A stretch of DNA of 64,000 nt, from assembly GCF_030652515.1 (NCBI RefSeq), contig NZ_JAUSAR010000010.1, positions 62,001 to 126,000 of the forward strand, written 5' to 3'. The notes below the pieces were generated by a model. That model was not told the DNA's origin. It made no database searches and saw nothing but the letters and a program-made list of their open reading frames with translations. The position numbers and the translations under genes are program-made. This document shows, piece by piece, positions 1-64,000 of the stretch. The DNA is from Aquabacterium sp. (GTDB taxonomy: Bacteria; Pseudomonadota; Gammaproteobacteria; Burkholderiales; Burkholderiaceae_C). Numbering within the stretch: the first letter of the stretch is position 1; each line of letters starts with the position of its first letter.

Positions 1-552
1 CGCGGCGTTCTGGCCTTGCGCAAGAAGGACATCATGAGTGCCCGATTGCAGGCCAGCAAGGCGGCCGCGCCGTCGCCAGAGGCATCGGCTGCGGATGCGT
101 CAGCCAGTGACGCTGCGCCATCCGCCTCGACCCCGCCCTGGGACGTTGACCCCTTGCCCACCCGAGAATCCATCGCCAAGGCCGCGCGCATCAGCAGCAG
201 CACGGTCAGCCAGATCGAGAAGATCCAGAAGGAAGCCACGCCCGAACTGGTCGCGGCCGTGAAGGCGGGCGACATCTCCATCAACGCCGCGGCGGCGGTG
301 GCCTCGCTGTCGGTGGACGAGCAAGTGGCGGCCGTGGCGGGCGGCAAGAAGGAGCTGCGCCAGGCGGCCCGGCAGGTGCGCGAAGCCAAGGCCCAAGCAC
401 GCGCCGCGAACGCGCCTGCCGATGCTTCGGCCCCTGAGGGCGATGACTCAGAGTCCCCCGACGCCGTGATCGCCCGCTTGAAGAAAACCGTGGCCGAGCT
501 CAGCACCGAGAACGCCATGCTCAAGGCCCGGATTGCCGAGCTGATGGCGTGA
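1..552 (+). CDS. ParB/KorB-like DNA-binding protein, C-terminal part (5' truncated)
   Basis: The frame is open from the first base of the window, so the N-terminus probably lies outside it; internal TTG (16) and ATG (34) codons are unlikely to be the true start. The visible part has a Pro/Ala/Ser-rich linker, then a helix-turn-helix-like stretch (SIAKAARISSSTVSQIEKIQ), then a helical segment (ELVAAVKAGDISINAAAAVA) of the kind seen after the ParB domain in phage- and plasmid-type ParB/KorB relatives. It ends in a short coiled coil (VAELSTENAMLKARIAEL). The role would be sequence-specific DNA binding in partition or replication control. The catalytic/N-terminal ParB domain cannot be seen, so the family call is moderate. 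Confidence 0.55.
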   Translation, partial: RGVLALRKKDIMSARLQASKAAAPSPEASAADASASDAAPSASTPPWDVDPLPTRESIAKAARISSSTVSQIEKIQKEATPELVAAVKAGDISINAAAAVASLSVDEQVAAVAGGKKELRQAARQVREAKAQARAANAPADASAPEGDDSESPDAVIARLKKTVAELSTENAMLKARIAELMA

Positions 553-568
553 TGCGCGATCACCAGCC

Positions 569-880
569 ATGCCCTTGCCCTTGCCCTTGAACTACCTGAT
601 CTTCGACCACAGCGAGGACACCGAGGGCATCGGCACTTTCGAGGCCATGGCGTCGGTCACGGCCGACCACCTGGCGGCGGTCCATGCCGAAGTGGCATCA
701 GTGCTGGCCTGGGCCTTCGCCACCTTCACCGACGCGCATGGCCCCTTGGACCAAGGCTTCGACTGGGACCATGACCTCCTGGTGCAGCAGGAGTCCACCA
801 CGCTGCACACGGTGACCTTGCTGCTCAGCGGCGGCACGGCCTTTTGCCGGGCCTTCGCCGAGCGCTTTCCGGCCGATTAG
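569..880 (+). CDS. Hypothetical protein, 103 aa
   Basis: Small acidic protein of unrecognised family, starting 16 bases after the preceding stop and followed 33 bases later by the next gene in the same direction. It has no signal peptide or membrane segment. The hydrophobic start (PLPLPLNYLIFD) followed by a long acidic/aromatic alpha-helical stretch (HAEVASVLAWAFATF) suggests a compact cytosolic domain. No convincing ribosome binding site is visible before the ATG at 569, so the start may be wrong. Codon use and lack of stops agree with a real gene. Confidence 0.5.
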   Translation: MPLPLPLNYLIFDHSEDTEGIGTFEAMASVTADHLAAVHAEVASVLAWAFATFTDAHGPLDQGFDWDHDLLVQQESTTLHTVTLLLSGGTAFCRAFAERFPAD

Positions 881-913
881 GCGGATACTCGGACTTCACC
901 CTTTGGAGTCCCC

Positions 914-1183
914 ATGTCGCAGATCCCTTTTTTCCACGAAGCGACCGGGGCCGTCAGGTTCTGGGTCATGGTGAACGATGCCCTGGTGGGCGCCAGCGTC
1001 AGCCGCGAAGCCCTGCATTACCGCTTCCGCCCCGATGGTCGTGGTGAAGACCCTCTGGAAACCTACAAAAGCCACTCCGCAGAGATTGACGAGGTGGTGC
1101 GGCGCCGGGTGGCACAAGGCTCGATCGAGCCCGTCATGCTGCGCGAGTTCGACCTGCGGCCGGTGGTGGCGCCCAAGGTGTAG
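914..1183 (+). CDS. DUF1488-like protein, 89 aa
   Basis: A GGAG motif sits just upstream of the ATG (TTGGAGTCCCCATG), supporting this start. The layout resembles the DUF1488 family: an initial FHEATGAVRFWV strand pair, then VSREALHYRF, then a helix with ...IDEVVRRRVAQG, and a final ...LREFDLRPV strand. DUF1488 proteins are small cytosolic proteins of unknown function. It is followed after 8 bases by the carboxylase gene, so it may be co-transcribed with it. The family call rests on pattern only. Confidence 0.55.
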   Translation: MSQIPFFHEATGAVRFWVMVNDALVGASVSREALHYRFRPDGRGEDPLETYKSHSAEIDEVVRRRVAQGSIEPVMLREFDLRPVVAPKV

Positions 1184-1191
1184 CCGCTAGG

Positions 1192-4100
1192 ATGCTGGAT
1201 TCGCCGGAGCTTTCGGCCACTTCATCTTCCAGCGCCATGCCTTCAACCGTCCAGCCGGTCCTCCTGATCGCCAACCGTGGCGAGATCGCCATCCGCATCG
1301 CCCGCGCCGCGCATGAACTGGGCTGGCGCACCGTGGGCCTGGTGGCCGAAGACGACCAGGCTGCCCAGCATGCGTTTCACGTGGATGCGCTGCAAGTCTT
1401 GCCCGGCAAAGGCGTGCCGGCCTACCTGAACATCGACCACGTGGTCGCGGCCGCGCAGGCCGAAGGCTGCACGCACGTTCACCCCGGTTATGGCCTGCTG
1501 AGCGAGAACGCCGACTTCGCCCGCGCCTGTGCGGTGGCCGGCCTGGTCTTCGTGGGTCCCGCGCCCGAGGTGCTCGACCTGCTGGGCGACAAGGCGCAAG
1601 CCCGTGCCTTGGCGCGACGCTGCGGCGTGCCGGTCACCGAGGGCATCGACCGTGCCGTCACGGTGCACGAGGCCCAAGACTTTTTCGCGAGGCTGGGCCA
1701 GGGCGGCGCCATGATGATCAAGGCGCTGGCCGGTGGTGGTGGCCGTGGCATGCGCGTGGTCGAGGCCGAGGCCGACATCGCCACCAGCCACGAGCGTTGC
1801 CAGTCCGAAGCCCTGGCCGCGTTTGGCCGCGGCGATGTGTATGTGGAACAGTTGGTGCGCCGCGCGCGCCACATCGAGGTGCAGGTGTTGGGCGATGGCA
1901 GTGGCGCCGTCAGCCACGCCTGGGAGCGCGACTGCACCGTGCAGCGCAACCACCAGAAGCTGGTCGAGATCGCGCCCGCGCCTGATCTGGACCCGGCCTT
2001 GCGACAGCAACTCCTGGACGATGCCGTCAAGCTGGCGCAGGCCGTGAAGCTGCGCGGCCTGTGCACCTTCGAGTTCCTGGTGGACCTGGATCACTCCGGC
2101 CGACACTTCTTCATGGAAGCCAACCCGCGCCTGCAGGTGGAGCACACGGTGACCGAGGCCGTGACCAGCCTGGACCTGGTGCAATTGCAACTGCGCTTGT
2201 CACAGGGCGCAAGCCTGGCCGATCTGCACGCCACGCAGGCTGACATCGCTGCCCCACGCGGCGCGGCCATCCAGGTGCGCGTGAACGTCGAGCGCATGGG
2301 GCCGGATGGCCGCGCTTTGCCAGCGGGCGGCACCGTGCGGGCATACGAGCCACCCAGCGGCCCCGGCATCCGAGTGGACGGCCATGGTCACATCGGCATG
2401 CAGCCACACCCCGGCTTTGACACGCTGCTGGCCAAGGTCATCGTGCACCACCCGGCCGGGTTTGACGCGGCCCTGCAGCGCACCCGGCGGGCCCTGGCCG
2501 AATTCAGGCTGGAGGGGGTCGACAGCAACATCGCTTTTTTGCAAGCCCTGCTGGCTCATCCCGACCTGGCCAGCCACCGGGTCAGCACACGTTGGTTGCA
2601 ATGGCACGTGGCCGCGCTGCTGGCGGCCGCGTCCCAACAGCCCAGGCCGCGCGAGCTGGCACATGCCGCTGCGCACCTGGCGCCGGAGGCCCTCAGCATC
2701 TCAGGCTTGGCCGAAGGTTGCATCCCCCTCGTCGCCACCGTGCCAGGCTCGCTGGTGAGCTTGCACGTCCACCCCGGCGACACTGTGCGTGCTGGCCAGC
2801 GCGTGGCCGTGATCGAGGCCATGAAGATGGAGTTCGAAATCACCGCCACGCAAGGTGGCCGGGTCGAGGCCGTGCTGGCCGAGCTGGGCCACGTGGTCAG
2901 CGAAGGCCAGGCCCTGATCGCGCTGGACCCCACCGGCGACGATGGCCAGGCCCACGCCAGCACCGACCAGGCGCACGACCTGGACCACCTCCGTCCCGAC
3001 CTGGCCGAGGTGATCGAGCGCCACGCTGTGACGCGTGACGACCGGCGCCCCGATGCCGTGGCCAAGCGCCATGCCAAGGGTCACCGCACCGCCCGCGAGA
3101 ACGTGGATGACTTCCTCGATGCCGACAGCTTCCTGGAATACGGCGCCCTGGCCCTGGCCTCGCAGCGCATCCGCCTCAAGGAGCCCGAGCTGATCGCGCG
3201 CAGCCCCGCCGACGGCCTGATCGCGGGCCTGGGCACCGTCAACGCCGCGCAGTTCGGCGAGCAGGCCGCGCGCTGCATGGTGCTGGCCTACGACTACACC
3301 GTGTTCGCGGGCACGCAAGGCATCATCAACCACAAGAAGACCGACCGCATGCTGCACCTGGCCTTGCAGCGCGAGCTGCCCCTGGTGCTGTGGGCCGAAG
3401 GCGGTGGCGGCCGGCCCAACGACGAATACCCCGGCGTCAGCCTGCTGGACAACATGACCTTCCTGGGCTTGGCGCGCCTGAGCGGCCTGGTGCCATTGGT
3501 GGCCATCGTCAACGGCCGCTGCTTCGCGGGCAACGCCTCGCTGGCCGGTTGCTGCGACGTCATCATCGCCACCAAGGACACCAGCATCGGCATGGCGGGC
3601 CCCGCCATGATCGAAGGCGGTGGCCTGGGCAAGTTCACGCCCGAAGAGGTCGGGCCCGTCAGCATGCAGGCCCCCAACGGCGTGATCGATGTGGTGGTGG
3701 ACGACGAGGCCCACGCCGTGCGCGTGGCCCAACAGTACCTGTCGTATTTTCAAGGCGTGACCACCGGCTGGCGATGTGCCGACCAGCGTCTGCTGCGCCA
3801 CGTGGTCCCTGAAAAGCGCACCCGCGTCTACGACATGCGCGCGGCCATCCACACCTTGTTCGACACTGATTCGGTGCTGGAGCTGCGCCGCGATTTCGCG
3901 CCCGGCATGATCACCGCGCTGGTGCGCGTGGAAGGTCGGCCGATGGGCGTGATCGCCAACGACCCGCGCCACCTGGGCGGCGCCATCGATGCCCACGGGG
4001 CCGACAAAGCCGCGCGCTTCATGCAGTTGTGCGATGCCTTCGACATCCCCCTGGTTTCGCTGTGCGACACGCCCGGCTTCATGGTCGGCCCCGATGCCGA

Positions 4101-4542
4101 GCAGACCGCCACGGTGCGCCATTTCTCGCGCATGTTCATCACGGCGGCCAGCATCAGCGTGCCTTACTTCACCATCGTGCTGCGCAAGGGCTATGGCCTG
4201 GGCGCGCAGGCCATGACGGCAGGCAGCCTGCTGGCGCCCGACTTCACCATCTCATGGCCGACCGGCGAGTTTGGCCCCATGGGCATTGAAGGTGCGGTGC
4301 ACCTGGGCTTTGGCAAGCAACTGGCGGGCATCGAAGACGCGGCGCAGCGCCAGCAGGCTTTCGATCAATTGGTGGCCGCCGCCTACCAACGCGGCAAGGG
4401 CTTGAACATGGCCAGCCACCTGGAGCTGGACGATGTGATCGATCCGGCTGACACGCGCCGCTGGTTGGTGCGTGGTCTGCTGGCGATGCCCACCGTGCCG
4501 CACCGCCGTGGACGAAAGCGCCCATTTGTAGACGCCTGGTGA
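1192..4542 (+). CDS. Three-domain acyl-CoA (acetyl/propionyl-CoA) carboxylase fusion
   Basis: One 1116-residue chain carries all parts of a biotin-dependent carboxylase. Residues about 22-130 are the biotin carboxylase N-domain (LLIANRGEIAIRI). The ATP-grasp fold follows with the glycine-rich loop KALAGGGGRGM near 177 and EANPRLQVEH at 309-318. A biotin carrier domain holds EAMKM with the biotinylated Lys near 545. Residues about 600-1116 are a PccB/AccD-like carboxyltransferase (LCDTPGFMVGPDAEQ). It would carboxylate an acyl-CoA using bicarbonate and ATP in the cytosol. In most bacteria these functions are on two or more polypeptides. An alternative ATG at 1237 begins just before the conserved region. 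Substrate (acetyl-, propionyl- or other acyl-CoA) cannot be told from sequence alone. Confidence 0.9.
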   Translation: MLDSPELSATSSSSAMPSTVQPVLLIANRGEIAIRIARAAHELGWRTVGLVAEDDQAAQHAFHVDALQVLPGKGVPAYLNIDHVVAAAQAEGCTHVHPGYGLLSENADFARACAVAGLVFVGPAPEVLDLLGDKAQARALARRCGVPVTEGIDRAVTVHEAQDFFARLGQGGAMMIKALAGGGGRGMRVVEAEADIATSHERCQSEALAAFGRGDVYVEQLVRRARHIEVQVLGDGSGAVSHAWERDCTVQRNHQKLVEIAPAPDLDPALRQQLLDDAVKLAQAVKLRGLCTFEFLVDLDHSGRHFFMEANPRLQVEHTVTEAVTSLDLVQLQLRLSQGASLADLHATQADIAAPRGAAIQVRVNVERMGPDGRALPAGGTVRAYEPPSGPGIRVDGHGHIGMQPHPGFDTLLAKVIVHHPAGFDAALQRTRRALAEFRLEGVDSNIAFLQALLAHPDLASHRVSTRWLQWHVAALLAAASQQPRPRELAHAAAHLAPEALSISGLAEGCIPLVATVPGSLVSLHVHPGDTVRAGQRVAVIEAMKMEFEITATQGGRVEAVLAELGHVVSEGQALIALDPTGDDGQAHASTDQAHDLDHLRPDLAEVIERHAVTRDDRRPDAVAKRHAKGHRTARENVDDFLDADSFLEYGALALASQRIRLKEPELIARSPADGLIAGLGTVNAAQFGEQAARCMVLAYDYTVFAGTQGIINHKKTDRMLHLALQRELPLVLWAEGGGGRPNDEYPGVSLLDNMTFLGLARLSGLVPLVAIVNGRCFAGNASLAGCCDVIIATKDTSIGMAGPAMIEGGGLGKFTPEEVGPVSMQAPNGVIDVVVDDEAHAVRVAQQYLSYFQGVTTGWRCADQRLLRHVVPEKRTRVYDMRAAIHTLFDTDSVLELRRDFAPGMITALVRVEGRPMGVIANDPRHLGGAIDAHGADKAARFMQLCDAFDIPLVSLCDTPGFMVGPDAEQTATVRHFSRMFITAASISVPYFTIVLRKGYGLGAQAMTAGSLLAPDFTISWPTGEFGPMGIEGAVHLGFGKQLAGIEDAAQRQQAFDQLVAAAYQRGKGLNMASHLELDDVIDPADTRRWLVRGLLAMPTVPHRRGRKRPFVDAW

Positions 4543-4649
4543 TTTATTTATAGCTGCAAGTGGTGTCATTGATTGCCAGAGGTAACGCCGGTTGAGTCCT
4601 GGGCCCGTGTCCCGATACAGTGACCACCTGCATTTGATTGAAGACACCA

Positions 4650-6452
4650 ATGGCCGATTCAGAACAAGACGTGGCAGGGGAGGCGACGGTGCAAACCGAG
4701 GCTGACCTGAGCAGCAGCCTGCACCGCCAGCACTCAGTCCTGAGTGGCGTGGCCCTGTCAACGCTCAGCGCCTGTGGCGGAGGCGGCAACGACGAGAAGC
4801 CCACGCTCCGCGATCCCAGCGCCTTGCCGACCGCCTGTTTGAGCGCCGGGGTGGCCGTGGCCCTGGCGGCCTGCGGTGGTGGCACTCAGCCCTTCGAGCC
4901 CATGACCGAAGCCCGCGCGGCCCGCCTGCTCAACCAGGGCGGCCTGGGTTCCACGCCCGCGCAAGTGACAGCACTGATGCGTGATGGGGCCGATGCGTGG
5001 TTCAACGCCCAACTGGCCATGCCTTTGTCGCCCTCGGTGTGGGATTGGGCGCGCGCGCAGGGCTTCGACAACCGCCTGTACGCACGTGGTGACTACGGCC
5101 TGGACCAGGCCTTGTGGTGGCGCCTGTGCACTGCCCCGGATGTGTTGCGTCAGCGCGTGGTCCTGGCCCTCAGCGAGCTCTTCGTGGTTTCGCCCTTGAA
5201 CATGGTGGCCTACTGGAAGCAGTTCGCCTGCCTGGCCTGGTGGGAGCTGCTGGAGCAACATTGCTTTGGCAACTTCCGCGACCTGCTCACGCACATCACC
5301 TTGTCACCGGCCATGGGCGTGTACCTGAGCATGCGCGGCAGCAGCAAGGCCGACAGCAGCGGCCGCCAACCCGACGAGAACTACGCGCGCGAGTTACTGC
5401 AGCTGTTCACCATCGGCCTGACCACCTTGCAGCCGGATGGTTCACTCACCTCGCCGCCCGTGGACACCTACGACGGCCGGGCTGTCTCGCAACTGGCCAA
5501 GGTCTTCACCGGATGGGACGTCGATGGCTTCAACCCCTTCGACCCCGAAGGCCCTTTCGATTACCTGCGCGTGCCCATGGGCTTTCACGCTGATCGCCAC
5601 GCGGACACCGACAAGAGCGTGCTGGGCGTCAACATCCCGGGCCAGACGTCCGGGCCCGAGTCCATGCGCCTGGCGCTGGACGCGGTCTTCAACCACCCCA
5701 ATGTGGGCTTCTTCATCGCGCGCCAGCTCATCCAGCGCCTGGTGACCAGCAACCCCAGCAAGGACTACGTGTGGCGCGTGGCCATGGCCTTCAACAGCAA
5801 TGGCGCCCCCGTGCCCGTGCGCGGCGACATGGCGGCGGTGGTGCGCGCTGTGCTGGCCGACCCGGAAGCCCGCCCCGAGATCACCTTGCCCCCGGCCAGC
5901 CAGCCGGCTCCGGCCCAGCCCACCTTGAGCGATGGCAAGTTGCGCGAGCCTGTGCTGCGCCTGCTGCAATGGCTGCGCCTGGTGAACGTCAGCTCCACCG
6001 ATGGGCAATGGCGCTTCCCGGATCTGTCCGGCAGCGACCAGTTGGGCCAGGCCCCATTGCGCTCACCGTCGGTTTTCAACTTCTTCCGGCCCGGCTACGT
6101 GCCACCCAACACGGTCATCGCCACCAAAGGCCTGGTCGCCCCCGAGTTCCAGATCACCAACGAATCCAGCGTGATGGGCTATGCCAACTTCCTGCTGCGG
6201 ATCATGCCCTTCGGGGGCAACGGCATCCTGCCCAACTACGACACCTGGCTGGCCATGGCCGACCAGCCCGCGCGCCTGGTGGACCAGCTCAACCTGCACC
6301 TGACCGGGCGCGTGCTGTCACCCATCACGGTGGACACCGTGGTGGTGGGCGTCAACTCCATCCTCGGCACCTCGGCCAACGAACGCCGCAACCGCGTGGT
6401 GGCCGCCTTTTTCCTCATCATGTGCTGCCCCGAATACCTCGTGCAGCGCTGA
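4650..6452 (+). CDS. DUF1800 family protein with two lipobox-like sites
   Basis: A 600-residue DUF1800 protein, recognised by the QPDENYARELLQLFTIGL motif, the FTGWDVDGF and PSVFNFFRPGYVPP segments and the pairing with a DUF1501 gene 12 bases downstream. DUF1800/DUF1501 pairs are common in proteobacteria and planctomycetes; the function is not established. The ATG at 4650 is used; a TTG 12 bases earlier is in frame. The N-terminus is odd: it contains two lipobox-like sites, LSAC followed by four glycines (about residue 42) and LAAC followed by three glycines (about residue 75), separated by an Asp/Glu/Lys/Pro-containing spacer. One may be a relic of a duplicated signal region. Confidence 0.85.
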   Translation: MADSEQDVAGEATVQTEADLSSSLHRQHSVLSGVALSTLSACGGGGNDEKPTLRDPSALPTACLSAGVAVALAACGGGTQPFEPMTEARAARLLNQGGLGSTPAQVTALMRDGADAWFNAQLAMPLSPSVWDWARAQGFDNRLYARGDYGLDQALWWRLCTAPDVLRQRVVLALSELFVVSPLNMVAYWKQFACLAWWELLEQHCFGNFRDLLTHITLSPAMGVYLSMRGSSKADSSGRQPDENYARELLQLFTIGLTTLQPDGSLTSPPVDTYDGRAVSQLAKVFTGWDVDGFNPFDPEGPFDYLRVPMGFHADRHADTDKSVLGVNIPGQTSGPESMRLALDAVFNHPNVGFFIARQLIQRLVTSNPSKDYVWRVAMAFNSNGAPVPVRGDMAAVVRAVLADPEARPEITLPPASQPAPAQPTLSDGKLREPVLRLLQWLRLVNVSSTDGQWRFPDLSGSDQLGQAPLRSPSVFNFFRPGYVPPNTVIATKGLVAPEFQITNESSVMGYANFLLRIMPFGGNGILPNYDTWLAMADQPARLVDQLNLHLTGRVLSPITVDTVVVGVNSILGTSANERRNRVVAAFFLIMCCPEYLVQR

Positions 6453-6463
6453 ACGGTGTGACC

Positions 6464-7846
6464 ATGACTTCCGACTCCCTCAGCCGCCGCGCCTTCCTGC
6501 AACGTGGCGCCGCCGTGTCCCTGGCCGGTGCCGCCGCGCCGTTCGCCCTCAACTTGGCCACCATGGCCGAAGCCGCCGCGCAGTCGTCGGGCAGCACCGA
6601 CTACAAAGCCCTGGTCTGCGTCTTTCTGCAAGGCGGCAATGACCATGGCAACACGCTGATCCCATACGACGAGGGCAGCCACGCGGCCTATGCCGCCGCG
6701 CGGGGTGGCATCGCCTTGGGGCGCGACAGCCTGGCCGCCACGGCCCTGTCCAACAACCTGGGCGGGCGGCAACTGGCCATGGCGCCCAGCCTGGCGCCGC
6801 TCAAGCCCTTGTACGACGCGGGGCGCATGGCCTGGCTGCTCAACATTGGCCCCCTGGTTCAGCCAACCACGCTGGCCCAGTACCAGGCCCGTTCCGTGCC
6901 CTTGCCGGCCAAGCTGTTCTCGCACAACGACCAGCAATCGGCCTGGCAGTCCTACGGGCCCGAGGGCTCGCTGGCGGGCTGGGGTGGCAGGTCGGCCGAT
7001 GCCGTGCTCTCAAGCAATGGCCGGGCCTCGCTGACCTGCATCAACACGTCGGGCAACGCGGTCTACCTGTCGGGCCGCACGGCGGTGCCCTACATGGTCA
7101 ATCCCTCGGGCGTGCCTTCGCTGTACGCGCTCAATGGCGGCCTGTTCGGTTCGGCCACGTGCGAGACCGCTTTCCGGCAACTGGTCACGCAGACCTCGCA
7201 AGCCCATGTGCTGGCCAGCGAGCATGCCCGCGTCATGGCCCGTGCCATCGATGTCAATGCCCAGTTGCAAACGGCCATGGGGGCCACGCCCGCACTGGCC
7301 ACGGCTTTTGACGGCGCCAACCCGCTGGCCAACCAGCTGCGGATGGTGGCGCAGCTGATCGCGGCGCGCGACCGCCTGGGCATGCGCCGCCAGGTCTTCT
7401 TCGTGTCGTTGCCGGGCTTTGACCTGCACGACAACCTGCTCAGCCGCCATGCCGTCTTGCTGGGCCAACTGGCCTCGGGCCTGGTGAGCTTTCAGGCTGC
7501 GCTGGACGAGCTGAACGTGGCCCGCAATGTGACCACCTTCACCGCCAGCGACTTTGGCCGCACGCTCAGCAGCAATGGCGATGGCTCGGACCACGGCTGG
7601 GGAGGGCATCACCTGGTGATGGGCGGTGCGGTGCGTGGCGCCAACTTGTATGGCCAGTTGCCCAACGCGGGCCTGGGCGGCGAGAGCGACACTGGCCAGG
7701 GGCGCTTGCTGCCCACGATGGGCGTGCAGCAACTGGCGGGCTCCCTGGGCCGATGGATGGGGGTGCCGTCTGGTGACCTCAACGCGATCAATCCGGGCTT
7801 GGCCTCCTTCAACGCTGGCACCTTGTCCAGCCTGCTCACCGCGTGA
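6464..7846 (+). CDS. DUF1501 family protein, Tat-exported
   Basis: 460-residue DUF1501 protein. The ATG at 6464 gives a clean twin-arginine signal (SRRAFLQRGAAVSLAGAAAPFAL, arginines at residues 8-9) with a likely cleavage after ATMAEAAA. Conserved parts include FLQGGNDHGNTLIPYD, the SEWQSY-like DQQSAWQS, TASDFGRTLSSNGDGSDHGWGGHH and a C-terminal VPSGDLNAINPGL. DUF1501 belongs to the alkaline-phosphatase/sulfatase-like superfamily. It follows the DUF1800 gene by 11 bases and is almost surely co-transcribed; the two are thought to act together in the periplasm or at the outer membrane. Confidence 0.88.
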   Translation: MTSDSLSRRAFLQRGAAVSLAGAAAPFALNLATMAEAAAQSSGSTDYKALVCVFLQGGNDHGNTLIPYDEGSHAAYAAARGGIALGRDSLAATALSNNLGGRQLAMAPSLAPLKPLYDAGRMAWLLNIGPLVQPTTLAQYQARSVPLPAKLFSHNDQQSAWQSYGPEGSLAGWGGRSADAVLSSNGRASLTCINTSGNAVYLSGRTAVPYMVNPSGVPSLYALNGGLFGSATCETAFRQLVTQTSQAHVLASEHARVMARAIDVNAQLQTAMGATPALATAFDGANPLANQLRMVAQLIAARDRLGMRRQVFFVSLPGFDLHDNLLSRHAVLLGQLASGLVSFQAALDELNVARNVTTFTASDFGRTLSSNGDGSDHGWGGHHLVMGGAVRGANLYGQLPNAGLGGESDTGQGRLLPTMGVQQLAGSLGRWMGVPSGDLNAINPGLASFNAGTLSSLLTA

Positions 7847-7898
7847 TCCAGGCTGCTGATGCGGCTACCATGCGGCCTCGTGTCCACCTGGAGTCCGC

Positions 7899-8399
7899 AT
7901 GAGCAGCAGCACCAAGCCCAATCAACTCAGCCGCACCATCGCCCGCTTTCAGGGCTTGCCCTCCGGGTTGCGGCCCTGGCTGACCAGTTTCATGCTGGGC
8001 AATGTGGTGCCCATGGTGGGTTCGGCCAGCCTGCGTTTCGAGGAGATCTCGAACGAGCGCGTGGTGGTCACCATCCGCAATCGGCGCAAGGTGCAGAACC
8101 ACATCAAGGGCGTGCACGCGGCGGCCATGGCCTTGCTGGCTGAAACCGCCACCGGTTTTTGTGTGGGCATGAATGTGCCCGACGACAAGCTGCCGCTGAT
8201 CAAGACCTTGAAGGTGGATTACCTCAAGCGTGCGCAGGGCGACATGAAGGCGGTGGCGCAGTTGCGGCCTGATCAGATTCATCAGATCCGCACGCAAGAG
8301 AAGGGCGAGGTCACTGTGCCGGTGAGCATCACCGATGAGTCGGGTGGGGAGCCCATTCAGTGCGAGATGGTTTGGGCTTGGGTGCCTAAGAAGCGTTGA
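7899..8399 (+). CDS. Hotdog-fold thioesterase-like protein (DUF4442 type)
   Basis: 166-residue cytosolic protein with a GGAG ribosome binding site before the ATG. The segment WLTSFMLGNVVPMVGSASLRFEEISNERVVVTIRNRRKVQNHIKGVHAAAMALLAET matches the layout of DUF4442-type hotdog proteins: a short N-terminal helix, a strand, then the long central hot-dog helix beginning near GVHAAAMALL. The second half holds LKVDYLKRAQGDMKAVAQL and a final strand pair. Family members hydrolyse or bind acyl-CoA thioesters, but no substrate can be assigned here. It is the last gene before a repeat-rich gap and converges with the hybrid kinase. Confidence 0.72.
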   Translation: MSSSTKPNQLSRTIARFQGLPSGLRPWLTSFMLGNVVPMVGSASLRFEEISNERVVVTIRNRRKVQNHIKGVHAAAMALLAETATGFCVGMNVPDDKLPLIKTLKVDYLKRAQGDMKAVAQLRPDQIHQIRTQEKGEVTVPVSITDESGGEPIQCEMVWAWVPKKR

Positions 8400-8898
8400 T
8401 CCTTCAGGCGTGTTGGCGTGCTGGGGGAGTTGCTTCGTGCTGGCAGCGCGGGGCGGGGATGAGTCGGAGGCGGGCGGGGCTCCTATGGTGGCGGTCCACC
8501 GCGTAGCGGCGGACTGCGCTCGGTGCTCGGCCACGGCGGGCGGCTGCGGAACTCGCTGTCCTGCGGCCAGCTCAAACAGTCCTCGCCGACCCCTCGCTGC
8601 GCGAGGGGCAACCCGCCGTGGCCTGCGCGCCTCGCCGCCCCCGAAGTCGCCCCAACCGCCTCCGCCTCATCCCTGATCGCCCCGCTGGTGGCGTGGCACG
8701 GTTCAGGGCGGTGGCATGTCAACGTTGTGGCGTTTGCAGCGTTCGTGCAGTTGGTGTCAAGTTGAGCCGCTGGCGGCCCGCCACCAACTGCCACCGTGGC
8801 ATGCCACCAGCGGGACCACCAAGCTGAAGCCCTGCCGGAGACCGCCCCAGCCCGCGCCCCGCGCTGCCCAGAAAAAGCAAACTCACCAGCCCCGATGC
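8400..8898. other. Gene-free 499-bp convergent intergenic region
   Basis: No credible coding frame was found; the open frames here lack a ribosome binding site and have repeat-like composition. The left half (about 8460-8640) is a G/C-rich run of short palindromic pieces built on CTCGGTGCTCGGCCACGGCGG and AACTCGCTGTCCTGCGG-like units, ending in CCCCCGAAGTCGCCCCAACC. Such text resembles degenerate intergenic repeats seen between convergent genes in related genomes (from memory, unverified). The right half holds the long inverted repeat listed separately. It may serve as a transcription stop or as a mobile-repeat relic. Confidence 0.6.
8683..8812. repeat. Imperfect 20-bp inverted repeat with nested dyad
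   Basis: CGCTGGTGGCGTGGCACGGT at 8683-8702 is matched on the other strand by 8793-8812, 18 of 20 positions by eye. Inside it a second dyad pairs 8747-8758 (GCAGTTGGTGTC) with 8780-8791 (GCCACCAACTGC), 11 of 12. The nested arrangement could fold into a large cruciform or RNA hairpin between two convergent genes. Confidence 0.65.
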
Positions 8899-11826
<2,928 letters not shown>

Positions 11827-11935
11827 CAATGCGCTCCTGCACCACCCTGAGGGCTCAGGTGATTATGGTGCCGTGCTCAACGCCGTGCGTGAAAAGTGGC
11901 GTGCAGTGTGGTGCCTCGGTCACCTGGGCTTGCGA

Positions 11936-13027
11936 TCAGGCTGCTTCGATGCGTGCCGTGACGGCCTTGCCGCTGCGCAAACCCAGTTTGGCCAGCAGGG
12001 CGCGGTCGCGTTCGACTTCGGGGTTACCCGTGGTCAGCAGCTTGTCGCCATAGAAGATGGAGTTGGCGCCCGCCAGGAAGCACATGGCCTGCACGGCCTC
12101 ACTCATCTGCTGGCGACCGGCCGACAGGCGCACGCGCGCCGTGGGCATGGTGATGCGTGCCACGGCGATGGTGCGCACGAACTCCAGCGGATCCAGCGGT
12201 GGGGTGTCGGCCAGGGGCGTGCCGGGCACGCGCACCAGGTCGTTGATGGGCACCGATTCAGGGTGCGTGGGCAGGTTGGCCAATTGGGCGATCAGGCCAG
12301 CGCGGCCTTCACGTGTTTCGCCCATGCCGACGATGCCGCCGCTGCACACCTTGATGCTGGCCGAGCGCACGTGCGAGAGCGTGTCAAGGCGGTCCTGCAT
12401 GTCGCGGGTGGTGATGATGTCGCCGTACAGCTCGGGGGCGGTGTCCAGGTTGTGGTTGTAGTAATCCAGGCCGGCGTTCTTGAGCGATTTCGCTTGAGGT
12501 TCGGTCAGCATGCCCAGGGTGCAGCAGGCTTCCAGGCCTTCTTCCTTGATCACGCCGATCAGCTCGGCCACTTTTTCGATGTCGCGGTCTTTGGGGGCGC
12601 GCCAGGCGGCGCCCATGCAGAAGCGGCTGGCGCCAGCTTCCTTGGCGGCCACCACGGCCTCGCGCACCTGCTCGGGCGACATCAGCTTGCTGGCCTTGAC
12701 GCCGGTGTCGTAGCGGGCGGCTTGCGGGCAGTAGCCGCAGTCTTCTTCGCAACCACCGGTCTTGACCGACAGCAAGGTAGCGTGTTCGACCTCGTTCGCA
12801 TCCCAATGCTGGCGGTGCACCTGCTGAGCCTGCCACATCAGGTCATTGAAGGGCAGGTTGAACAGCGCCAGTACCTCGGCGCGGGGCCAGCGGGCGTCGG
12901 CGTCGTCTTCCGGCGTGGTGCAGTCGCCGCCGCAACCATGGGCGTTGAGCACGGCCTTGGGCAACCATTGAACCGTTTGGGTGGTGGTCTGGGCGGACGA
13001 GGGGCTGGCGAGTAGGCTGGAAGGCAT
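11936..13027 (-). CDS. bioB: Biotin synthase
   Basis: 363-residue radical-SAM enzyme that inserts sulfur into dethiobiotin, the last step of biotin synthesis. The 4Fe-4S/SAM motif CEEDCGYC is present (Cys 93, 97, 100), followed by the usual [21 protein letters not shown] and FYGDKLLTT segments. The ATG at 13027 is preferred; a further upstream in-frame start (13105) would add a non-conserved tail. An N-terminal HGCGGDC pair lies in a non-conserved extension. No other biotin gene adjoins. The fused biotin-dependent carboxylase at 1192-4542 is a plausible consumer of the product. Confidence 0.95.
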
Positions 13028-13220
13028 GGGCTGGACTGCGGACAAAGCAGTGCTGAAACGGTCAAAACAGGCCCCAGTGTAGGCCAGACGACGGGGGAGC
13101 GCCAAGCGGTTTGCCAGAGCGCGCTGCCCTGAAAATCGGCCACGGCCGGGGGGTGACGCGCGGGCTCTTTGCGTCAGATCGGCCTGGAGCCCCGGATCGG
13201 CATTGCGCTAAGCTCAGGCC

Positions 13221-13691
13221 ATGCGTTTTGAACACCTGATCGAGATCAATGCCGCCAGCGTGGCCACCCAGACCGTGGTGCCACCCTTCACGCGCGAACA
13301 GCTCTGGCGCGGCCTGATGGCCCGTGTGCAGACGCCGCAGCGCTTTCCGCTGGGGCCAGACAGCTGCGACTGGCGCGAGGTCGAACCGGGCGTGATCCGG
13401 CGCACCGTGAGTTTCGGTGCCAATGCGATGAAGGACGAGGTGCAAGCCGACGCCTTTCAGAAGCTGGAATTCACGCCCGAACCGCATGGCGACACCACGC
13501 CCATCCGCCTGACCATCACGATCGAAGAGCCCCACCCTGCCCAGATGGTGCTGCGCTTTGTGTATGAAAGCGTCAGTGAGTTGTCGGCGGAAGAGGCTTA
13601 CTTCAATGATTACCGCCACAACGCCTGGCTGCACAACGACCGCGACATGGTGCGCACGCTGCGACAGTGGCTGGTGGACGAAGGACTCTAG
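13221..13691 (+). CDS. SRPBCC-fold protein, DUF1857/AtaL-like
   Basis: 156 residues with no signal peptide. FEHLIEINA at the start, FTREQLWRGLMAR in the first helix, the central RRTVSFGANAMKDEVQ strands and the final helix RDMVRTLRQWLVDEG fit the DUF1857 (AtaL-like) branch of the START/SRPBCC superfamily, which bind hydrophobic ligands in a cavity. The function is unknown. It sits 12 bases before the thiolase gene and probably shares its transcript. Confidence 0.7.
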   Translation: MRFEHLIEINAASVATQTVVPPFTREQLWRGLMARVQTPQRFPLGPDSCDWREVEPGVIRRTVSFGANAMKDEVQADAFQKLEFTPEPHGDTTPIRLTITIEEPHPAQMVLRFVYESVSELSAEEAYFNDYRHNAWLHNDRDMVRTLRQWLVDEGL

Positions 13692-13703
13692 GAGACCCGA
13701 ACG

Positions 13704-14909
13704 ATGCGGAACGACGCTTTCATCTGCGATGGCCTGCGCACGCCCTTTGGCCGCTATGGCGGGGCCTTGTCCTCGGTGCGCACGGACGACCTGGCGGCGG
13801 TGCCGTTGCGGGCCTTGCTGGCGCGCCACCCCAGCCTGGACCCGGCCCTGATCGACGACGTGCTGTACGGCTGCGCCAACCAGGCGGGCGAAGACAACCG
13901 CAATGTGGCCCGCATGGCCGCCTTGCTGGCGGGCCTGCCCATGGACGTGCCGGGCGCCACCATCAACCGCCTGTGCGGCTCGGGCCTGGACGCCCTGGGT
14001 ACCGCCGCGCGCGCCATCCGCTCGGGCGAGGCTCACCTGATGATCGCCGGGGGCGTTGAAAGCATGAGCCGCGCGCCGTTCGTGACGGCCAAAGCCGACA
14101 GCGCCTTCAGCCGCAACGTGGCCACGTTCGACACCACCATCGGCTGGCGCTTCGTGAACCCCTTGATGAAAGCCCGGCACGGCATTGATTCGATGCCCGA
14201 GACCGCCGAGAACGTGGCCCGCGAGTTCGCTGTGGGTCGCGAAGACCAGGATCTGTTTGCGCTGGCTTCGCAGCGCAAGGCCGTGGCGGCGCAAGTGGCG
14301 GGTTTCTTTGACACCGAGATCACGCCGATCAGCATCGCGCAGAAGAAGGGCGAGGCCACCGTGGTGTCGAAAGACGAGCACCCACGCGAGACCACCCTCG
14401 AATCGCTGGCCAGGCTCAAGGGTGTGGTCACGCCCGATGGCACGGTGACGGCGGGCAATGCCTCGGGCATCAACGATGGCGCCTGCGCCTTGCTGGTCGC
14501 CTCGGAAGTGGCCGCGCGCGAACACCACCTGACGCCACTGGCGCGCATCGTGGGCATGGGGGTGGCCGGTGTGCCCCCGCGCATCATGGGCATGGGCCCG
14601 GCGCCAGCCTCGCTCAAGCTGCTGGCCCGCCTGGGCCTGACCATCGACCAGATGGACGTCATCGAGTTGAATGAAGCCTTTGCCGCACAGGGCCTGGCGG
14701 TGATGCGCCAGTGGGGCCTGCACGATGGCGATCCGCGCGTCAATCCGAATGGTGGGGCCATTGCGCTGGGGCACCCGCTGGGCGCATCGGGCGCGCGGCT
14801 CGCGCTGACGGCGGTGAACCAGTTGCACCGCATTGGCGGTCGCTATGCCCTGGTCACCATGTGCATTGGGGTGGGGCAAGGCATCGCGGTGGTGCTGGAG
14901 CGGGTTTGA
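13704..14909 (+). CDS. pcaF: 3-oxoadipyl-CoA/acetyl-CoA thiolase (PcaF type)
   Basis: 401-residue thiolase with all three catalytic positions: nucleophile Cys91 (NRLCGSG), His357 (ALGHPLGASGAR) and Cys387 (TMCIGVGQG). Start is supported by AGGAG six to ten bases before the ATG. Length, DAFICDGLRTPFGRYGG and the ...ESMSRAPFV block match PcaF/PaaJ-type enzymes, which cleave 3-oxoadipyl-CoA to succinyl-CoA and acetyl-CoA in aromatic degradation. No other aromatic-pathway gene is visible nearby, so a general acetyl-CoA acyltransferase role is also possible. Confidence 0.85.
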   Translation: MRNDAFICDGLRTPFGRYGGALSSVRTDDLAAVPLRALLARHPSLDPALIDDVLYGCANQAGEDNRNVARMAALLAGLPMDVPGATINRLCGSGLDALGTAARAIRSGEAHLMIAGGVESMSRAPFVTAKADSAFSRNVATFDTTIGWRFVNPLMKARHGIDSMPETAENVAREFAVGREDQDLFALASQRKAVAAQVAGFFDTEITPISIAQKKGEATVVSKDEHPRETTLESLARLKGVVTPDGTVTAGNASGINDGACALLVASEVAAREHHLTPLARIVGMGVAGVPPRIMGMGPAPASLKLLARLGLTIDQMDVIELNEAFAAQGLAVMRQWGLHDGDPRVNPNGGAIALGHPLGASGARLALTAVNQLHRIGGRYALVTMCIGVGQGIAVVLERV

Positions 14910-14913
14910 AGGG

Positions 14914-16569
14914 CTAGAGCACCGGGTGCGGCAGCTGCACCGGGCCGGCTGGCTGATGGCCTGCTCGCCCGCTGGACACCGCTTGCTGCAAAACCGGCAG
15001 CGCCGCTTGTGTTTGTGTGAGCGTGCTGCCCAGGCCACGCACCACGCAGACGGCGGCTGGGCCGCAACTCGCCGCTTGCCCAACATCATCCTCGTTCAAC
15101 AGGCCACCGATCGCCACCACGGGCGCCGGGCTGTGGGCCACCCACCAGCGCAGGTTGTTATGGCCTTGCGGCTGCCAGGGCATGTCTTTGGTGGTGGTGG
15201 GCAGCACGGGCCCGCAGGCGATCAGGCTGGCGCCGCAACCGGCCGCGCGCGCCAGTTCCCACAGGCTGTGTGAGCTGAGGCCCAAGCTGATGCGGTGTCG
15301 AGCCGACAGCAGCAGGGCCTGGTCCTGGGGGCTCAAGGCCAGCAGATCCTCCTGGCCCAGGTGCAGGCCCAGTGAAGCGTCGGTGCTCGCGCTCAAGGCC
15401 AGGGCTTCGCGCCAATGGTCATTGATGAACAAGGTGGCCTGGGCCGAGGCGCAGGCGTCCAGGCTGGTGGCCAGTTGCTGGGCCAGGTCGGCTGCCTTCG
15501 ACTTGCGGCGCAACTGCAGCAGGCGCAAGCCACTGGCCACCCCATCCTTGATGCGATCGGCGCTGTCAACGATGCCGTACAAGCCATCGGCCGGTGCGGT
15601 GAAGGGGGCAAAGCGGGTGCCTTGCAAGGCCCAGGGCAGTTGCTCGTCCAGGCCCAGCCAGGGCAAGGGCGCGCCGCCATGGTGCGGGCCTGCCGCAAAG
15701 CCTTGGCCCGCGATGACGGGCCCCGCGCCCTGGCCGGCCGCATGGCCTTGGCTCAGCGCATGGTGGGTGAGCATCTTGGCCAGCACCACGGCATCGGCCT
15801 CGACATGGCCCAGGGCCAGCGCGGCCGCGATGCCGGTGGCGAAGGTGCAGCCGGTGCCGTGCGTGTGGCGCGTGTCAATCCGGGGCGCCGTCAACCAGCC
15901 GGTGGCATGCGGGGTCAGCAGCCAATCGATCGCCTGGGCGGTGGGCGATGCGGGCTCGCCCACCGACACCGCATCGCCCCCGGTGATGACGACGCCGCGC
16001 GCCCCCAACTGTTGAAGCTGGCGGGCCATCTCGGGCAACTGGCCCTGGTCCAGGCCATGGCTGGCTTGAGGCCAGGCCAGCAAGCGCGCCGCCTCCAGCC
16101 GATTGGGCGTGATCACCGTGGCGCGGGGAATCAACAGCTTGCGGTAGGCGCTCAGCACCGATGGGTCGGCAAAGGTGGCGCCACCGGCCGATGCCCCCAG
16201 CACCGGGTCGATGACCAAGGCCAGTTGCCGGTGCGGGTCTTCGCCAGGCGGGGTGGCGGCGCGCAGGTGATCCACCCAGCGTGCCACCGCTTTGATCGCG
16301 GCCACGCTGCCCAGCAGGCCGGTCTTGATGGCGCGGGGTGGCAGGTCCAGCGCCAGTGCGGCCAACTGGGCCTCCAGGGTGCCCGCATCGACGGGGACCA
16401 CGGCCTGCACGCCTTGCGAGTTCTGCGCCGTCACGGCGGCGATCACCGGGCACAGGTGCACGCCCAGGGCATCGGCCGCGCGTTGGTCGGCGCTCAGGCC
16501 AGCGCCACCGCTGCTGTCGTGGCCAGCGATGCTCCAGAGGATGGGAAGGCGATGGCTCATGGTCATCAC
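14914..16569 (-). CDS. thiDE: Fused HMP-P kinase / thiamine-phosphate synthase
   Basis: 551 residues. The N-terminal half (about 8-285) is ThiD: SIAGHDSSGGAGLSADQRA, AVTAQNS, KTGLLGS, VIDPVLGA and THGTGCTFATGIAAALA. After a linker, residues about 325-530 are ThiE: LQLRRKSK, FINDHWREAL, GLHLGQEDLL, CGPVLPTTTK and PVVAIGGL. The protein would phosphorylate hydroxymethylpyrimidine phosphate and couple it with thiazole phosphate to make thiamine phosphate. It overlaps thiG by four bases, so it is the last gene of the thiC operon. The ThiE half is shorter in its loop regions than typical but keeps the key motifs. A second ATG six bases in is also possible. Confidence 0.93.
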   Translation of the reverse strand: MMTMSHRLPILWSIAGHDSSGGAGLSADQRAADALGVHLCPVIAAVTAQNSQGVQAVVPVDAGTLEAQLAALALDLPPRAIKTGLLGSVAAIKAVARWVDHLRAATPPGEDPHRQLALVIDPVLGASAGGATFADPSVLSAYRKLLIPRATVITPNRLEAARLLAWPQASHGLDQGQLPEMARQLQQLGARGVVITGGDAVSVGEPASPTAQAIDWLLTPHATGWLTAPRIDTRHTHGTGCTFATGIAAALALGHVEADAVVLAKMLTHHALSQGHAAGQGAGPVIAGQGFAAGPHHGGAPLPWLGLDEQLPWALQGTRFAPFTAPADGLYGIVDSADRIKDGVASGLRLLQLRRKSKAADLAQQLATSLDACASAQATLFINDHWREALALSASTDASLGLHLGQEDLLALSPQDQALLLSARHRISLGLSSHSLWELARAAGCGASLIACGPVLPTTTKDMPWQPQGHNNLRWWVAHSPAPVVAIGGLLNEDDVGQAASCGPAAVCVVRGLGSTLTQTQAALPVLQQAVSSGRAGHQPAGPVQLPHPVL

Positions 16570-17363
16570 AACAGCACGAAGGGTTGGCCCCCCACCGGCG
16601 TGGTGGCCACGGCCACGTCACTGGTGGGCATCAGGCCGGCTTCAAAGCCGGTGCGCCCGGCCTGCACCGCGTGGCGAAAGGCCGTGGCCATGCGCACCGC
16701 ATCGCCCGACTGCGACACGGCCGAGTTCAGCAAAACGGCATCCATGCCCAGCTCCATCGCGGCCGTGGCGTGCGAGGGGGCGCCCAGGCCCGCATCGACG
16801 ATCAGGGTGGTGTGGGGCAGGCGCGCACGCAAGGTTCGCAAGGCCCAGGGGTTGAGCAGGCCCAGGCCCGAGCCGATGGGGGCACCCCAGGGCATCAATA
16901 CCCGGCAGCCAGCGTCAACCAGGCGTTGGCAGGTGACCAGATCGTCGGTGCAGTAGGGCAGCACCTCGAAGCCATCGCTGACCAGTTGGCGTGCGGCATC
17001 GACCAGCTCGAAAGGGTCGGGTTGCAAGGTCTGTTCGTCACCCACCACTTCGAGCTTGACCCAATGGGTGTCCAGCAGTTCGCGCGCCATGTGCGCCAGG
17101 GTGATGGCCTCGCGGGCGCTGCGGCAACCGGCGGTGTTGGGCAGCAAGTGGGCACCTTGCTCGCGGGCGGTGGCGCGGATGATGTCGACGAAGCCGTTGT
17201 CGCCGCCACCGGGCACGGCCAGCGTGCGCTTGAGGCCCAGGGTCAGCACCTGGCTGCCGCTGGCGATGATGGCTTCGCGCAGGACCTGCGGCGAGGGGTA
17301 GCCCGCCGTGCCCAGCAGGAAGCGGCTGGTCAGCGGTGTGTCGCCAATGAACCAGATTTTCAT
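16566..17363 (-). CDS. thiG: Thiazole synthase
   Basis: 265 residues. ThiG makes the thiazole phosphate ring from deoxyxylulose phosphate, a glycine-derived imine and ThiS thiocarboxylate. Recognisable parts are FLLGTAGYPSPQVL, NTAGCRSAREAI, WVKLEVVGD (Schiff-base lysine), LPYCTDDLVTCQRL, MPWGAPIGSGLGLLNP and IVDAGLGAPSHA. The ATG at 17363 begins MKIWFIGD; an in-frame codon 30 bases earlier falls inside the end of thiS and is less likely. It starts two bases after the thiS stop and overlaps thiDE by four. Confidence 0.95.
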   Translation of the reverse strand: MKIWFIGDTPLTSRFLLGTAGYPSPQVLREAIIASGSQVLTLGLKRTLAVPGGGDNGFVDIIRATAREQGAHLLPNTAGCRSAREAITLAHMARELLDTHWVKLEVVGDEQTLQPDPFELVDAARQLVSDGFEVLPYCTDDLVTCQRLVDAGCRVLMPWGAPIGSGLGLLNPWALRTLRARLPHTTLIVDAGLGAPSHATAAMELGMDAVLLNSAVSQSGDAVRMATAFRHAVQAGRTGFEAGLMPTSDVAVATTPVGGQPFVLL

Positions 17364-17365
17364 CT

Positions 17366-17587
17366 TCAGCCTCCTGTGATGGCGCTGAAACACAGCACCG
17401 CATCGCCATCGTGCAAGGTGTGTTGGCCGCGTTCGCTGCGCGGCACGAACTCGCCATTGACGGCGGTGGCCACGGCGGTGTCGTCCAGGCCTCTGGCCTG
17501 GTTCAGGTGGGCCAGCAGATCGGCCACGGTGCTGCCCAGGGGCAGCTGTTGGGTGCCTTGGTCGGTGTGAACGGTGATGAAGCTCAT
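17366..17587 (-). CDS. thiS: Sulfur carrier protein ThiS
   Basis: 73-residue ubiquitin-like sulfur carrier ending in the required Gly-Gly (SAITGG), which is adenylated and thiocarboxylated to give sulfur to ThiG. The LPLGSTVADLLAHL and AVNGEFVPRSE segments match the family. The ATG overlaps the thiO stop by four bases, indicating translational coupling. No thiF is present in the window, so activation must use another adenylyltransferase such as a MoeB-like protein elsewhere (inference). Confidence 0.92.
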   Translation of the reverse strand: MSFITVHTDQGTQQLPLGSTVADLLAHLNQARGLDDTAVATAVNGEFVPRSERGQHTLHDGDAVLCFSAITGG

Positions 17588-18645
17588 GTCAGCAGTCCAA
17601 TCTGGTCCAGGGCTTCGTCCACCAACGATGGCGCCAGCAACCAGCCATGGCGGTACAGGCCGTTGATGCGCACGAGGCCGGGCTCGACATGGCACTCGGG
17701 CCGGTGGTCGGGCAGGGCTGGGCGCAGGTTGGTGTCCATGCGCAGGATGCGGCTTTCGGCCAGGGCGGGCAGCACGCTGTGGGCGGCGGCCATCAACTCG
17801 ACCGCGCTGCGCAGCGACATGGGCGAGCGGTCTTCGGTCTCGATCTCGCTGGCGCCCACCAGCACCACGTCGCCGGGGCGGGGCACCACGTAGACGCGGT
17901 GACGTGGGTGCAGCAGGCGCACCGGGCGCTTCAAGCCCAGGCCAGGTGCGTGCAGCCAGACCATCTCGCCCCGCACACCGCGCACCGCGCAACTGGCCTT
18001 GGCGCCCACGCCGCGCAGGTCGAACACCCAGTCGTAGCGGCGGCCATCCAATTGGCCGGCCTGGATGTGCTGCACGGGTTGCGCCCAGTGCCATTGCACA
18101 GCGGGGGCGTCTGCATGCAGGTACTGCAAGGTGCGCACCGTGTCGATGTGGGCCTCGCCCGCCAGCATCCAGGCGTGCAGTCGGCCCATGGTGCTGTGCA
18201 GCGAGGGCTCCAGTTGGGTGAGGGCTGCCGCGTCCAGGGCCTGGGGTTGCGCCGCGGCAATCGGTTGAGTGACATCTACCAGGCGTGCGAGCACCCGCCG
18301 TGCCGCGCCCTGGTCGCTGCCATGGGCGACCAGCAGGCTGCCATGCTGCTCAAAGAGCCTGGGCATGCCGGGCTGACTTTGGCTGAGCCGATCGGTGATC
18401 GCCTGCCAGCGGTCGATGGACTGCCAGCCACGTTGGGCCAGGTCGGGGTCGGCGGTCTCGCGCTCGGCCATCGGGCTGAGCATGCCTGCGGCGGTGAAGC
18501 CGGCCGCGCCGTGCCCGTCAAAGGTGGGCACGGGGCCAGCTGCCGGGTCGAAGACGCTGACGCGGTGGCCCGCGTGCGCCAGGGTCCAGGCCATCAGTCG
18601 GCCCAGCAAGCCCGCGCCCGCAATGCCGATGTTCATGCTTTGCAT
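17584..18645 (-). CDS. thiO: Glycine oxidase ThiO
   Basis: 353-residue FAD-dependent amine oxidase of the DAO family. The N-terminal dinucleotide motif is IGIAGAGLLGRLMAWTLAHAGHRV, with SPMAE, RGWQSI and the C-terminal RINGLYRHGWLLAPSL block. In thiamine synthesis ThiO oxidises glycine to the iminoglycine used by ThiG in aerobes, replacing the radical enzyme ThiH. Its place between thiC and thiS supports the call. An alternative ATG lies nine bases downstream. Confidence 0.9.
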   Translation of the reverse strand: MQSMNIGIAGAGLLGRLMAWTLAHAGHRVSVFDPAAGPVPTFDGHGAAGFTAAGMLSPMAERETADPDLAQRGWQSIDRWQAITDRLSQSQPGMPRLFEQHGSLLVAHGSDQGAARRVLARLVDVTQPIAAAQPQALDAAALTQLEPSLHSTMGRLHAWMLAGEAHIDTVRTLQYLHADAPAVQWHWAQPVQHIQAGQLDGRRYDWVFDLRGVGAKASCAVRGVRGEMVWLHAPGLGLKRPVRLLHPRHRVYVVPRPGDVVLVGASEIETEDRSPMSLRSAVELMAAAHSVLPALAESRILRMDTNLRPALPDHRPECHVEPGLVRINGLYRHGWLLAPSLVDEALDQIGLLT

Positions 18646-18660
18646 GGTGCTGGTGCTCGC

Positions 18661-20625
<1,965 letters not shown>

Positions 20626-20714
20626 TCACATGCTCCGAGGGGTGCCTGGGCGAGACGGAATGCTTCCATCGGCCGGGACCGCGCCATTGGCAGGCGTAAG
20701 GCCCCATCAGGTAC

Positions 20715-20820
20715 AGCTCTTCTTTCGCCGGTATGAGCCGGATCAAGTTCAGCGGGTTCGGTCTTGGACCATCTCAGCGCAGCACGATGACGACATCATC
20801 GCGAGGCACACCCCGGAGCA
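20715..20820 (-). promoter_or_regulatory. TPP riboswitch (thi box)
   Basis: Read leftward, the leader contains GGGGTG, then CTGAGATGGTC, then ACCGAACCCGCTGAACTTGATC and TCATACCGGCGAAAG, the conserved core of the thiamine-pyrophosphate aptamer. It ends about 120 bases before the thiC start, leaving room for an expression platform. Bound TPP is expected to lower expression of the whole operon. Confidence 0.95.
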
Positions 20821-20845
20821 GTGGCTAGTGTAGTGCCAAGTTGGC

Positions 20846-21043
20846 TTACTGGGCCAGGGTCGCGGTGGTGGTGGTCAGGTTGCCGGCCGGTTTGACCTGG
20901 GCAGGGCTGCCTTCGCGGTCAAACAGCAATTGCCACACCTTCGCGACCAGCGAGGGGCTGGCGGCGGATGAGACTTCTGTGGTGGTTGGTCCCAGGAGGA
21001 CGAACGCCAGAGCCAGGGGTGCGATGGCAAACAGGGGGCGCAT
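20846..21043 (-). CDS. Small exported or membrane-anchored hypothetical protein
   Basis: 65 residues from the ATG at 21043. MRPLFAIAPLALAFVLLGP is a signal peptide or single membrane helix; the rest (SSAASPSLVAKVWQLLFDREGSPAQVKPAGN) is short and Ala/Thr-rich at the end. No family was recognised. It lies between the TPP riboswitch and the feo genes, transcribed leftward. The frame could extend upstream to 21082, but the inner start gives a normal signal sequence. Uncertain as a gene. Confidence 0.45.
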   Translation of the reverse strand: MRPLFAIAPLALAFVLLGPTTTEVSSAASPSLVAKVWQLLFDREGSPAQVKPAGNLTTTTATLAQ

Positions 21044-21168
21044 AGATTGGTAGAAAACCTGATATGAAGTTGTTGAGGCCAAGTGTATGGCTCAATTTGT
21101 CATCCTGGCACCCCCATTGCAAGGGGTGCACACCCCTAAGGCGGGGGGGTGTCATGCACCGACTGTGG

Positions 21169-21405
21169 CTATCGGCGTGGCCGCACGATCGTGATGCGGT
21201 GATCTCGCTGGGGCGTGGCACCCGACGAGCCACATTGTTGGCATGCGCCATTGGCTTGACCGCAGGCCGCTTTGGCCACAGAAGGTGTGGTTTTCAAGCC
21301 CAGCAGCGAGGCCAGGGCGGGCCACCAGCGCCGACCCAGGTAGGCCGCCGCCGCGAGCACGATGCCGAGGGCCACCAGGTCTTGCCAAAGCGGGCTGCCC
21401 GGCAT
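21169..21405 (-). CDS. FeoB-associated Cys-containing membrane protein
   Basis: 78 residues. One membrane helix (LVALGIVLAAAAYLGRRWWPALASLLGL) is followed by a short tail with KAACGQANGACQQCGSS, three cysteines in CX6CX2C spacing. A GGGGAG motif inside the end of feoB lies seven bases before the ATG at 21405, which overlaps or nearly touches the feoB stop. Small Cys-containing membrane proteins downstream of feoB are known in many genomes and are thought to support ferrous iron uptake, perhaps in place of FeoC. The function here is inferred from position. Confidence 0.6.
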   Translation of the reverse strand: MPGSPLWQDLVALGIVLAAAAYLGRRWWPALASLLGLKTTPSVAKAACGQANGACQQCGSSGATPQRDHRITIVRPRR

Positions 21406-21407
21406 GC

Positions 21408-23303
21408 TCAAGCTCCCCAGGCCAGGGCCAGGCGGTAGACCACCCAGCAGGCGGCGTAGGCCAGTGCGAACAAGTAGGCCGTCATGGCCAGGGGCACCGT
21501 CCAGCCGTTGGTTTCACGCTTGACCACGATCACGGTGGACAAGCACTGCGGCGCGAACACGAACCAGGTCATCAGGGACAAGGCAGTAGGCAGGGACCAG
21601 GCTTGCCCGATCACCGTGGTCAGCGCGCCGGTGAGGGCATCGCCGGTTTGCGACATGGCGTACACCGTGCCCAGGGCGCTGACCGCCACTTCGCGCGCGG
21701 CCAGGCCCGGCACCAGCGCGATGCAGATCTGCCAATTGAAGCCAATCGGCTCAAAAATCACCTGCAGCGCGCGACCGGCCATGCCCGCCAGGCTGTACTC
21801 GATGGCCGGGCCGGTGGCATCCAGCGGGGGCGCCGGGTAGGTTGAGAGAAACCACAGGATGACCATCAAGGCCAGGATGATGGTGCCCACGCGGGTGACG
21901 AAAATCTGCGCGCGCTCCCACAGCCCCAGCGCCAGGTTGCGCAGGTGCGGCCAGTGGTAGTCGGGCAGCTCCATCAGCAAGGGCTGCGCGTGCGACTGCC
22001 GCATGAACAGCTTGAGCACCAGCGCCACGATCAGGCCCGCCACGATGCCTGCGGCGTACAAGGCAAACAGCACCAGTCCTTGCAGGTTGAAGATGCCGCC
22101 CACCGTTTGGCTGGGGATGAAGGCCGCGATCAACAGGGCGTACACCGGCAGCCGGGCCGAGCAGGTCATCAGGGGCGCAATCAGGATGGTGACCAGGCGG
22201 TCGCGCGGATTGGCGATGGTGCGCGTGGCCATGATCCCGGGGATGGCGCAGGCGAAGCTGGACAACAGGGGGATGAAGGCGCGGCCCGACAGCCCCACGC
22301 TGCCCATGACGCGGTCCAGCAAAAAGGCGGCGCGCGGCAGGTAGCCGGAGTCTTCCAGGGCCAGGATGAAGAAGAACAGGATCAGGATCTGTGGCAGGAA
22401 GACGAGCACGCCGCCTGCGCCGCTGATGATGCCGTCCACCAGCAGGCCGCGCAGCATGCCTTCGCCCAGGTGCGCGCCGACCCATTCGCCCAGCGCGGCC
22501 ATGGAGGTGTCAATGAACTCCATCGGCGCGGCAGCCCAGCTGAACACGGCCTGGAAGACCAGGAACATCAGCACGGCCAGGATCACCGGGCCCAGCACCG
22601 GGTGCAGCGCGTATTGGTCGATCCGGGTGGTCAAGCTGGGGCCGGTGGCGGGCATCACCACGCACCGCGACAGCAACTCGCTCACGCGCTGGTGGGTGGC
22701 TTCCACCGGGATGGCGGTGATGCGTTCGATGGGGCGGATGGCAGGCTGGCCGGACAGCTGCGTCCAGTCCAGCCGGTCCAGTTGCGCCAGCAAGGCTTGC
22801 TCGCCCCCGGCTTTCACGGCCACGGCTTCGATCACCGGTACGCCCAACTCTTCCTGCAGTTTGGCCACGTCAATGTGGATGCCGCGCTTGCGGGCCAGGT
22901 CCATCATGTTGATGACCAGCACCATGGGGGCATCAAGAGACTGCAGCTCCAACACCATGCGCAGGTTCAGGCGCAGATTGGTGGCATCGACCACGCAGAC
23001 CAGCCCCACTGGGCTGGCTTCACCGGCGCGAGTACCCGCAATCACGTCGCGGGTGATGGTTTCGTCGGGCGTGGTGGGCAGCAGGCTGTAGGCGCCAGGC
23101 AGGTCCAGCACGCGCCAGGCCTGGCCGGCGGGCGACACGAACTGGCCTTCCTTGCGCTCGACGGTCACGCCTGCGTAATTGCCAACCTTCTGGCGGGCAC
23201 CCGTCAGGCGGTTGAACAAGGCGGTCTTGCCGCAATTGGGATTGCCCACCAGGGCAATCAGCGGGGCGGTCAAGGGGGAAGGCGCGAAGGCCGCATCAGA
23301 CAT
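21408..23303 (-). CDS. feoB: Ferrous iron transporter FeoB
   Basis: 631 residues. An N-terminal G domain has GNPNCGKTALFNRLTG (P-loop, residues 20-27), the DLPGAYSLLP switch II region and NMMDLARKRG (G4). A helical insertion and a polytopic membrane part follow, with paired Gate-type motifs (SSFACAIPGIMATRTI) and C-terminal helices ending LALAWGA. It moves Fe(II) into the cytoplasm across the inner membrane. At 631 residues it is shorter than the E. coli protein (about 770), as in many betaproteobacteria. It follows feoA by 25 bases. Confidence 0.95.
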   Translation of the reverse strand: MSDAAFAPSPLTAPLIALVGNPNCGKTALFNRLTGARQKVGNYAGVTVERKEGQFVSPAGQAWRVLDLPGAYSLLPTTPDETITRDVIAGTRAGEASPVGLVCVVDATNLRLNLRMVLELQSLDAPMVLVINMMDLARKRGIHIDVAKLQEELGVPVIEAVAVKAGGEQALLAQLDRLDWTQLSGQPAIRPIERITAIPVEATHQRVSELLSRCVVMPATGPSLTTRIDQYALHPVLGPVILAVLMFLVFQAVFSWAAAPMEFIDTSMAALGEWVGAHLGEGMLRGLLVDGIISGAGGVLVFLPQILILFFFILALEDSGYLPRAAFLLDRVMGSVGLSGRAFIPLLSSFACAIPGIMATRTIANPRDRLVTILIAPLMTCSARLPVYALLIAAFIPSQTVGGIFNLQGLVLFALYAAGIVAGLIVALVLKLFMRQSHAQPLLMELPDYHWPHLRNLALGLWERAQIFVTRVGTIILALMVILWFLSTYPAPPLDATGPAIEYSLAGMAGRALQVIFEPIGFNWQICIALVPGLAAREVAVSALGTVYAMSQTGDALTGALTTVIGQAWSLPTALSLMTWFVFAPQCLSTVIVVKRETNGWTVPLAMTAYLFALAYAACWVVYRLALAWGA

Positions 23304-23328
23304 GACGGATACTGCCGGTTCGGAATAT

Positions 23329-23604
23329 TCAGGCCTGGACCACTTCGATCAGGGAGGATTCCAGGGTGCGCATCGCGAAAGTGCTGGTGCCCACGCGAAC
23401 GGCCAGTGGGCCGCTGCCAGCGAACACGCGGCGCAGCACCTCCACCCGCTCACCGGGCACGAAGCCCAGTTCCATCAGGCGGCGCTTGAGCGCTGCCCCG
23501 TCTTTGGTGGCGGTGCGGATGTTTCGGATGGTGGCCACCACACGCACAGGCAGCGTGTCCAGGGTGATGGACGAAGAAGCGGGTGTGGGGTGAGCAGCAT
23601 TCAT
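23329..23604 (-). CDS. feoA: Ferrous iron transport protein FeoA
   Basis: 91-residue SH3-like FeoA: an N-terminal extension of about 15 residues, then the family core ALKRRLMELGFVPGERVEVLRR, GSGPLAVRVGTSTFAMR and a final strand. FeoA is a small cytosolic partner of FeoB needed for full iron uptake. It is first in the feo operon and has a Fur-box-like palindrome about 20 bases before its ATG. Confidence 0.92.
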   Translation of the reverse strand: MNAAHPTPASSSITLDTLPVRVVATIRNIRTATKDGAALKRRLMELGFVPGERVEVLRRVFAGSGPLAVRVGTSTFAMRTLESSLIEVVQA

Positions 23605-23621
23605 CTGCCCATTCTAAATCC

Positions 23622-23642
23622 AAATGCGAACGATTCGCAACT
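23622..23642 (-). promoter_or_regulatory. Fur box upstream of feoA
   Basis: TGCGAACGATTCGCA (23625-23639) is a perfect 6-3-6 inverted repeat flanked by A/T, close to the betaproteobacterial form of the Fur operator (AATGCGAAT-x-ATTCGCATT). Its position just ahead of feoA fits repression by iron-loaded Fur. Confidence 0.75.
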
Positions 23643-23669
23643 TCTTTGTCGAATGCGCTGAAAGCTGGC

Positions 23670-23900
23670 TCAAGCCAGGAGCGGCATCGGCAAGGTGTGT
23701 TTTTTCTGACCGCAGGCGGCCATGTTGTGGCGGCCGCAATCACATCGGTGTGCAAAAGCAGGGATCCGCGAGTCATCTTCGTCGATCGACGCTGTGAACG
23801 AGTCTGTCAAAGTGCAGCCGCTGTCCAGGTCGTCAGGGCCTGGCGTTCCGCCGAAAAACCACAACGCCAATCCATCCAGGCTGTTGGTGTTTGATTTCAT
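23670..23900 (-). CDS. Small orphan Cys-containing protein
   Basis: 76 residues from the ATG at 23900, which has a strong ribosome binding site (GGGAGGACCCCCATG). Features are LDGLALWFFGGTPGPDD, an acidic centre (ASIDEDDSR) and CDCGRHNMAACG near the end, giving four cysteines in all. No family was recognised and no signal peptide is seen. It lies alone between feoA and a BON lipoprotein gene, transcribed leftward. The good ribosome site is the main support. Confidence 0.45.
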   Translation of the reverse strand: MKSNTNSLDGLALWFFGGTPGPDDLDSGCTLTDSFTASIDEDDSRIPAFAHRCDCGRHNMAACGQKKHTLPMPLLA

Positions 23901-23924
23901 GGGGGTCCTCCCTGTCATGGCAAC

Positions 23925-23962
23925 GCCACCCTGAAGGCGTTCTACGACTTGTTCAGGGTGGC
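23925..23962. repeat. 11-bp perfect inverted repeat
   Basis: GCCACCCTGAA (23925-23935) and TTCAGGGTGGC (23952-23962) form a perfect 11-bp stem with a 16-base loop. It lies just after the BON lipoprotein gene and before the orphan ORF, both leftward. No T-run follows, so it is at best a weak terminator or an mRNA 3' end stabiliser. Confidence 0.5.
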
Positions 23963-23983
23963 GCCACATTTCTTGGATTCAGA

Positions 23984-24304
23984 TCAAGGGCGAACGGCGA
24001 TTTCGTTCTTGACCGACTTCACGCCCTTGACATCGCGGGCGATGGCGGCGGCCGAGTCCTTCTCGGTCTGGCTCTTGGCGAAGCCCGACAGCATCACGGT
24101 GCCGTTCAAGGTTTCAACCTTGATGGAGGCGGCGTCCACCGACTTGGCGTCCACGAACTTGGCCTTGATCTTGGTGGTGATGGCGGCGTCATCGATGTAC
24201 TCGCCCACGGTGGATTGATCGCGGGTCACGGCGCAGCCGGGAATGATGATCAGTGAAGAGGCGGCCAGGGCCAGGACAGCGGCGGTGCGTTTGTTGAAAA
24301 ACAT
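23984..24304 (-). CDS. BON-domain lipoprotein (copy 1)
   Basis: 106 residues from ATG 24304. Signal peptide MFFNKRTAAVLALAASSLIIIPGC with a lipobox cysteine, then one BON domain (DDAAITTKIKAKFVDAK...IKVETLNGTVMLSGFAKSQTEKDSAAAIA). BON proteins of the OsmY type are periplasmic or outer-membrane stress proteins thought to bind phospholipid. A DUF1328 gene lies 47 bases upstream on the same strand; the same BON/DUF1328 pairing recurs near 29.3-30.0 kb. Confidence 0.85.
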   Translation of the reverse strand: MFFNKRTAAVLALAASSLIIIPGCAVTRDQSTVGEYIDDAAITTKIKAKFVDAKSVDAASIKVETLNGTVMLSGFAKSQTEKDSAAAIARDVKGVKSVKNEIAVRP

Positions 24305-24350
24305 GGAAATTCTCCTTTGGGTGACTGGGAACAAAATCGAATCGTCTTGT

Positions 24351-24527
24351 CTATTTCTTGATCGCGCCGATGCCCAGCAAAGCCAAGCCCACCACGACGA
24401 TGAACAAGACGAGGAACAGCACGAACAGGAATTTGGCGATGCCTGCGGCGCCTGCGGCGATGCCCGTGAAGCCGAACAGGCCGGCCACCAAGGCGATCAG
24501 TGCAAAAAACAGTGCCCACTTCAGCAT
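24351..24527 (-). CDS. DUF1328 small membrane protein (copy 1)
   Basis: 58 residues: two hydrophobic helices ([48 protein letters not shown]) of the YtjA/DUF1328 family, whose members are stress-induced inner-membrane proteins of unknown function. GGAG directly abuts an earlier ATG (24533) and is six bases from the ATG at 24527, so the latter is the probable start. A 14-bp element shared with the OmpA-family promoter lies about 90 bases upstream. Confidence 0.85.
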
Positions 24528-24614
24528 GGCCATCTCCGAGAAATTGATGTCTGTCGATGTGGAAACTTTAGGTTTCTGCGTGCAGGCCAGGCATCAGCCT
24601 TCTGCGCATTCCCA

Positions 24615-24628
24615 TGTAGGACGACGCC
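24615..24628 (-). promoter_or_regulatory. Shared stress-island element, copy A
   Basis: Read toward the DUF1328 gene the element is GGCGTCGTCCTACA. The identical 14 bases occur at 31008-31021 ahead of the OmpA-family gene, at nearly the same distance from the start codon (about 88 versus 94 bases). A regulator site is inferred. Confidence 0.5.
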
Positions 24629-24692
24629 CCGTCCAACTGTCGTCGAACGGGGCGCGCGCGGGGCTTGGGCCCGGGCTGAGCAGCGGGGCGGA

Positions 24693-26036
24693 TCAGGTGA
24701 TCAAGGGCACCGTGGCGCCGATGCGCGTGCCCTGGCCCGGTGCTGATTGCAGGACCAGCTCACCCCCTTCGGCCTCGACCCGGTAGCGCATGCCAAGCAA
24801 GCCGTGCGCCGAGCTGGGTTGCTGCGAAGGATCGAAGCCCACGCCGTCGTCCTTGACGGCAATGCAGGCTCGGCCATCCTGGGCGCTCAGGTCCACGGTG
24901 ACGGTTTTGGCCTTGGCGTATTTGGCGATGTTGGTGAAGGCCTCTTGCACCAGGCGGTACACGGTCAGCGAAGCCGACGGGCTCAGGCTGACGGAATTGA
25001 GGTGGCAATCGACCTGCAGGCCCGAGCGCGTGGCGAACTCGCGTGACTGGATCTCCAGGGCGGCCACCAGGCCCAATGTGCTCAAGGACGAGGGGCACAG
25101 GTCTTCGACAATGCGGCGCTTGAGCGCGATCACCTCGTTGAGGTTGTCGTTGAGGTGGGCCATGCGCTCGGCCAGCTCGGGCGTGAGTGTGCCCAGGCGC
25201 GACTTGATGCGTGCGGCATCGAGCTTGGCGGCGGTGAGCAGGGCGCCCAGTTCATCGTGCAGCTCGCGCGCGAGGCGGCCGCGCTCGTCCTCGCGGATGG
25301 TTTGCAGGTAGCGGGTCAGGTCAGTCAGGTGCATGGTGCGCCGCTTGACCTCGAATTCCAGTTGGTCGCGCTCGGCCTGGATGGCCTGGCTTTGGGCCAG
25401 GCGCTGGGCGTTGAGCGCGTTGGTCTGCGCCAGGAACATGGTCAGGGCCAGGAAGCTGATGGCGGTCATGGCGGCCACGCCGATGCGGTTGAGCATCAGG
25501 GTGTTGTGCACGTCCTCGCGCGCGGTGTTGACCTTGGTGGTTTCGCTCTCCAGCAACTGCGTGGCCACGGCACGCACCGACTCCATGTCCTGCTGGCCGA
25601 TGTTGGACAGGACCATGGCCCGCCAGGCCTCCTCCTTGCCTTCGTCGTGCAGGCGGATCGTGATGGCCACCTCGCCCAGCTTGCGCTGCGTCAGGATCTG
25701 CAGCTCCTGGGCGCTTTTCTGGTTGGCTGCATCCTTGGCGTAATACTGGACCAACCACTTGAGGGCGGCATTGCTGTCGTCAATGGCGCCGTTCAGGGGG
25801 GTCAGGTATTCCTGGCGGCTGGTCAGCAAGTAGCCGCGCTGGCTGGTTTCTGTGTCGACCAGGCGACGCAGCAAGGTGTTGATCTGGGTGCGCGCCTGCG
25901 CCATCATCCCCATGTCGTCCATGGAATCCGTGGCCTGCCAGTACGAGGTCTCGCTGATGAAGAGCATGGCCAGCGCCGCCAATGCCGCCAACGGAAAGGC
26001 ATAGGCACTGCGTTTGATCTGTGTCAGGCTTATCAT
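24693..26036 (-). CDS. CHASE3-domain sensor histidine kinase (NarX/UhpB class)
   Basis: 447 residues. A membrane helix (AYAFPLAALAALAMLFI) precedes a periplasmic CHASE3 domain (DTETSQRGYLLTSRQEYL) and a second helix (IGVAAMTAISFLALTMFL). A coiled coil follows, then HisKA_3 with His260 (ARELHDELGALLTAAK) and a HATPase_c domain (VQEAFTNIAKYAKA, DDGVGFDP, HGLLGMRYR). Such kinases phosphorylate LuxR-type regulators. The regulator starts 37 bases away on the opposite strand. Of several ATGs the one at 26036 has AGGA eight bases upstream. Confidence 0.9.
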   Translation of the reverse strand: MISLTQIKRSAYAFPLAALAALAMLFISETSYWQATDSMDDMGMMAQARTQINTLLRRLVDTETSQRGYLLTSRQEYLTPLNGAIDDSNAALKWLVQYYAKDAANQKSAQELQILTQRKLGEVAITIRLHDEGKEEAWRAMVLSNIGQQDMESVRAVATQLLESETTKVNTAREDVHNTLMLNRIGVAAMTAISFLALTMFLAQTNALNAQRLAQSQAIQAERDQLEFEVKRRTMHLTDLTRYLQTIREDERGRLARELHDELGALLTAAKLDAARIKSRLGTLTPELAERMAHLNDNLNEVIALKRRIVEDLCPSSLSTLGLVAALEIQSREFATRSGLQVDCHLNSVSLSPSASLTVYRLVQEAFTNIAKYAKAKTVTVDLSAQDGRACIAVKDDGVGFDPSQQPSSAHGLLGMRYRVEAEGGELVLQSAPGQGTRIGATVPLIT

Positions 26037-26073
26037 CGTCATCATCCTACTTCCAACTGATCGATCGTCGACC

Positions 26074-26706
26074 ATGATTCGAATTGCCATCATTGACGAC
26101 CACGCCATCGTGCGCGCCGGACTGCGTCAGTTTTTCTCTGACCAGGTGGACCTGAAGGTCACCGGCGAAGCCTCCACCGGCCGAGAGGCCCTGGAATTGG
26201 TGCGGGCGGGTGATGTTGACGTGTTGGTGATGGACCTGTCCATGCCTGATCAGAGCGGTGTCGATGCCCTGGCCGCCATCCGGGCCCGCGCCCCTGACCT
26301 GCCGGTGCTGATCCTGAGCGGTTTCCCCGAAGAGCACTACGCCTTGACCTTGCTGCGCCAGGGCGCCAGCGGTTACCTCAACAAGGAGTGCGACCCCGAA
26401 GAGATCGTCAAGGCCATCCGCACCGTGTTCCGTGGCCGCAAGTACATCACCGCCGGTGTGGCCGAAATGCTGGCCGATGGCCTGGGCGGCGACCCTGACA
26501 AGTCCCTGCACGAGCAGCTGTCCGAGCGCGAGTTCCAGGTGTTTTTGCGGCTGGCCAAGGGCGAGACCATTGGCCACATGGCCGACAGCATGTCCCTGAG
26601 CGTGAAGACCGTGAGCACCTACCGCTCGCGCGTGATGGAAAAAATGAACCTGGCTTCGAACAGCGACCTGACCTATTACGCGCTCAAGAATGGGCTGATT
26701 CAGTGA
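26074..26706 (+). CDS. LuxR/NarL-family response regulator
   Basis: 210 residues. A receiver (IAIIDDHAIVRAGL; Asp54 in LVMDLSMPDQSGVDAL; Lys in GYLNKECDPEE) is joined to a LuxR-type helix-turn-helix (LSEREFQVFLRLAKGETIGHMADSMSLSVKTVSTYRSRVMEKMNL). It is divergent from the CHASE3 kinase and is its likely partner. The 3' end overlaps the oppositely oriented receiver gene by seven bases. It is a candidate regulator of the surrounding stress genes (inference). Confidence 0.92.
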   Translation: MIRIAIIDDHAIVRAGLRQFFSDQVDLKVTGEASTGREALELVRAGDVDVLVMDLSMPDQSGVDALAAIRARAPDLPVLILSGFPEEHYALTLLRQGASGYLNKECDPEEIVKAIRTVFRGRKYITAGVAEMLADGLGGDPDKSLHEQLSEREFQVFLRLAKGETIGHMADSMSLSVKTVSTYRSRVMEKMNLASNSDLTYYALKNGLIQ

Positions 26707-27080
26707 GCATTGACCAGCGCCACGCAGTAGTCGATCAGGCTGTCGATCTCGTTGGATTTGTCGAAGACCTGGTCGGCCCCCAGTTCCAGGCAACGCCTTC
26801 GCATGTCGGGCGTGGCGTAGTTGCTGAGCACGACGTGCTTGCGCGCTGAAGCCACCGGTTGGGTTTTCTGAAGCACGCCCAACCCTGATCCCCGCTTGAT
26901 GAAGATGTCGACGATGACCAGATCGCAGGCGTTGTTGCCATCGTTGAGCCAGGCCACGGCGTTGGCTTCGTCTTCCGCTGTGCCGACCACTTCCAGTGAC
27001 ACCATCTCTTCCAGAGTCGCGATGAGGTTCTCGCGAATCACCGGGCTGTCTTCAACAATGAAGGCTTTCAGGGGTGTCAT
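26700..27080 (-). CDS. Stand-alone receiver-domain protein
   Basis: 126 residues, a single receiver: FIVEDSPVIRENLIATLEEMV, phosphorylation motif LVIVDIFIKRGSGLGVL, and a C-terminal GADQVFDKSNEIDSLIDYC in place of the usual KP-containing loop (KS here). With no output domain it would act as a phospho-sink or through protein contact. ATG at 27080 starts at the conserved MTPLKAF. It converges with the LuxR regulator gene, overlapping its end by seven bases, and likely belongs to the same signalling set. Confidence 0.85.
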   Translation of the reverse strand: MTPLKAFIVEDSPVIRENLIATLEEMVSLEVVGTAEDEANAVAWLNDGNNACDLVIVDIFIKRGSGLGVLQKTQPVASARKHVVLSNYATPDMRRRCLELGADQVFDKSNEIDSLIDYCVALVNAH

Positions 27081-27179
27081 GTCATTGACTGCTCGGTCTG
27101 TGGGGCGGTGCATGAAGGGGATTGATCAATTATCGCCGCAGCCCGGTGGGTGGCGCCATTGGAAGATCTCCTAGCTGTT

Positions 27180-27224
27180 TGTAGGAGCTCACCTACAGTT
27201 TCTTGCGTAGGACAAAAACTACGC
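27180..27224. promoter_or_regulatory. Two adjacent dyads in the promoter region of the Lys/Ala-rich gene
   Basis: TGTAGG-AGCTCA-CCTACA (27180-27197) is a perfect 6-6-6 dyad, followed by GCGTAG-N8-CTACGC (27205-27224), another perfect 6-bp dyad. Both contain the GTAGG/CTAC core seen in the shared stress-island element. They lie between the receiver gene and the exported Lys/Ala-rich gene and may be operators. Confidence 0.45.
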
Positions 27225-27332
27225 CAGCTTGCGGCACCGTCCGGTTGGGGAAAGGCGGCGGCTTTTGGACACTGGCGTTCAGCCTGTCGTCAACGATGGG
27301 TTCATAACTTAACTACTCGCAAGGAACTCACC

Positions 27333-27884
27333 ATGTCCAAAACCACCACCATCCAAGCCGCTGTCCTGGCCGCCTGCCTGAGCGCCGTGTCGTATGCCAA
27401 CGCAGCTGGCATGATCACCAAGGCCGACTACCGTGCTGGCAAGGACGCCGCCACCGCCACTTACAAGGCTGACAAGGAAGCCTGTGACAAGTTGGGCGAC
27501 AACGCCAAGGACGTCTGCATGGCTGAAGCCAAGGCCAAGGAAAAGGTTGCCAAGGCCGAGCTGGAGTACAAGTACACCGGCAAGGCGGGTGACCGCAAGC
27601 ACCTGGCCGATGTGAAAGCCGAAACCGCCTATGAAGTTGCCAAGGAAAAGTGCGATGACAAGGCTGGCAACGACAAGGACGTCTGCGTGAAGGAAGCCAA
27701 GGCCGTGGAAACCAAGGCCAAGGCCGATGCCAAGCTGAACAAGGAAGTCGGCGACGCCTCCAAGGATGCCGTTGATGACAAGATGGACGCCAACTACAAG
27801 GTGGCCAAGGAAAAGTGTGACGCCCTGTCTGGCGATGCCAAGTCCAGCTGCATGGACAACGCCAAGATGCACTACAAGAAGTAA
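27333..27884 (+). CDS. Exported Lys/Ala-rich protein with three Cys-pair repeats
   Basis: 183 residues. A signal peptide (MSKTTTIQAAVLAACLSAVSYANA) is followed by a Lys/Ala/Asp-rich chain expected to be mainly helical. Three 25-residue repeats are visible at about 44-68, 100-124 and 155-179, each with Tyr-x-x-x-Lys-x-x-Cys, ten residues, then Cys (pairs 51/62, 107/118, 162/173). The regular pairs could form disulfides in the periplasm or bind metal. Related proteins occur in Burkholderiales as uncharacterised envelope proteins. AAGGA precedes the ATG. The gene ends in strong hairpins, indicating its own transcript. Confidence 0.8.
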   Translation: MSKTTTIQAAVLAACLSAVSYANAAGMITKADYRAGKDAATATYKADKEACDKLGDNAKDVCMAEAKAKEKVAKAELEYKYTGKAGDRKHLADVKAETAYEVAKEKCDDKAGNDKDVCVKEAKAVETKAKADAKLNKEVGDASKDAVDDKMDANYKVAKEKCDALSGDAKSSCMDNAKMHYKK

Positions 27885-27892
27885 GCAAACGC

Positions 27893-27910
27893 AGGCCCCT
27901 TCGGGGGCCT
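27893..27910 (+). terminator. TTCG-tetraloop hairpin
   Basis: AGGCCCC-TTCG-GGGGCCT forms a seven-base-pair stem closed by a TTCG tetraloop, nine bases after the stop of the Lys/Ala-rich gene. No T-run follows directly, so it probably works with the longer hairpin beside it. Confidence 0.6.
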
Positions 27911-27921
27911 GGTCTGCCAAG

Positions 27922-27961
27922 GCAAAGAGCCTGCACCCTTTGAAAGGTGCAGGCTCTTTGC
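27922..27961. terminator. Bidirectional terminator hairpin
   Basis: A perfect 16-bp inverted repeat (27922-27937 with 27946-27961, GCAAAGAGCCTGCACC arm) separates the rightward Lys/Ala-rich gene from the leftward yqjK-like gene. The CTTTG/CAAAG ends give a short T-run in each direction. Confidence 0.75.
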
Positions 27962-27978
27962 TTTGAGGTGCAGTCAGC

Positions 27979-28479
27979 TCAGCGTGGCTGGCGAGGGTTG
28001 GACAGTTGGTGGAACCAAGTGATGAGGTTGTTGGCCAAGGTGCCGACAAAGGGCTGCTTGGCCAGGCCCAGCACCGATTGCGAGACCACGCCTTTGAGCA
28101 ACAATGACTTGACCAGGCCGCGACCAGGTCGGAACCAGACCAGTGAGCCCCCGATGGCGGCGGCCACCAGCACCAGCGCCAAAGGATGTTTGTTGGCCAG
28201 GGGCTGGAGGGCCTCTCGCACCAAGCCGCCGGCCAAGTGAGTGGCAGGGCGCCAGGGATGGCTTTCCCACCAGCCCTGCAGGGCGTTGAAGGTCGAGGAC
28301 AGGATGGGGTGTTCGCGCAGCTCTCGCATCCAGGCCTGCAGTTGCTCGGGCAGCGCGTGGCCCGATGAGGTGCCATCTTCGGGCGCCTCGTCGGGTGGCG
28401 TCAGCCAAAGGCGGATGCGTTCACGAGACTGTTGCAGGCGGAGTTCGGCGGGCAGGGGCGCGCGAGGTGTTTGGCTCAT
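27979..28479 (-). CDS. Membrane protein in yqjK-like position
   Basis: 166 residues from ATG 28479. A charged N-terminus (LPAELRLQQSRERIRLWLTPPDE) precedes a hydrophobic core (HPLALVLVAAAIGGSLVWF) and a second weakly hydrophobic stretch. The gene overlaps the holin-like gene by four bases. In E. coli the order yqjD, yqjE, yqjK holds a DUF883 protein, a holin-like protein and a short third protein. The order here is the same, so this is the positional counterpart of yqjK, without clear sequence likeness. The function is unknown. Confidence 0.65.
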   Translation of the reverse strand: MSQTPRAPLPAELRLQQSRERIRLWLTPPDEAPEDGTSSGHALPEQLQAWMRELREHPILSSTFNALQGWWESHPWRPATHLAGGLVREALQPLANKHPLALVLVAAAIGGSLVWFRPGRGLVKSLLLKGVVSQSVLGLAKQPFVGTLANNLITWFHQLSNPRQPR

Positions 28480-28868
28480 GGGGCGGTTGCTTGCTTGAGC
28501 ATGGCCAGGTCGGCCGCGATTTGGCGGCGCAAGGCCTGGAAGCCGGGCGTGCGCTCTTCTTGTTTCATGATCACGGCGATGAGGGTGCACAGCGCCGCCA
28601 TGCCCAAGGGCACCAGCCACAGGGCCCAGGGCATCTGCAGCTGTTGCAATTGAGCGCTGGGCGTGATGAGCCACAGCATGAGTCCAACGCCACCCAGGAT
28701 CAAGGCCACGGTGGCCAGCAAAGCCAGCACCGCGAACATGATCCAGTGGCGTTTGAACTGGCCCTGGAAGCTGCCTACTTCTTCACCCAATAACTCCGCG
28801 TACGACTGCAAGTGTTCGCTCAGCAGTTCGGGCTCGGTGGCCATCAGTTGAAGCAGTGGACGCATCAT
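28476..28868 (-). CDS. Holin-X/YqjE-like membrane protein
   Basis: 130 residues with two membrane helices (IMFAVLALLATVALILGGVGLMLWLI and ALWLVPLGMAALCTLIAVIM) after an amphipathic N-terminal helix. This is the layout of the phage-holin-like YqjE family (DUF1469/holin-X). Function is unproven; in E. coli these genes respond to stress and growth phase. It lies between the DUF883 and yqjK-like genes. A second ATG three bases downstream is equally possible. Confidence 0.75.
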   Translation of the reverse strand: MMRPLLQLMATEPELLSEHLQSYAELLGEEVGSFQGQFKRHWIMFAVLALLATVALILGGVGLMLWLITPSAQLQQLQMPWALWLVPLGMAALCTLIAVIMKQEERTPGFQALRRQIAADLAMLKQATAP

Positions 28869-28899
28869 GTGGCAACTCCCTGGGGCAAAGTTTGGGCTT

Positions 28900-29286
28900 T
28901 TAAACGCGGTCGCGGTTGCGGCTGCTCACCAGCTTGGCAATGGCGAACAGCGCGGCACCCGCAGCAGCCGCAATCAGCACGGACTTGACGGGCTCTTCCT
29001 TGATGTAGCTCACGGTGGAGTTGGCCGCGTTGGTGGCTTGCAGGCGCGCGCGCTTGGAGCCTTCGCGCACCGCGTCAACCGTCTTGCGGCTCAGGGCTTC
29101 GGCCTGGGCACTGAGGCGGCCAATCAGTGGGGCGGCCTGGTCACCAGCGTCATGCACCTTGTCGGACAGCTTGTCCAGCGCGTTGTTGGCGGCGCGTTGC
29201 GTGGTCTTGATGGCGTCGTCGGCGCTTTGGGTGGCGTCGTCGGCGAGTTGCGAGGCGGTTTGTTGGACGGACTTGATGGTAGTCAT
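28900..29286 (-). CDS. DUF883 (YqjD/ElaB) family protein
   Basis: 128 residues. A long amphipathic, probably coiled-coil region (SQLADDATQSADDAIKTTQRAANNALDKLSDKVHDAG) leads to a C-terminal membrane anchor (PVKSVLIAAAAGAALFAIAKLVSSRNRDRV). YqjD/ElaB proteins tether ribosomes to the inner membrane in stationary phase in E. coli. It heads the yqjD-yqjE-yqjK-like block and follows the second DUF1328 gene by 53 bases, probably on the same transcript. Confidence 0.88.
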   Translation of the reverse strand: MTTIKSVQQTASQLADDATQSADDAIKTTQRAANNALDKLSDKVHDAGDQAAPLIGRLSAQAEALSRKTVDAVREGSKRARLQATNAANSTVSYIKEEPVKSVLIAAAAGAALFAIAKLVSSRNRDRV

Positions 29287-29339
29287 GGAAGTTCCTTTTG
29301 GTGAGTGATCAACAGCAATGCAAGGTCAACTGACGGAGG

Positions 29340-29504
29340 TCAGGTTTTCTTGATCAGGCTGACGAGAAAACTGGCCACGGCCAGCACGGCAAAAACCACG
29401 AACAGCAATTTGGCGATCCCTGCGGCGCTGGCGGCAATGCCACCAAAACCAAACAGGGCCGCAATGATGGCGATCACGAAAAAGACAACGGCGTAGTGCA
29501 GCAT
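29340..29504 (-). CDS. DUF1328 small membrane protein (copy 2)
   Basis: 54 residues: [47 protein letters not shown] and a short LIKKT tail. It is the same two-helix family as the gene at 24351-24527. AGGAG lies just upstream (CAGGAGCACCTCATG). It sits between the BON lipoprotein copy 2 and the DUF883 gene, all leftward. The function of the family is unknown. Confidence 0.85.
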
Positions 29505-29552
29505 GAGGTGCTCCTGGTTGTGCAGCGTTGCAGGGCTGCGTTCAGACAGAGA

Positions 29553-29972
29553 TCAGGACTTCTTGTCGATCTTCAGTTGGTTGTCCACGGTGACCACGCC
29601 GCTGACGGCAGAGGCCATGGTGGTGGCGCGGTCGCGGGCGGCGTCATCCGGGGCGGTGCCGCTCAAGCGGACGCGGCCATTGCTGGTATCGACGTCGATC
29701 TTGATGGCGCTGAGTGTGGGATCAGCCGCCAACTGCGCGTTCACGCGGGTGGTGATGGCAGCATCGCTCAAGGCTTCAGAGGTGTCCTTCTGGGCTTCGG
29801 CCGCATTCACTTTGGCGTCGGCGCTGAGTTGCTCCGTTTTCTGTTCGGTGCTGGCGATGACGCTGTCCAGCTTCTGGCCAGCCGTTTCGGTGGTGGGTGT
29901 CTTGTTGTCACAGGCAGCCAGGGCCAGCAGACCGGCGGTCAAGGGGGCAATCAGCAAAAGGCGGTGGTTCAT
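29553..29972 (-). CDS. BON-domain lipoprotein (copy 2)
   Basis: 139 residues. The signal peptide MNHRLLLIAPLTAGLLALAAC ends in a lipobox cysteine, then a Thr/Glu/Lys-rich linker (TEQKTEQLSADAKVNAAEAQKDTSE) and one BON domain (DAAITTRVNAQLAADPTLSAIKIDVDTSNGRVRLSGTAPDDAARDRA). It is likely an outer-membrane or periplasmic stress protein. It begins a leftward five-gene series (BON, DUF1328, DUF883, holin-like, yqjK-like). A variant of the shared stress element lies about 117 bases upstream. Confidence 0.85.
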   Translation of the reverse strand: MNHRLLLIAPLTAGLLALAACDNKTPTTETAGQKLDSVIASTEQKTEQLSADAKVNAAEAQKDTSEALSDAAITTRVNAQLAADPTLSAIKIDVDTSNGRVRLSGTAPDDAARDRATTMASAVSGVVTVDNQLKIDKKS

Positions 29973-30088
29973 GGTGTGTTCCTTCCGTGTTCAATGGGTC
30001 AGAGGGTTTGACGACTCAAGGTGTCAACCTGTGATCTCAGAATAGGCTGGAGGCCATGGCGTCGGCATCAGTCAACGCCACGGTGTGT

Positions 30089-30102
30089 TGTCAGACAACG
30101 CC
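30089..30102 (-). promoter_or_regulatory. Shared stress-island element, diverged copy C
   Basis: Read toward the BON gene this is GGCGTTGTCTGACA, matching the GGCGTCGTCCTACA element at 11 of 14 positions. It lies between the divergent BON lipoprotein and 3-hydroxybutyrate dehydrogenase genes, so it could act on either. Confidence 0.35.
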
Positions 30103-30171
30103 GACAGGCTGGGTATTCAAACGGGATTAACCTCTTGGCACTCGCTTGACTACACCTGACAGGACACCCCC

Positions 30172-30954
30172 ATGTTGCTCAAAGACAAGACCGCCTTCAT
30201 CACCGGATCGGCCAGTGGCATTGGCAAGGAGATCGCGATGGTGTTTGCCAAGGAGGGCGCCAGGGTTGTGATCGCGGACATGAACAAGGTGGCGGCCGAC
30301 GCGACTGCTGCCGAGCTGGTGGCCAGCGGCGCGCAGGCCATTGGCGTGGCCGTGGATGTGACCCAGGAAGACCAGGTCAACCAGGCCGTGCAAGCCGCAG
30401 TGGACCGCTTTGGATCAGTGGACATCCTGATCAGCAATGCAGGTGTTCAGATCGTGCACCCGGTCGAGGAGTTCGAGTTTGCCGACTGGAAGAAGATGCT
30501 GGCCATTCACCTGGACGGTGCATTCCTGACCACCAAGGCTTGTTTGAAGCACATGTACGCCGCAGGCCGCGGCGGGTCGGTCATTTACATGGGATCGGTG
30601 CATTCCAAAGAGGCGTCGATGTTGAAGGCGCCTTATGTGACGGCCAAGCACGGCCTGATTGGCCTGGCCAAGGTGGTGGCCAAGGAAGGCGCCAAGCACC
30701 AGGTGCGTGCCAATGTGATCTGCCCAGGCTTTGTGCGCACGCCTTTGGTGGACAAGCAGATCCCCGAGCAGGCCAAAACCCTGGGTATCAGCGAGGATGA
30801 AGTCATCAAGAACGTGATGCTGAAGGAGACCGTGGATGGCGAATTCACCACCACCCAGGACGTGGCCCAGGTGGCGCTGATGTTCGCGGCCTTCCCGACC
30901 AATGCGCTGACCGGGCAGTCGCTGGTGGTCAGCCATGGCTGGTTCATGCAGTGA
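30172..30954 (+). CDS. 3-hydroxybutyrate dehydrogenase
   Basis: 260-residue short-chain dehydrogenase. The N-terminal NAD site is TGSASGIG, with NAG at about 92-94, catalytic Ser (GSVHS), Tyr155 and Lys159 (APYVTAKHG). The insertion near 195-215 ([19 protein letters not shown]) and C-terminal [14 protein letters not shown] are typical of D-3-hydroxybutyrate dehydrogenases, which oxidise 3-hydroxybutyrate to acetoacetate in polyhydroxybutyrate turnover. It is monocistronic and divergent from the BON gene. Confidence 0.9.
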
Positions 30955-31007
30955 AAACACCTTTGGAGGCGTGGTGCGCAAAGTCGGCGTCCGCTGACAC
31001 GGATATC

Positions 31008-31021
31008 GGCGTCGTCCTACA
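31008..31021 (+). promoter_or_regulatory. Shared stress-island element, copy B
   Basis: GGCGTCGTCCTACA, identical to copy A (24615-24628) in gene orientation, lies about 94 bases before the OmpA-family start. Confidence 0.5.
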
Positions 31022-31114
31022 GGGTTCTAAGGCATGCCCGACAGATCGTGCCTGCGCCCTTCGACACAATCACTTCCAATGTCTCCCAAGTTTTTAGTGT
31101 TGAAAGGAATGATC

Positions 31115-31855
31115 ATGAATCGCAAATTGATGGTGGCTGCACTGGTGGTGTGTGCCGCGTTTGGCGTGTCGAACAATGTGCGTGCACAGAGCTTGCCGTC
31201 GATCACGGTACCGCCCTCGTCCACCAACACGCCTTACCTGCTCGATTCGCAACGCATGATCGTGCGGAACTCGACCGGTGAGTGCTGGCGCACTGGCTAC
31301 TGGACGGCCGAACTGGCCCAGAGCACCCCGGTGGCGGGCAGTGACTTCCCCGCTGGTTGCATTTGCGACAAGCCCTTGATGCCCCAAGCGGTTTGCGAAC
31401 CCAAACCAATGGCCGCCGTGACCCCGCCGCCCGAGCCCGTGGCACCGCCCCCACCCCCCATGGCCACGTCGCAAAAGGTGACGATCCCTGCTGACGCCTT
31501 GTTCCAGTTCGACAAGTCAGCCTTGTCAGCTTCGGGCAAGGACAAGCTCACCGTCTTTGCCGACAAAGTCAAGACGCTGAACCTGGAAGCCGTGGTGGCC
31601 GTGGGTCACACCGACCGCATTGGTTCCGAGGCTTACAACCAGAAGCTGTCCGAGCGCCGTGCGCAGTCCGTCAAGGACTTCCTGGTGGGCCAGGGCGTGC
31701 CGGCTGACCGTGTCTACATCGAAGGCCGTGGCGAAAGCCAGCCTGTGACAGGCACCGATTGCCAAGGCAAGGACAGTGGCAAGAACAAGAAGCTGGTCGA
31801 GTGCCTGGCACCTGATCGCCGCGTGATCATCGAAGCCGTGGGTTCACCCCGCTGA
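31115..31855 (+). CDS. OmpA-family outer-membrane/peptidoglycan-binding protein
   Basis: 246 residues from the ATG at 31115, preferred because AAAGGA lies six bases upstream. A signal peptide (MNRKLMVAALVVCAAFGVSNNVRAQ) is followed by a region with conserved GECWRTGYW, a Pro-rich hinge (TPPPEPVAPPPPP) and a C-terminal OmpA domain (ALFQFDKSALSASGKDKL, GHTDRIGSEAYNQKLSERRAQSVKDFL, RGESQPVTGT, CLAPDRRVIIEA). It would anchor the outer membrane to peptidoglycan. The ECWRTGYW module is common in betaproteobacterial OmpA proteins. No beta-barrel region is visible. Confidence 0.92.
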   Translation: MNRKLMVAALVVCAAFGVSNNVRAQSLPSITVPPSSTNTPYLLDSQRMIVRNSTGECWRTGYWTAELAQSTPVAGSDFPAGCICDKPLMPQAVCEPKPMAAVTPPPEPVAPPPPPMATSQKVTIPADALFQFDKSALSASGKDKLTVFADKVKTLNLEAVVAVGHTDRIGSEAYNQKLSERRAQSVKDFLVGQGVPADRVYIEGRGESQPVTGTDCQGKDSGKNKKLVECLAPDRRVIIEAVGSPR

Positions 31856-31884
31856 GCGGCAACGCTGACTGAGCTTTGAGACCT

Positions 31885-31920
31885 GACCCGGCCGGGGCAA
31901 CCTGGCCGGGTCATTTTTTT
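31885..31920 (+). terminator. Rho-independent terminator after the OmpA-family gene
   Basis: GACCCGGCC (31885-31893) pairs with GGCCGGGTC (31904-31912); a run of seven T follows one base later. Confidence 0.9.
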
Positions 31921-31922
31921 GC

Positions 31923-31938
31923 TTGTGACAAGTCACAA
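31923..31938 (+). promoter_or_regulatory. Perfect palindrome upstream of pirin gene
   Basis: TTGTGAC-AA-GTCACAA is a perfect 7-2-7 inverted repeat, 28 bases before the pirin start. It resembles CRP/FNR-family half-sites (TGTGA and TCACA) but with four rather than six bases between them. Confidence 0.45.
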
Positions 31939-31965
31939 TGCGGGATCGGACAAGGAACAAGCACC

Positions 31966-32850
31966 ATGGGCATCACATTGACATTGACGGGCCATCAGAC
32001 CGATTTGGGCGGCGGTTTCGTGGTGCGCCGCATGTTGCCGGCCGCAGCGCGTCAGTCTGTCGGGCCATTCATTTTTTTTGACCACTTTGGGCCGGTGGTA
32101 CAAGCGCCGAGCATGAACAGCGATGTGCGGCCCCACCCGCACATCGGGCTGGCCACGGTGACCTACCTGTACGAAGGCGCGATGATGCACCGTGACAACC
32201 TGGGCACGGTGCAGCGCATCGAGCCGGGCGCCATCAACTGGATGAGCGCCGGGCGCGGCATCGTGCATTCAGAGCGCACGCCCGATGACTTGAAGCACGC
32301 GGGCCGCCGCACGCATGGTTTGCAGTTGTGGGTGGCGCTGCCGCAAGCGCATGAGGAATCGGCGCCCAGCTTTGCCCACACGCCCGCCGACCAGATCCCT
32401 GAAGTGACGGTGCAAGGCGCCACCATCCGCGTGCTGGTGGGCTCGGCCTGGGGCTTGACCTCGCCCGTGCAGCCCTTGTCGCCCACCTTGTACCTGGACA
32501 TCAAGCTGGCGGCCGGGCAAAGCCTGACCTTGCCCAAGTTGGCGGAAGAAGCGGCCCTTTACGCCGTGGACCAGGCCTTGACCCTGGATGGCGAGGCCGT
32601 GGCAGCGCACACCATGGTGGTGCTGGACGATGATGGGGGTGTGCTGGCCAATGGTGCTGGTGCCGAGGCACGCCTGGTGATCATCGGCGGGGCGCCCTTG
32701 GATGGGCACCGCTTCATGTGGTGGAACTTCGTGTCCAGCCAGAAAGAGCGCATCACGCAGGCCGCCCAGGATTGGGACAATGGGCTGTTCAAGAGCGTGC
32801 CGGGCGATGACCAGGAGCGCATCGACCTGCCGGCCAAGCGCCCGTATTGA
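31966..32850 (+). CDS. Pirin family protein
   Basis: 294-residue bicupin. The N-terminal cupin has VVRRMLPAAARQSVGPFIFFDHFGP and the metal-binding RPHPHIGLATVTYLYEGAMMHRDNLGT (His, His, His/Glu). INWMSAGRGIVHSE follows, and the C-terminal cupin holds the DGHRFMWWNFVSS segment. Bacterial pirins have been reported as quercetin 2,3-dioxygenases or redox-linked regulators of metabolism; no specific role can be assigned here. The gene stands alone between the OmpA terminator and convergent genes. Confidence 0.9.
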   Translation: MGITLTLTGHQTDLGGGFVVRRMLPAAARQSVGPFIFFDHFGPVVQAPSMNSDVRPHPHIGLATVTYLYEGAMMHRDNLGTVQRIEPGAINWMSAGRGIVHSERTPDDLKHAGRRTHGLQLWVALPQAHEESAPSFAHTPADQIPEVTVQGATIRVLVGSAWGLTSPVQPLSPTLYLDIKLAAGQSLTLPKLAEEAALYAVDQALTLDGEAVAAHTMVVLDDDGGVLANGAGAEARLVIIGGAPLDGHRFMWWNFVSSQKERITQAAQDWDNGLFKSVPGDDQERIDLPAKRPY

Positions 32851-32859
32851 GCTCAAGCC

Positions 32860-33249
32860 CTAGCAGGCATAAGACGTCACGAAAAGGGGATCGTCGGGTG
32901 CCTGGCAATGCACGGCTTGCGCCAGCACCGTCAGGGTGGTGCCGGATCGGAAGTTGAACTCGGCGTTGATGGTGCCAGACGCCGACCAACCCACGGGCAG
33001 GTGCCGGTGCAGCACGCCATCGACCATCACGAAGCTGTCTGACAAAGCCCCGATGCACAGGGGCACATCGCCTGTCCAGGTGACTTGGTCAAACCGCAGC
33101 ACCACACCTTTGACATGGCCTTCTTCGGCGTGAAAGGTGTCCGCCTCCCCTTGCCGCACCAGCGCGGCTGAGAAGCACAAGCACACTTGCTGATCGGCCG
33201 TGTCGGTCAACTGCACTTCGGAGCTTTGAAGTTCGAGGGTCCAGTCCAT
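32860..33249 (-). CDS. Hypothetical protein, 129 aa, coupled to mtfA
   Basis: Starts at MDWTLELQSSEVQLTD; the ATG shares a base with the stop of the MtfA-like gene, indicating translational coupling. No signal peptide or membrane helix is visible. The chain looks beta-rich (VQLTDTADQQVCLCFSAALVR, VVLRFDQVTWTGDVPLCIG), with a conserved-looking FVMVDGVLHRHLPVGW. No family was recognised. It ends in a Cys (SYAC). Confidence 0.65.
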   Translation of the reverse strand: MDWTLELQSSEVQLTDTADQQVCLCFSAALVRQGEADTFHAEEGHVKGVVLRFDQVTWTGDVPLCIGALSDSFVMVDGVLHRHLPVGWSASGTINAEFNFRSGTTLTVLAQAVHCQAPDDPLFVTSYAC

Positions 33250-34067
33250 CACCAGCTCAAGGGGTTCACGCGGTAGAAGCCGCACAGCTCATGGTAGAGG
33301 CTCGGGTACTGCTCGGCCATGGGCCCGGGGCGCTCAAAGAAGGTCTCGGAGGCCACCGCGAAGAACTCGGCCGGGTTGGTGGCGCCATAGGGGTCGAACA
33401 GCGATTCCTCGCCGCGATCGGCCTGCTCCTGCAACTCGTCAAAGGCGTCGTGCATGATTTTTGACCAGCGCCGATAGCGTTCAGGGCCAGGCAGGTTGGG
33501 CGCGCCATTGGCCAGGCCGGTTTCCTGGTCAAGCTGGTGCGCAAACTCGTGGATGACCACGTTGTGCGCATCGTCCGGGATGGCCGCGCCTTCGACCGTG
33601 TCCTGCCAGGACAGGATCACCTGGCCTTGCGACCACGATTCGCCGGACAGCACTTGCCGCTGGTGGTCCTGCAGCACGCCGGTCTCGTCGGTGTGCACTT
33701 TGTCGACGATGAAGGCGCCGGGGTAGACCAGGATCTGGCGCAGCTCGGGGTAGTAGTCGGTCTTGGCGCGGTTGAGGATGAGCAGACAGGCCTGCGCCGC
33801 GATGGTGACGCGGACCTCGTCGGTGATGACCAGGCCAGCGCAGCCGATGAAGGCCTTTTCAGCCAGGAAGACCTGGATGTGTTGCTTGAGCTGGAGCTGC
33901 AGGTCGGCGGGCAGGGCGCGCAGGTAGGGCACGCGTTTTTTCAGGATGGCGCGCCAAGCGGGCGGGAAAGGTTGGCTGCGCCAGTGGCGGCGGCGCCGTT
34001 CGGTCAGCCAGGGCTGCCCGATGAACCAAGCGACCAGCAAAAGGCCCAGGACGGTGACGATGAGCAT
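33249..34067 (-). CDS. mtfA: MtfA-like zinc peptidase
   Basis: About 272 residues. One N-terminal membrane helix (MLIVTVLGLLLVAWFIGQPW) is unusual next to the soluble E. coli protein. A peptidase domain follows with the zinc-binding HEFAH (His173/His177), LDQETGLANG, and the downstream FFAVASETFFERP glutamate region. In E. coli MtfA is a peptidase linked to the glucose phosphotransferase regulator Mlc. Membrane anchoring is inferred from the helix. AAGGAGG lies five bases before an in-frame TTG (34073) and eleven before this ATG, so either may be used. Confidence 0.85.
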   Translation of the reverse strand: MLIVTVLGLLLVAWFIGQPWLTERRRRHWRSQPFPPAWRAILKKRVPYLRALPADLQLQLKQHIQVFLAEKAFIGCAGLVITDEVRVTIAAQACLLILNRAKTDYYPELRQILVYPGAFIVDKVHTDETGVLQDHQRQVLSGESWSQGQVILSWQDTVEGAAIPDDAHNVVIHEFAHQLDQETGLANGAPNLPGPERYRRWSKIMHDAFDELQEQADRGEESLFDPYGATNPAEFFAVASETFFERPGPMAEQYPSLYHELCGFYRVNPLSW

Positions 34068-34103
34068 GGGCAATGGGGCCTCCTTGGGCCGTGCGGGCCT
34101 GGC

Positions 34104-35072
34104 TCAGCAGGTGGGGCCGCCTGGCGCGGTTTCAAGCGCCGGGTGGTCCAGGTCGGGGCGGTGCCAGGGGTCCACATGCGTCATCAGGTTGAGCACCCGG
34201 TGGCGTTGCAGCACACGTTGGCGGGCCTCCACAGCGATGTCGTGGCCAGCTTCGACGGTGATCAGGGCATCGACCTCGATGTGCGCGTCCACGATGATCA
34301 TGTCGCCCATCTTGCGGGTGCGCACATCGTGGACGTTGCTCACGCCTGGGGTGTCCATCAGGGTCTGGCGGATGGCTTGCACTTCGGCTTCGTCCACCGA
34401 TCGGTCGACCAGATCATGCAGGGCGTCCCAGCCGAAACCCCAGCCCATGCGCGCCACCATGAAGCCGACGATGAGCGCGGCGATCGGATCCAGGATGGGG
34501 TAGCCTGCCAGGTTGCCCACGATGCCCAGCCCCACCACCAGCGAAGAGGCCGCGTCCGAGCGGGCGTGCCAGGCATTGGCCACCAGCATGCCGGACTTGA
34601 CGCGTTTGGCCACCGCCAGCATGTAGCGGAACAGCAGCTCCTTGGCGATGAGGGCTGCGCCCGCCGCCCAAAGCGCGACCACGTGCACCGTCTGCACGGT
34701 CTCGGGCGACTGCAACTTGAGGGCGGCGGACCACAGCATGCCCACGCCCACGGCCAGCAGCAAGGCCCCGAGGATCAGCGAGGCGGCGGTTTCGAAACGC
34801 TGGTGGCCATAGGGGTGGTCCTCGTCGGCGTCTTTCTGACTGTGGTGGTTGGCGAACAGCACGACAAAGTCGGCCACCAGGTCGGACAGGGAGTGGATGC
34901 CGTCGGCGATCAGGCCCTGGGACTTGGCCAGGATGCCCACCACGATCTGGCCCACCGTGAGGACCAGGTTGACGCCCACGCTGACCCAGGTGCTGCGCGA
35001 GGCCGCGGTGGCGCGCTCTGCCGGGCTGTGCTGGGCGTCTTCGGAATCGTCGGCAAGGTCATTGAAGTTCAT
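34104..35072 (-). CDS. Cation diffusion facilitator family efflux transporter
   Basis: 322 residues. The CDF core has six membrane helices with the paired metal sites DGIHSLSD (helix II) and HARSDAASS (helix V), PYGHQRFETAAS between them, and a C-terminal cytoplasmic domain (VSNVHDVRTRKMGDMIIVDAHIEV). Such proteins export Zn(II), Fe(II), Co(II) or Mn(II) in exchange for protons. The His/Asp composition of helix V is compatible with a zinc/iron (FieF-like) exporter. It lies apart from, and upstream of, the mtfA pair on the same strand. Confidence 0.92.
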   Translation of the reverse strand: MNFNDLADDSEDAQHSPAERATAASRSTWVSVGVNLVLTVGQIVVGILAKSQGLIADGIHSLSDLVADFVVLFANHHSQKDADEDHPYGHQRFETAASLILGALLLAVGVGMLWSAALKLQSPETVQTVHVVALWAAGAALIAKELLFRYMLAVAKRVKSGMLVANAWHARSDAASSLVVGLGIVGNLAGYPILDPIAALIVGFMVARMGWGFGWDALHDLVDRSVDEAEVQAIRQTLMDTPGVSNVHDVRTRKMGDMIIVDAHIEVDALITVEAGHDIAVEARQRVLQRHRVLNLMTHVDPWHRPDLDHPALETAPGGPTC

Positions 35073-35143
35073 GGACGCATCTTAGCCATGGCTTAAGAAA
35101 GCCCTAAGACGCTGTCGGCATCATGAGTGGAAAGGAGCCACCC

Positions 35144-35569
35144 ATGAACTTGCCCGCTGTGTCCCAGATGCCCTTGCGTACCCTGACCGCCTTCACGGCC
35201 GGGGTGGCGGCGTGCCTGGTGATGAATCCGGCGCTGGCGGCCACGCCAGCCGATCAACTGGCGGGCTACACCGCCCAGGCGGGCGCACCGGCGGTGCCCA
35301 GTCGGGGTCAGTCGTTCTTCACCGCCCGCCATGGACGTGAATGGAGTTGCGCCTCATGCCATGGCGCCGTGCCCACCCAGGCCGCACGGCATGCCTCGAC
35401 CGGCAAGGTCATCCAGCCACTGGCCCCTGCCTTCAATCCGGAACGCTTCACGGACTCGGCCAAGACCGAAAAGTGGTTTCGCCGCAATTGCAACGACGTG
35501 CTGGGCCGCGAATGCAGCGCCGCTGAAAAAGCGGATGTGCTGGGCTGGTTGATCACGCTCAAACCCTGA
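35144..35569 (+). CDS. Sphaeroides-heme-protein-like cytochrome c (DUF1924)
   Basis: 141 residues. AAAGGAG six bases before the ATG at 35144 sets the start. A signal peptide (PLRTLTAFTAGVAACLVMNPALA) precedes a mature c-type cytochrome with one CXXCH heme site (CASCHG) and EKWFRRNCNDVLGRECSAAEKADVLGWLITL, the DUF1924/SHP signature. SHP is a high-spin cytochrome that binds oxygen and nitric oxide via displacement of an Asn ligand. The next two genes encode its known partners: diheme cytochrome c and cytochrome b. Confidence 0.9.
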   Translation: MNLPAVSQMPLRTLTAFTAGVAACLVMNPALAATPADQLAGYTAQAGAPAVPSRGQSFFTARHGREWSCASCHGAVPTQAARHASTGKVIQPLAPAFNPERFTDSAKTEKWFRRNCNDVLGRECSAAEKADVLGWLITLKP

Positions 35570-35581
35570 CCAGGAGAAATC

Positions 35582-36052
35582 ATGACGTCGATCCGAGTTC
35601 TGTGGGGGCTGCTCATCGCCCTGTGCTGCCTGCAAGCGGCCATCGCCGACGACGGCGAACGCATGACGCGCGTTCCCTTGTTGCCCAAGTACCAGCAAGA
35701 ATGCGCCGCCTGCCACCTGGCCTATCCACCCGGCCTGTTGCCAGCGGCATCCTGGTGGCGTTTGATGAACACCTTGCCCAAGCACTTCGGCACCGATGCC
35801 TCGCTGGACCCGGCCACGGTCAAACAGTTGGCCGACTGGCTCACGGCGAATGCGGGCAGCCACCGCCGCGTGCGCGAGGAGCCTGAGCAAGACCGCATCA
35901 CGCGCTCGGCCTGGTTCCTGCGCCAGCACGACGAGGTGCCCGCGGCCACCTGGCGCCGCCCTGCGATCAAGAGCCCGGCCAACTGCATGGCCTGCCATGC
36001 CGGGGCCGACCGGGGTGATTTCGACGAAGACCGCATCCGGATTCCCAAGTGA
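35582..36052 (+). CDS. Diheme cytochrome c
   Basis: 156 residues: a signal peptide (VLWGLLIALCCLQAAIA) and two CXXCH sites, CAACH near residue 42 and CMACH near 139. The conserved LPKYQQECAACHLAYPPGLLPAASW and the PANCMACHAGA ending match the DHC proteins encoded beside SHP. It is expected to carry electrons to SHP in the periplasm. Its start is 12 bases after the SHP stop, with AGGAG upstream. Confidence 0.92.
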   Translation: MTSIRVLWGLLIALCCLQAAIADDGERMTRVPLLPKYQQECAACHLAYPPGLLPAASWWRLMNTLPKHFGTDASLDPATVKQLADWLTANAGSHRRVREEPEQDRITRSAWFLRQHDEVPAATWRRPAIKSPANCMACHAGADRGDFDEDRIRIPK

Positions 36053-36059
36053 GACCATC

Positions 36060-36773
36060 ATGACCACCACGCCATTGAGTTCTTCCCGGCCCACCACCGT
36101 ACCTGCCCGTCGGCGCATGGTGGATGCCACCACCCGCGCCTTGCACTGGTTGATGGCGCTGAGCTTCACCGGCGCCTACCTCACCGCCGATGGCGAGCGT
36201 TGGCGCCTGGTGCACGTCACCTTGGGCTACACCCTGGGCGGTCTGTTGGTGGCCCGCTTGCTGTGGGGGTTGTTCGGGCCACGCCAGGTGCGCTTGTCGG
36301 TGCTGTGGCGCAAGCTGCGCAGCCTGCCCACCTGGCTGGCCGCGCCCACCAATGCACGTTTGGGGCAGAACGTGCTGATGGCCTTGGCGGTGGCGCTCAT
36401 CCTGAGCCTGATCCTGCCTTTGACCTTGAGCGGCTATGCCGTGTGGGACGAATGGGGCGGCGAATGGCTGGAGGAGGTGCATGAGTTCTTCGGCAATGCC
36501 CTGCTGGCCGTCGTGCTGCTGCACATCGGGCTGATTGTGCTGCTGAGCCTGTGGCGTCGCCAGAACCAGGCCTTGCCCATGCTCACCGGCCGTGGGCCGG
36601 GCCCCGGCCCCGATGTGGCCTCGCGCAACCATGGTTGGCTGGCGCTCGCCTTGGTCGGCGGTGTTGTGGCATTCTGGCTCTGGCAATGGAACGGGGCACC
36701 CGGTGCTTCTCCTTCCGACGCCAACCCAACCCTGTCCCGCCATGAGCGCCAGGCCGACCATGACGACGATTGA
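36060..36773 (+). CDS. Cytochrome b561-family membrane protein
   Basis: 237 residues. Membrane helices with histidines (RALHWLMALSFTGAY, LVHVTLGYTLGGLLVARLLWGLFG, and VHEFFGNALLAVVLLHIGLIVLL) fit a cytochrome b561/Ni-hydrogenase-type b subunit with four core helices and two b hemes. A fifth hydrophobic segment (WLALALVGGVVAFWLWQW) lies near the C-terminus, which ends in an Asp-rich tail. It probably passes quinol electrons to the diheme cytochrome and SHP. The ATG is eight bases after the preceding stop. Confidence 0.9.
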   Translation: MTTTPLSSSRPTTVPARRRMVDATTRALHWLMALSFTGAYLTADGERWRLVHVTLGYTLGGLLVARLLWGLFGPRQVRLSVLWRKLRSLPTWLAAPTNARLGQNVLMALAVALILSLILPLTLSGYAVWDEWGGEWLEEVHEFFGNALLAVVLLHIGLIVLLSLWRRQNQALPMLTGRGPGPGPDVASRNHGWLALALVGGVVAFWLWQWNGAPGASPSDANPTLSRHERQADHDDD

Positions 36774-36787
36774 AAGCCCCCTGTGCC

Positions 36788-37462
36788 ATGCGCCTTCTGC
36801 TTGCCGAGGATGACCCCCTGCTGGGCGATGGCTTGCAAGCCGGCCTGCGGCAACTGGGCTTCCAGGTCGATTGGGTGCGCGATGGCCTGGCTGCCGAGCG
36901 CGAACTGCGCACCCAGGCCTACGCGGTGGCCGTGCTGGACCTGGGCTTGCCCTTGAAGGACGGCTTGGCGGTGCTGGCCGCGGTTCGCCGTGATGGCATC
37001 TCGGCGCCGGTGTTGGTGCTGACCGCGCGTGACGCGGTGCCCGACCGCATCCAGGGGCTGGACGTGGGGGCCGACGACTACGTGGTCAAGCCGGTGGACC
37101 TGCAAGAGCTGGCGGCCCGCCTGCGCGCCCTGGTGCGCCGTGCCCATGGCCAGCCTCAGGAATGTCTGCAAGCCCAGGACGTGGTGCTGGACCCGGCCGC
37201 CCGCACGGTGAGGCAGGCGGGCACCTTGGTCACCTTGTCGACGCGCGAGTTCGACTTGCTGCAGGCCTTGATGCTCAACGCGGGCCGGGTGCTGTCGCGC
37301 GAGCAGATCGAGCAGCACCTCTACAGCTGGGGGCATGAGGTCGACAGCAATGCGGTCGAGGTTCACATCCACCACCTGCGCCGCAAGCTGGGCAGCAGTC
37401 TGATCCAGACCGTGCGGGGCGTGGGCTACTTGTTGCTGCGCGAAGCGCCCACCTTGCCATGA
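36788..37462 (+). CDS. OmpR-family response regulator (QseB-like)
   Basis: 224 residues. An N-terminal receiver has LLLAEDDPLLGDGL, Asp51 (VAVLDLGLPLKDG) and the Lys loop DDYVVKPVDLQEL. The C-terminal winged helix holds RTVRQAGTLVTLSTREFDLLQALM and EVDSNAVEVHIHHLRRKLG. It overlaps the kinase gene by four bases and follows the cytochrome b gene by 14. In many genomes the SHP cluster is followed by this pair, so it is likely to control the three cytochrome genes (family knowledge plus position). Confidence 0.92.
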   Translation: MRLLLAEDDPLLGDGLQAGLRQLGFQVDWVRDGLAAERELRTQAYAVAVLDLGLPLKDGLAVLAAVRRDGISAPVLVLTARDAVPDRIQGLDVGADDYVVKPVDLQELAARLRALVRRAHGQPQECLQAQDVVLDPAARTVRQAGTLVTLSTREFDLLQALMLNAGRVLSREQIEQHLYSWGHEVDSNAVEVHIHHLRRKLGSSLIQTVRGVGYLLLREAPTLP

Positions 37463-38817
37463 TCAGCGCACCGCGTTCCATCCAGGGGCGTTTGTTGGCG
37501 TGGGTGCTGGGGATGGTCGTGGTCGTGTGGCTGAGCACCGCCGTCATCACCTGGTTTGACGCGCGGCATGAGCTGGAGGAGTTGCTTGATGGCCACCTGG
37601 CGCAGGCCGCGGCCTTGCTGGTGGTGCAGCAGCAAGGCGAGATCGAAGACGATCGCCATGACCTTGACGCACCCACTTTGCACCGCTATGCACCCAAGGT
37701 GGCCTTCCAGGTGTTCCATGAGGGGCGCCTGGCGCTGCGCTCGGCCAACGCACCTGCCGTGCCCATGGCGCCGCCAGGGCAGTCTTTCCGCGCTGGTTTT
37801 GACACCGTGCAGATCGATGGCCTGAGCTGGCGGGTCTTCGCGGCCGAGGGTGGTGAACAGGACGTGCGGGTCTATGTGGGCGAGCAGATGAGCTCGCGCC
37901 TGGAGATCCTGTGGGCGGTTTTGCGCAGCACCTTGTGGCCCATGGTCGTGGCGCTGCCGCTGTTGGCGTTGGCGGTGTGGTGGGCCGTGCGTCTGGGGGT
38001 GGCGCCCATGCGGCGTTTGGGCCAGGTGCTGGCGCAGCGCGCGCCGCAGGCGCTGCATCCCGTGGCGGTGGCCGGGGCGACGGTGGAGATGTTGCCGATG
38101 ATCGAAGCCTTGAACGCCTTGTTCGCGCGCATCGACCAACTGCTGGCCTCCGAGCGTCGCTTCACCGCAGACGCTGCCCATGAGCTGCGCACCCCCATCG
38201 CCGCGATCCGAACTCAGGCGCAGGTGGCCTTGGCCGAGGCCGACGACCTGGCTCGGCGTCATGCGCTGCTCAACACTGTGCAGGGCTGTGACCGGGCCAC
38301 CCGCCTGGTGGATCAGTTGCTGACCTTGTCCCGGTTGGAGGCGTCCGATGCCACGGCGCTTGAGGTGGTGGAACTGCGCGCTTTGACCCAAGGTGTGTTG
38401 GCCGAGCTGGCACCCAAGGCGCTGGGCAAGCACCAGACCTTGGAGTTCGAAGCGCCCGAGCCCTGCCGTCTGCCTGGCAACGAGACGCTGCTGGCGGTCT
38501 TGGTGCGCAACCTGGTGGACAACGCGGTGCGGTACAGCCCACCGTCGGCCCGCGTGACTGTGGTGCTGCGCCAAGAGGCTGGACGTGTGGTGTTGAGTGT
38601 GGAGGACAGTGGTCCTGGGTTGGCCGAGGCGGACCGGCGAAGACTGGGCGAGCGGTTTTTCCGGGTGCCAGGCAGCGCGGAGAGTGGCAGTGGACTGGGC
38701 TGGTCCATCGTTCAGCGCATTGCCCAGGTGCACCGCCTTGACCTACAGGTCCAGCCCTCGCCCCAGCTCGGCGGTTTGGCGGTGCACGTGAAGGGGGCTG
38801 CTTCGCCGCCCGCTTGA
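37459..38817 (+). CDS. Sensor histidine kinase (QseC-like)
   Basis: 452 residues. Two membrane helices (LAWVLGMVVVVWLSTAVITWF and LRSTLWPMVVALPLLALAVWWAV) enclose a periplasmic sensor region of about 130 residues. A HAMP-like segment, HisKA with His241 (FTADAAHELRTPIAAIRTQAQVAL) and HATPase_c motifs (LVRNLVDNAVRYS, DSGPGLA, GSGLGWSIV) follow. It is the partner of the upstream QseB-like regulator. The stop codon lies inside the -35 box of the tetR promoter. Confidence 0.92.
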   Translation: MISAPRSIQGRLLAWVLGMVVVVWLSTAVITWFDARHELEELLDGHLAQAAALLVVQQQGEIEDDRHDLDAPTLHRYAPKVAFQVFHEGRLALRSANAPAVPMAPPGQSFRAGFDTVQIDGLSWRVFAAEGGEQDVRVYVGEQMSSRLEILWAVLRSTLWPMVVALPLLALAVWWAVRLGVAPMRRLGQVLAQRAPQALHPVAVAGATVEMLPMIEALNALFARIDQLLASERRFTADAAHELRTPIAAIRTQAQVALAEADDLARRHALLNTVQGCDRATRLVDQLLTLSRLEASDATALEVVELRALTQGVLAELAPKALGKHQTLEFEAPEPCRLPGNETLLAVLVRNLVDNAVRYSPPSARVTVVLRQEAGRVVLSVEDSGPGLAEADRRRLGERFFRVPGSAESGSGLGWSIVQRIAQVHRLDLQVQPSPQLGGLAVHVKGAASPPA

Positions 38818-38842
38818 CAAGGCTTGTAAACTACCTTATGGT
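38814..38842 (+). promoter_or_regulatory. Promoter of the tetR-type gene (probable leaderless transcript)
   Basis: TTGACA (38814-38819), a 17-base spacer and TATGGT (38837-38842) make a good sigma-70 promoter. The expected transcription start, six to eight bases further on, is at or next to the ATG at 38851. No ribosome binding site can then exist, so translation would be leaderless. Confidence 0.6.
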
Positions 38843-38850
38843 AGGTAGTC
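38831..38850 (-). promoter_or_regulatory. TetR operator 1
   Basis: On the minus strand the site reads GACTACCTAC-N5-GGTAG, identical in fixed positions to operator 2 (39444-39463). It overlaps the -10 box and touches the regulator's start codon, which fits autorepression. Confidence 0.7.
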
Positions 38851-39420
38851 ATGAGCGCTCCCACCCTCACCGCCGAAGTCACCACCCGCAGTCACATCCT
38901 GCAAGTGGCGCGCGAACTCATGCAAACACGCTCCTACCTGGGCTTCAGCTTCCAGGACATTGCCGAGCGCGTGGGCATCCGCAAGGCCAGCCTGTACCAC
39001 CACTTCCCCTCGAAGGAATCGTTGGGCGTGGCGGTGTTGGTGGAGGCCACGCAAAGATTTCGTGATTGGGCGGGCACTCGCGAAGGCCCCCCTGAGCGGC
39101 AATTACGGTCTTACTTCAAGATGCTGCGCAACGGCCTGGGCGCGGGCTCGCGCGTCTGTCCTGCGGGCTCTGTGGTGCCTGGTTGGGATTGCATGAACGA
39201 GGAAATGCGCGAGGCCGTGCGCCAGTTGCGCGCCGGGCAGGTGCAGTGGCTGACCGGCGTTTTGCGCCAGATGCCGCGGGTAGCCTCGCCCGAAAGCATC
39301 GCCGCCCATGTGTTCGCGCTGGGGCAGGGGGCCTTGCTGGCCGCCCGCGCCACTGGCCAGGCGAGTGATTTCGACCAAGCGGTGGCGCCCGCCTTTGCGC
39401 TGTTGGGCTTGCCGGATTAG
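38851..39420 (+). CDS. TetR/AcrR-family repressor
   Basis: 189 residues. An N-terminal helix-turn-helix (THSHIL-type RSHILQVARELMQTRSYLGFSFQDIAERVGIRKASLYHHFPSKESL) is followed by an all-helical ligand domain with CPAGSVVPGWDCMNEEMREAVRQL. It probably represses itself and the downstream thiolase-maoC genes through two matching operators. The ligand might be an acyl-CoA or related lipid, judged only from the target genes. The gene is followed by a short T-rich stretch and then operator 2. Confidence 0.88.
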   Translation: MSAPTLTAEVTTRSHILQVARELMQTRSYLGFSFQDIAERVGIRKASLYHHFPSKESLGVAVLVEATQRFRDWAGTREGPPERQLRSYFKMLRNGLGAGSRVCPAGSVVPGWDCMNEEMREAVRQLRAGQVQWLTGVLRQMPRVASPESIAAHVFALGQGALLAARATGQASDFDQAVAPAFALLGLPD

Positions 39421-39443
39421 GCCCGCCTTTTTTTACCCGTGAA

Positions 39444-39463
39444 GACTACCTACTGGATGGTAG
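39444..39463 (+). promoter_or_regulatory. TetR operator 2
   Basis: GACTACCTAC-N5-GGTAG lies directly upstream of the AAGGAG ribosome binding site and ATG (39476) of the thiolase gene. All fifteen fixed positions match operator 1. Confidence 0.7.
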
Positions 39464-39475
39464 AAGGAGATTGTC

Positions 39476-40609
39476 ATGAAAGCCGTCATCGCTGGCTACG
39501 CCCGCTCACCCTTTCACTTCGCCAACAAGGGCGCGCTGGCCAAGGTGCGCCCCGACGACCTGGCCGCTCAGGTGGTCAAGGGGCTGCTGCAACGCACCGA
39601 CCTGGACCCGGCCTTGCTGGAGGACGTGATCCTGGGTTGCGCTTACCCCGAGTCTTCGCAAGGCAACAACCTGGCGCGCATCGTGGGGCTGCTGGCTGGC
39701 TTGCCGCACGAAGTGCCGGGCATGACGGTGAACCGCTTTTGCGGCTCGTCCATGCAGGCCATCCACATCGCGGCCGCGCAGATCGAGGCGGGCATGGGCG
39801 AGGCTTTCTTGTGCGTGGGCGTGGAGTCGATGACGATGGTGCCGCAAGGCGGCTTCAACTTCTCACCCAGCCCCGAGTTGTTCGAGCATTCGGACGCCTA
39901 CATCACCATGGGCGAGACGGCTGAGAACGTGGCCGAGCGCTGGAACGTGGCGCGTGCCGATCAGGAGTTGCTGGCCATGCAGTCGCACCAGAAGGCCGCC
40001 GCCGCGCGTGAAGGCGGGCATTTGAAGGACGAGATCATCCCCATCCGCACCGCCACGGGCGAGCTGATCGAGGCCGATGGTTGCATCCGGCCTTCAACGT
40101 CATTGGAGGCCTTGGCAGCGCTGCGTCCGGTGTTCCGCCCCACGGGCGTGGTCACGGCGGGCACCTCGTCGCCGCTGACCGATGGCGCCTCGGTGGTGCT
40201 GGTGACCAGCGATGAGTTCGCGGCGCGTCATGGCCTGAAGGCCACGGCCCGCATCAAGTCTTTTGCCTCGGTGGGCGTGGACCCGGCCGTGATGGGCATC
40301 GGCCCGATCCCGGCCACGCGCAAGGCCCTGGCCCGGGCCGGTTTGCAAGTGGCCGACCTGGACGTGGTCGAGATCAACGAGGCCTTTGGCTCGCAAGCGC
40401 TGGCCTGCATCCGCGACCTGGGCCTGAACCCGGCCACGGTGAACCTGGACGGCGGCGGCCTGGCCATTGGCCACCCGCTGGGTGCCACGGGCGCGCGCAT
40501 CACGGGCAAGGCAGCGGCGCTGCTGGTGCGTGAGAATGGCCGCTATGCGCTGGCCACCCAGTGCATCGGCGGTGGCCAGGGCATTGCCACCATCCTGGAG
40601 CGTGTTTGA
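39476..40609 (+). CDS. Acetyl-CoA acyltransferase (FadA-like thiolase)
   Basis: 377 residues. Catalytic Cys89 (NRFCGSS), His333 (AIGHPLGATGAR) and Cys363 (TQCIGGGQG) are all present, along with EINEAFGSQAL. It would cleave 3-oxoacyl-CoA in fatty-acid or related beta-oxidation. It is shorter than the PcaF-type paralogue at 13704-14909 and differs clearly from it (FSPSPELFEHSDAYITMGETAENVAERW). It forms an operon with the MaoC gene 22 bases downstream and is preceded by a TetR operator. Confidence 0.9.
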   Translation: MKAVIAGYARSPFHFANKGALAKVRPDDLAAQVVKGLLQRTDLDPALLEDVILGCAYPESSQGNNLARIVGLLAGLPHEVPGMTVNRFCGSSMQAIHIAAAQIEAGMGEAFLCVGVESMTMVPQGGFNFSPSPELFEHSDAYITMGETAENVAERWNVARADQELLAMQSHQKAAAAREGGHLKDEIIPIRTATGELIEADGCIRPSTSLEALAALRPVFRPTGVVTAGTSSPLTDGASVVLVTSDEFAARHGLKATARIKSFASVGVDPAVMGIGPIPATRKALARAGLQVADLDVVEINEAFGSQALACIRDLGLNPATVNLDGGGLAIGHPLGATGARITGKAAALLVRENGRYALATQCIGGGQGIATILERV

Positions 40610-40631
40610 TGGATTGCCAGCAAGGACCACC

Positions 40632-41081
40632 ATGAGCCAAAAACTTTTCCTGGACGATTTTGAAGTGGGCCAGCGCTTCGTCAGCGACTCGCACCTGATC
40701 GACGAGGCGCAGATCAAGGCCTTCGCGGCGCAGTTCGATCCGCAGCCCTTTCACCTGGACGATGAGGCGGCCAAGTCCACCTTGTTTCGCGGCCTGGCCG
40801 CCAGTGGCTGGCACACGGCGGCCATCACCATGCGCTTGATGGTGCAGGGCGGCATGCCGGTTGAAGGCGGCCTCATCGGGGCGGGCGGCGACATCAGCTG
40901 GCCCAAGCCGACGCGGCCTGGCGATGTGCTGCATGTCGAGAGCGAAGTGGTGTCGGTGACGCCCTCGCGGTCCAAGCCCCAGCAGGGCATGATGACTGTG
41001 CGCAACGAGACCCTCAATCAGCATGGCGATGTGGTTCAAGTGCTGCTGGTCAAGATGGTGGTGCCGCGCCGGGTGTCCTGA
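40632..41081 (+). CDS. MaoC-like hotdog dehydratase
   Basis: 149 residues. DDFEVGQRFVSDSHLIDEAQIKAFAAQFDPQPFHLDDEAAKSTLFRGLAASGWHTAAITMRLM carries the MaoC/(R)-hydratase-2 signature with the catalytic Asp (FDPQPFH) and His. Members hydrate trans-2-enoyl-CoA to (R)-3-hydroxyacyl-CoA. Together with the thiolase it suggests a short acyl-CoA pathway, possibly feeding polyhydroxyalkanoate metabolism (inference). Confidence 0.9.
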   Translation: MSQKLFLDDFEVGQRFVSDSHLIDEAQIKAFAAQFDPQPFHLDDEAAKSTLFRGLAASGWHTAAITMRLMVQGGMPVEGGLIGAGGDISWPKPTRPGDVLHVESEVVSVTPSRSKPQQGMMTVRNETLNQHGDVVQVLLVKMVVPRRVS

Positions 41082-41083
41082 CA

Positions 41084-42001
41084 TCAAGGGCTGGCGGGCT
41101 GGCGAGCTTCCTTGACGTGAGCCTGGCCGGGCACCGGCGGCAGGCCCTTGACGAAAGCGCTCACGTCCTTGAGTGCGGGTGACAACCAGCGCAAGGGTTG
41201 TGCGAATGAGCCCACCAGGGACACGTGGCCCACGTGGTCATAGCGTTCGAAGCTCACAGGCACGCCCGCCGCTTTCAGCTTCTCGGCCAACTGCGCGCTG
41301 TTGCGCTCGGGGTTGACCTCTTTGTCTTCCTTGGCCGCGCCCAGGAAGGTGCGCGGCGCTTTCGCGCTCACATATCGGATGGGCTGTGACTCCAGCGGCA
41401 CCTTGGGGTGGTGGAAAACCACGCGTGTCTGCGGATCGATGATGGGGATGAAATCATAGGGGCCGGCCAGTCCGACCCAGCCCGCCAGCTCCGAGGCTTG
41501 ATGGCCCTGTTGGCCGAGCCAGCGAGGGTCCAGCGCGATCATCGCGGCGTTGTAGGCGCCCGCGCTGTGCCCCATGACCACCACGCGGCGCGGGTTGCCG
41601 CTGAAACGCGCTGATTCGTTCAAGGCATAGACGACGGCTTTGGCGCAGTCGGGCAGGAAGTCCGGGTAGGTCACTTCGGGATAGAGCGGATAGTCGGCCA
41701 CCATGGCCACCATGCCGTTCGCGGCCAGGGCCTCGCCCATGAATCGGTATTGGGCGCGCTCGCCCATGTGCCAGGTGCCGCCATAGAAAAACACCACGAC
41801 CGGAAAACCACCTTCGGGGGGCTCTGCTTTGGGCTGGTAAACGTCCAGGCGTTGACGAGCCTGAGGGCCATAGGCCACGTCCGGGGTGAGCCGGTAGGTG
41901 TCGCTGGGCACCAGGGCATTGATGGCCTGGGTGGCGGAGCAACCCGCCAGCGCGGCCAGCACGCCCCACAGGGCGGCCAGCTTGAACCATTTCTTCAGCA
42001 T
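41084..42001 (-). CDS. Alpha/beta-hydrolase lipoprotein (esterase)
   Basis: 305 residues from ATG 42001. Signal MLKKWFKLAALWGVLAALAGC ends in a lipobox. The alpha/beta-hydrolase (BD-FAE/HSL-like) part has VVFFYGGTWHMGER (oxyanion hole region), nucleophile GHSAGAYNA, and a probable catalytic His in YDHVGHVSLVG. It is expected to be an ester hydrolase anchored in the envelope. It follows the AraC-amidase fusion gene by 105 bases on the same strand and may be part of that unit, or independent. Confidence 0.85.
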   Translation of the reverse strand: MLKKWFKLAALWGVLAALAGCSATQAINALVPSDTYRLTPDVAYGPQARQRLDVYQPKAEPPEGGFPVVVFFYGGTWHMGERAQYRFMGEALAANGMVAMVADYPLYPEVTYPDFLPDCAKAVVYALNESARFSGNPRRVVVMGHSAGAYNAAMIALDPRWLGQQGHQASELAGWVGLAGPYDFIPIIDPQTRVVFHHPKVPLESQPIRYVSAKAPRTFLGAAKEDKEVNPERNSAQLAEKLKAAGVPVSFERYDHVGHVSLVGSFAQPLRWLSPALKDVSAFVKGLPPVPGQAHVKEARQPASP

Positions 42002-42106
42002 GGCTGATCCGATCATGACTGCATGGAGAGCCCCAGTGTCCCGTGGCCAGGCGCTGCCGTCCATCGGTGAAGCAGAAGCGCGGGCGTAGGCTGAGGCCTA
42101 CAGCGG

Positions 42107-44563
42107 TCAGGCTTGGTGGTCCGGAAAGATCGCCTTGCGGATGACGGCGTGGATGCCCAGGTTGCCATCCACGACTTGCGTGATGCCAAAGTCCACGGCC
42201 ACCGAGATCAGCGAGATGGCCTCGTCTTCGCTGAGGTGGTGCGCGGTCATCAGGTAATGGCGGGCCTTGCGGAAGGCATCGCGCATGGCGGCTTCCAGCG
42301 ATGACTTCTGGTAGACCTGGGTTTGCGCGTTGGGCCCGAGTTCGGCCAGGTGATTGGGAAAGCTCAGGCCCTGCAGCACCCACTCGTCGTCGGTCTCCAG
42401 GAAGGGGTAGTTCAGGTCGGCCAGGAAAGTGCCGGACATCTGCGTCTTCTTGTGCAGCACCAGTTGGAACACGCCAGTGAGCGAGCACTCGATGGCGGTG
42501 CCGCACAGCTCGGAGTCGCCTTGCGAGGCATGCGGGTCGCCCACGGAGAACAGCGCACCATCGACCGACACGGGCAGGTAGACCTTGCTGCCTTTGCCCG
42601 CACGCCAGTTGTCCAGGTTGCCGCCGAAGTAGCCGGGGGGAATCGAGTCCACCAGGCCCAACTCTTTGGGGGCGACGGCCAGCACGCCGAAGTGAGGGCG
42701 AATGGGCACGATGGCTTTGGACAGCACGCCGTATTGCTTGTCGATGCTCGCCTCGTCCACCGGCACACCGGGGTAGTCGATGGTGTCGTGGCGCACGCCG
42801 AAGGGATCGGTCTGCGGCGTCCAGCGGTAGTTGTAGACGGCCTTGGCGTGGGGTTGGGCGGCGGTGTCGTGGATCTCGTAGACGGTGACGACCTCGCGCT
42901 CCTTGGGCTCGGTCAGCAGGTCTTTGTATTGGAAGCCCCACCAGGTGGCGGCGTTGCTGCCAAAGAGCTTGCCATGGTGCTTGGGGTGGCAACTGGGGCG
43001 GGGCAGGATGTCGAGGATGCGGATCTCGAGCACGTCGCCCGGTTCGGCGCCTTGCACGTAGACCGGGCCGGTGCAGATGTGCACGCCGAAGCCTTCGCCC
43101 GCGCCGCGCCCGAAGATGGAAGCATCCATCGGGCCGGCGCCGCGACGGTCCACGCCTTTGCGGTCGGAGGTCCAGTGGAAGACGCTTTCGGCGCCGGGGT
43201 CGCCGTCGATCATGCGTTCGCGGTCGTCGCTGGCGTGCTGCGTGAGCGTCTCGATGGTCAAGATGTCGCCCGACTTGACCGAGATGGCGTGCTTGAGCGT
43301 GCGGCTGAAGTAGCCCCAGTGCACGGTCTTGTCGGAGGCGGGGATGTAGAAATGGTGGGGCGGCGCTTCGGTGGGCGAGGACGTGGTGGCCGATGCCGCG
43401 CGCTTGGGGGTCAGCGCCAACGCGAGGGCGTAGCGGGCGTGGTCGCTCAGCAGGTTCTCGAACTGGCTTCGGCGCGCCTCGCCGCTGTCCTCTCGTTGGT
43501 CTTGGGCCTGGGCGCTGAGCCGCGCATGTTCGCGCGCGCCCGCAGGCGGCACGCTGCCCAGCGTGGGTCGGCCGCGTTGCAGCACTTGTTGCGCGTCCAG
43601 GTTCTTCGGTGGTTCGGCGCGGTAGGCCTTGGGTGACAGCTTGAAGCGGGCCGTGAAGGCGCGGCTGAAATTGGCCGCGTCGTTGAAGCCCCAGCGGAAG
43701 CAGAGCTCGGCGATGGTGAAATGCGCCAGCGCGGGGTTGGCCAGGTCCAGCCGGCACCGCTCCAGCCGGCGGGCTTTGAGGTATTCGCTGAAGGTGGTCG
43801 ATCCCACCTTGAACAGCTTCTGGATGTAGCGGGTACTCAGGCCTTCGAGCCGGCCGATGTCGTCGATCACCAGGTCGGGGTCGCCCAAGCGCGCTTCCAT
43901 CGATCGGCACACGCGGCGCAGGTGGCCCAGTTGCACGGAGGTGGAGTCCTCAGCGCTGTCCTCGTCCATGTGCGACAGGCAGGCCACGAGCAACTCGGTC
44001 AGCGTGGCTTCAATGGGCGGCAACTCGTGGCGGCCCAGGTGGTCCAACTCGTCGGCGATGGATTGGATCAGGTTCAGGCAGACGGCGCCCACGCCAGTGC
44101 GCGCCGAAATCTTGTTGAGGTTCTGCTTGCTGGTGCGCACCAGGCGCAGCACGAAGCTGGCCGATTCGAGCTTGACGACCACGGCGCGGAAATCGGTGTT
44201 CAGCTCGATGCGCCAGGGGCGGGTGGGTTCCAGCACGATGATGTCGCCGCTGCTGATGGCGACGGTCTCGTCGCCTTCGATGACCAGGCCGCTGCCGGCC
44301 AGCAGGCTGAGCACCAGCACGGCGTTGCCATAGCGGTGCGCGTTGCCGGTGTGCGGCACCAACACCTGCGGTGACGAGGACAGCTTGATGAAGACCGAGT
44401 CGAGCGCCGAGCTGCACGATGACACGTGGCCATCCAGCGGGGGCAAGGCACGGCCGGGCGTGCCATTGCCCATCAGCACTTTCTCCAACACCTCGGTCCA
44501 GGCGGACTGGCGCAGCTCTTCAGGGAAGGCGTTGGTGGAAAAACGCCGCAGGTCGTTCAACAT
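42107..44563 (-). CDS. AraC-type regulator fused to acetamidase/formamidase domain
   Basis: 818 residues in one uninterrupted frame. Residues about 1-200 match the AraC-binding-like ligand domain (FSTNAFPEELRQSAWTEVL start), and 212-315 are the AraC helix-turn-helix pair (VIDDIGRLEGLSTRYIQKLF, IAELCFRWGFNDAANFSRAF). A charged linker (316-402) leads to a full acetamidase/formamidase (FmdA_AmdA) domain (403-818) with HFYIPAS, HICTGPV, WTPQTDPFGV and GDPHASQGDSELCGTAIE. The enzyme part is close to the exported amidase encoded just upstream, from which it likely arose. No signal peptide, so it is cytosolic. The amidase part may sense or hydrolyse an amide, with the AraC part controlling transcription (inference). 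Confidence 0.9.
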   Translation of the reverse strand: MLNDLRRFSTNAFPEELRQSAWTEVLEKVLMGNGTPGRALPPLDGHVSSCSSALDSVFIKLSSSPQVLVPHTGNAHRYGNAVLVLSLLAGSGLVIEGDETVAISSGDIIVLEPTRPWRIELNTDFRAVVVKLESASFVLRLVRTSKQNLNKISARTGVGAVCLNLIQSIADELDHLGRHELPPIEATLTELLVACLSHMDEDSAEDSTSVQLGHLRRVCRSMEARLGDPDLVIDDIGRLEGLSTRYIQKLFKVGSTTFSEYLKARRLERCRLDLANPALAHFTIAELCFRWGFNDAANFSRAFTARFKLSPKAYRAEPPKNLDAQQVLQRGRPTLGSVPPAGAREHARLSAQAQDQREDSGEARRSQFENLLSDHARYALALALTPKRAASATTSSPTEAPPHHFYIPASDKTVHWGYFSRTLKHAISVKSGDILTIETLTQHASDDRERMIDGDPGAESVFHWTSDRKGVDRRGAGPMDASIFGRGAGEGFGVHICTGPVYVQGAEPGDVLEIRILDILPRPSCHPKHHGKLFGSNAATWWGFQYKDLLTEPKEREVVTVYEIHDTAAQPHAKAVYNYRWTPQTDPFGVRHDTIDYPGVPVDEASIDKQYGVLSKAIVPIRPHFGVLAVAPKELGLVDSIPPGYFGGNLDNWRAGKGSKVYLPVSVDGALFSVGDPHASQGDSELCGTAIECSLTGVFQLVLHKKTQMSGTFLADLNYPFLETDDEWVLQGLSFPNHLAELGPNAQTQVYQKSSLEAAMRDAFRKARHYLMTAHHLSEDEAISLISVAVDFGITQVVDGNLGIHAVIRKAIFPDHQA

Positions 44564-44645
44564 CGGTTCAGGGCTTTCGCGTGGATCGGAAGATCCTCAC
44601 GGGCACGCGCAAGATCGGTGCCCGCAGTGGTCTGAAGGCCTGAGT

Positions 44646-46097
44646 TCAGACGCCGCGCGCCGGGAAGATGCTCTTCTTCACCACCGCGTGCACGCCCCAG
44701 TTGCCATCGACCACCTGGGTGATGCCGAAGTCCACCGCGATCGACATCAGCGAGATGGCCTCGTCCTCGCCCAGGCGCTGCGTGGTCATCAGGAAGTGGC
44801 GCATCTTGTGATACGCGTCACGCAAGGCCAGGTCCACCGATGATTTGCTGTAGATGGCGTTCTGCGCATCGGGGCCCAGTTCGGCCAGGTAGTTGGCGTA
44901 GCTGAAGCCGTGCAGCACCCAGTCGTCTTGCGTCTCGAGCAGGGGGTAGTTCAACTCGGCCAACGGGGTGCCGGGCAGGCTGGCCTTCTTGTGCAGGATG
45001 AGCTGGAAGGTGCCGGTGAGCGAGCATTCAATGGCCGTGCCGCACAACTCGGAGTCGCCTTGGGATGCATGCGGGTCGCCGACAGAGAACATGGCGCCGG
45101 GCACGGCCACCGGGTAATACACCGTGGCGCCCTTGCCGATGCGCCAGTTGTCGATGTTGCCGCCGGTGTAGTTGGGCGGGATGGAGGTGACCATGTCGGC
45201 CTCGGCCGGGGCCACGCCCATGGTGCCGAAGTGCGGCCGCACGGGGATGCGGATGTTCTGCAGGATCTTGTCGTTCTTGGTGATGGTGCTGTGGTTGACG
45301 GGCACGCCGGGGTAGTCGATGGTGGGGTGGACCACGCCGAAGGGGTCGGTCTGCGGCGTCCACTTGTAGTTGTAGACGGCGCGGGCCCAGTTGCGCTCGC
45401 CGGTGGCATCGACCTCGTAGATGGTGACAACTTCACGCTTCTTGGGTTCGGTCAGGGTGTCGCCGTAATGGAAGCCCCAGTTGGCGGCGGCGTTGCTGCC
45501 GAAGGCGCGGCCCTTGTACAGCGGGTTGGCACTGGGCCGTGGAGTGACGTCGATGATGCGCACTTCCAGGATGTCGCCCGCTTCAGCGCCCTTGATGTGG
45601 ACGGGGCCGGTGCAGATGTGCACGCCCTGGCCGCCACCGGCGCCCACCTTGGCGTCCATCGGGCCAGCACCCCGGCGGTTCACGCCTTTTTTCGTGCTGT
45701 CCCAGTGGAAGACGCTTTCGGCCCCGGCGTCACCGCGCACCATGCGTTCGGCATCGTCATTGGCGTGGTGGGTGAGGGTTTCGATGGTGACGAAATCACC
45801 CGATTCGACCGTGACCACCGGCTTGGCCGATTTGCTGAAGTACCCCCACAGCACGGTGTTGGCGCTGGCGGGGATGTAGTAGTGGCTGGTCATGCCCGAG
45901 CCGGGCTTGGCGCTGGCCGCGAAGGCGCTGGGCGTCATCGACACGCTGAGCGCGCTGGCCGAAACGGCGGTGCCGCTGGCCACCATGGCGTCGCGCAAGA
46001 AAGACCGGCGCGCGACCTTGAACTCTTCCTTGACGTCTTTTTCGTCTTCGGGCGAGACGCCGTGGGTGCACGTGGGGCTGCAGATGTGTTTGAGCAT
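44646..46097 (-). CDS. Tat-exported acetamidase/formamidase
   Basis: 483 residues from ATG 46097. A Cys-containing N-tip (HICSPTCTHG) is followed by a twin-arginine signal (ARRSFLRDAMVASG, arginines 30-31, cleavage near AFAASA), then a complete FmdA/AmdA domain (72-483). Shared motifs are HYYIPAS, HICTGPV, WTPQTDPFGV, GDPHASQGDSELCGT and QVVDGNWGVHAV. Enzymes of this family hydrolyse acetamide or formamide to the acid and ammonia. Export to the periplasm is unusual for the family. It is 82 bases upstream of the AraC fusion on the same strand, so the two are probably one transcription unit. Confidence 0.9.
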   Translation of the reverse strand: MLKHICSPTCTHGVSPEDEKDVKEEFKVARRSFLRDAMVASGTAVSASALSVSMTPSAFAASAKPGSGMTSHYYIPASANTVLWGYFSKSAKPVVTVESGDFVTIETLTHHANDDAERMVRGDAGAESVFHWDSTKKGVNRRGAGPMDAKVGAGGGQGVHICTGPVHIKGAEAGDILEVRIIDVTPRPSANPLYKGRAFGSNAAANWGFHYGDTLTEPKKREVVTIYEVDATGERNWARAVYNYKWTPQTDPFGVVHPTIDYPGVPVNHSTITKNDKILQNIRIPVRPHFGTMGVAPAEADMVTSIPPNYTGGNIDNWRIGKGATVYYPVAVPGAMFSVGDPHASQGDSELCGTAIECSLTGTFQLILHKKASLPGTPLAELNYPLLETQDDWVLHGFSYANYLAELGPDAQNAIYSKSSVDLALRDAYHKMRHFLMTTQRLGEDEAISLMSIAVDFGITQVVDGNWGVHAVVKKSIFPARGV

Positions 46098-46218
46098 GGG
46101 AGGCTTTCCTGTCGAAGGGATGAACGCGGGTGCTTGCGTTTCATTATTCGAGGCAGGGGGCTTTGGGCGCTTGTCGGACAACGCACAAAAGCTTGTCGCC
46201 GCGACCACGGGGTCTCGT

Positions 46219-47100
46219 TCAGGACTTGGTCGAAGGAGCCCGTGCTGGGTGGGGTGCTGCAGGGCGGCGCTTGATCATGTCCTGAGGGCCTTGTTCGATC
46301 ATTGTGCCGCTGCGCTGATGCGCCGCAGCCACGAGTGGCGCGATCAATGCGGCTTCGGGCAAGTTGTGCCAATAGCGACGGGGCATCTCGCGCTCCATCA
46401 TCTTCACCTTGAGCCGGGCGGGGTTGAAGATGTGCTCGTAATAGGTGAGCCACAGTTGCTCACCCGCATCCACGGGGGGCGCATCGTCGCGGTGGGCCCC
46501 GGGCTGGAACGTCAGGTGTGCGCCATCCCATTGAGCACAGCGTTCGGGCGTGAGGATGGCCCAGCGCATGTTGGTGAAGCGGCGCTGGAAGAAGGGCGCG
46601 GTGGCCTCGACGATGTGGTGGTCGGGCTCGAACCAGGCGATGTGCAGGGGGCCGCCGGCATGCTCATCGGCCACGGTGCGAAAGCGCACAAAGGCGGTCA
46701 TCTTGTGCATGTCGCGGCGCACGACGCGGGCGAGGTCTTCGAGCGCGCTGCGGTCCGGGTCCAGCGTGTCGTGGCGCAGACCGGGCTGGTGTTGCAGGCG
46801 CCACAGCAGGCGGTACATCAGGGCGAAGCGGCGCGGCTCGCGGTGCAGTATGGCGGTCTGGCACAGGGGCAGGAAGAAGGCGGGCACCTTGGGTGGACTG
46901 GCCTCATGAGCGGATGCTGACTCGGGGTGCGTCACGGCGGCGTTGGATGGCGCTTCAGCGAACAGGTCGCCCAGGCCCTGGTAGGCCAGCGTCCACGTCA
47001 CGTCCTCAGGTGGGACTTGCTCGGCCAGCAACTGGCGCGCGGCCTGCCGAAAGCCCGCCAGATCGATGGGCCCGGTCAGTTCAACGGTGCGGTTCAGCAT
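46219..47100 (-). CDS. TIGR03915-type DNA metabolism protein (DUF4130)
   Basis: 293 residues. RRDMHKMTAFVRFRTV, HIAWFEPDHHIVEATAPFFQRRFTNMRWAILTPERCAQWDG and YYEHIFNPARLKVKMMEREMPRRYWHNLPEA are characteristic of the DUF4130/TIGR03915 family, always found with the TIGR03916 radical-SAM protein. This gene overlaps that one by seven bases. The pair is thought to work in DNA repair or modification. A basic Arg/Pro-rich C-terminal tail follows the domain. A His-rich segment (EPDHH) may hold the active site (inference). Confidence 0.88.
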   Translation of the reverse strand: MLNRTVELTGPIDLAGFRQAARQLLAEQVPPEDVTWTLAYQGLGDLFAEAPSNAAVTHPESASAHEASPPKVPAFFLPLCQTAILHREPRRFALMYRLLWRLQHQPGLRHDTLDPDRSALEDLARVVRRDMHKMTAFVRFRTVADEHAGGPLHIAWFEPDHHIVEATAPFFQRRFTNMRWAILTPERCAQWDGAHLTFQPGAHRDDAPPVDAGEQLWLTYYEHIFNPARLKVKMMEREMPRRYWHNLPEAALIAPLVAAAHQRSGTMIEQGPQDMIKRRPAAPHPARAPSTKS

Positions 47101-48371
47101 GGTGCGGTGTCGAACAGATCGGTCTGCACGGCGGGCTGGGGCCGCAAACGCGTGGCCAGGTCAGGCGCGTCCAGGCTGCGACCGGGGTGGTGGTCGGCCA
47201 CGATGACGAAGGGCAGCACTTTCTTGAGCGAGACGCGCAGCACCGACAGGTCGCTGCAACGCACCCGCCGCACGCGCCGGGTCTGCAGCAGGCGCTCGAT
47301 GGTCTTGACGCCCAGGCCGGGCACGCGCAGCAGCGATTCACGCGGGGCGCGGTTCAGGTCGACCGGGAAGCGTTCGCGGTGGGCCAGGGCCCAGGCCAGT
47401 TTGGGGTCGAGGTCGAGCGACAGCATGCCATCCCCTGGTGGCACGATCTCGTCATGCGCGAAGCCGTAGAAACGCATCAGCCAGTCAGCCTGGTAAAGGC
47501 GGTGCTCGCGCATCAGGGGCGGCGCTTGAGAGGGCAGGGCGCGCGGCGCATCGGGGATGGGGCTGAAGGCCGAGTAGTAGACGCGGCGCAACTGATACGA
47601 GCCGTAAAGCGTGGCGCTGGTGCCCAGGATGGCGCTGTCGCTGGTAGCGTCGGCCCCGACGATCATCTGGGTGCTCTGGCCGCCAGGGGCGAAGCGCGGC
47701 GGCAAGGCCACCAGGGGTGCCGAGCGTGGCCGCGAGATGATGGGCGCAGGCGCTGAAGCTTCCTTGGCCTCGTCGATGTGCACACGCAGTCGCGCCATCG
47801 AACGCCGGATGGCGGCGCCGTCTTTTTCGGGGGCCAGGCTTTGCAGGCTCTCGGCCGTGGGCAACTCGATGTTGATGCTCAGGCGATCGGCGAAGCGGCC
47901 GGCCTGGGCCAGCAGTTCCGGGCTGGCATCGGGGATGGTCTTGAGGTGGATGTAGCCGCGGAAATCGTGCTCTTCGCGCAGCACGCGCGCCACCTCGACC
48001 ACCTGCTCCATCGTGTAGTCAGGATTGCGGATGATGCCGGAACTGAGGAACAGCCCTTCGATGCAATTGCGGCGGTAGAAGTCCAGCGTCAGCTTCACCA
48101 CTTCATCCACTGTGAAACGCGCGCGCGGCACGTTGCTGGTGACGCGGTTGACGCAATACAGGCAGTCGTACTGGCAATAGTTGGTCAGCAGGATCTTGAG
48201 CAGCGAGATGCAGCGGCCATCCGGGGCGTAGCTGTGGCAGATGCCAGCGCCTTCGGTGGAGCCGATGCCCCGGCCTTTGACCGAATCACGCTGGCTGGTG
48301 CCGCTGGACGAACACGAGGCGTCGTACTTGGCGGCATCGGCCAGGATGGCGAGTTTCTGCTGGATGTTCAC
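47094..48371 (-). CDS. TIGR03916-type radical-SAM DNA repair/modification protein
   Basis: 425 residues. Radical-SAM 4Fe-4S motif CX3CX2C (Cys66, 70, 73 in NYCQYDCLYC); an N-terminal ADAAKYDASCSSSG; LSSGIIRNPDYTM; and a C-terminal helix-hairpin-helix (LRVPGLGVKTIERLLQTRR) that would bind DNA. It starts with GTG at 48371; the family consensus begins at about the same residue. The GTG lies at the edge of a perfect LexA box, so the promoter and start overlap. Together with the DUF4130 protein it forms a damage-inducible unit (inference from the site). Confidence 0.9.
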   Translation of the reverse strand: MNIQQKLAILADAAKYDASCSSSGTSQRDSVKGRGIGSTEGAGICHSYAPDGRCISLLKILLTNYCQYDCLYCVNRVTSNVPRARFTVDEVVKLTLDFYRRNCIEGLFLSSGIIRNPDYTMEQVVEVARVLREEHDFRGYIHLKTIPDASPELLAQAGRFADRLSINIELPTAESLQSLAPEKDGAAIRRSMARLRVHIDEAKEASAPAPIISRPRSAPLVALPPRFAPGGQSTQMIVGADATSDSAILGTSATLYGSYQLRRVYYSAFSPIPDAPRALPSQAPPLMREHRLYQADWLMRFYGFAHDEIVPPGDGMLSLDLDPKLAWALAHRERFPVDLNRAPRESLLRVPGLGVKTIERLLQTRRVRRVRCSDLSVLRVSLKKVLPFVIVADHHPGRSLDAPDLATRLRPQPAVQTDLFDTAPC

Positions 48372-48386
48372 TGTATAAATATACAG
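48371..48386 (-). promoter_or_regulatory. LexA (SOS) box
   Basis: On the minus strand the sequence is CTGTATATTTATACAG, a perfect CTGT-N8-ACAG operator with an AT-rich centre. It overlaps the likely -10 (TATATT) and abuts the GTG start of the radical-SAM gene. A TTGCGG lies 17 bases upstream as -35. No ribosome binding site precedes the GTG. Confidence 0.85.
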
Positions 48387-48436
48387 CTGCCAGCCCGCCT
48401 CCGCAAGCTTGGAAATTCAGCCGGTGACGGCCATGG

Positions 48437-50827
48437 TCATGGCCTGATGGATTCGACGGGCCGTTCCGGCAGGGGTGGTGGGCTGATGGCCGGGCGGTTG
48501 TCCGACGAGCGCCCCAGCCGGTTCACCAACTGGTCCAGTTCGTCCGATGTCTTGGGCGCCTCACCGTCATCGGCATCGCCGTCCATGGCCGGGTTGAGCG
48601 GTTGTTCGCCAGCCGGATCGGTGGTGATCGGGTTGCCCTCCGAGTCCAGCAGGGGCGCGCTTTCATCAACCTCTTCATTGGTGGGGCTCCATTCGCCGTT
48701 GCCGGTCACCGGGGGGCGGCGTGGGCTGGTGAACGCCGCCTGTGAATCCACCAGCTTCTGCTTGAAGGCGGTGCGCAAGAAATCGCCCACCAGCAGCAAG
48801 GCACTGTGGCCACCCTGGCCCCAGTAACTGCCGCGCATGGTGACGTGCTGGTCGTTGAAGCCCACCCACGCGCCCGTCACCAGTTGCGGGTGCATGACCA
48901 TGAACCAGCCATCGGTGTTGTTCTGCGTGGTGCCGGTCTTGCCGGCCAGGTCGCCTTCAGGCACGAAGCGCGTGCGCAGCATGGTGCCGGTGCCATAGGT
49001 GACCACGCCGCGCATCATGTCGATCAGGTTGTTGACCGTCTCTGCAGACAAGGCCCGGTCCACCTTGTTGGGGCCGAAGACGGCCACTTCTTTGCCTTGT
49101 TTGTCGGTGATGCGCTCGACGAAGTAAGGCTGCTTGTGCTCGCCGCCACTGGCGATGGTGGCGTACACCGTGGCCATCTCCAGCAGGGTGACCGGGCTGG
49201 TGCCCAGGGCCATCGAAGGCACCGGGTCCAGCGTGCTGTCGGTGATGCCCATGGCCTTGGCCAGCGCGGTGATGCGCGGCAGGCCGGCATCCTGCATGAC
49301 CTGGGTGGTGATGGTGTTCTTGGACAAGACCAGGCCTTGCCACATGGTCATCGATTCGCCGGTGCTGCCCGACATGTCGGTGGGCCGCCAGACCTTGCCA
49401 TTGCCCAGGCGCACTTCGATGGGGGTGTCCACGTAGGTGCGGGTGGGCAGGATGCCGGATTCCAGCGCGGCGGCGTACACGATGGGCTTGAAGGTGGAGC
49501 CCGGCTGGCGCGCGGCCTGGCCCACGTGGTCGAACTGCTCGTCGGCAAAGTCGCGGCTGCCCACCCAGGCCTTGACCGCACCATTGCGCGGGTCGATGGC
49601 CACGAAGCCGGCTTCAAGCCGGGTCTTGCTGGCGCGCACCTTGGCCATCAACTCGGCATCGCCCAGCACGGCCTTCAAGGCCTCGGCGGGGGGCTGGCCT
49701 GACTTGATCAGCTTGCGGTAGTCGGGCGTCTTGCGCGCGGCATCGGCCAGCAGTCTGGGATGCTGGCGCCAGAAATGGGCAAAGGCCTTGCCACCTGGGG
49801 CACCCTGCGCATAGCTGTCCAGCGAGCGGGAGACCACCGGCATCGAGGCGGCACTCCACTCCAGATCGGCCACATTCTGCAGGGCCTGCGCCTGGCGCTC
49901 CACCGCTTTCGTGGCGGCTTCCTGCAGGCGCGAATCCAGCGTGGTGTGGATGACCAGGCCTTCGCGTGACAGGTCGCGGTCGTGCTGATCGGCCCAGTCG
50001 TCCAGCCAACGGCGCACCTGGGCGGCGAAGTGCGGGGCCAGGTCCAGGTCCACCGCCTGGTGGGTCAGGCTGACTTGCAAATCCTCTTGCCTGGCCGCGT
50101 CGTGATCGGCTTGGGACAGCACGCCGCGTTTGAGCATCTGCGACAGCACCAGATTGCGCCGGGCTTTGGCGCGCTGGGGGTGCAGCACCGGGTTGTAGTA
50201 GTTGGTGCCTTTCAGCATGCCGACCAGGGTGGCACTTTCGGCCACGTCCAGTTCGATCGCGGGCTTGTCGAAGTAAGTGTGCGCGGCGGCCTCGATGCCC
50301 ACGGCGTTGTACAAGAATGGCACCGTGTTGAGGTAAGCCTCCAGGATCTGGTCCTTGGTGTAGATGCGCTCGATGCGCAGGGCGGTGACGATCTCCTTGA
50401 CCTTGCGGCCCAGGTTGCGCGAGCGGCCGATGTCTTCGGGGAAGAGGTTGCGCACCAGTTGCTGGGTGAGCGTGGAGCCGCCTTCCATGCGGCCAGTGGC
50501 CGTGCGCAAAATGGCCTTGAGGCTGCGCAGCCAATCCACCCCGCTGTGTTCGCGGAAGCGGTGGTCCTCGGTGGCGATCAGGGCCTGGGTCACGTAGGGC
50601 GAGACCTGGGCCAGCGTGACCGGCTGCAGTCTTTGCTCCTGAAATCGGCCAATGGTCTTGCCGTCGGCCGACAGGATCACGCTGGGCTGCGGCACCTGGG
50701 TGGTTTTCAGCTCGGTGATCGGAGGGGCCTGGGTGACCTGGTAGCCCACGAAGATGGCAGCGGCGACGGTGAGGGCTGCAGTGGCCAGCATCAGCCAGGT
50801 CAAGGCCTGGCGCAGTGGTGAATTCAT
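48437..50827 (-). CDS. Class A penicillin-binding protein (PBP1A/1B family)
   Basis: 796 residues. One N-terminal membrane helix (LTWLMLATAALTVAAAIFVGYQV) anchors the enzyme. The GT51 transglycosylase domain has ATEDHRFREHSGVDW (catalytic Glu) and GGSTLTQQLVRNLF. The transpeptidase has Ser444-x-x-Lys (PGSTFKP), SKN and KTGTT motifs. It polymerises and cross-links peptidoglycan in the periplasm. The C-terminal 70 residues are acidic and Pro-rich (DGDADDGEAPKTSDELDQLV) and not conserved. ATG 50827 fits the membrane helix better than an in-frame codon 54 bases upstream. Confidence 0.93.
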   Translation of the reverse strand: MNSPLRQALTWLMLATAALTVAAAIFVGYQVTQAPPITELKTTQVPQPSVILSADGKTIGRFQEQRLQPVTLAQVSPYVTQALIATEDHRFREHSGVDWLRSLKAILRTATGRMEGGSTLTQQLVRNLFPEDIGRSRNLGRKVKEIVTALRIERIYTKDQILEAYLNTVPFLYNAVGIEAAAHTYFDKPAIELDVAESATLVGMLKGTNYYNPVLHPQRAKARRNLVLSQMLKRGVLSQADHDAARQEDLQVSLTHQAVDLDLAPHFAAQVRRWLDDWADQHDRDLSREGLVIHTTLDSRLQEAATKAVERQAQALQNVADLEWSAASMPVVSRSLDSYAQGAPGGKAFAHFWRQHPRLLADAARKTPDYRKLIKSGQPPAEALKAVLGDAELMAKVRASKTRLEAGFVAIDPRNGAVKAWVGSRDFADEQFDHVGQAARQPGSTFKPIVYAAALESGILPTRTYVDTPIEVRLGNGKVWRPTDMSGSTGESMTMWQGLVLSKNTITTQVMQDAGLPRITALAKAMGITDSTLDPVPSMALGTSPVTLLEMATVYATIASGGEHKQPYFVERITDKQGKEVAVFGPNKVDRALSAETVNNLIDMMRGVVTYGTGTMLRTRFVPEGDLAGKTGTTQNNTDGWFMVMHPQLVTGAWVGFNDQHVTMRGSYWGQGGHSALLLVGDFLRTAFKQKLVDSQAAFTSPRRPPVTGNGEWSPTNEEVDESAPLLDSEGNPITTDPAGEQPLNPAMDGDADDGEAPKTSDELDQLVNRLGRSSDNRPAISPPPLPERPVESIRP

Positions 50828-50990
50828 GTCAGCTTGGTTGTCCCATGGGTGAATGCCTGAGTGGGCAATTGGCGTGCCCACGGTGCATTGTGGTTCAGCT
50901 TGGGGGTCTGCAAAGTTGACATCATGCGCGCAAGAACCGCGGCTGGCTGGCGGTCATCCCCCATCCGCCTGGGGCACCCGGCCTGGTCGC

Positions 50991-52130
50991 TCAGTGCTCG
51001 TTGGGGGCGAGCGTGCCCGCGTGCACGGGCTGGGGGGTGTGGTGGTAGGCGGCGATCAGGGCCTGGTCCAGCTTGCTCTTGGAGAAACGCGCCAATGCAT
51101 CGACCCGGGCCGCGGCACCCAGGCTGATGCGCAACTCGGGGTCGTCCACGAGCTTGCTGACCATCGCCAGGGCTTCTTCTTCCGAGTGGTAGACCAGGCC
51201 ATTGATGCCATGCTGGATGAGGTCCAGGTGGTAGGGCAGGGCCGCGACCACGCAGGGCAGGCCCACGGCCATGGCGCTGGCCAGCATCACCGGGAACTCG
51301 GTGGATTCGCCCGCCGCGATGAAGACCCAACCGGTGGCCAGGCGGGACGCGATCCTGGCATCGTCGAGGATGGGAAAGGCCCCCACATTGGCGGCCTTGA
51401 GCCGCGCGGCCGAGGCGATGCCGACATCACCGATCCAGTTGAAGTTCAGGCCCAGCTCGGCGGCGCTGAGGATCACCGCCAGCCGGGACAGCATTTCCAC
51501 GCTGCGCCGGTCGTCATGGTGGTCGCCCGAGACCACGAGCGGGCGACGGGCCTCGTTGCGTGGGGTGTTGAAGAACACTTCGTCGAGTGCAGCCTCGATG
51601 GTCACGACCGACTGAACGCCATTGACCGCCAGGCGCTGAGCGTCGGACTTGCTGCTGAAAATGATCTCCTGCCTGTGGGTGGGTGACCCGAGTGACAAGC
51701 ACCATGCCAGCGCCGTCTGGAAAGGGCGCAGCAGGCCCAGCGTGCGCGAACCGTGGGGCGAGTAGAACACCGAGGCCTGCTTCGGGATGCAGCGGCCCAT
51801 CTGGGTGCCCAGCAACCAAGGCAGAAAACCATGGAGGTGGATGGCACTGAACTGATGGGTGGCGGTGAGCGTCTGCACAGCGGCGGCCACGCCGATCCAG
51901 TGCCGGTGCCCAAGGGCATCGACGGGCACGGTCAGCAGTCGCACCTGCACGGGAAACTTGAAGGTGTGAGCATGCCGTGGGTCGTCCAGCATGACGATGG
52001 TCTGGTCGTAGCCCGCGTGGGCCAGCGCTTCAGAGGCGGGGCCCAGGAAACTGAAGACGGCTTCGGTGACGCGGCCGACCACATGCAACACGTGCGACGC
52101 ACCGATTTCTGCTCTGCTGGATGCGTTCAT
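50991..52130 (-). CDS. GT4-like glycosyltransferase
   Basis: 379 residues without signal or membrane segments. A Rossmann-like N-domain (HVLHVVGRVTEAVFSFLGPASEALAHAG, HLHGFLPWLLG, SPHGSR) and a C-domain with FIAAGESTEFPVMLASAMAVGLPCVVAALPYHLDLIQHGINGLVY match the GT-B layout of GT4-type enzymes. The E-x7-E donor-binding motif is present only in altered form. It follows the sugar-transferase gene by 11 bases on the same strand and would add a sugar to a lipid-linked exopolysaccharide repeat. Confidence 0.82.
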   Translation of the reverse strand: MNASSRAEIGASHVLHVVGRVTEAVFSFLGPASEALAHAGYDQTIVMLDDPRHAHTFKFPVQVRLLTVPVDALGHRHWIGVAAAVQTLTATHQFSAIHLHGFLPWLLGTQMGRCIPKQASVFYSPHGSRTLGLLRPFQTALAWCLSLGSPTHRQEIIFSSKSDAQRLAVNGVQSVVTIEAALDEVFFNTPRNEARRPLVVSGDHHDDRRSVEMLSRLAVILSAAELGLNFNWIGDVGIASAARLKAANVGAFPILDDARIASRLATGWVFIAAGESTEFPVMLASAMAVGLPCVVAALPYHLDLIQHGINGLVYHSEEEALAMVSKLVDDPELRISLGAAARVDALARFSKSKLDQALIAAYHHTPQPVHAGTLAPNEH

Positions 52131-52141
52131 GGCCTGCCTGC

Positions 52142-52819
52142 TCAGCGAGCGCCTCCTTTGCCCAGCACCACCAGGATGGTTTTCACCAGGATGACGGCGT
52201 CATGCCATAGCGTGTGCTTCTCAATGTAGGTGCGGTCCAGTTCCACGCGCTCTTCATAAGTGGTGTCGCTGCGGCCACTGACTTGCCACAGTCCGGTCAT
52301 GCCGGGCCGAACATGAAGGTAGTGCCACCGAACCTCGCCGTACTTCTCAAGCTCTGCAAGGGTGATGGGGCGCGGCCCGACCAGGCTCATGTCGCCACGC
52401 AGCACGTTGAACAACTGGGGTAACTCGTCCAGGCTGGTCTTGCGCAGAAAGCGGCCGACGGGTGTGATGCGGGGGTCGTCGTTCAGCTTCTGATCGCGCT
52501 CCCACTCCTTTCGCGCTTCGGCGTTGGTGCGCAGCAACTCCTCCAGGATCTCGCTCGCGTTGAGCACCATGCTGCGGAACTTCAGGCACTTGAAAAGCTG
52601 CCCATCCTGCCCGACGCGGTAGTGGCCAAAGAGCACAGGACGACCGTCCTTGCGCCAGATCAGCCAGGCCACCATCAGCATGATGGGGCTGGTCAGCACG
52701 ATGAGGATGGCGGCGCACAACTGGTTGAGCAGCCTGATCAATCGGTCGTAAGTGGGGCCTTGCTGGCGCAGTCGGGAGCGCACACTCAAGCCAGTGGCCA
52801 CGTAGGTGGATGGCTTCAT
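52142..52819 (-). CDS. Undecaprenyl-phosphate sugar-1-phosphate transferase
   Basis: 225 residues from ATG 52819. One membrane segment ([26 protein letters not shown]) and the catalytic bacterial sugar-transferase domain ([75 protein letters not shown]) are present. It starts exopolysaccharide synthesis by loading a sugar phosphate on undecaprenyl phosphate. Lacking the extra N-terminal helices of WcaJ, it is the short single-helix type. It is divergent from the exosortase gene; about 270 bases separate the two starts. Confidence 0.92.
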
Positions 52820-52889
52820 GAGTGGGCTTTCAGGCGAGGTTGTCGGCTCATCTTGTGCGCTGAGGTCTGCTTCACGAGGCTCCCCTGAG

Positions 52890-52901
52890 GTTGTTAACAA
52901 C
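52890..52901. promoter_or_regulatory. Palindrome between divergent exopolysaccharide genes
   Basis: GTTGTTAACAAC is a perfect 12-bp palindrome in the region separating the leftward sugar-transferase unit from the rightward exosortase unit. The flanking text is AT-richer than the surroundings. Regulator unknown. Confidence 0.45.
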
Positions 52902-53092
52902 TTGCTACTAGCGAGAATCAGACCAAGGTGCAGAAGACGAAGCTTTTGCATCCAAATGGCGCATCAGGTGAAACCCGCACCGAAGTGATCTCGCATGACA
53001 TGGCTCATGCACCGATCAAGACCAGGATCTGCGGGCGAAGTTGGTGCCATGGCGATTCGTGAGGAGGCACTGAATGTGCATGTCTTTTGGGC

Positions 53093-54739
53093 ATGAGCTT
53101 CATGGCCCCCCTTGTTCTGCGTTCACCGGGCATGCCGTTGGCTGGCCGCCGAGCGACCTGGCTGGTGTTGTTGTGCGCCGCTTTGCTGGTGTATGGCCCC
53201 ACGCTGCGCACTTTGTGGGAGGGCGTCTGGCAGGAGGACCGCCAGTCCCACGGCCCGGTGCTGCTGCTGGTGGCGGTGTGGCTGTTCTGGCATCGCCTTC
53301 ATCAGCGGGCCGAGCCTGAGGGGGGCAAGGCCCAGTCTGGATGGGGCTGGGCCTTGTTGATCACGGGGCTGGTGTTGCACGCTTTGGGCCGATCGCAATC
53401 CTTCGTGACACTGGAGGTGTTGTCGGTGTTGCCGGTGACCGTGGGCATCAGCCTGATCTGCGGTGGCGTGCGCTTGTTCAGGGAGTTGGCGTTTTGCCAC
53501 TTCTTCCTGCTGTTCCTGGTGCCCATTCCGGATCTGCTGGCCGACGCCATGACCCAGCCTTTGAAACTGGCGGTGTCGGTGACCGTGGAGCACTTGTTGC
53601 GCTGGAGTGGCCACGAGGTGGCCCGTGTCGGCGTGACGCTGGTGCTGCCGCCGTATCAATTGCTGGTGGCCGATGCCTGCTCGGGCCTCAGCTCCTTGTT
53701 CATGCTGGAAGCGTTTGGCCTGCTCTATCTGAATGTGGTGCGCCACACATCGGCGCGGCGCAATGTGTTGCTGGCCTTGCTGATCGTGCCCATCTCTTTC
53801 ACGGCCAATGTGCTGCGGGTTCTGTTCCTGGCTGTGTTGACGGTTCATCAAGGTGATGCCGTGGCCAGCGGCATCGTGCACGGCATGTCTGGGGTGATCC
53901 TGTTCGTGCCTGCCTTGTTCCTCACGGTGGGGCTGGATGGTGTGTTGCGGCGCTGGGCGGGGCGGCACGAGCGGGCCTTGCCGCTGGGCATGTCGCCAGC
54001 AACACGCTCGTCGGCGGTACCGCTCTTGCCTTTGTCTTTGTCGGTGAGAGAGCTGGCGGCCGTCTGCATGGCTTCGCTGGCGAGCGTGGGGGTGGCAGCG
54101 GCCTGGACGCTGGAGCCCCAGGCCGACTGGATGTCGCCCCCAGGTCTGGCCCAGGCGATTCCAGAGAAGTTTGGTGCGTGGTCCATCATCCAGAATGCGC
54201 CCGTGCAGGTGAACCCGGCGGTGTCGCAACCGGGTGCGCGTACTCAGAAGCAGCCCTATGACGAGGTGGTCCTGCGCACCTACGGCAACCAGTCTGGTCG
54301 TCAGGTGATGCTCACCGTGGCTTATGCCTACCGTTTGCAGCAGGAGGTCAAGATCCACCGCCCGCCGGTTTGCTATGCCGCGCAGGGCTTTGAGATCAAG
54401 TCGCTCACGCCAGTCATCCTGGACCTGCCCTCCAGCAGGGCAGGTGAGCCTTTCACGGCCTTGCGGATGGAGGCTTCCCGTCATGGCTGGCAAGAGGTGG
54501 TGCTGTACTGGATCCGCGTGGGGGACCAGCACAGCGAGAGCGTGGTGGCCTCCCGCCTGCACATCCTGGCAAGGGGGTTGATGGGCCAAGCCACGGACGG
54601 CGTGCTGGTGCGGGTGTCGGCGGTGCGCCATCCTGGTGAGAGCGCGGCCGACATCAACCTTCGCCTGGAGGCATTTTTGCGTGAGCTGTACCCGGCCGTC
54701 GAGCGGTCGGGTGCGCCGTCTGGCCGCTTGTTGTGGTGA
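53093..54739 (+). CDS. Exosortase-EpsI fusion protein
   Basis: 548 residues. The first half has about eight membrane helices and the exosortase triad Cys196 (ADACSGLSSL), Arg242 (FTANVLRVL) and His263 (IVHGMSG). From about 310 to the end is an EpsI (DUF3485) domain: WMSPPGLAQAIPEKFGAWSI, YRLQQEVKIHRPPVCYAAQGFEI and VLYWIRVGDQH. Exosortases cut PEP-CTERM sorting signals or serve exopolysaccharide assembly; fusion with EpsI is known in several exosortase types. No PEP-CTERM protein was found in the window. Starts at 53093 or 53102 are possible; the strong GAGGAGG upstream is better placed for an out-of-frame ATG. Confidence 0.87.
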   Translation: MSFMAPLVLRSPGMPLAGRRATWLVLLCAALLVYGPTLRTLWEGVWQEDRQSHGPVLLLVAVWLFWHRLHQRAEPEGGKAQSGWGWALLITGLVLHALGRSQSFVTLEVLSVLPVTVGISLICGGVRLFRELAFCHFFLLFLVPIPDLLADAMTQPLKLAVSVTVEHLLRWSGHEVARVGVTLVLPPYQLLVADACSGLSSLFMLEAFGLLYLNVVRHTSARRNVLLALLIVPISFTANVLRVLFLAVLTVHQGDAVASGIVHGMSGVILFVPALFLTVGLDGVLRRWAGRHERALPLGMSPATRSSAVPLLPLSLSVRELAAVCMASLASVGVAAAWTLEPQADWMSPPGLAQAIPEKFGAWSIIQNAPVQVNPAVSQPGARTQKQPYDEVVLRTYGNQSGRQVMLTVAYAYRLQQEVKIHRPPVCYAAQGFEIKSLTPVILDLPSSRAGEPFTALRMEASRHGWQEVVLYWIRVGDQHSESVVASRLHILARGLMGQATDGVLVRVSAVRHPGESAADINLRLEAFLRELYPAVERSGAPSGRLLW

Positions 54740-54772
54740 GGCTTCTGGCATGAACCATGCTTCGAAGGATGC

Positions 54773-55780
54773 ATGACTGTCCCGCCCACGCTCATTGTCA
54801 TCCCCACCTTGAACGAGGCCAGCCACATCGGCGAGGTGGTGACCAGCTTGTTGTCGGGCTTGCCTGACGATGAGGGCATCACGATGGTGGTGGCTGATGG
54901 GGGCAGCACCGATGGCACGCAGGACATCGTGATGAGCATGGCGCAATCGCGGCCTCAGCTCAAGTTGCTGTCCAACCCCAAGCGCTTGCAAAGCGCGGCC
55001 ATCAACCTGGCTGTGCAGCATTTCGGCCAGGGCCGGGAGTTGCTGGTTCGTTGTGATGCGCATGCCAGCTACCCGCCAAAATTCGTTGAACGCCTGTGCC
55101 ATTCTCTGGAAGCGAACCAGGCCGACGCGGTGGTGGTGCCCATGGATTCGATTGGCGACACACCTTTGCGGCAAGCCATTGCCTGGGTGTCTGACACGCC
55201 GGTGGGCTCGGGTGGTTCAGCTCATCGTGGCGGCAAGCAAAGCGGTTTCGTCGACCATGGCCATCACGCGGCTTTCCGCATGGCCTCCTTCTGTCGGGCC
55301 GGTGGCTACGATGAATCTTTCAGCCACAACGAGGATGCCGAGCTGGATTGTCGCCAGCGTGTGCTGGGCTCGCGCATCTTTCTGGACAGCACCATCCGCA
55401 TCGGCTATTGGCCCCGCGCTGACCTGGGCGGGCTTTGGCGCCAGTACTTCAACTATGGGGTGGGGCGCTCCCGCACGATCCGCAAGCACCCTGGCTCCAT
55501 GCGGTTGCGCCAGTGTGCGGTGCCAGCTCACTTGCTGTTGTCAGTGGTCGCGTTGTTGATCGCGCCCTGGTTTGCCTGGGCGCTGTGGTGGCCAGCTTTT
55601 TACCTGACGGTCTTGCTGGGTGTGGGTGTGGCCTTGTCTTTCAAGCACCGTTCTTGGGTGGGGTTGCTGGCTGGTCCGGCGGCCTTCGTGATGCACACGG
55701 CGTGGGCGTTGGGGTTCTTCAAGGGTTTGCTGGTGCACCGGGAATCGCCCTGGTCCATGACGACGGCGGTGCCCTCATGA
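54773..55780 (+). CDS. GT2 glycosyltransferase (ExoA/succinoglycan type)
   Basis: 335 residues. A GT-A domain (LIVIPTLNEASHIGEVVTSLL, ADGGSTDGTQDIV, VRCDAHASYPP with the DxD-like D-x-H, HNEDAELDCRQR) is followed by two or more C-terminal membrane helices (LLLSVVALLIAPWFAWALWWPAFY, LAGPAAFVMHTAWALGFF). It resembles ExoA-type transferases of exopolysaccharide loci and probably adds a sugar to the lipid-linked intermediate at the inner membrane. It overlaps the next gene by four bases. Confidence 0.88.
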   Translation: MTVPPTLIVIPTLNEASHIGEVVTSLLSGLPDDEGITMVVADGGSTDGTQDIVMSMAQSRPQLKLLSNPKRLQSAAINLAVQHFGQGRELLVRCDAHASYPPKFVERLCHSLEANQADAVVVPMDSIGDTPLRQAIAWVSDTPVGSGGSAHRGGKQSGFVDHGHHAAFRMASFCRAGGYDESFSHNEDAELDCRQRVLGSRIFLDSTIRIGYWPRADLGGLWRQYFNYGVGRSRTIRKHPGSMRLRQCAVPAHLLLSVVALLIAPWFAWALWWPAFYLTVLLGVGVALSFKHRSWVGLLAGPAAFVMHTAWALGFFKGLLVHRESPWSMTTAVPS

Positions 55781-56928
55781 AGGTGCTGTTGCTGGACCCC
55801 TCCTTGTTCACCGGGCCTTACGACGCCTCACTCAATGAGGGGCTGGTGGCCGCTGGCGTGCAACCACGCTGGCTGACACGGCCCACGCGCCGGGGTGACC
55901 GGCAGGAGATCCCAGAGCAGTACGTGGAGGCCATCTTCTACAAGCACGTGGATGACGCAGCCGCCTTTCCCAAGGCGGTCCGCACGGTGGTCAAGGGCCT
56001 GGCGCACCTGGTGGGCCTGGGCCGCATGCTGGGCGCAGTGTGGCGGCATCGGCCCGAGGTGATCCATGTGCAGTGGGTGGTGATCCCGCCGGTCGATCTG
56101 GTGGTGCTGTGGGTGCTCAAGCGCTTTTGCCCCATCGTGCTCACGGTGCACGACACCGTGCCCTTCAATGGCGAGCGCATCTCGTTGCTGCAGAACCTGG
56201 GATTCCATGGGCCCATCAAGCTGGCCAGCCACGTCATCGTGCACACCCAGGCCGGTCGGCAGGCCTTGATCCGGCACGGCATTGACGCGGACAAGATCGC
56301 GGTCATCCCGCACGGGCCACTGAAAGTGCATGCGGTGCCGGAGGTGGGCCGCCCTGCGCGTGATCCCCGGTGGACCTTTGTGCTGTTCGGCGAGCTCAAG
56401 CCCTACAAAGGCATCGACCTGTTGATCGAAGCCGTGGGTTTGCTGGCCCCCGCCATCCGTGCCCAGATCAGGGTGGTGATCGCGGGGCGCGAACGCATGG
56501 ACCTGGCGCCGCTGAAGCAGCGCATCGCGGAGTTGCGTCTGATGGACACGATCGAGTTTCGTCCTCAGCGTCAGAGCAACCAGGAAATGGCCAACCTGTT
56601 CGACGACACCGACACCTTTGTCTTTCCCTACCGACAGATCGATGCGAGCGGGGTGTACTTCCTGGTGAAGTCCTTGAACCGGTGGATGATTGCCAGCCGG
56701 GTTGGCATCTTCTCTGAAGACCTGCGTGAAGGCGAGCAGGGCACCTTGATCCCGCTGGAATCGCCACAGGCATTGGCCAGCGCGATGGAAGAGGCCATGG
56801 CCTCACGCCGTCGGCCAGCGCCTTTGCCGACCAGTGGCACGTGGCTGGGCATTGGCGAGAGCACCAAGCAGATCTACGGCCAAGCCGTCAGCGCCCACCG
56901 GGCGCGCTTGCAGGGTAGCCTGGGATGA
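55777..56928 (+). CDS. GT4-family glycosyltransferase
   Basis: 383 residues. A GT-B fold is indicated by VIHVQWVVIPPVDLVV, TVHDTVPFNG, IPHGPLKVHAVPE, VLFGELKPYKGIDLLIEAV and VFPYRQIDASGVYFLVKSLNRWMI, where a Glu-to-Asp change is seen in the usual E-x7-E. It is translationally coupled to the genes on both sides (four-base overlaps), showing one operon. Acceptor and donor are unknown. Confidence 0.85.
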   Translation: MKVLLLDPSLFTGPYDASLNEGLVAAGVQPRWLTRPTRRGDRQEIPEQYVEAIFYKHVDDAAAFPKAVRTVVKGLAHLVGLGRMLGAVWRHRPEVIHVQWVVIPPVDLVVLWVLKRFCPIVLTVHDTVPFNGERISLLQNLGFHGPIKLASHVIVHTQAGRQALIRHGIDADKIAVIPHGPLKVHAVPEVGRPARDPRWTFVLFGELKPYKGIDLLIEAVGLLAPAIRAQIRVVIAGRERMDLAPLKQRIAELRLMDTIEFRPQRQSNQEMANLFDDTDTFVFPYRQIDASGVYFLVKSLNRWMIASRVGIFSEDLREGEQGTLIPLESPQALASAMEEAMASRRRPAPLPTSGTWLGIGESTKQIYGQAVSAHRARLQGSLG

Positions 56929-57794
56929 GCGGCCTGCACCGCAGCTCCTTGCGGCGAAGGGCCGCGCTGTTGATGCTGGCGGGCATGCCGATGGTTGCGC
57001 AGCGGGCGGCCTGGAGTGCCGAGCAGGCTGCGATTCGCCCGCGTGCGCCGGTGCGCGAGGCGGGCTACAAGCTGGTGAAGAATTGGGATTTCACGCGCGG
57101 CCACTGGACCCAGGACGATCTGCGCAAGGAGTTTCACACACGCTTCATCTACGACAACGGTCGGCTGGATCATGTCAACGATGAATGGTCCCGCTATCGG
57201 GACAATGACAACCATGTGTTCACCCGTGAAGGGCTGTCACTGGTGGCCCGTGCGGTCGGCAAGGCCGCCCCAGGGCGGGTTGAAAGCGGCATGCTGCGGT
57301 CAAGGTGGTTTGGGCAGTTCGGTGTGTTCGAAGCCCGCTTGAGGGTTCCCCGTGGACGGGGAACCTGGCCCGCGTTCTGGCTGGGGCCGCAAGACCTGGT
57401 CTGGCCACCCGAGATCGATGTGGTCGAAGTGGTGAACAACGGACGGGACGACACACGACGCAGTTTCCATTTTCTGCATGGCGTGGGGGCGGCCAAGCAG
57501 GCCCGCCGAACCTATGAGCTGGACAAGGGGGGGGCTTACAAGCCCGGCTTCGACTACGCCGATGGCTTTCACGACTTCGCGGTTGAATGGACGCCCACCA
57601 GCGTGCGCCACTATGTGGACGAAGTGCTGGTGGCTGACCGCGACTACCGGTGGGTGCACAACGATGGCAGACCGGGTGGTGACGCGCACTTGCTGGTGAA
57701 CCTGGCCATCGGTGGCGGGTGGCCCGGAGCGCCCGCTGCTGATGCGCTGCCCGCCAGCCTGACCATCGGACACATCCGTGTCTGGCAGCGTTGA
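56925..57794 (+). CDS. GH16 glycoside hydrolase, exported
   Basis: 289 residues. A signal peptide of Tat-like look (SSLRRRAALLMLAGMPMVAQRAAWSAE) precedes a GH16 domain with the catalytic EIDVVE motif (Glu163, Asp165, Glu168), WPAFWLGPQ and the final VNLAIGGGWPG, GHIRVWQR. GH16 enzymes cut beta-1,3/1,4-glucans or galactans; inside an exopolysaccharide operon such an enzyme usually trims or releases the polymer. It is coupled to the GT4 gene by a four-base overlap. Confidence 0.88.
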   Translation: MSGLHRSSLRRRAALLMLAGMPMVAQRAAWSAEQAAIRPRAPVREAGYKLVKNWDFTRGHWTQDDLRKEFHTRFIYDNGRLDHVNDEWSRYRDNDNHVFTREGLSLVARAVGKAAPGRVESGMLRSRWFGQFGVFEARLRVPRGRGTWPAFWLGPQDLVWPPEIDVVEVVNNGRDDTRRSFHFLHGVGAAKQARRTYELDKGGAYKPGFDYADGFHDFAVEWTPTSVRHYVDEVLVADRDYRWVHNDGRPGGDAHLLVNLAIGGGWPGAPAADALPASLTIGHIRVWQR

Positions 57795-57807
57795 GGTCGA
57801 TCGCGCC

Positions 57808-59109
57808 ATGAACAAGCCGCCCCCCATCGGCCAAAGTAAGGAGCGTGCCGTGGTCAGGGCGGCCATCGTGCTGGTGCTGCTGTCCTGCACCTTGCTGGAG
57901 CGCTTTGGTCTCAACCCAGGCGGGGGGGGCTACGCACTGAAGCCCGCCATGTTCTCCATCTACCTGCTGGTGGGCGTTGCTGTCATCGCACGTCAACTGG
58001 TGCTGTCCACCGAGCGCCTGCTTTTGTACCTGGTGTGCCTGGGCGTTGTGGTCGCCAGCATGCTCATCAACCTCAACGTGGCGGATGTCGATCGCTCGTC
58101 GATGTCGTCCTTCCTGTTGCTGGCCGTGATGTACTTGCCGTTCGTGTTTGTGCTGAAGCAGGACTGGGCTGGTGCGGACCATGCCAACTGGGTGCTTGAG
58201 GTTTTCGCCAACATCGCCTTGTTCAGTGCGATGGCCGGCATCGCGCAGTTTGCAGCGCAGTTCGTGGTGCGAGACGCCTGGCTGTTCGATTTCACCTCGT
58301 ACCTGCCGGAGGCCATTCGGGCCCAAAGTGGCTTCAACACGGTCATCCCCGTTGGTTCGTTGTACAAATCCAATGGATTTTTCTACCGAGAGCCTTCCGG
58401 CTTTTCTTTCATCATGGCACTGGCCATCGTGCTTGAAGTGGGGCGCGATCGGCGCTGGTGGCGAATCGCCTGCCTGGGTCTGGCCTTGTTGCTGACCTAC
58501 TCGGGCACCGGCTTGCTGGCCTTGTTCATCGGGCTGCTGTTTCCTTTTGGATTGAAGACCTTGTCGCGCTATGTGGCGGCCATGCTGTTGGGGGGGCTGG
58601 TGCTTTGGTCGTTCGGCGATGCCTTGAACCTGTCCTTCACCGTGTCTCGCGTGGGCGAGTTCAGCTCCGAGCGCAGCAGTGCTTACATCCGCTACATCGC
58701 GCCACTGCGCCTGCTGAACGAGACCATGGCCCAGCAGCCCTGGTCCTTCTGGCTGGGATACGGCCCGGGCTCCATCACCCGGACCAGTGCAGACTTCCTG
58801 TTCCACGATCCCACCTGGGCCAAGCTGCTCTACGAGTACGGTTTGGTGGGGTTCTTGTCTTTCGTGACGTTTTTTGTCATGGCGCTGAACCGGCCAAACG
58901 TGCCCGTGTCGGCCAGGGTCACGCTGTTCTTCGCCTGGCTGATCATGGGAGGGCATTTGCTCAGCCCGGAGATGAACTACATGACCCTGGTCCTGGTGGG
59001 CCTGATGCCCTGGGTGGCCTCCCCGGGGCTGCGACCTCAAGCGAGCGTGCCGCCGCGTTCCCCGCCCACTGTCCATGCTGCCTTTAGGTCGGCAAGCTGT
59101 GCCCCCTGA
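57808..59109 (+). CDS. O-antigen ligase/Wzy-type polymerase-like membrane protein
   Basis: 433 residues with 10 to 11 membrane helices (AAIVLVLLSCTLLERFGL to MTLVLVGLMPWVA). A large extracytoplasmic loop holds FGDALNLSFTVSRVGEFSSERSSAYIRYIAPLRLLNE and GYGPGSI, in the manner of the Wzy/WaaL superfamily (catalytic Arg/His region). It would polymerise or ligate repeats of the exopolysaccharide in the periplasm. The ATG at 57808 is preferred; a GTG at 57778 lies inside the end of the GH16 gene. The last 40 residues are Pro/Arg-rich and not conserved. Confidence 0.82.
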   Translation: MNKPPPIGQSKERAVVRAAIVLVLLSCTLLERFGLNPGGGGYALKPAMFSIYLLVGVAVIARQLVLSTERLLLYLVCLGVVVASMLINLNVADVDRSSMSSFLLLAVMYLPFVFVLKQDWAGADHANWVLEVFANIALFSAMAGIAQFAAQFVVRDAWLFDFTSYLPEAIRAQSGFNTVIPVGSLYKSNGFFYREPSGFSFIMALAIVLEVGRDRRWWRIACLGLALLLTYSGTGLLALFIGLLFPFGLKTLSRYVAAMLLGGLVLWSFGDALNLSFTVSRVGEFSSERSSAYIRYIAPLRLLNETMAQQPWSFWLGYGPGSITRTSADFLFHDPTWAKLLYEYGLVGFLSFVTFFVMALNRPNVPVSARVTLFFAWLIMGGHLLSPEMNYMTLVLVGLMPWVASPGLRPQASVPPRSPPTVHAAFRSASCAP

Positions 59110-59124
59110 TTCGATGCACCCACC

Positions 59125-60162
59125 ATGACCCAACATCCACCCCGCATCAGCGTTGTCATCGCCTGCTACAACTACGCGCAGTACGTGGCAGGGGCCATCG
59201 AGAGTGCGCTGAACCAGTCGCATCCTGACAAGGAGGTGGTGGTGGTCAACGACGGCTCCCGAGACCATTCACTGGAGATCATCCAGCGCTACGCTGACCG
59301 CGTGGTGGTCGTGGACCAGGTCAACCAGGGGCACATTGCCGCCTGCAATGCCGGCTTCATGGCGTCCTGCGGTGAGGTCGTCATCTTTCTGGATGCGGAC
59401 GACCTGCTGGAGCCCGATGCCCTGGCCAGCGTGGCGGATGCCTGGACGCCAGCGTGTGCCAAGGTTCAGTACGATCTGAAAATCATCAACGGCGCGGGCG
59501 AAGACCTGGGGCGCCGCTTCTGTCACTTTGACCCGCGCTACAACGCCGAGGTGGTCCGGGCGCAGTTCGGGCTGACGGGCACCTACCGCTGGCCCGTCAC
59601 GGCGGGCAATGCCTACAGCCGGTCGTTCCTGGATGAGATGCTGCCCCTGACCATCAGCGAAGCGCCCGATGGCTTGCTGAACACGGTGGCCCCCGTGTTT
59701 GGCGACGTCGCCACCATCCCGAGGGCTTTGGCCAGCTACCGGGTTCATGGCGCCAACCTGTGGTCCAACACCGGCAATGACAATGCCCGCTTGCCCAAGC
59801 GGATCCAGCACCGCCGACTGGAGGTGGACATCCTGCGCCAGCATGCGGCCAGGCGAGGCGTCGCCATGCCGGATGTCGATGTGCTCGACCACGAGTTGCC
59901 CTTCATCAACTACCGGCTCATGGCCTTCAAGCTGGGCCTGGACTACGCTGGCAGCCAGCGCGACACCACAGCTTCATTGGTCTGGCGGGGCTGTGCCTTG
60001 GCCATCAGGGAGCGATTGCCGATCAAGATGAAGGTGGGGCACATCGCGTGGTTCCTGGCCCTGGGCATGGCGCCCAGACGGTGGGTGGAGGCCTTGATCA
60101 GGCTGCGCTTCAACCGGTCGGAGGTCTTGCGATCCTTCAAGCGGCTGGCATTCAGGGGCTGA
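59125..60162 (+). CDS. GT2 glycosyltransferase
   Basis: 345 residues. A GT-A domain (ISVVIACYNYAQYVAGAIESALNQSHPDKEVVVVNDGSRDHSLEII; DxD as VIFLDADDLLEPDAL) is followed by a helical C-part rich in Arg/Lys (LRFNRSEVLRSFKRLAFRG), which may contact the membrane. It probably transfers one sugar of the repeat unit. One base separates its stop from the acyltransferase start codon. Confidence 0.9.
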   Translation: MTQHPPRISVVIACYNYAQYVAGAIESALNQSHPDKEVVVVNDGSRDHSLEIIQRYADRVVVVDQVNQGHIAACNAGFMASCGEVVIFLDADDLLEPDALASVADAWTPACAKVQYDLKIINGAGEDLGRRFCHFDPRYNAEVVRAQFGLTGTYRWPVTAGNAYSRSFLDEMLPLTISEAPDGLLNTVAPVFGDVATIPRALASYRVHGANLWSNTGNDNARLPKRIQHRRLEVDILRQHAARRGVAMPDVDVLDHELPFINYRLMAFKLGLDYAGSQRDTTASLVWRGCALAIRERLPIKMKVGHIAWFLALGMAPRRWVEALIRLRFNRSEVLRSFKRLAFRG

Positions 60163-60163
60163 C

Positions 60164-61312
60164 ATGGCAGCTGGCGGAGGCCTACCCTTGGACTGGCTGC
60201 AGCATCGGTTTGAGTTGTCGCGGGGCAGCGCCGCGCACAACGTTCGCCCCATGGAAGGGTTGCGTGGGTTCGCCGTGTTCCTGGTCTTCCTGGTGCACTT
60301 TGCTTCGCTGGCCAGTCCCTGGCTGAGCCCGGGCTCGTCCCTGGAGGCGGTGTTTGAGGCCATGCAGGCCGTTGGCAACGCCGGCGTAGACCTGTTCTTC
60401 GTCCTCAGCGGCTACCTGATCTACGGATCGCTGATGTCGAGACACCAGCGATTCGCAGGTTTCATGGCGCGGCGCATCGAGCGGATCTATCCCACCTTCA
60501 CGGTGGTGCTGGCCATCTACCTGGCGCTGTCCTTCGCCTTCCCGGCGGAAAGCAAGATGCCAGGGTCCTTCTGGGGTGGCCTGGTCTACCTTGTCCAGAA
60601 CTTTCTGCTGCTGCCCGGCATCTTCAACATCAACCCGATGATCATGGTGGCGTGGTCCTTGAGCTACGAGATGTTTTATTACCTGATCGTGCCAGCGGCC
60701 ATCGCCTGGCTGGGCTTGCGTGAGCGAACGACTCGGTGGCGTGTTGCGTTCTTCTTGATCGTGGCCATGGCCACGGCGCTTTACTGCGCCCTGCATGGCG
60801 GGCATGTGCGGCTCATCATGTTCCTGTCGGGCATGCTGCTTTACGAGGCCATGGCAGGCGATGTGGCGATGGCGCCCGGCAGTGGCCTCGGTGTGGCCGG
60901 ACTGGCCGGGGGGTTGTTGGCCAACCTCTTGCCCGTGGCGGGCGACCTGGGCCTGGCGCTCAAGACGACCGTGCTGTTCGTGTCTTTCCTGGCGCTGTGC
61001 CTGGCCTGCTTTCGCGACCCGCACGTTGGCTTGTCCCGTGCCTTCTCATGGACCCCGCTGCGGTGGCTGGGCAACATGAGCTACTCCTACTACCTGCTGC
61101 ATGGGCTGGTGCTCAAGGCCTGCTTCCATGCGCTGGCCGTGGTGGCGCCTCCAGGCAGCGGGGGCTTGCCTGCCTGGGTGCTCTGGGCCTTGCTGCCGAC
61201 GCTGTTCGCCATCACCCTGTTGCCATCGGCCGTCTTGTTCCTGGCGGTCGAGCGCCCCTTCTCGCTGGCGCCGCGGCCCCGTCGGGTGCCGGGCTTGAGG
61301 GTCATGGGCTGA
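60164..61312 (+). CDS. Acyltransferase-3 family membrane protein
   Basis: 382 residues and about ten membrane helices. The family start RPMEGLRGFAVFLVFLVHF and the FFVLSGYLIYGSLMS and RIERIYPTF motifs mark an AT3 (OafA/ExoZ-like) O-acyltransferase. WSLSYEMFYYLIVP is the usual mid-protein motif. It probably O-acetylates exopolysaccharide. Its 3' end overlaps, tail to tail, the leftward GH16 lipoprotein gene by 11 bases. Confidence 0.9.
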   Translation: MAAGGGLPLDWLQHRFELSRGSAAHNVRPMEGLRGFAVFLVFLVHFASLASPWLSPGSSLEAVFEAMQAVGNAGVDLFFVLSGYLIYGSLMSRHQRFAGFMARRIERIYPTFTVVLAIYLALSFAFPAESKMPGSFWGGLVYLVQNFLLLPGIFNINPMIMVAWSLSYEMFYYLIVPAAIAWLGLRERTTRWRVAFFLIVAMATALYCALHGGHVRLIMFLSGMLLYEAMAGDVAMAPGSGLGVAGLAGGLLANLLPVAGDLGLALKTTVLFVSFLALCLACFRDPHVGLSRAFSWTPLRWLGNMSYSYYLLHGLVLKACFHALAVVAPPGSGGLPAWVLWALLPTLFAITLLPSAVLFLAVERPFSLAPRPRRVPGLRVMG

Positions 61313-62723
61313 CCTTGCGGTACGCGCGCACCCAGTCGATCTGCAAGGCCTGCGGAAAGGCCGTGTTGTCGATGCCATGGCGCCCTGCCCATTGCCCGCC
61401 AATGGCCAGGTTCAGGATGATGTGGGCCGGACCGGCCAAGGCGCCGTCGCTGTAGGTCCAGCTGTGCGTGCGGGTGTAGATCTTCATGCCGTCGATGTAC
61501 AGCGTGACCGACTCGGGCGTCCACTCGGCCCCCACGGTGTGCCAGCCTTCATGGAAATGGAAGGGTGCGGCCCAGAAGGTCCACATCTTGTCGAACGCAG
61601 GGTCCGCGTACAGGTAGGCCGATGGGTACAGGGCCGATGCGCTGATGCCTGAGTGCAGCATGCGCGTGGTGTCTTCCACGCCGTTGTTCACGAATTCGAA
61701 GATGTCGATTTCGGGGGGCCAGGAGAGGCGGCCGGTGTCCGAGGCGTCCGAGTTCAGCCAGAAGGCGGGCCACACACCCACGCCGCCAGGCATCTTCACC
61801 CGGGCCTCGTAGTAGCCGTAGCGTGCGGTCCAGTCGGATCGGATCATGCCCGACTCGTAGGGCAGACCGGCGTTGGTGCTGCTGTTGACCGGGCGGGCGG
61901 TGAGGCTCAGCACGCCATTGGCCACCATGTGGGTGTTGTTGTCGGTGTAACGCTGCTGCTCATCGTTGAGCGTGTCCAGCGTGCCGCCAACCTGGATGAA
62001 GCGCGTGAACCACTTCTGCCGGTTGAGGGTGGTGCCATTGAACTCGTCATTGAAGGCCAGCGTGTAATTGGCGGGCACGTGCGAACCTTGCGACGATGCG
62101 ATGGGCTCGGTTTGGCTGATGGTGGCCCGCATCGTGAGTGAGGTGCTGTCGATCACCGTCCGGGTGCCACTGGTGACCAAGGTGATGTCTGCTTTGCCGA
62201 CATAGGCTGGCGCCGTGAAGTTGATCTCGTAGTCCTTGAAGGCACTCGAATCGATGGCGACTTTGTAGGTGCGAAAAACCTCCCACCCATTGGCAAGGCG
62301 AAAGTTGACGGACGCGGTCGATGCCTGGCCAGCGTTGGCGAGTTTGGCTTTGACCCTCAGGGTGTATGAGCGGCCTGGAACCAGCGTACTGCTGCTCAGC
62401 GGCTGCACGGCTTGCCAGCCCAGGTCGAGCGCCTGGCCGCCGGCGCGAAGCAGGCTGGGCGTGAGCACGCCATCCGTCACGCTCCAGAAAGCCAAGCCTT
62501 GGCTGAACTGGGGGTTGAGCGCCAACTCCGTGGCTGGAGGAGCTGGCAGGGATGGTGTGGGTGCCGGGGCTGGCGAGGTCACGGCCGCAGGTGTGGCGGG
62601 TGGGGTGGCGGATGAGGGGGGCGTGGTGGTTGAGGTGCCACCTCCGCCACCACAAGCCGTGGTCATGGCAACGAGAGAGAGTGCGCACACCCATTTGAAA
62701 CCGGTCAAAGATCTGAACAACAT
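61302..62723 (-). CDS. GH16 glycoside hydrolase lipoprotein with carbohydrate-binding-like domain
   Basis: 473 residues from ATG 62723 (a TTG at 62741 is the alternative). A signal with lipobox (VCALSLVAMTTAC) is followed by a long Thr/Pro/Ser/Ala linker. A beta-sandwich region at about 65-200 (LNPQFSQGLAFWSV ... YEINFTAPAYVGKADITL) resembles a CBM4/9-type module. A GH16 domain holds Glu338, Asp340, Glu343 in EIDIFE, with WPAFWLNSD and ILNLAIGGQWAG. It is exported and outer-membrane anchored, probably acting on the polysaccharide outside, and faces the operon tail to tail. Confidence 0.88.
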   Translation of the reverse strand: MLFRSLTGFKWVCALSLVAMTTACGGGGGTSTTTPPSSATPPATPAAVTSPAPAPTPSLPAPPATELALNPQFSQGLAFWSVTDGVLTPSLLRAGGQALDLGWQAVQPLSSSTLVPGRSYTLRVKAKLANAGQASTASVNFRLANGWEVFRTYKVAIDSSAFKDYEINFTAPAYVGKADITLVTSGTRTVIDSTSLTMRATISQTEPIASSQGSHVPANYTLAFNDEFNGTTLNRQKWFTRFIQVGGTLDTLNDEQQRYTDNNTHMVANGVLSLTARPVNSSTNAGLPYESGMIRSDWTARYGYYEARVKMPGGVGVWPAFWLNSDASDTGRLSWPPEIDIFEFVNNGVEDTTRMLHSGISASALYPSAYLYADPAFDKMWTFWAAPFHFHEGWHTVGAEWTPESVTLYIDGMKIYTRTHSWTYSDGALAGPAHIILNLAIGGQWAGRHGIDNTAFPQALQIDWVRAYRKVSP

Positions 62724-62900
62724 CACAGCCAACTTCTTCAAGAATGGAAAGGGTCCTCCCTAGATTCGGAGGAAAGCCTTGAAGTCTGAAGAGGTGATCG
62801 GTAAGCAGGTCACCTGTCTTGCAACCAGATGTGGTGACTGCTTCGGCTGGCACAGCTTGTGCGTACGTCCTGTCGCAAAGCGTTCGTTGTTTCGTCAAGG

Positions 62901-64000
62901 ATGAGTTCAGTGATCCCTAAAACATTCAGCTCCATTGAAGGCTTGCGAGGGTGGATGGCTTGGTGGGTGGTGATTGGGCACGCCATCCAACTTGCAGGAT
63001 CAACAAGCTGGTTGCCTGTGGAGGCCACAAAAATACTGTTGAAAGGAGATGCTGCTGTCAATGTCTTCATCATCATCAGCGGGTTTGTCATCACGCACCT
63101 TTTGCTCGCCAAACCGGAAAGTTATCGCAAGTACATTGCCCGGCGATTCTTCAGGTTGTTTCCGGTTTATCTGGTTTGTGGTCTTCTGGCAATATACACA
63201 TTGCCAGAATATATTTATGCCTATGCGGAGCTGCCGTTTGCTGACTATCGTGCAACCCGAGCCGAACGAATTCGCCTGACCGAGGCAAATTTTTCTGCTC
63301 ATGTGTTCTGGCATCTCACGATACTGCATGGCGCCATTCCTGAATCCGTGCTCAGGTTTGCCAGTTCAAGCATATTGGCGCCTGCCTGGAGCTTGTCTTT
63401 GGAATGGCAGTTTTATCTGCTGGCGCCATTCATCGTGCCTGTTTTTGCAACTGGGTTTGCTCGCAAAACAAGGCTGCTTGCCACGGCCTTGGTGTGCGGA
63501 TTTTTATTTGTGCTGTCCAAACTGTATTTGAAGGATCAGTATCAATATCCATCAATGCTTTTTCTTTCCATTCATTTCTTCATGTTTGGGATTTTGACGA
63601 GGATTTTCCTGGGCCTGAAAAGGTATCGAGCCTCGGTTTTGTTGATCCCCACCATACTCCTGATCTGGAAACCTCTGGAGGGCATAATCTGGATGGTCTG
63701 GTGTTGCTTCATATTTTGCGAGGCAGGCCTGATCCGCGAGGGGGCGTTGAGCAAGGCGATCGACATCGCTGCTCGGACGTTGGCCACCAACCCCATCAAC
63801 ACAATGCTTGGCCGGTGGTCATTTTCCACTTACTTGGTGCACATTCCCTTGTTTTCTGTGGCTGTTGCCACCCTGCCGCTTTTGCGGCCTACCGTTGCCC
63901 AAGACGATGTTTGGTCTGCGGTGTTGGTGGCGATGCTGATACTCCCCCTGGTGTCCTGGTTTCTCTACCGTTATGTCGAGATGACAGGAATCCGCTGGGG
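62901..64000 (+). CDS. Acyltransferase-3 family membrane protein (3' truncated by the window edge)
   Basis: At least 366 codons run to the last base without a stop. The N-terminus SSVIPKTFSSIEGLRGWMAWWVVIGHAIQ and NVFIIISGFVITHLLLAKPESYRKYIARRFFRLFPVYL match AT3 acyltransferases; SLSLEWQFYLLAPFIV and RWSFSTYLVHIPLFSV follow. ATG 62901 or GTG 62910 could start it. The DNA is much richer in A/T than the rest of the window (20 G/C of 60 at 63541-63600 by count), suggesting recent transfer. It is divergent from the GH16 lipoprotein gene. Confidence 0.88.
   Translation, partial: MSSVIPKTFSSIEGLRGWMAWWVVIGHAIQLAGSTSWLPVEATKILLKGDAAVNVFIIISGFVITHLLLAKPESYRKYIARRFFRLFPVYLVCGLLAIYTLPEYIYAYAELPFADYRATRAERIRLTEANFSAHVFWHLTILHGAIPESVLRFASSSILAPAWSLSLEWQFYLLAPFIVPVFATGFARKTRLLATALVCGFLFVLSKLYLKDQYQYPSMLFLSIHFFMFGILTRIFLGLKRYRASVLLIPTILLIWKPLEGIIWMVWCCFIFCEAGLIREGALSKAIDIAARTLATNPINTMLGRWSFSTYLVHIPLFSVAVATLPLLRPTVAQDDVWSAVLVAMLILPLVSWFLYRYVEMTGIRW

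Follow-up and report, generated by a model that had tools for sequence, protein, structure and literature searches.

How an AraC-type transcriptional regulator and an acetamidase/formamidase (FmdA/AmdA) may cooperate within a single polypeptide is the question raised by a gene in the window, the whole 64,000-nucleotide stretch of Aquabacterium sp. DNA that was analyzed here.

Composition and recurrence of the AraC-FmdA fusion

An open-reading-frame scan of the window gave an uninterrupted frame of 818 amino acids with an ATG start. Three Pfam domains above their cut-offs were assigned within it, which upholds the preliminary description of one 818-codon frame joining AraC and FmdA/AmdA parts. 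The layout is given below; residue numbers here and throughout refer to the 818-residue fusion protein.

42107 to 44563, minus strand: AraC-FmdA fusion gene, 818 codons and a stop codon (open frame, Pfam and recurrence)
43976 to 44341, minus strand: cupin-type AraC sensor (PF14525), residues 75-196 (Pfam and structure match)
43604 to 43939, minus strand: AraC helix-turn-helix, about residues 209-320 (Pfam and AraC-family helix-turn-helix structures)
43367 to 43603, minus strand: linker predicted to be disordered, residues 321-399 (pLDDT, invariant columns and dN/dS)
42113 to 43366, minus strand: FmdA/AmdA domain, residues 400-817 (Pfam and structure match to 3b9t)

The Pfam scores were 53.6 bits for PF14525 (AraC_binding_2, residues 75-196; curated cut-off of 27), 58.6 bits for PF12833 (HTH_18, residues 240-316; cut-off of 33.6), and 98.9 bits for PF03069 (FmdA_AmdA, residues 494-800; cut-off of 27). 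Structure comparison, for which matches were taken from 50 entries listed by VIA-align, aligned residues 4-202 to the AraC-type activator CuxR (Z 17.4) and residues 400-817 to 3b9t, a Tat-signal FmdA protein from Methylobacillus flagellatus (Z 48.1, rmsd 2.2, 405 residues). The fold of the FmdA domain was also matched by four acetamidase entries (Z 27.5-28.9). An AlphaFold2 model of the whole chain, produced from 59 fusion sequences (mean pLDDT 76.3, pTM 0.66), agreed with the architecture put forward previously, as the N- and C-terminal parts were folded and the stretch between them, residues 318-398, was of low confidence (pLDDT below 50).

As judged from these domains, the protein comprises an entire AraC regulator, with its cupin, and a complete FmdA domain placed after the helix-turn-helix. 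Because the ordinary AraC cupin domain is retained, the FmdA domain is an addition and not a replacement; the earlier view of the sensor as an added enzyme is to be read in this sense, with the cupin still in place. Regulators of the AraC/XylS family usually have a C-terminal helix-turn-helix and comprise ∼300 residues overall. The internal helix-turn-helix and 818-residue chain of the fusion depart from this layout, which is usual but not obligatory. Scores against the NCBIfam equivalogs were below cut-off both for FeaR (NF007243; 106.8, cut-off of 199) and for the formamidase FmdA (NF045496; 58.6, cut-off of 500). Pfam found AraC and FmdA domains only, and not the GntR helix-turn-helix with a class I aminotransferase-like part that characterizes MocR/GabR.

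Within the linker, an RGxP motif (R330-G331-x-P333) is invariant among 59 fusions. The linker of near relatives (43367-43603, minus strand, in the window) also has a conserved RRxxF...HARYA...ALxPKR stretch, which BLASTP aligns with the Tat signal of the neighboring stand-alone FmdA and which is perhaps a remnant of an export signal.

The full-length fusion was present in 5 of the 36 other genomes of the genus, with identities of 57-76%. A contig scan yielded 190 confirmed relatives, of which the best 80 were kept, and all 80 contained both parts in one open frame; because only the best 80 of 190 were kept, this value is not a frequency. Recurrence of the intact fusion in many genera, as had been anticipated, is thereby confirmed. 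The fusions among these best 80 of 190 span alpha-, beta- and gammaproteobacteria, with record titles that include Aquabacterium, Variovorax, Delftia, Methylophaga, Pseudomonas, Halopseudomonas, Nitrincola, Oxalicibacterium, Paraburkholderia, Caballeronia, Cupriavidus, Parvibaculum and Aliiglaciecola. On Rhizobium and Sinorhizobium plasmids, matches to the fusion start only near residue 166-172, and the N-terminal part is therefore more diverged there. Fusions also occur in six genomes of another family (f88), which are probably rhizobia. With scoring confined to the two best places in each genome, the fusion was rare in the order sample (2 of 399 genomes) and was present in at least 8 of the 398 genomes of the phylum sample. 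An 809-codon frame in one further genome (G133) was discarded, being a stand-alone FmdA whose extension is spurious. Two copies of the fusion, on contigs C6 and C33, are found in the genome of locus L086 (G439), and one of them is directly downstream of a stand-alone FmdA.

Plasmid records in PLSDB label the fusion “acetamidase/formamidase family protein” or “AraC family transcriptional regulator,” and it is therefore present in databases, though as far as found undescribed. Several of these records have the former label only, so that the regulator is hidden. No description of an AraC-FmdA fusion was found in the literature searched (open-licence PubMed Central), in line with the earlier statement that no well-described case was known.

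Two trees were calculated, in which 66 and 57 rows were kept. In the careful tree of 57 rows, the fused FmdA domains formed one clade with support of 97/97, and on this evidence the sampled fused domains share a single origin. The grouping of the fused domains in one clade, separate from the adjacent stand-alone enzymes, speaks against a recent local duplication of the neighboring enzyme into an AraC gene, which was therefore rejected. Values of dN/dS were below 1 in all four segments when compared with four relatives (0.11-0.41 for the linker), and a frameshift or assembly join is ruled out by recurrence together with purifying selection in the linker. The fusion-bearing relatives that were seen have the fusion plus a stand-alone FmdA, and not the two separate genes that the preliminary description held would speak against a genuine fusion.

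Companion enzyme and predicted operator

Three further features precede the fusion gene in the window.

44646 to 46097, minus strand: stand-alone FmdA with a Tat-type signal, predicted target gene (open frame and Pfam)
46170 to 46196, minus strand: predicted operator, ACAAG-N5-GTGCG-N7-ACAAG, upstream of the stand-alone FmdA
46143 to 46148, minus strand: −10-like element, AATAAT, 21 bases past the last operator box

The likely start of the stand-alone FmdA is at 46097, the longest frame starting at 46208, and its product is 58% identical to the C-terminal half of the fusion over 506 aligned columns. Of 76 fusion loci, 69 had a stand-alone FmdA in the fetched sequence (up to ∼6 kb), arranged in tandem (47 loci), divergently (11 loci, in 4 of which the companion sits about 3 kb off), convergently (9 loci) or as overlapping frames (2 loci). 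All nine genomes that were checked had a stand-alone FmdA somewhere, although six had none near the fusion locus; among the nine matches, one has an internal stop and some are of a distant type. Three types of companion were distinguished, namely Tat-exported (as in the window), cytosolic (∼412 residues) and distant (∼38% identity). That one clade of regulators is combined with exchangeable enzymes argues for a functional link.

Inspection of the Tat-type FmdA polypeptides (46097 to ∼45990, minus strand, in the window; also L026, L030-L049, L090 and L122) reveals a conserved HICxPxCxHG-like Cys/His motif at their start, before the twin arginine. Related proteins of loci L044-L046 and L122 have no clear twin-arginine signal and still keep a version of this motif, which suggests a possible metal-related role. 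An inverted repeat, CGGGCAC / GTGCCCG (44600-44624 of the window), was seen by eye in the 82 bases that separate the stand-alone amidase from the fusion and was not listed by the terminator scan. Directly upstream of the amidase operator are overlapping DUF4130 and radical SAM genes (46219-48371, minus strand), for which no link to the fusion was seen.

The predicted operator is a direct repeat with a 22-bp period that was spotted by eye in the window and 20 other loci. The first operator matrix was built from 16 of these 21 sites, five having been left out as near-copies; with this matrix the window site scored 41.9 and the runner-up in the window scored 18.0. The latter (31925, plus strand) fell to 7.9 with a refined matrix, is placed at the start of an unrelated frame, and was attributed to chance. 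In the window's own genome, a longer form of the pattern matched perfectly once, ahead of the stand-alone amidase. With the refined matrix, which was trained on the same fusion loci that it scores, a site above the threshold of 15 was found in 68 of 80 fusion loci, and shuffled loci gave 3 such sites in 1.08 Mb. Twelve loci had no site above 15 (L027, L035, L054, L061, L094-L097, L101-L103 and L105); L027 and L035 are cut contigs, and the remainder may have a diverged operator. An array of TTTTTTGACAAG repeats in a viral contig (L146, 2200-2330) matches the pattern exactly but was judged unrelated given the contig's own short repeats and phage-like frames; neither AraC nor FmdA matches were found there.

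A total of 90 sites was obtained, of which 62 are 2-147 bases ahead of the first possible start of a labeled gene, 15 are 327-1161 bases from the next labeled gene, and 13 have no labeled gene downstream. The labeled genes after sites encode FmdA (several types), SBP_bac_3, ABC, and Rieske and TauD-type oxygenase proteins. Several operator-like sites (15-26) precede Rieske/TauD-type oxygenase genes in L057, L059, L063, L074 and L098 (Parvibaculum and Beijerinckiaceae), which suggests that the predicted regulon may be a wider catabolic one. A second operator is present downstream of the fusion, before a porin gene, in L044 (9181), L045 (8777) and L046 (9266; all on the plus strand), and in L044 and L045 the gene that follows was identified by Pfam as a Gram-negative porin.

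A TAnnnT element, which played no part in the matrix, was present 19 bases past the site in 52 of 85 distinct sites, compared with 7 for the next best offset. In the window and at most Tat-type loci this element is replaced, one base beyond this offset, by AATAAT, CATAAT or a weaker match, and the AATAAT element of the window recurs in L026 and L028-L030. This spacing would set the second operator box over the −35 position, as in class II activators.

The f88 loci (L140-L145) were outside the training of the matrix, and all six had a site, with scores of 21.0-28.1. Five of these sites precede frames of 305-306 residues that resemble one another (Pfam assigns one of them to SBP_bac_3), and the sixth sits 44 bases before the fusion itself. 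In the wider locus of Pseudomonas typographi, a site scoring 30.8 was found before a stand-alone FmdA, outside the stretch used for the matrix. The order at this locus is FmdA, ABC-transporter-like frames, a second site (26.8), nitrile hydratase β and α (assigned by Pfam and by a motif read by eye, respectively) and the fusion; none of the other fetched loci showed nitrile hydratase.

Controls were drawn from 26 genomes that have a stand-alone FmdA and no detected fusion. Of these, 23 were fetched (G582, G589 and G630 were left out), and L125 and L134, which duplicate other controls, were not counted. No site above 12.1 was observed at the 23 stand-alone FmdA loci, against the threshold of 15, and the best control site (L109, 12.1) is beyond the gene and not upstream of it. 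A strict form of the pattern was present in five of six fusion carriers versus 1 of 55 other genomes in the sample of relatives, and in both fusion carriers versus 3 of 397 others in the order sample, counts in which related genomes are not independent. Reversed-pattern controls gave 1 and 3 genomes, which is of chance size. The one carrier without the strict pattern (G011) has a weaker best site of 20.3. An activator role for the fusion at the predicted operator is thus strongly supported by comparative genomics.

The FmdA domain and the proposed function

In an alignment of 58 of 76 fusion references and the window (59 rows), mean pairwise identity was 0.72 for the FmdA domain, 0.57 for the helix-turn-helix, 0.33 for the cupin and 0.22 for the linker; the FmdA domain is therefore the most conserved segment of the fusions. 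Identity was nevertheless lower in the fused domains than in paired stand-alone enzymes (97 of 136, 328 of 363 and 138 of 156 pairs). The domain alignment was prepared without L006, L027-L029 and L035, which are repeats of other rows. In this alignment the family-wide polar residues N649, D651, H678, Q681, E685 and E692 were present in all fusion rows and D676 in 81 of 82, whereas G647, P664 and V665 vary, being kept in 77, 67 and 76 of the 82 rows, respectively. Because the polar residues are kept, the idea of an enzyme made dead by loss of family-wide residues is unsupported. A single position separates the fusions from the enzymes.

43238 to 43240, minus strand: codon of Gln442, a position occupied by His in stand-alone enzymes (alignment)

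All 74 stand-alone rows, and 3b9t at the equivalent position, have His at residue 442, and 77 of the 82 fusion rows have Gln. The preliminary description had credited the fused domain with the same key motifs as the stand-alone enzyme, which is correct for the family-wide polar residues but not for residue 442, where the fusion has Gln versus the His of its neighbor. Five fusions (L058, L074 and L098-L100) keep His442, so the change is not obligatory; these loci offer natural comparison pairs for activity with His or Gln at this position. The conservation and the state of residue 442 fit an enzyme apparently recruited for ligand binding, its catalysis being either retained or changed, and it may be speculated that His442-to-Gln moved the site from turnover toward binding.

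Comparative genomics ties the fusion to the control of amide catabolism, which it very probably regulates through the predicted operator, and its FmdA domain is probably the sensor. The earlier reading of the fusion as a possible trigger enzyme or one-component amide sensor is supported in part. The explanation that we moderately favor for the system as a whole is a one-component, operator-bound activator of amide catabolism in which the FmdA domain senses an amide or its product. The AraC part would bind the direct-repeat operator (ACAAG...GTGCG, then ACAAG 22 bp on), and the promoter-proximal box would overlie the −35 position, on which account class II activation of the stand-alone FmdA amidase is proposed. 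Depending on the species, other targets would be ABC transporter, porin, nitrile hydratase or oxygenase genes, and co-induction of the fusion itself is conceivable where it is downstream in tandem. The FmdA domain would bind the amide hydrolyzed by the target enzyme, or the product, and its occupancy would set activation; a relative of the pathway's own enzyme would thus have been recruited, as in MocR/GabR. The retained cupin domain is intact and may also be a ligand site. A less probable version, to which we assign a small chance, is that the FmdA domain still works as an amidase, though slowly, and signals by its catalytic state: with substrate loaded it would switch the AraC part on, and hydrolysis would reset it. 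If so, the promoter would read amide flux, His442-to-Gln would set the timing, and a catalytic timer would be built into an AraC regulator.

Readings in which the FmdA domain does not sense were weighed against the same data. The cupin could be the sensor and FmdA an active enzyme in the same chain that removes inducer nearby (negative feedback) or simply adds activity. The presence of PF14525 above its cut-off and the invariance in fusions of the six polar residues N649 to E692 are consistent with such an arrangement, but the cupin is the less conserved folded part (0.33 versus 0.72 for FmdA), the genomes checked also have a separate enzyme, and His442 is replaced in 77 of 82 fusions; this reading is accordingly considered unlikely. 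More doubtful still is a role for the FmdA domain as a catalytically inactive scaffold that only sets the oligomeric state, without sensing or hydrolysis. The one diagnostic substitution, His442 to Gln, and the somewhat faster evolution of the fused domains relative to the paired enzymes point in this direction, yet the degree of conservation, family-wide polar residues included, exceeds what a scaffold would need.

Two other readings detach the operator or the fusion from the proposed regulon. AraC-type regulators are common in these genomes, and the operator might belong to another regulator, with the fusion merely a neighbor of the regulated genes. This is very improbable, as the operator occurs genome-wide in step with the fusion, no site above the threshold was found at the 23 control loci with a stand-alone FmdA and no detected fusion in the genome, and direct repeats are in keeping with an AraC-type protein. 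An assembly or sequencing artefact joining two genes might be considered because the window's genome has an estimated contamination of 9%, but it deserves almost no credence given the fusion in all 80 kept loci (best 80 of 190), named isolates included, the purifying selection on the linker and the single clade of fused domains.

The new element, as predicted from sequence, is the direct-repeat operator with its regulon, and the whole suggests an amide- or nitrile-responsive switch. As the operator and the regulon are predicted and one residue stands out as a candidate, the change from enzyme to sensor could be tested by binding and reporter assays.

Comparison with known systems

The fusion shares a cupin sensor and an AraC helix-turn-helix with FeaR-like activators of the AraC/XylS family (PF14525 and PF12833), and a direct-repeat operator at −35 is likewise predicted for it, but it differs in having a complete FmdA domain of ∼418 residues after the helix-turn-helix. 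For this family, 106 different companion domains are reported in the excerpted text of PMC5882156. The resemblance to the FmdA/AmdA family (3b9t) is in fold and family-wide polar residues, and the differences are the joined regulator and Gln at residue 442.

The amide-induced fmdCABDEF cluster of Methylophilus methylotrophus, as outlined in the available portion of PMC10781810, comprises a formamidase, a porin, an ABC transporter and a putative positive regulator, a set that resembles the fusion loci; the porin operator of L044-L046 recalls the porin of this cluster. By contrast, the putative positive regulator is encoded by a separate gene, and an AraC fusion is not mentioned in that portion of the source. 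Unfused AraC-type regulators are also described near related enzymes, namely upstream of an amidase-signature gene in Variovorax boronicumulans (extract of PMC11573777) and, in the case of the AraC-family NitR, near nitrilase genes (extract of PMC8955678).

Trigger enzymes such as PutA likewise place DNA-binding and enzyme-family parts in one chain for control of a pathway, according to an extract of PMC9132996. The fusion differs in that a separate stand-alone enzyme exists and its own catalysis is only putative.

By analogy, the closest design to the fusion is that of MocR/GabR. As summarized in part of PMC5320631, these regulators combine a GntR helix-turn-helix with an aminotransferase-like sensor; the sensor part is akin to an enzyme from the pathway under control, and the regulator gene is often oriented divergently from its target. 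The counterpart here is the predicted operator before a stand-alone FmdA that is 58% identical to the fused domain. The helix-turn-helix and enzyme families are different from those given in that text, and the fusion keeps a second (cupin) sensor. If the proposed function is correct, the AraC-FmdA fusion would be an independent example of the MocR/GabR design, a regulator that carries a relative of the enzyme it controls.
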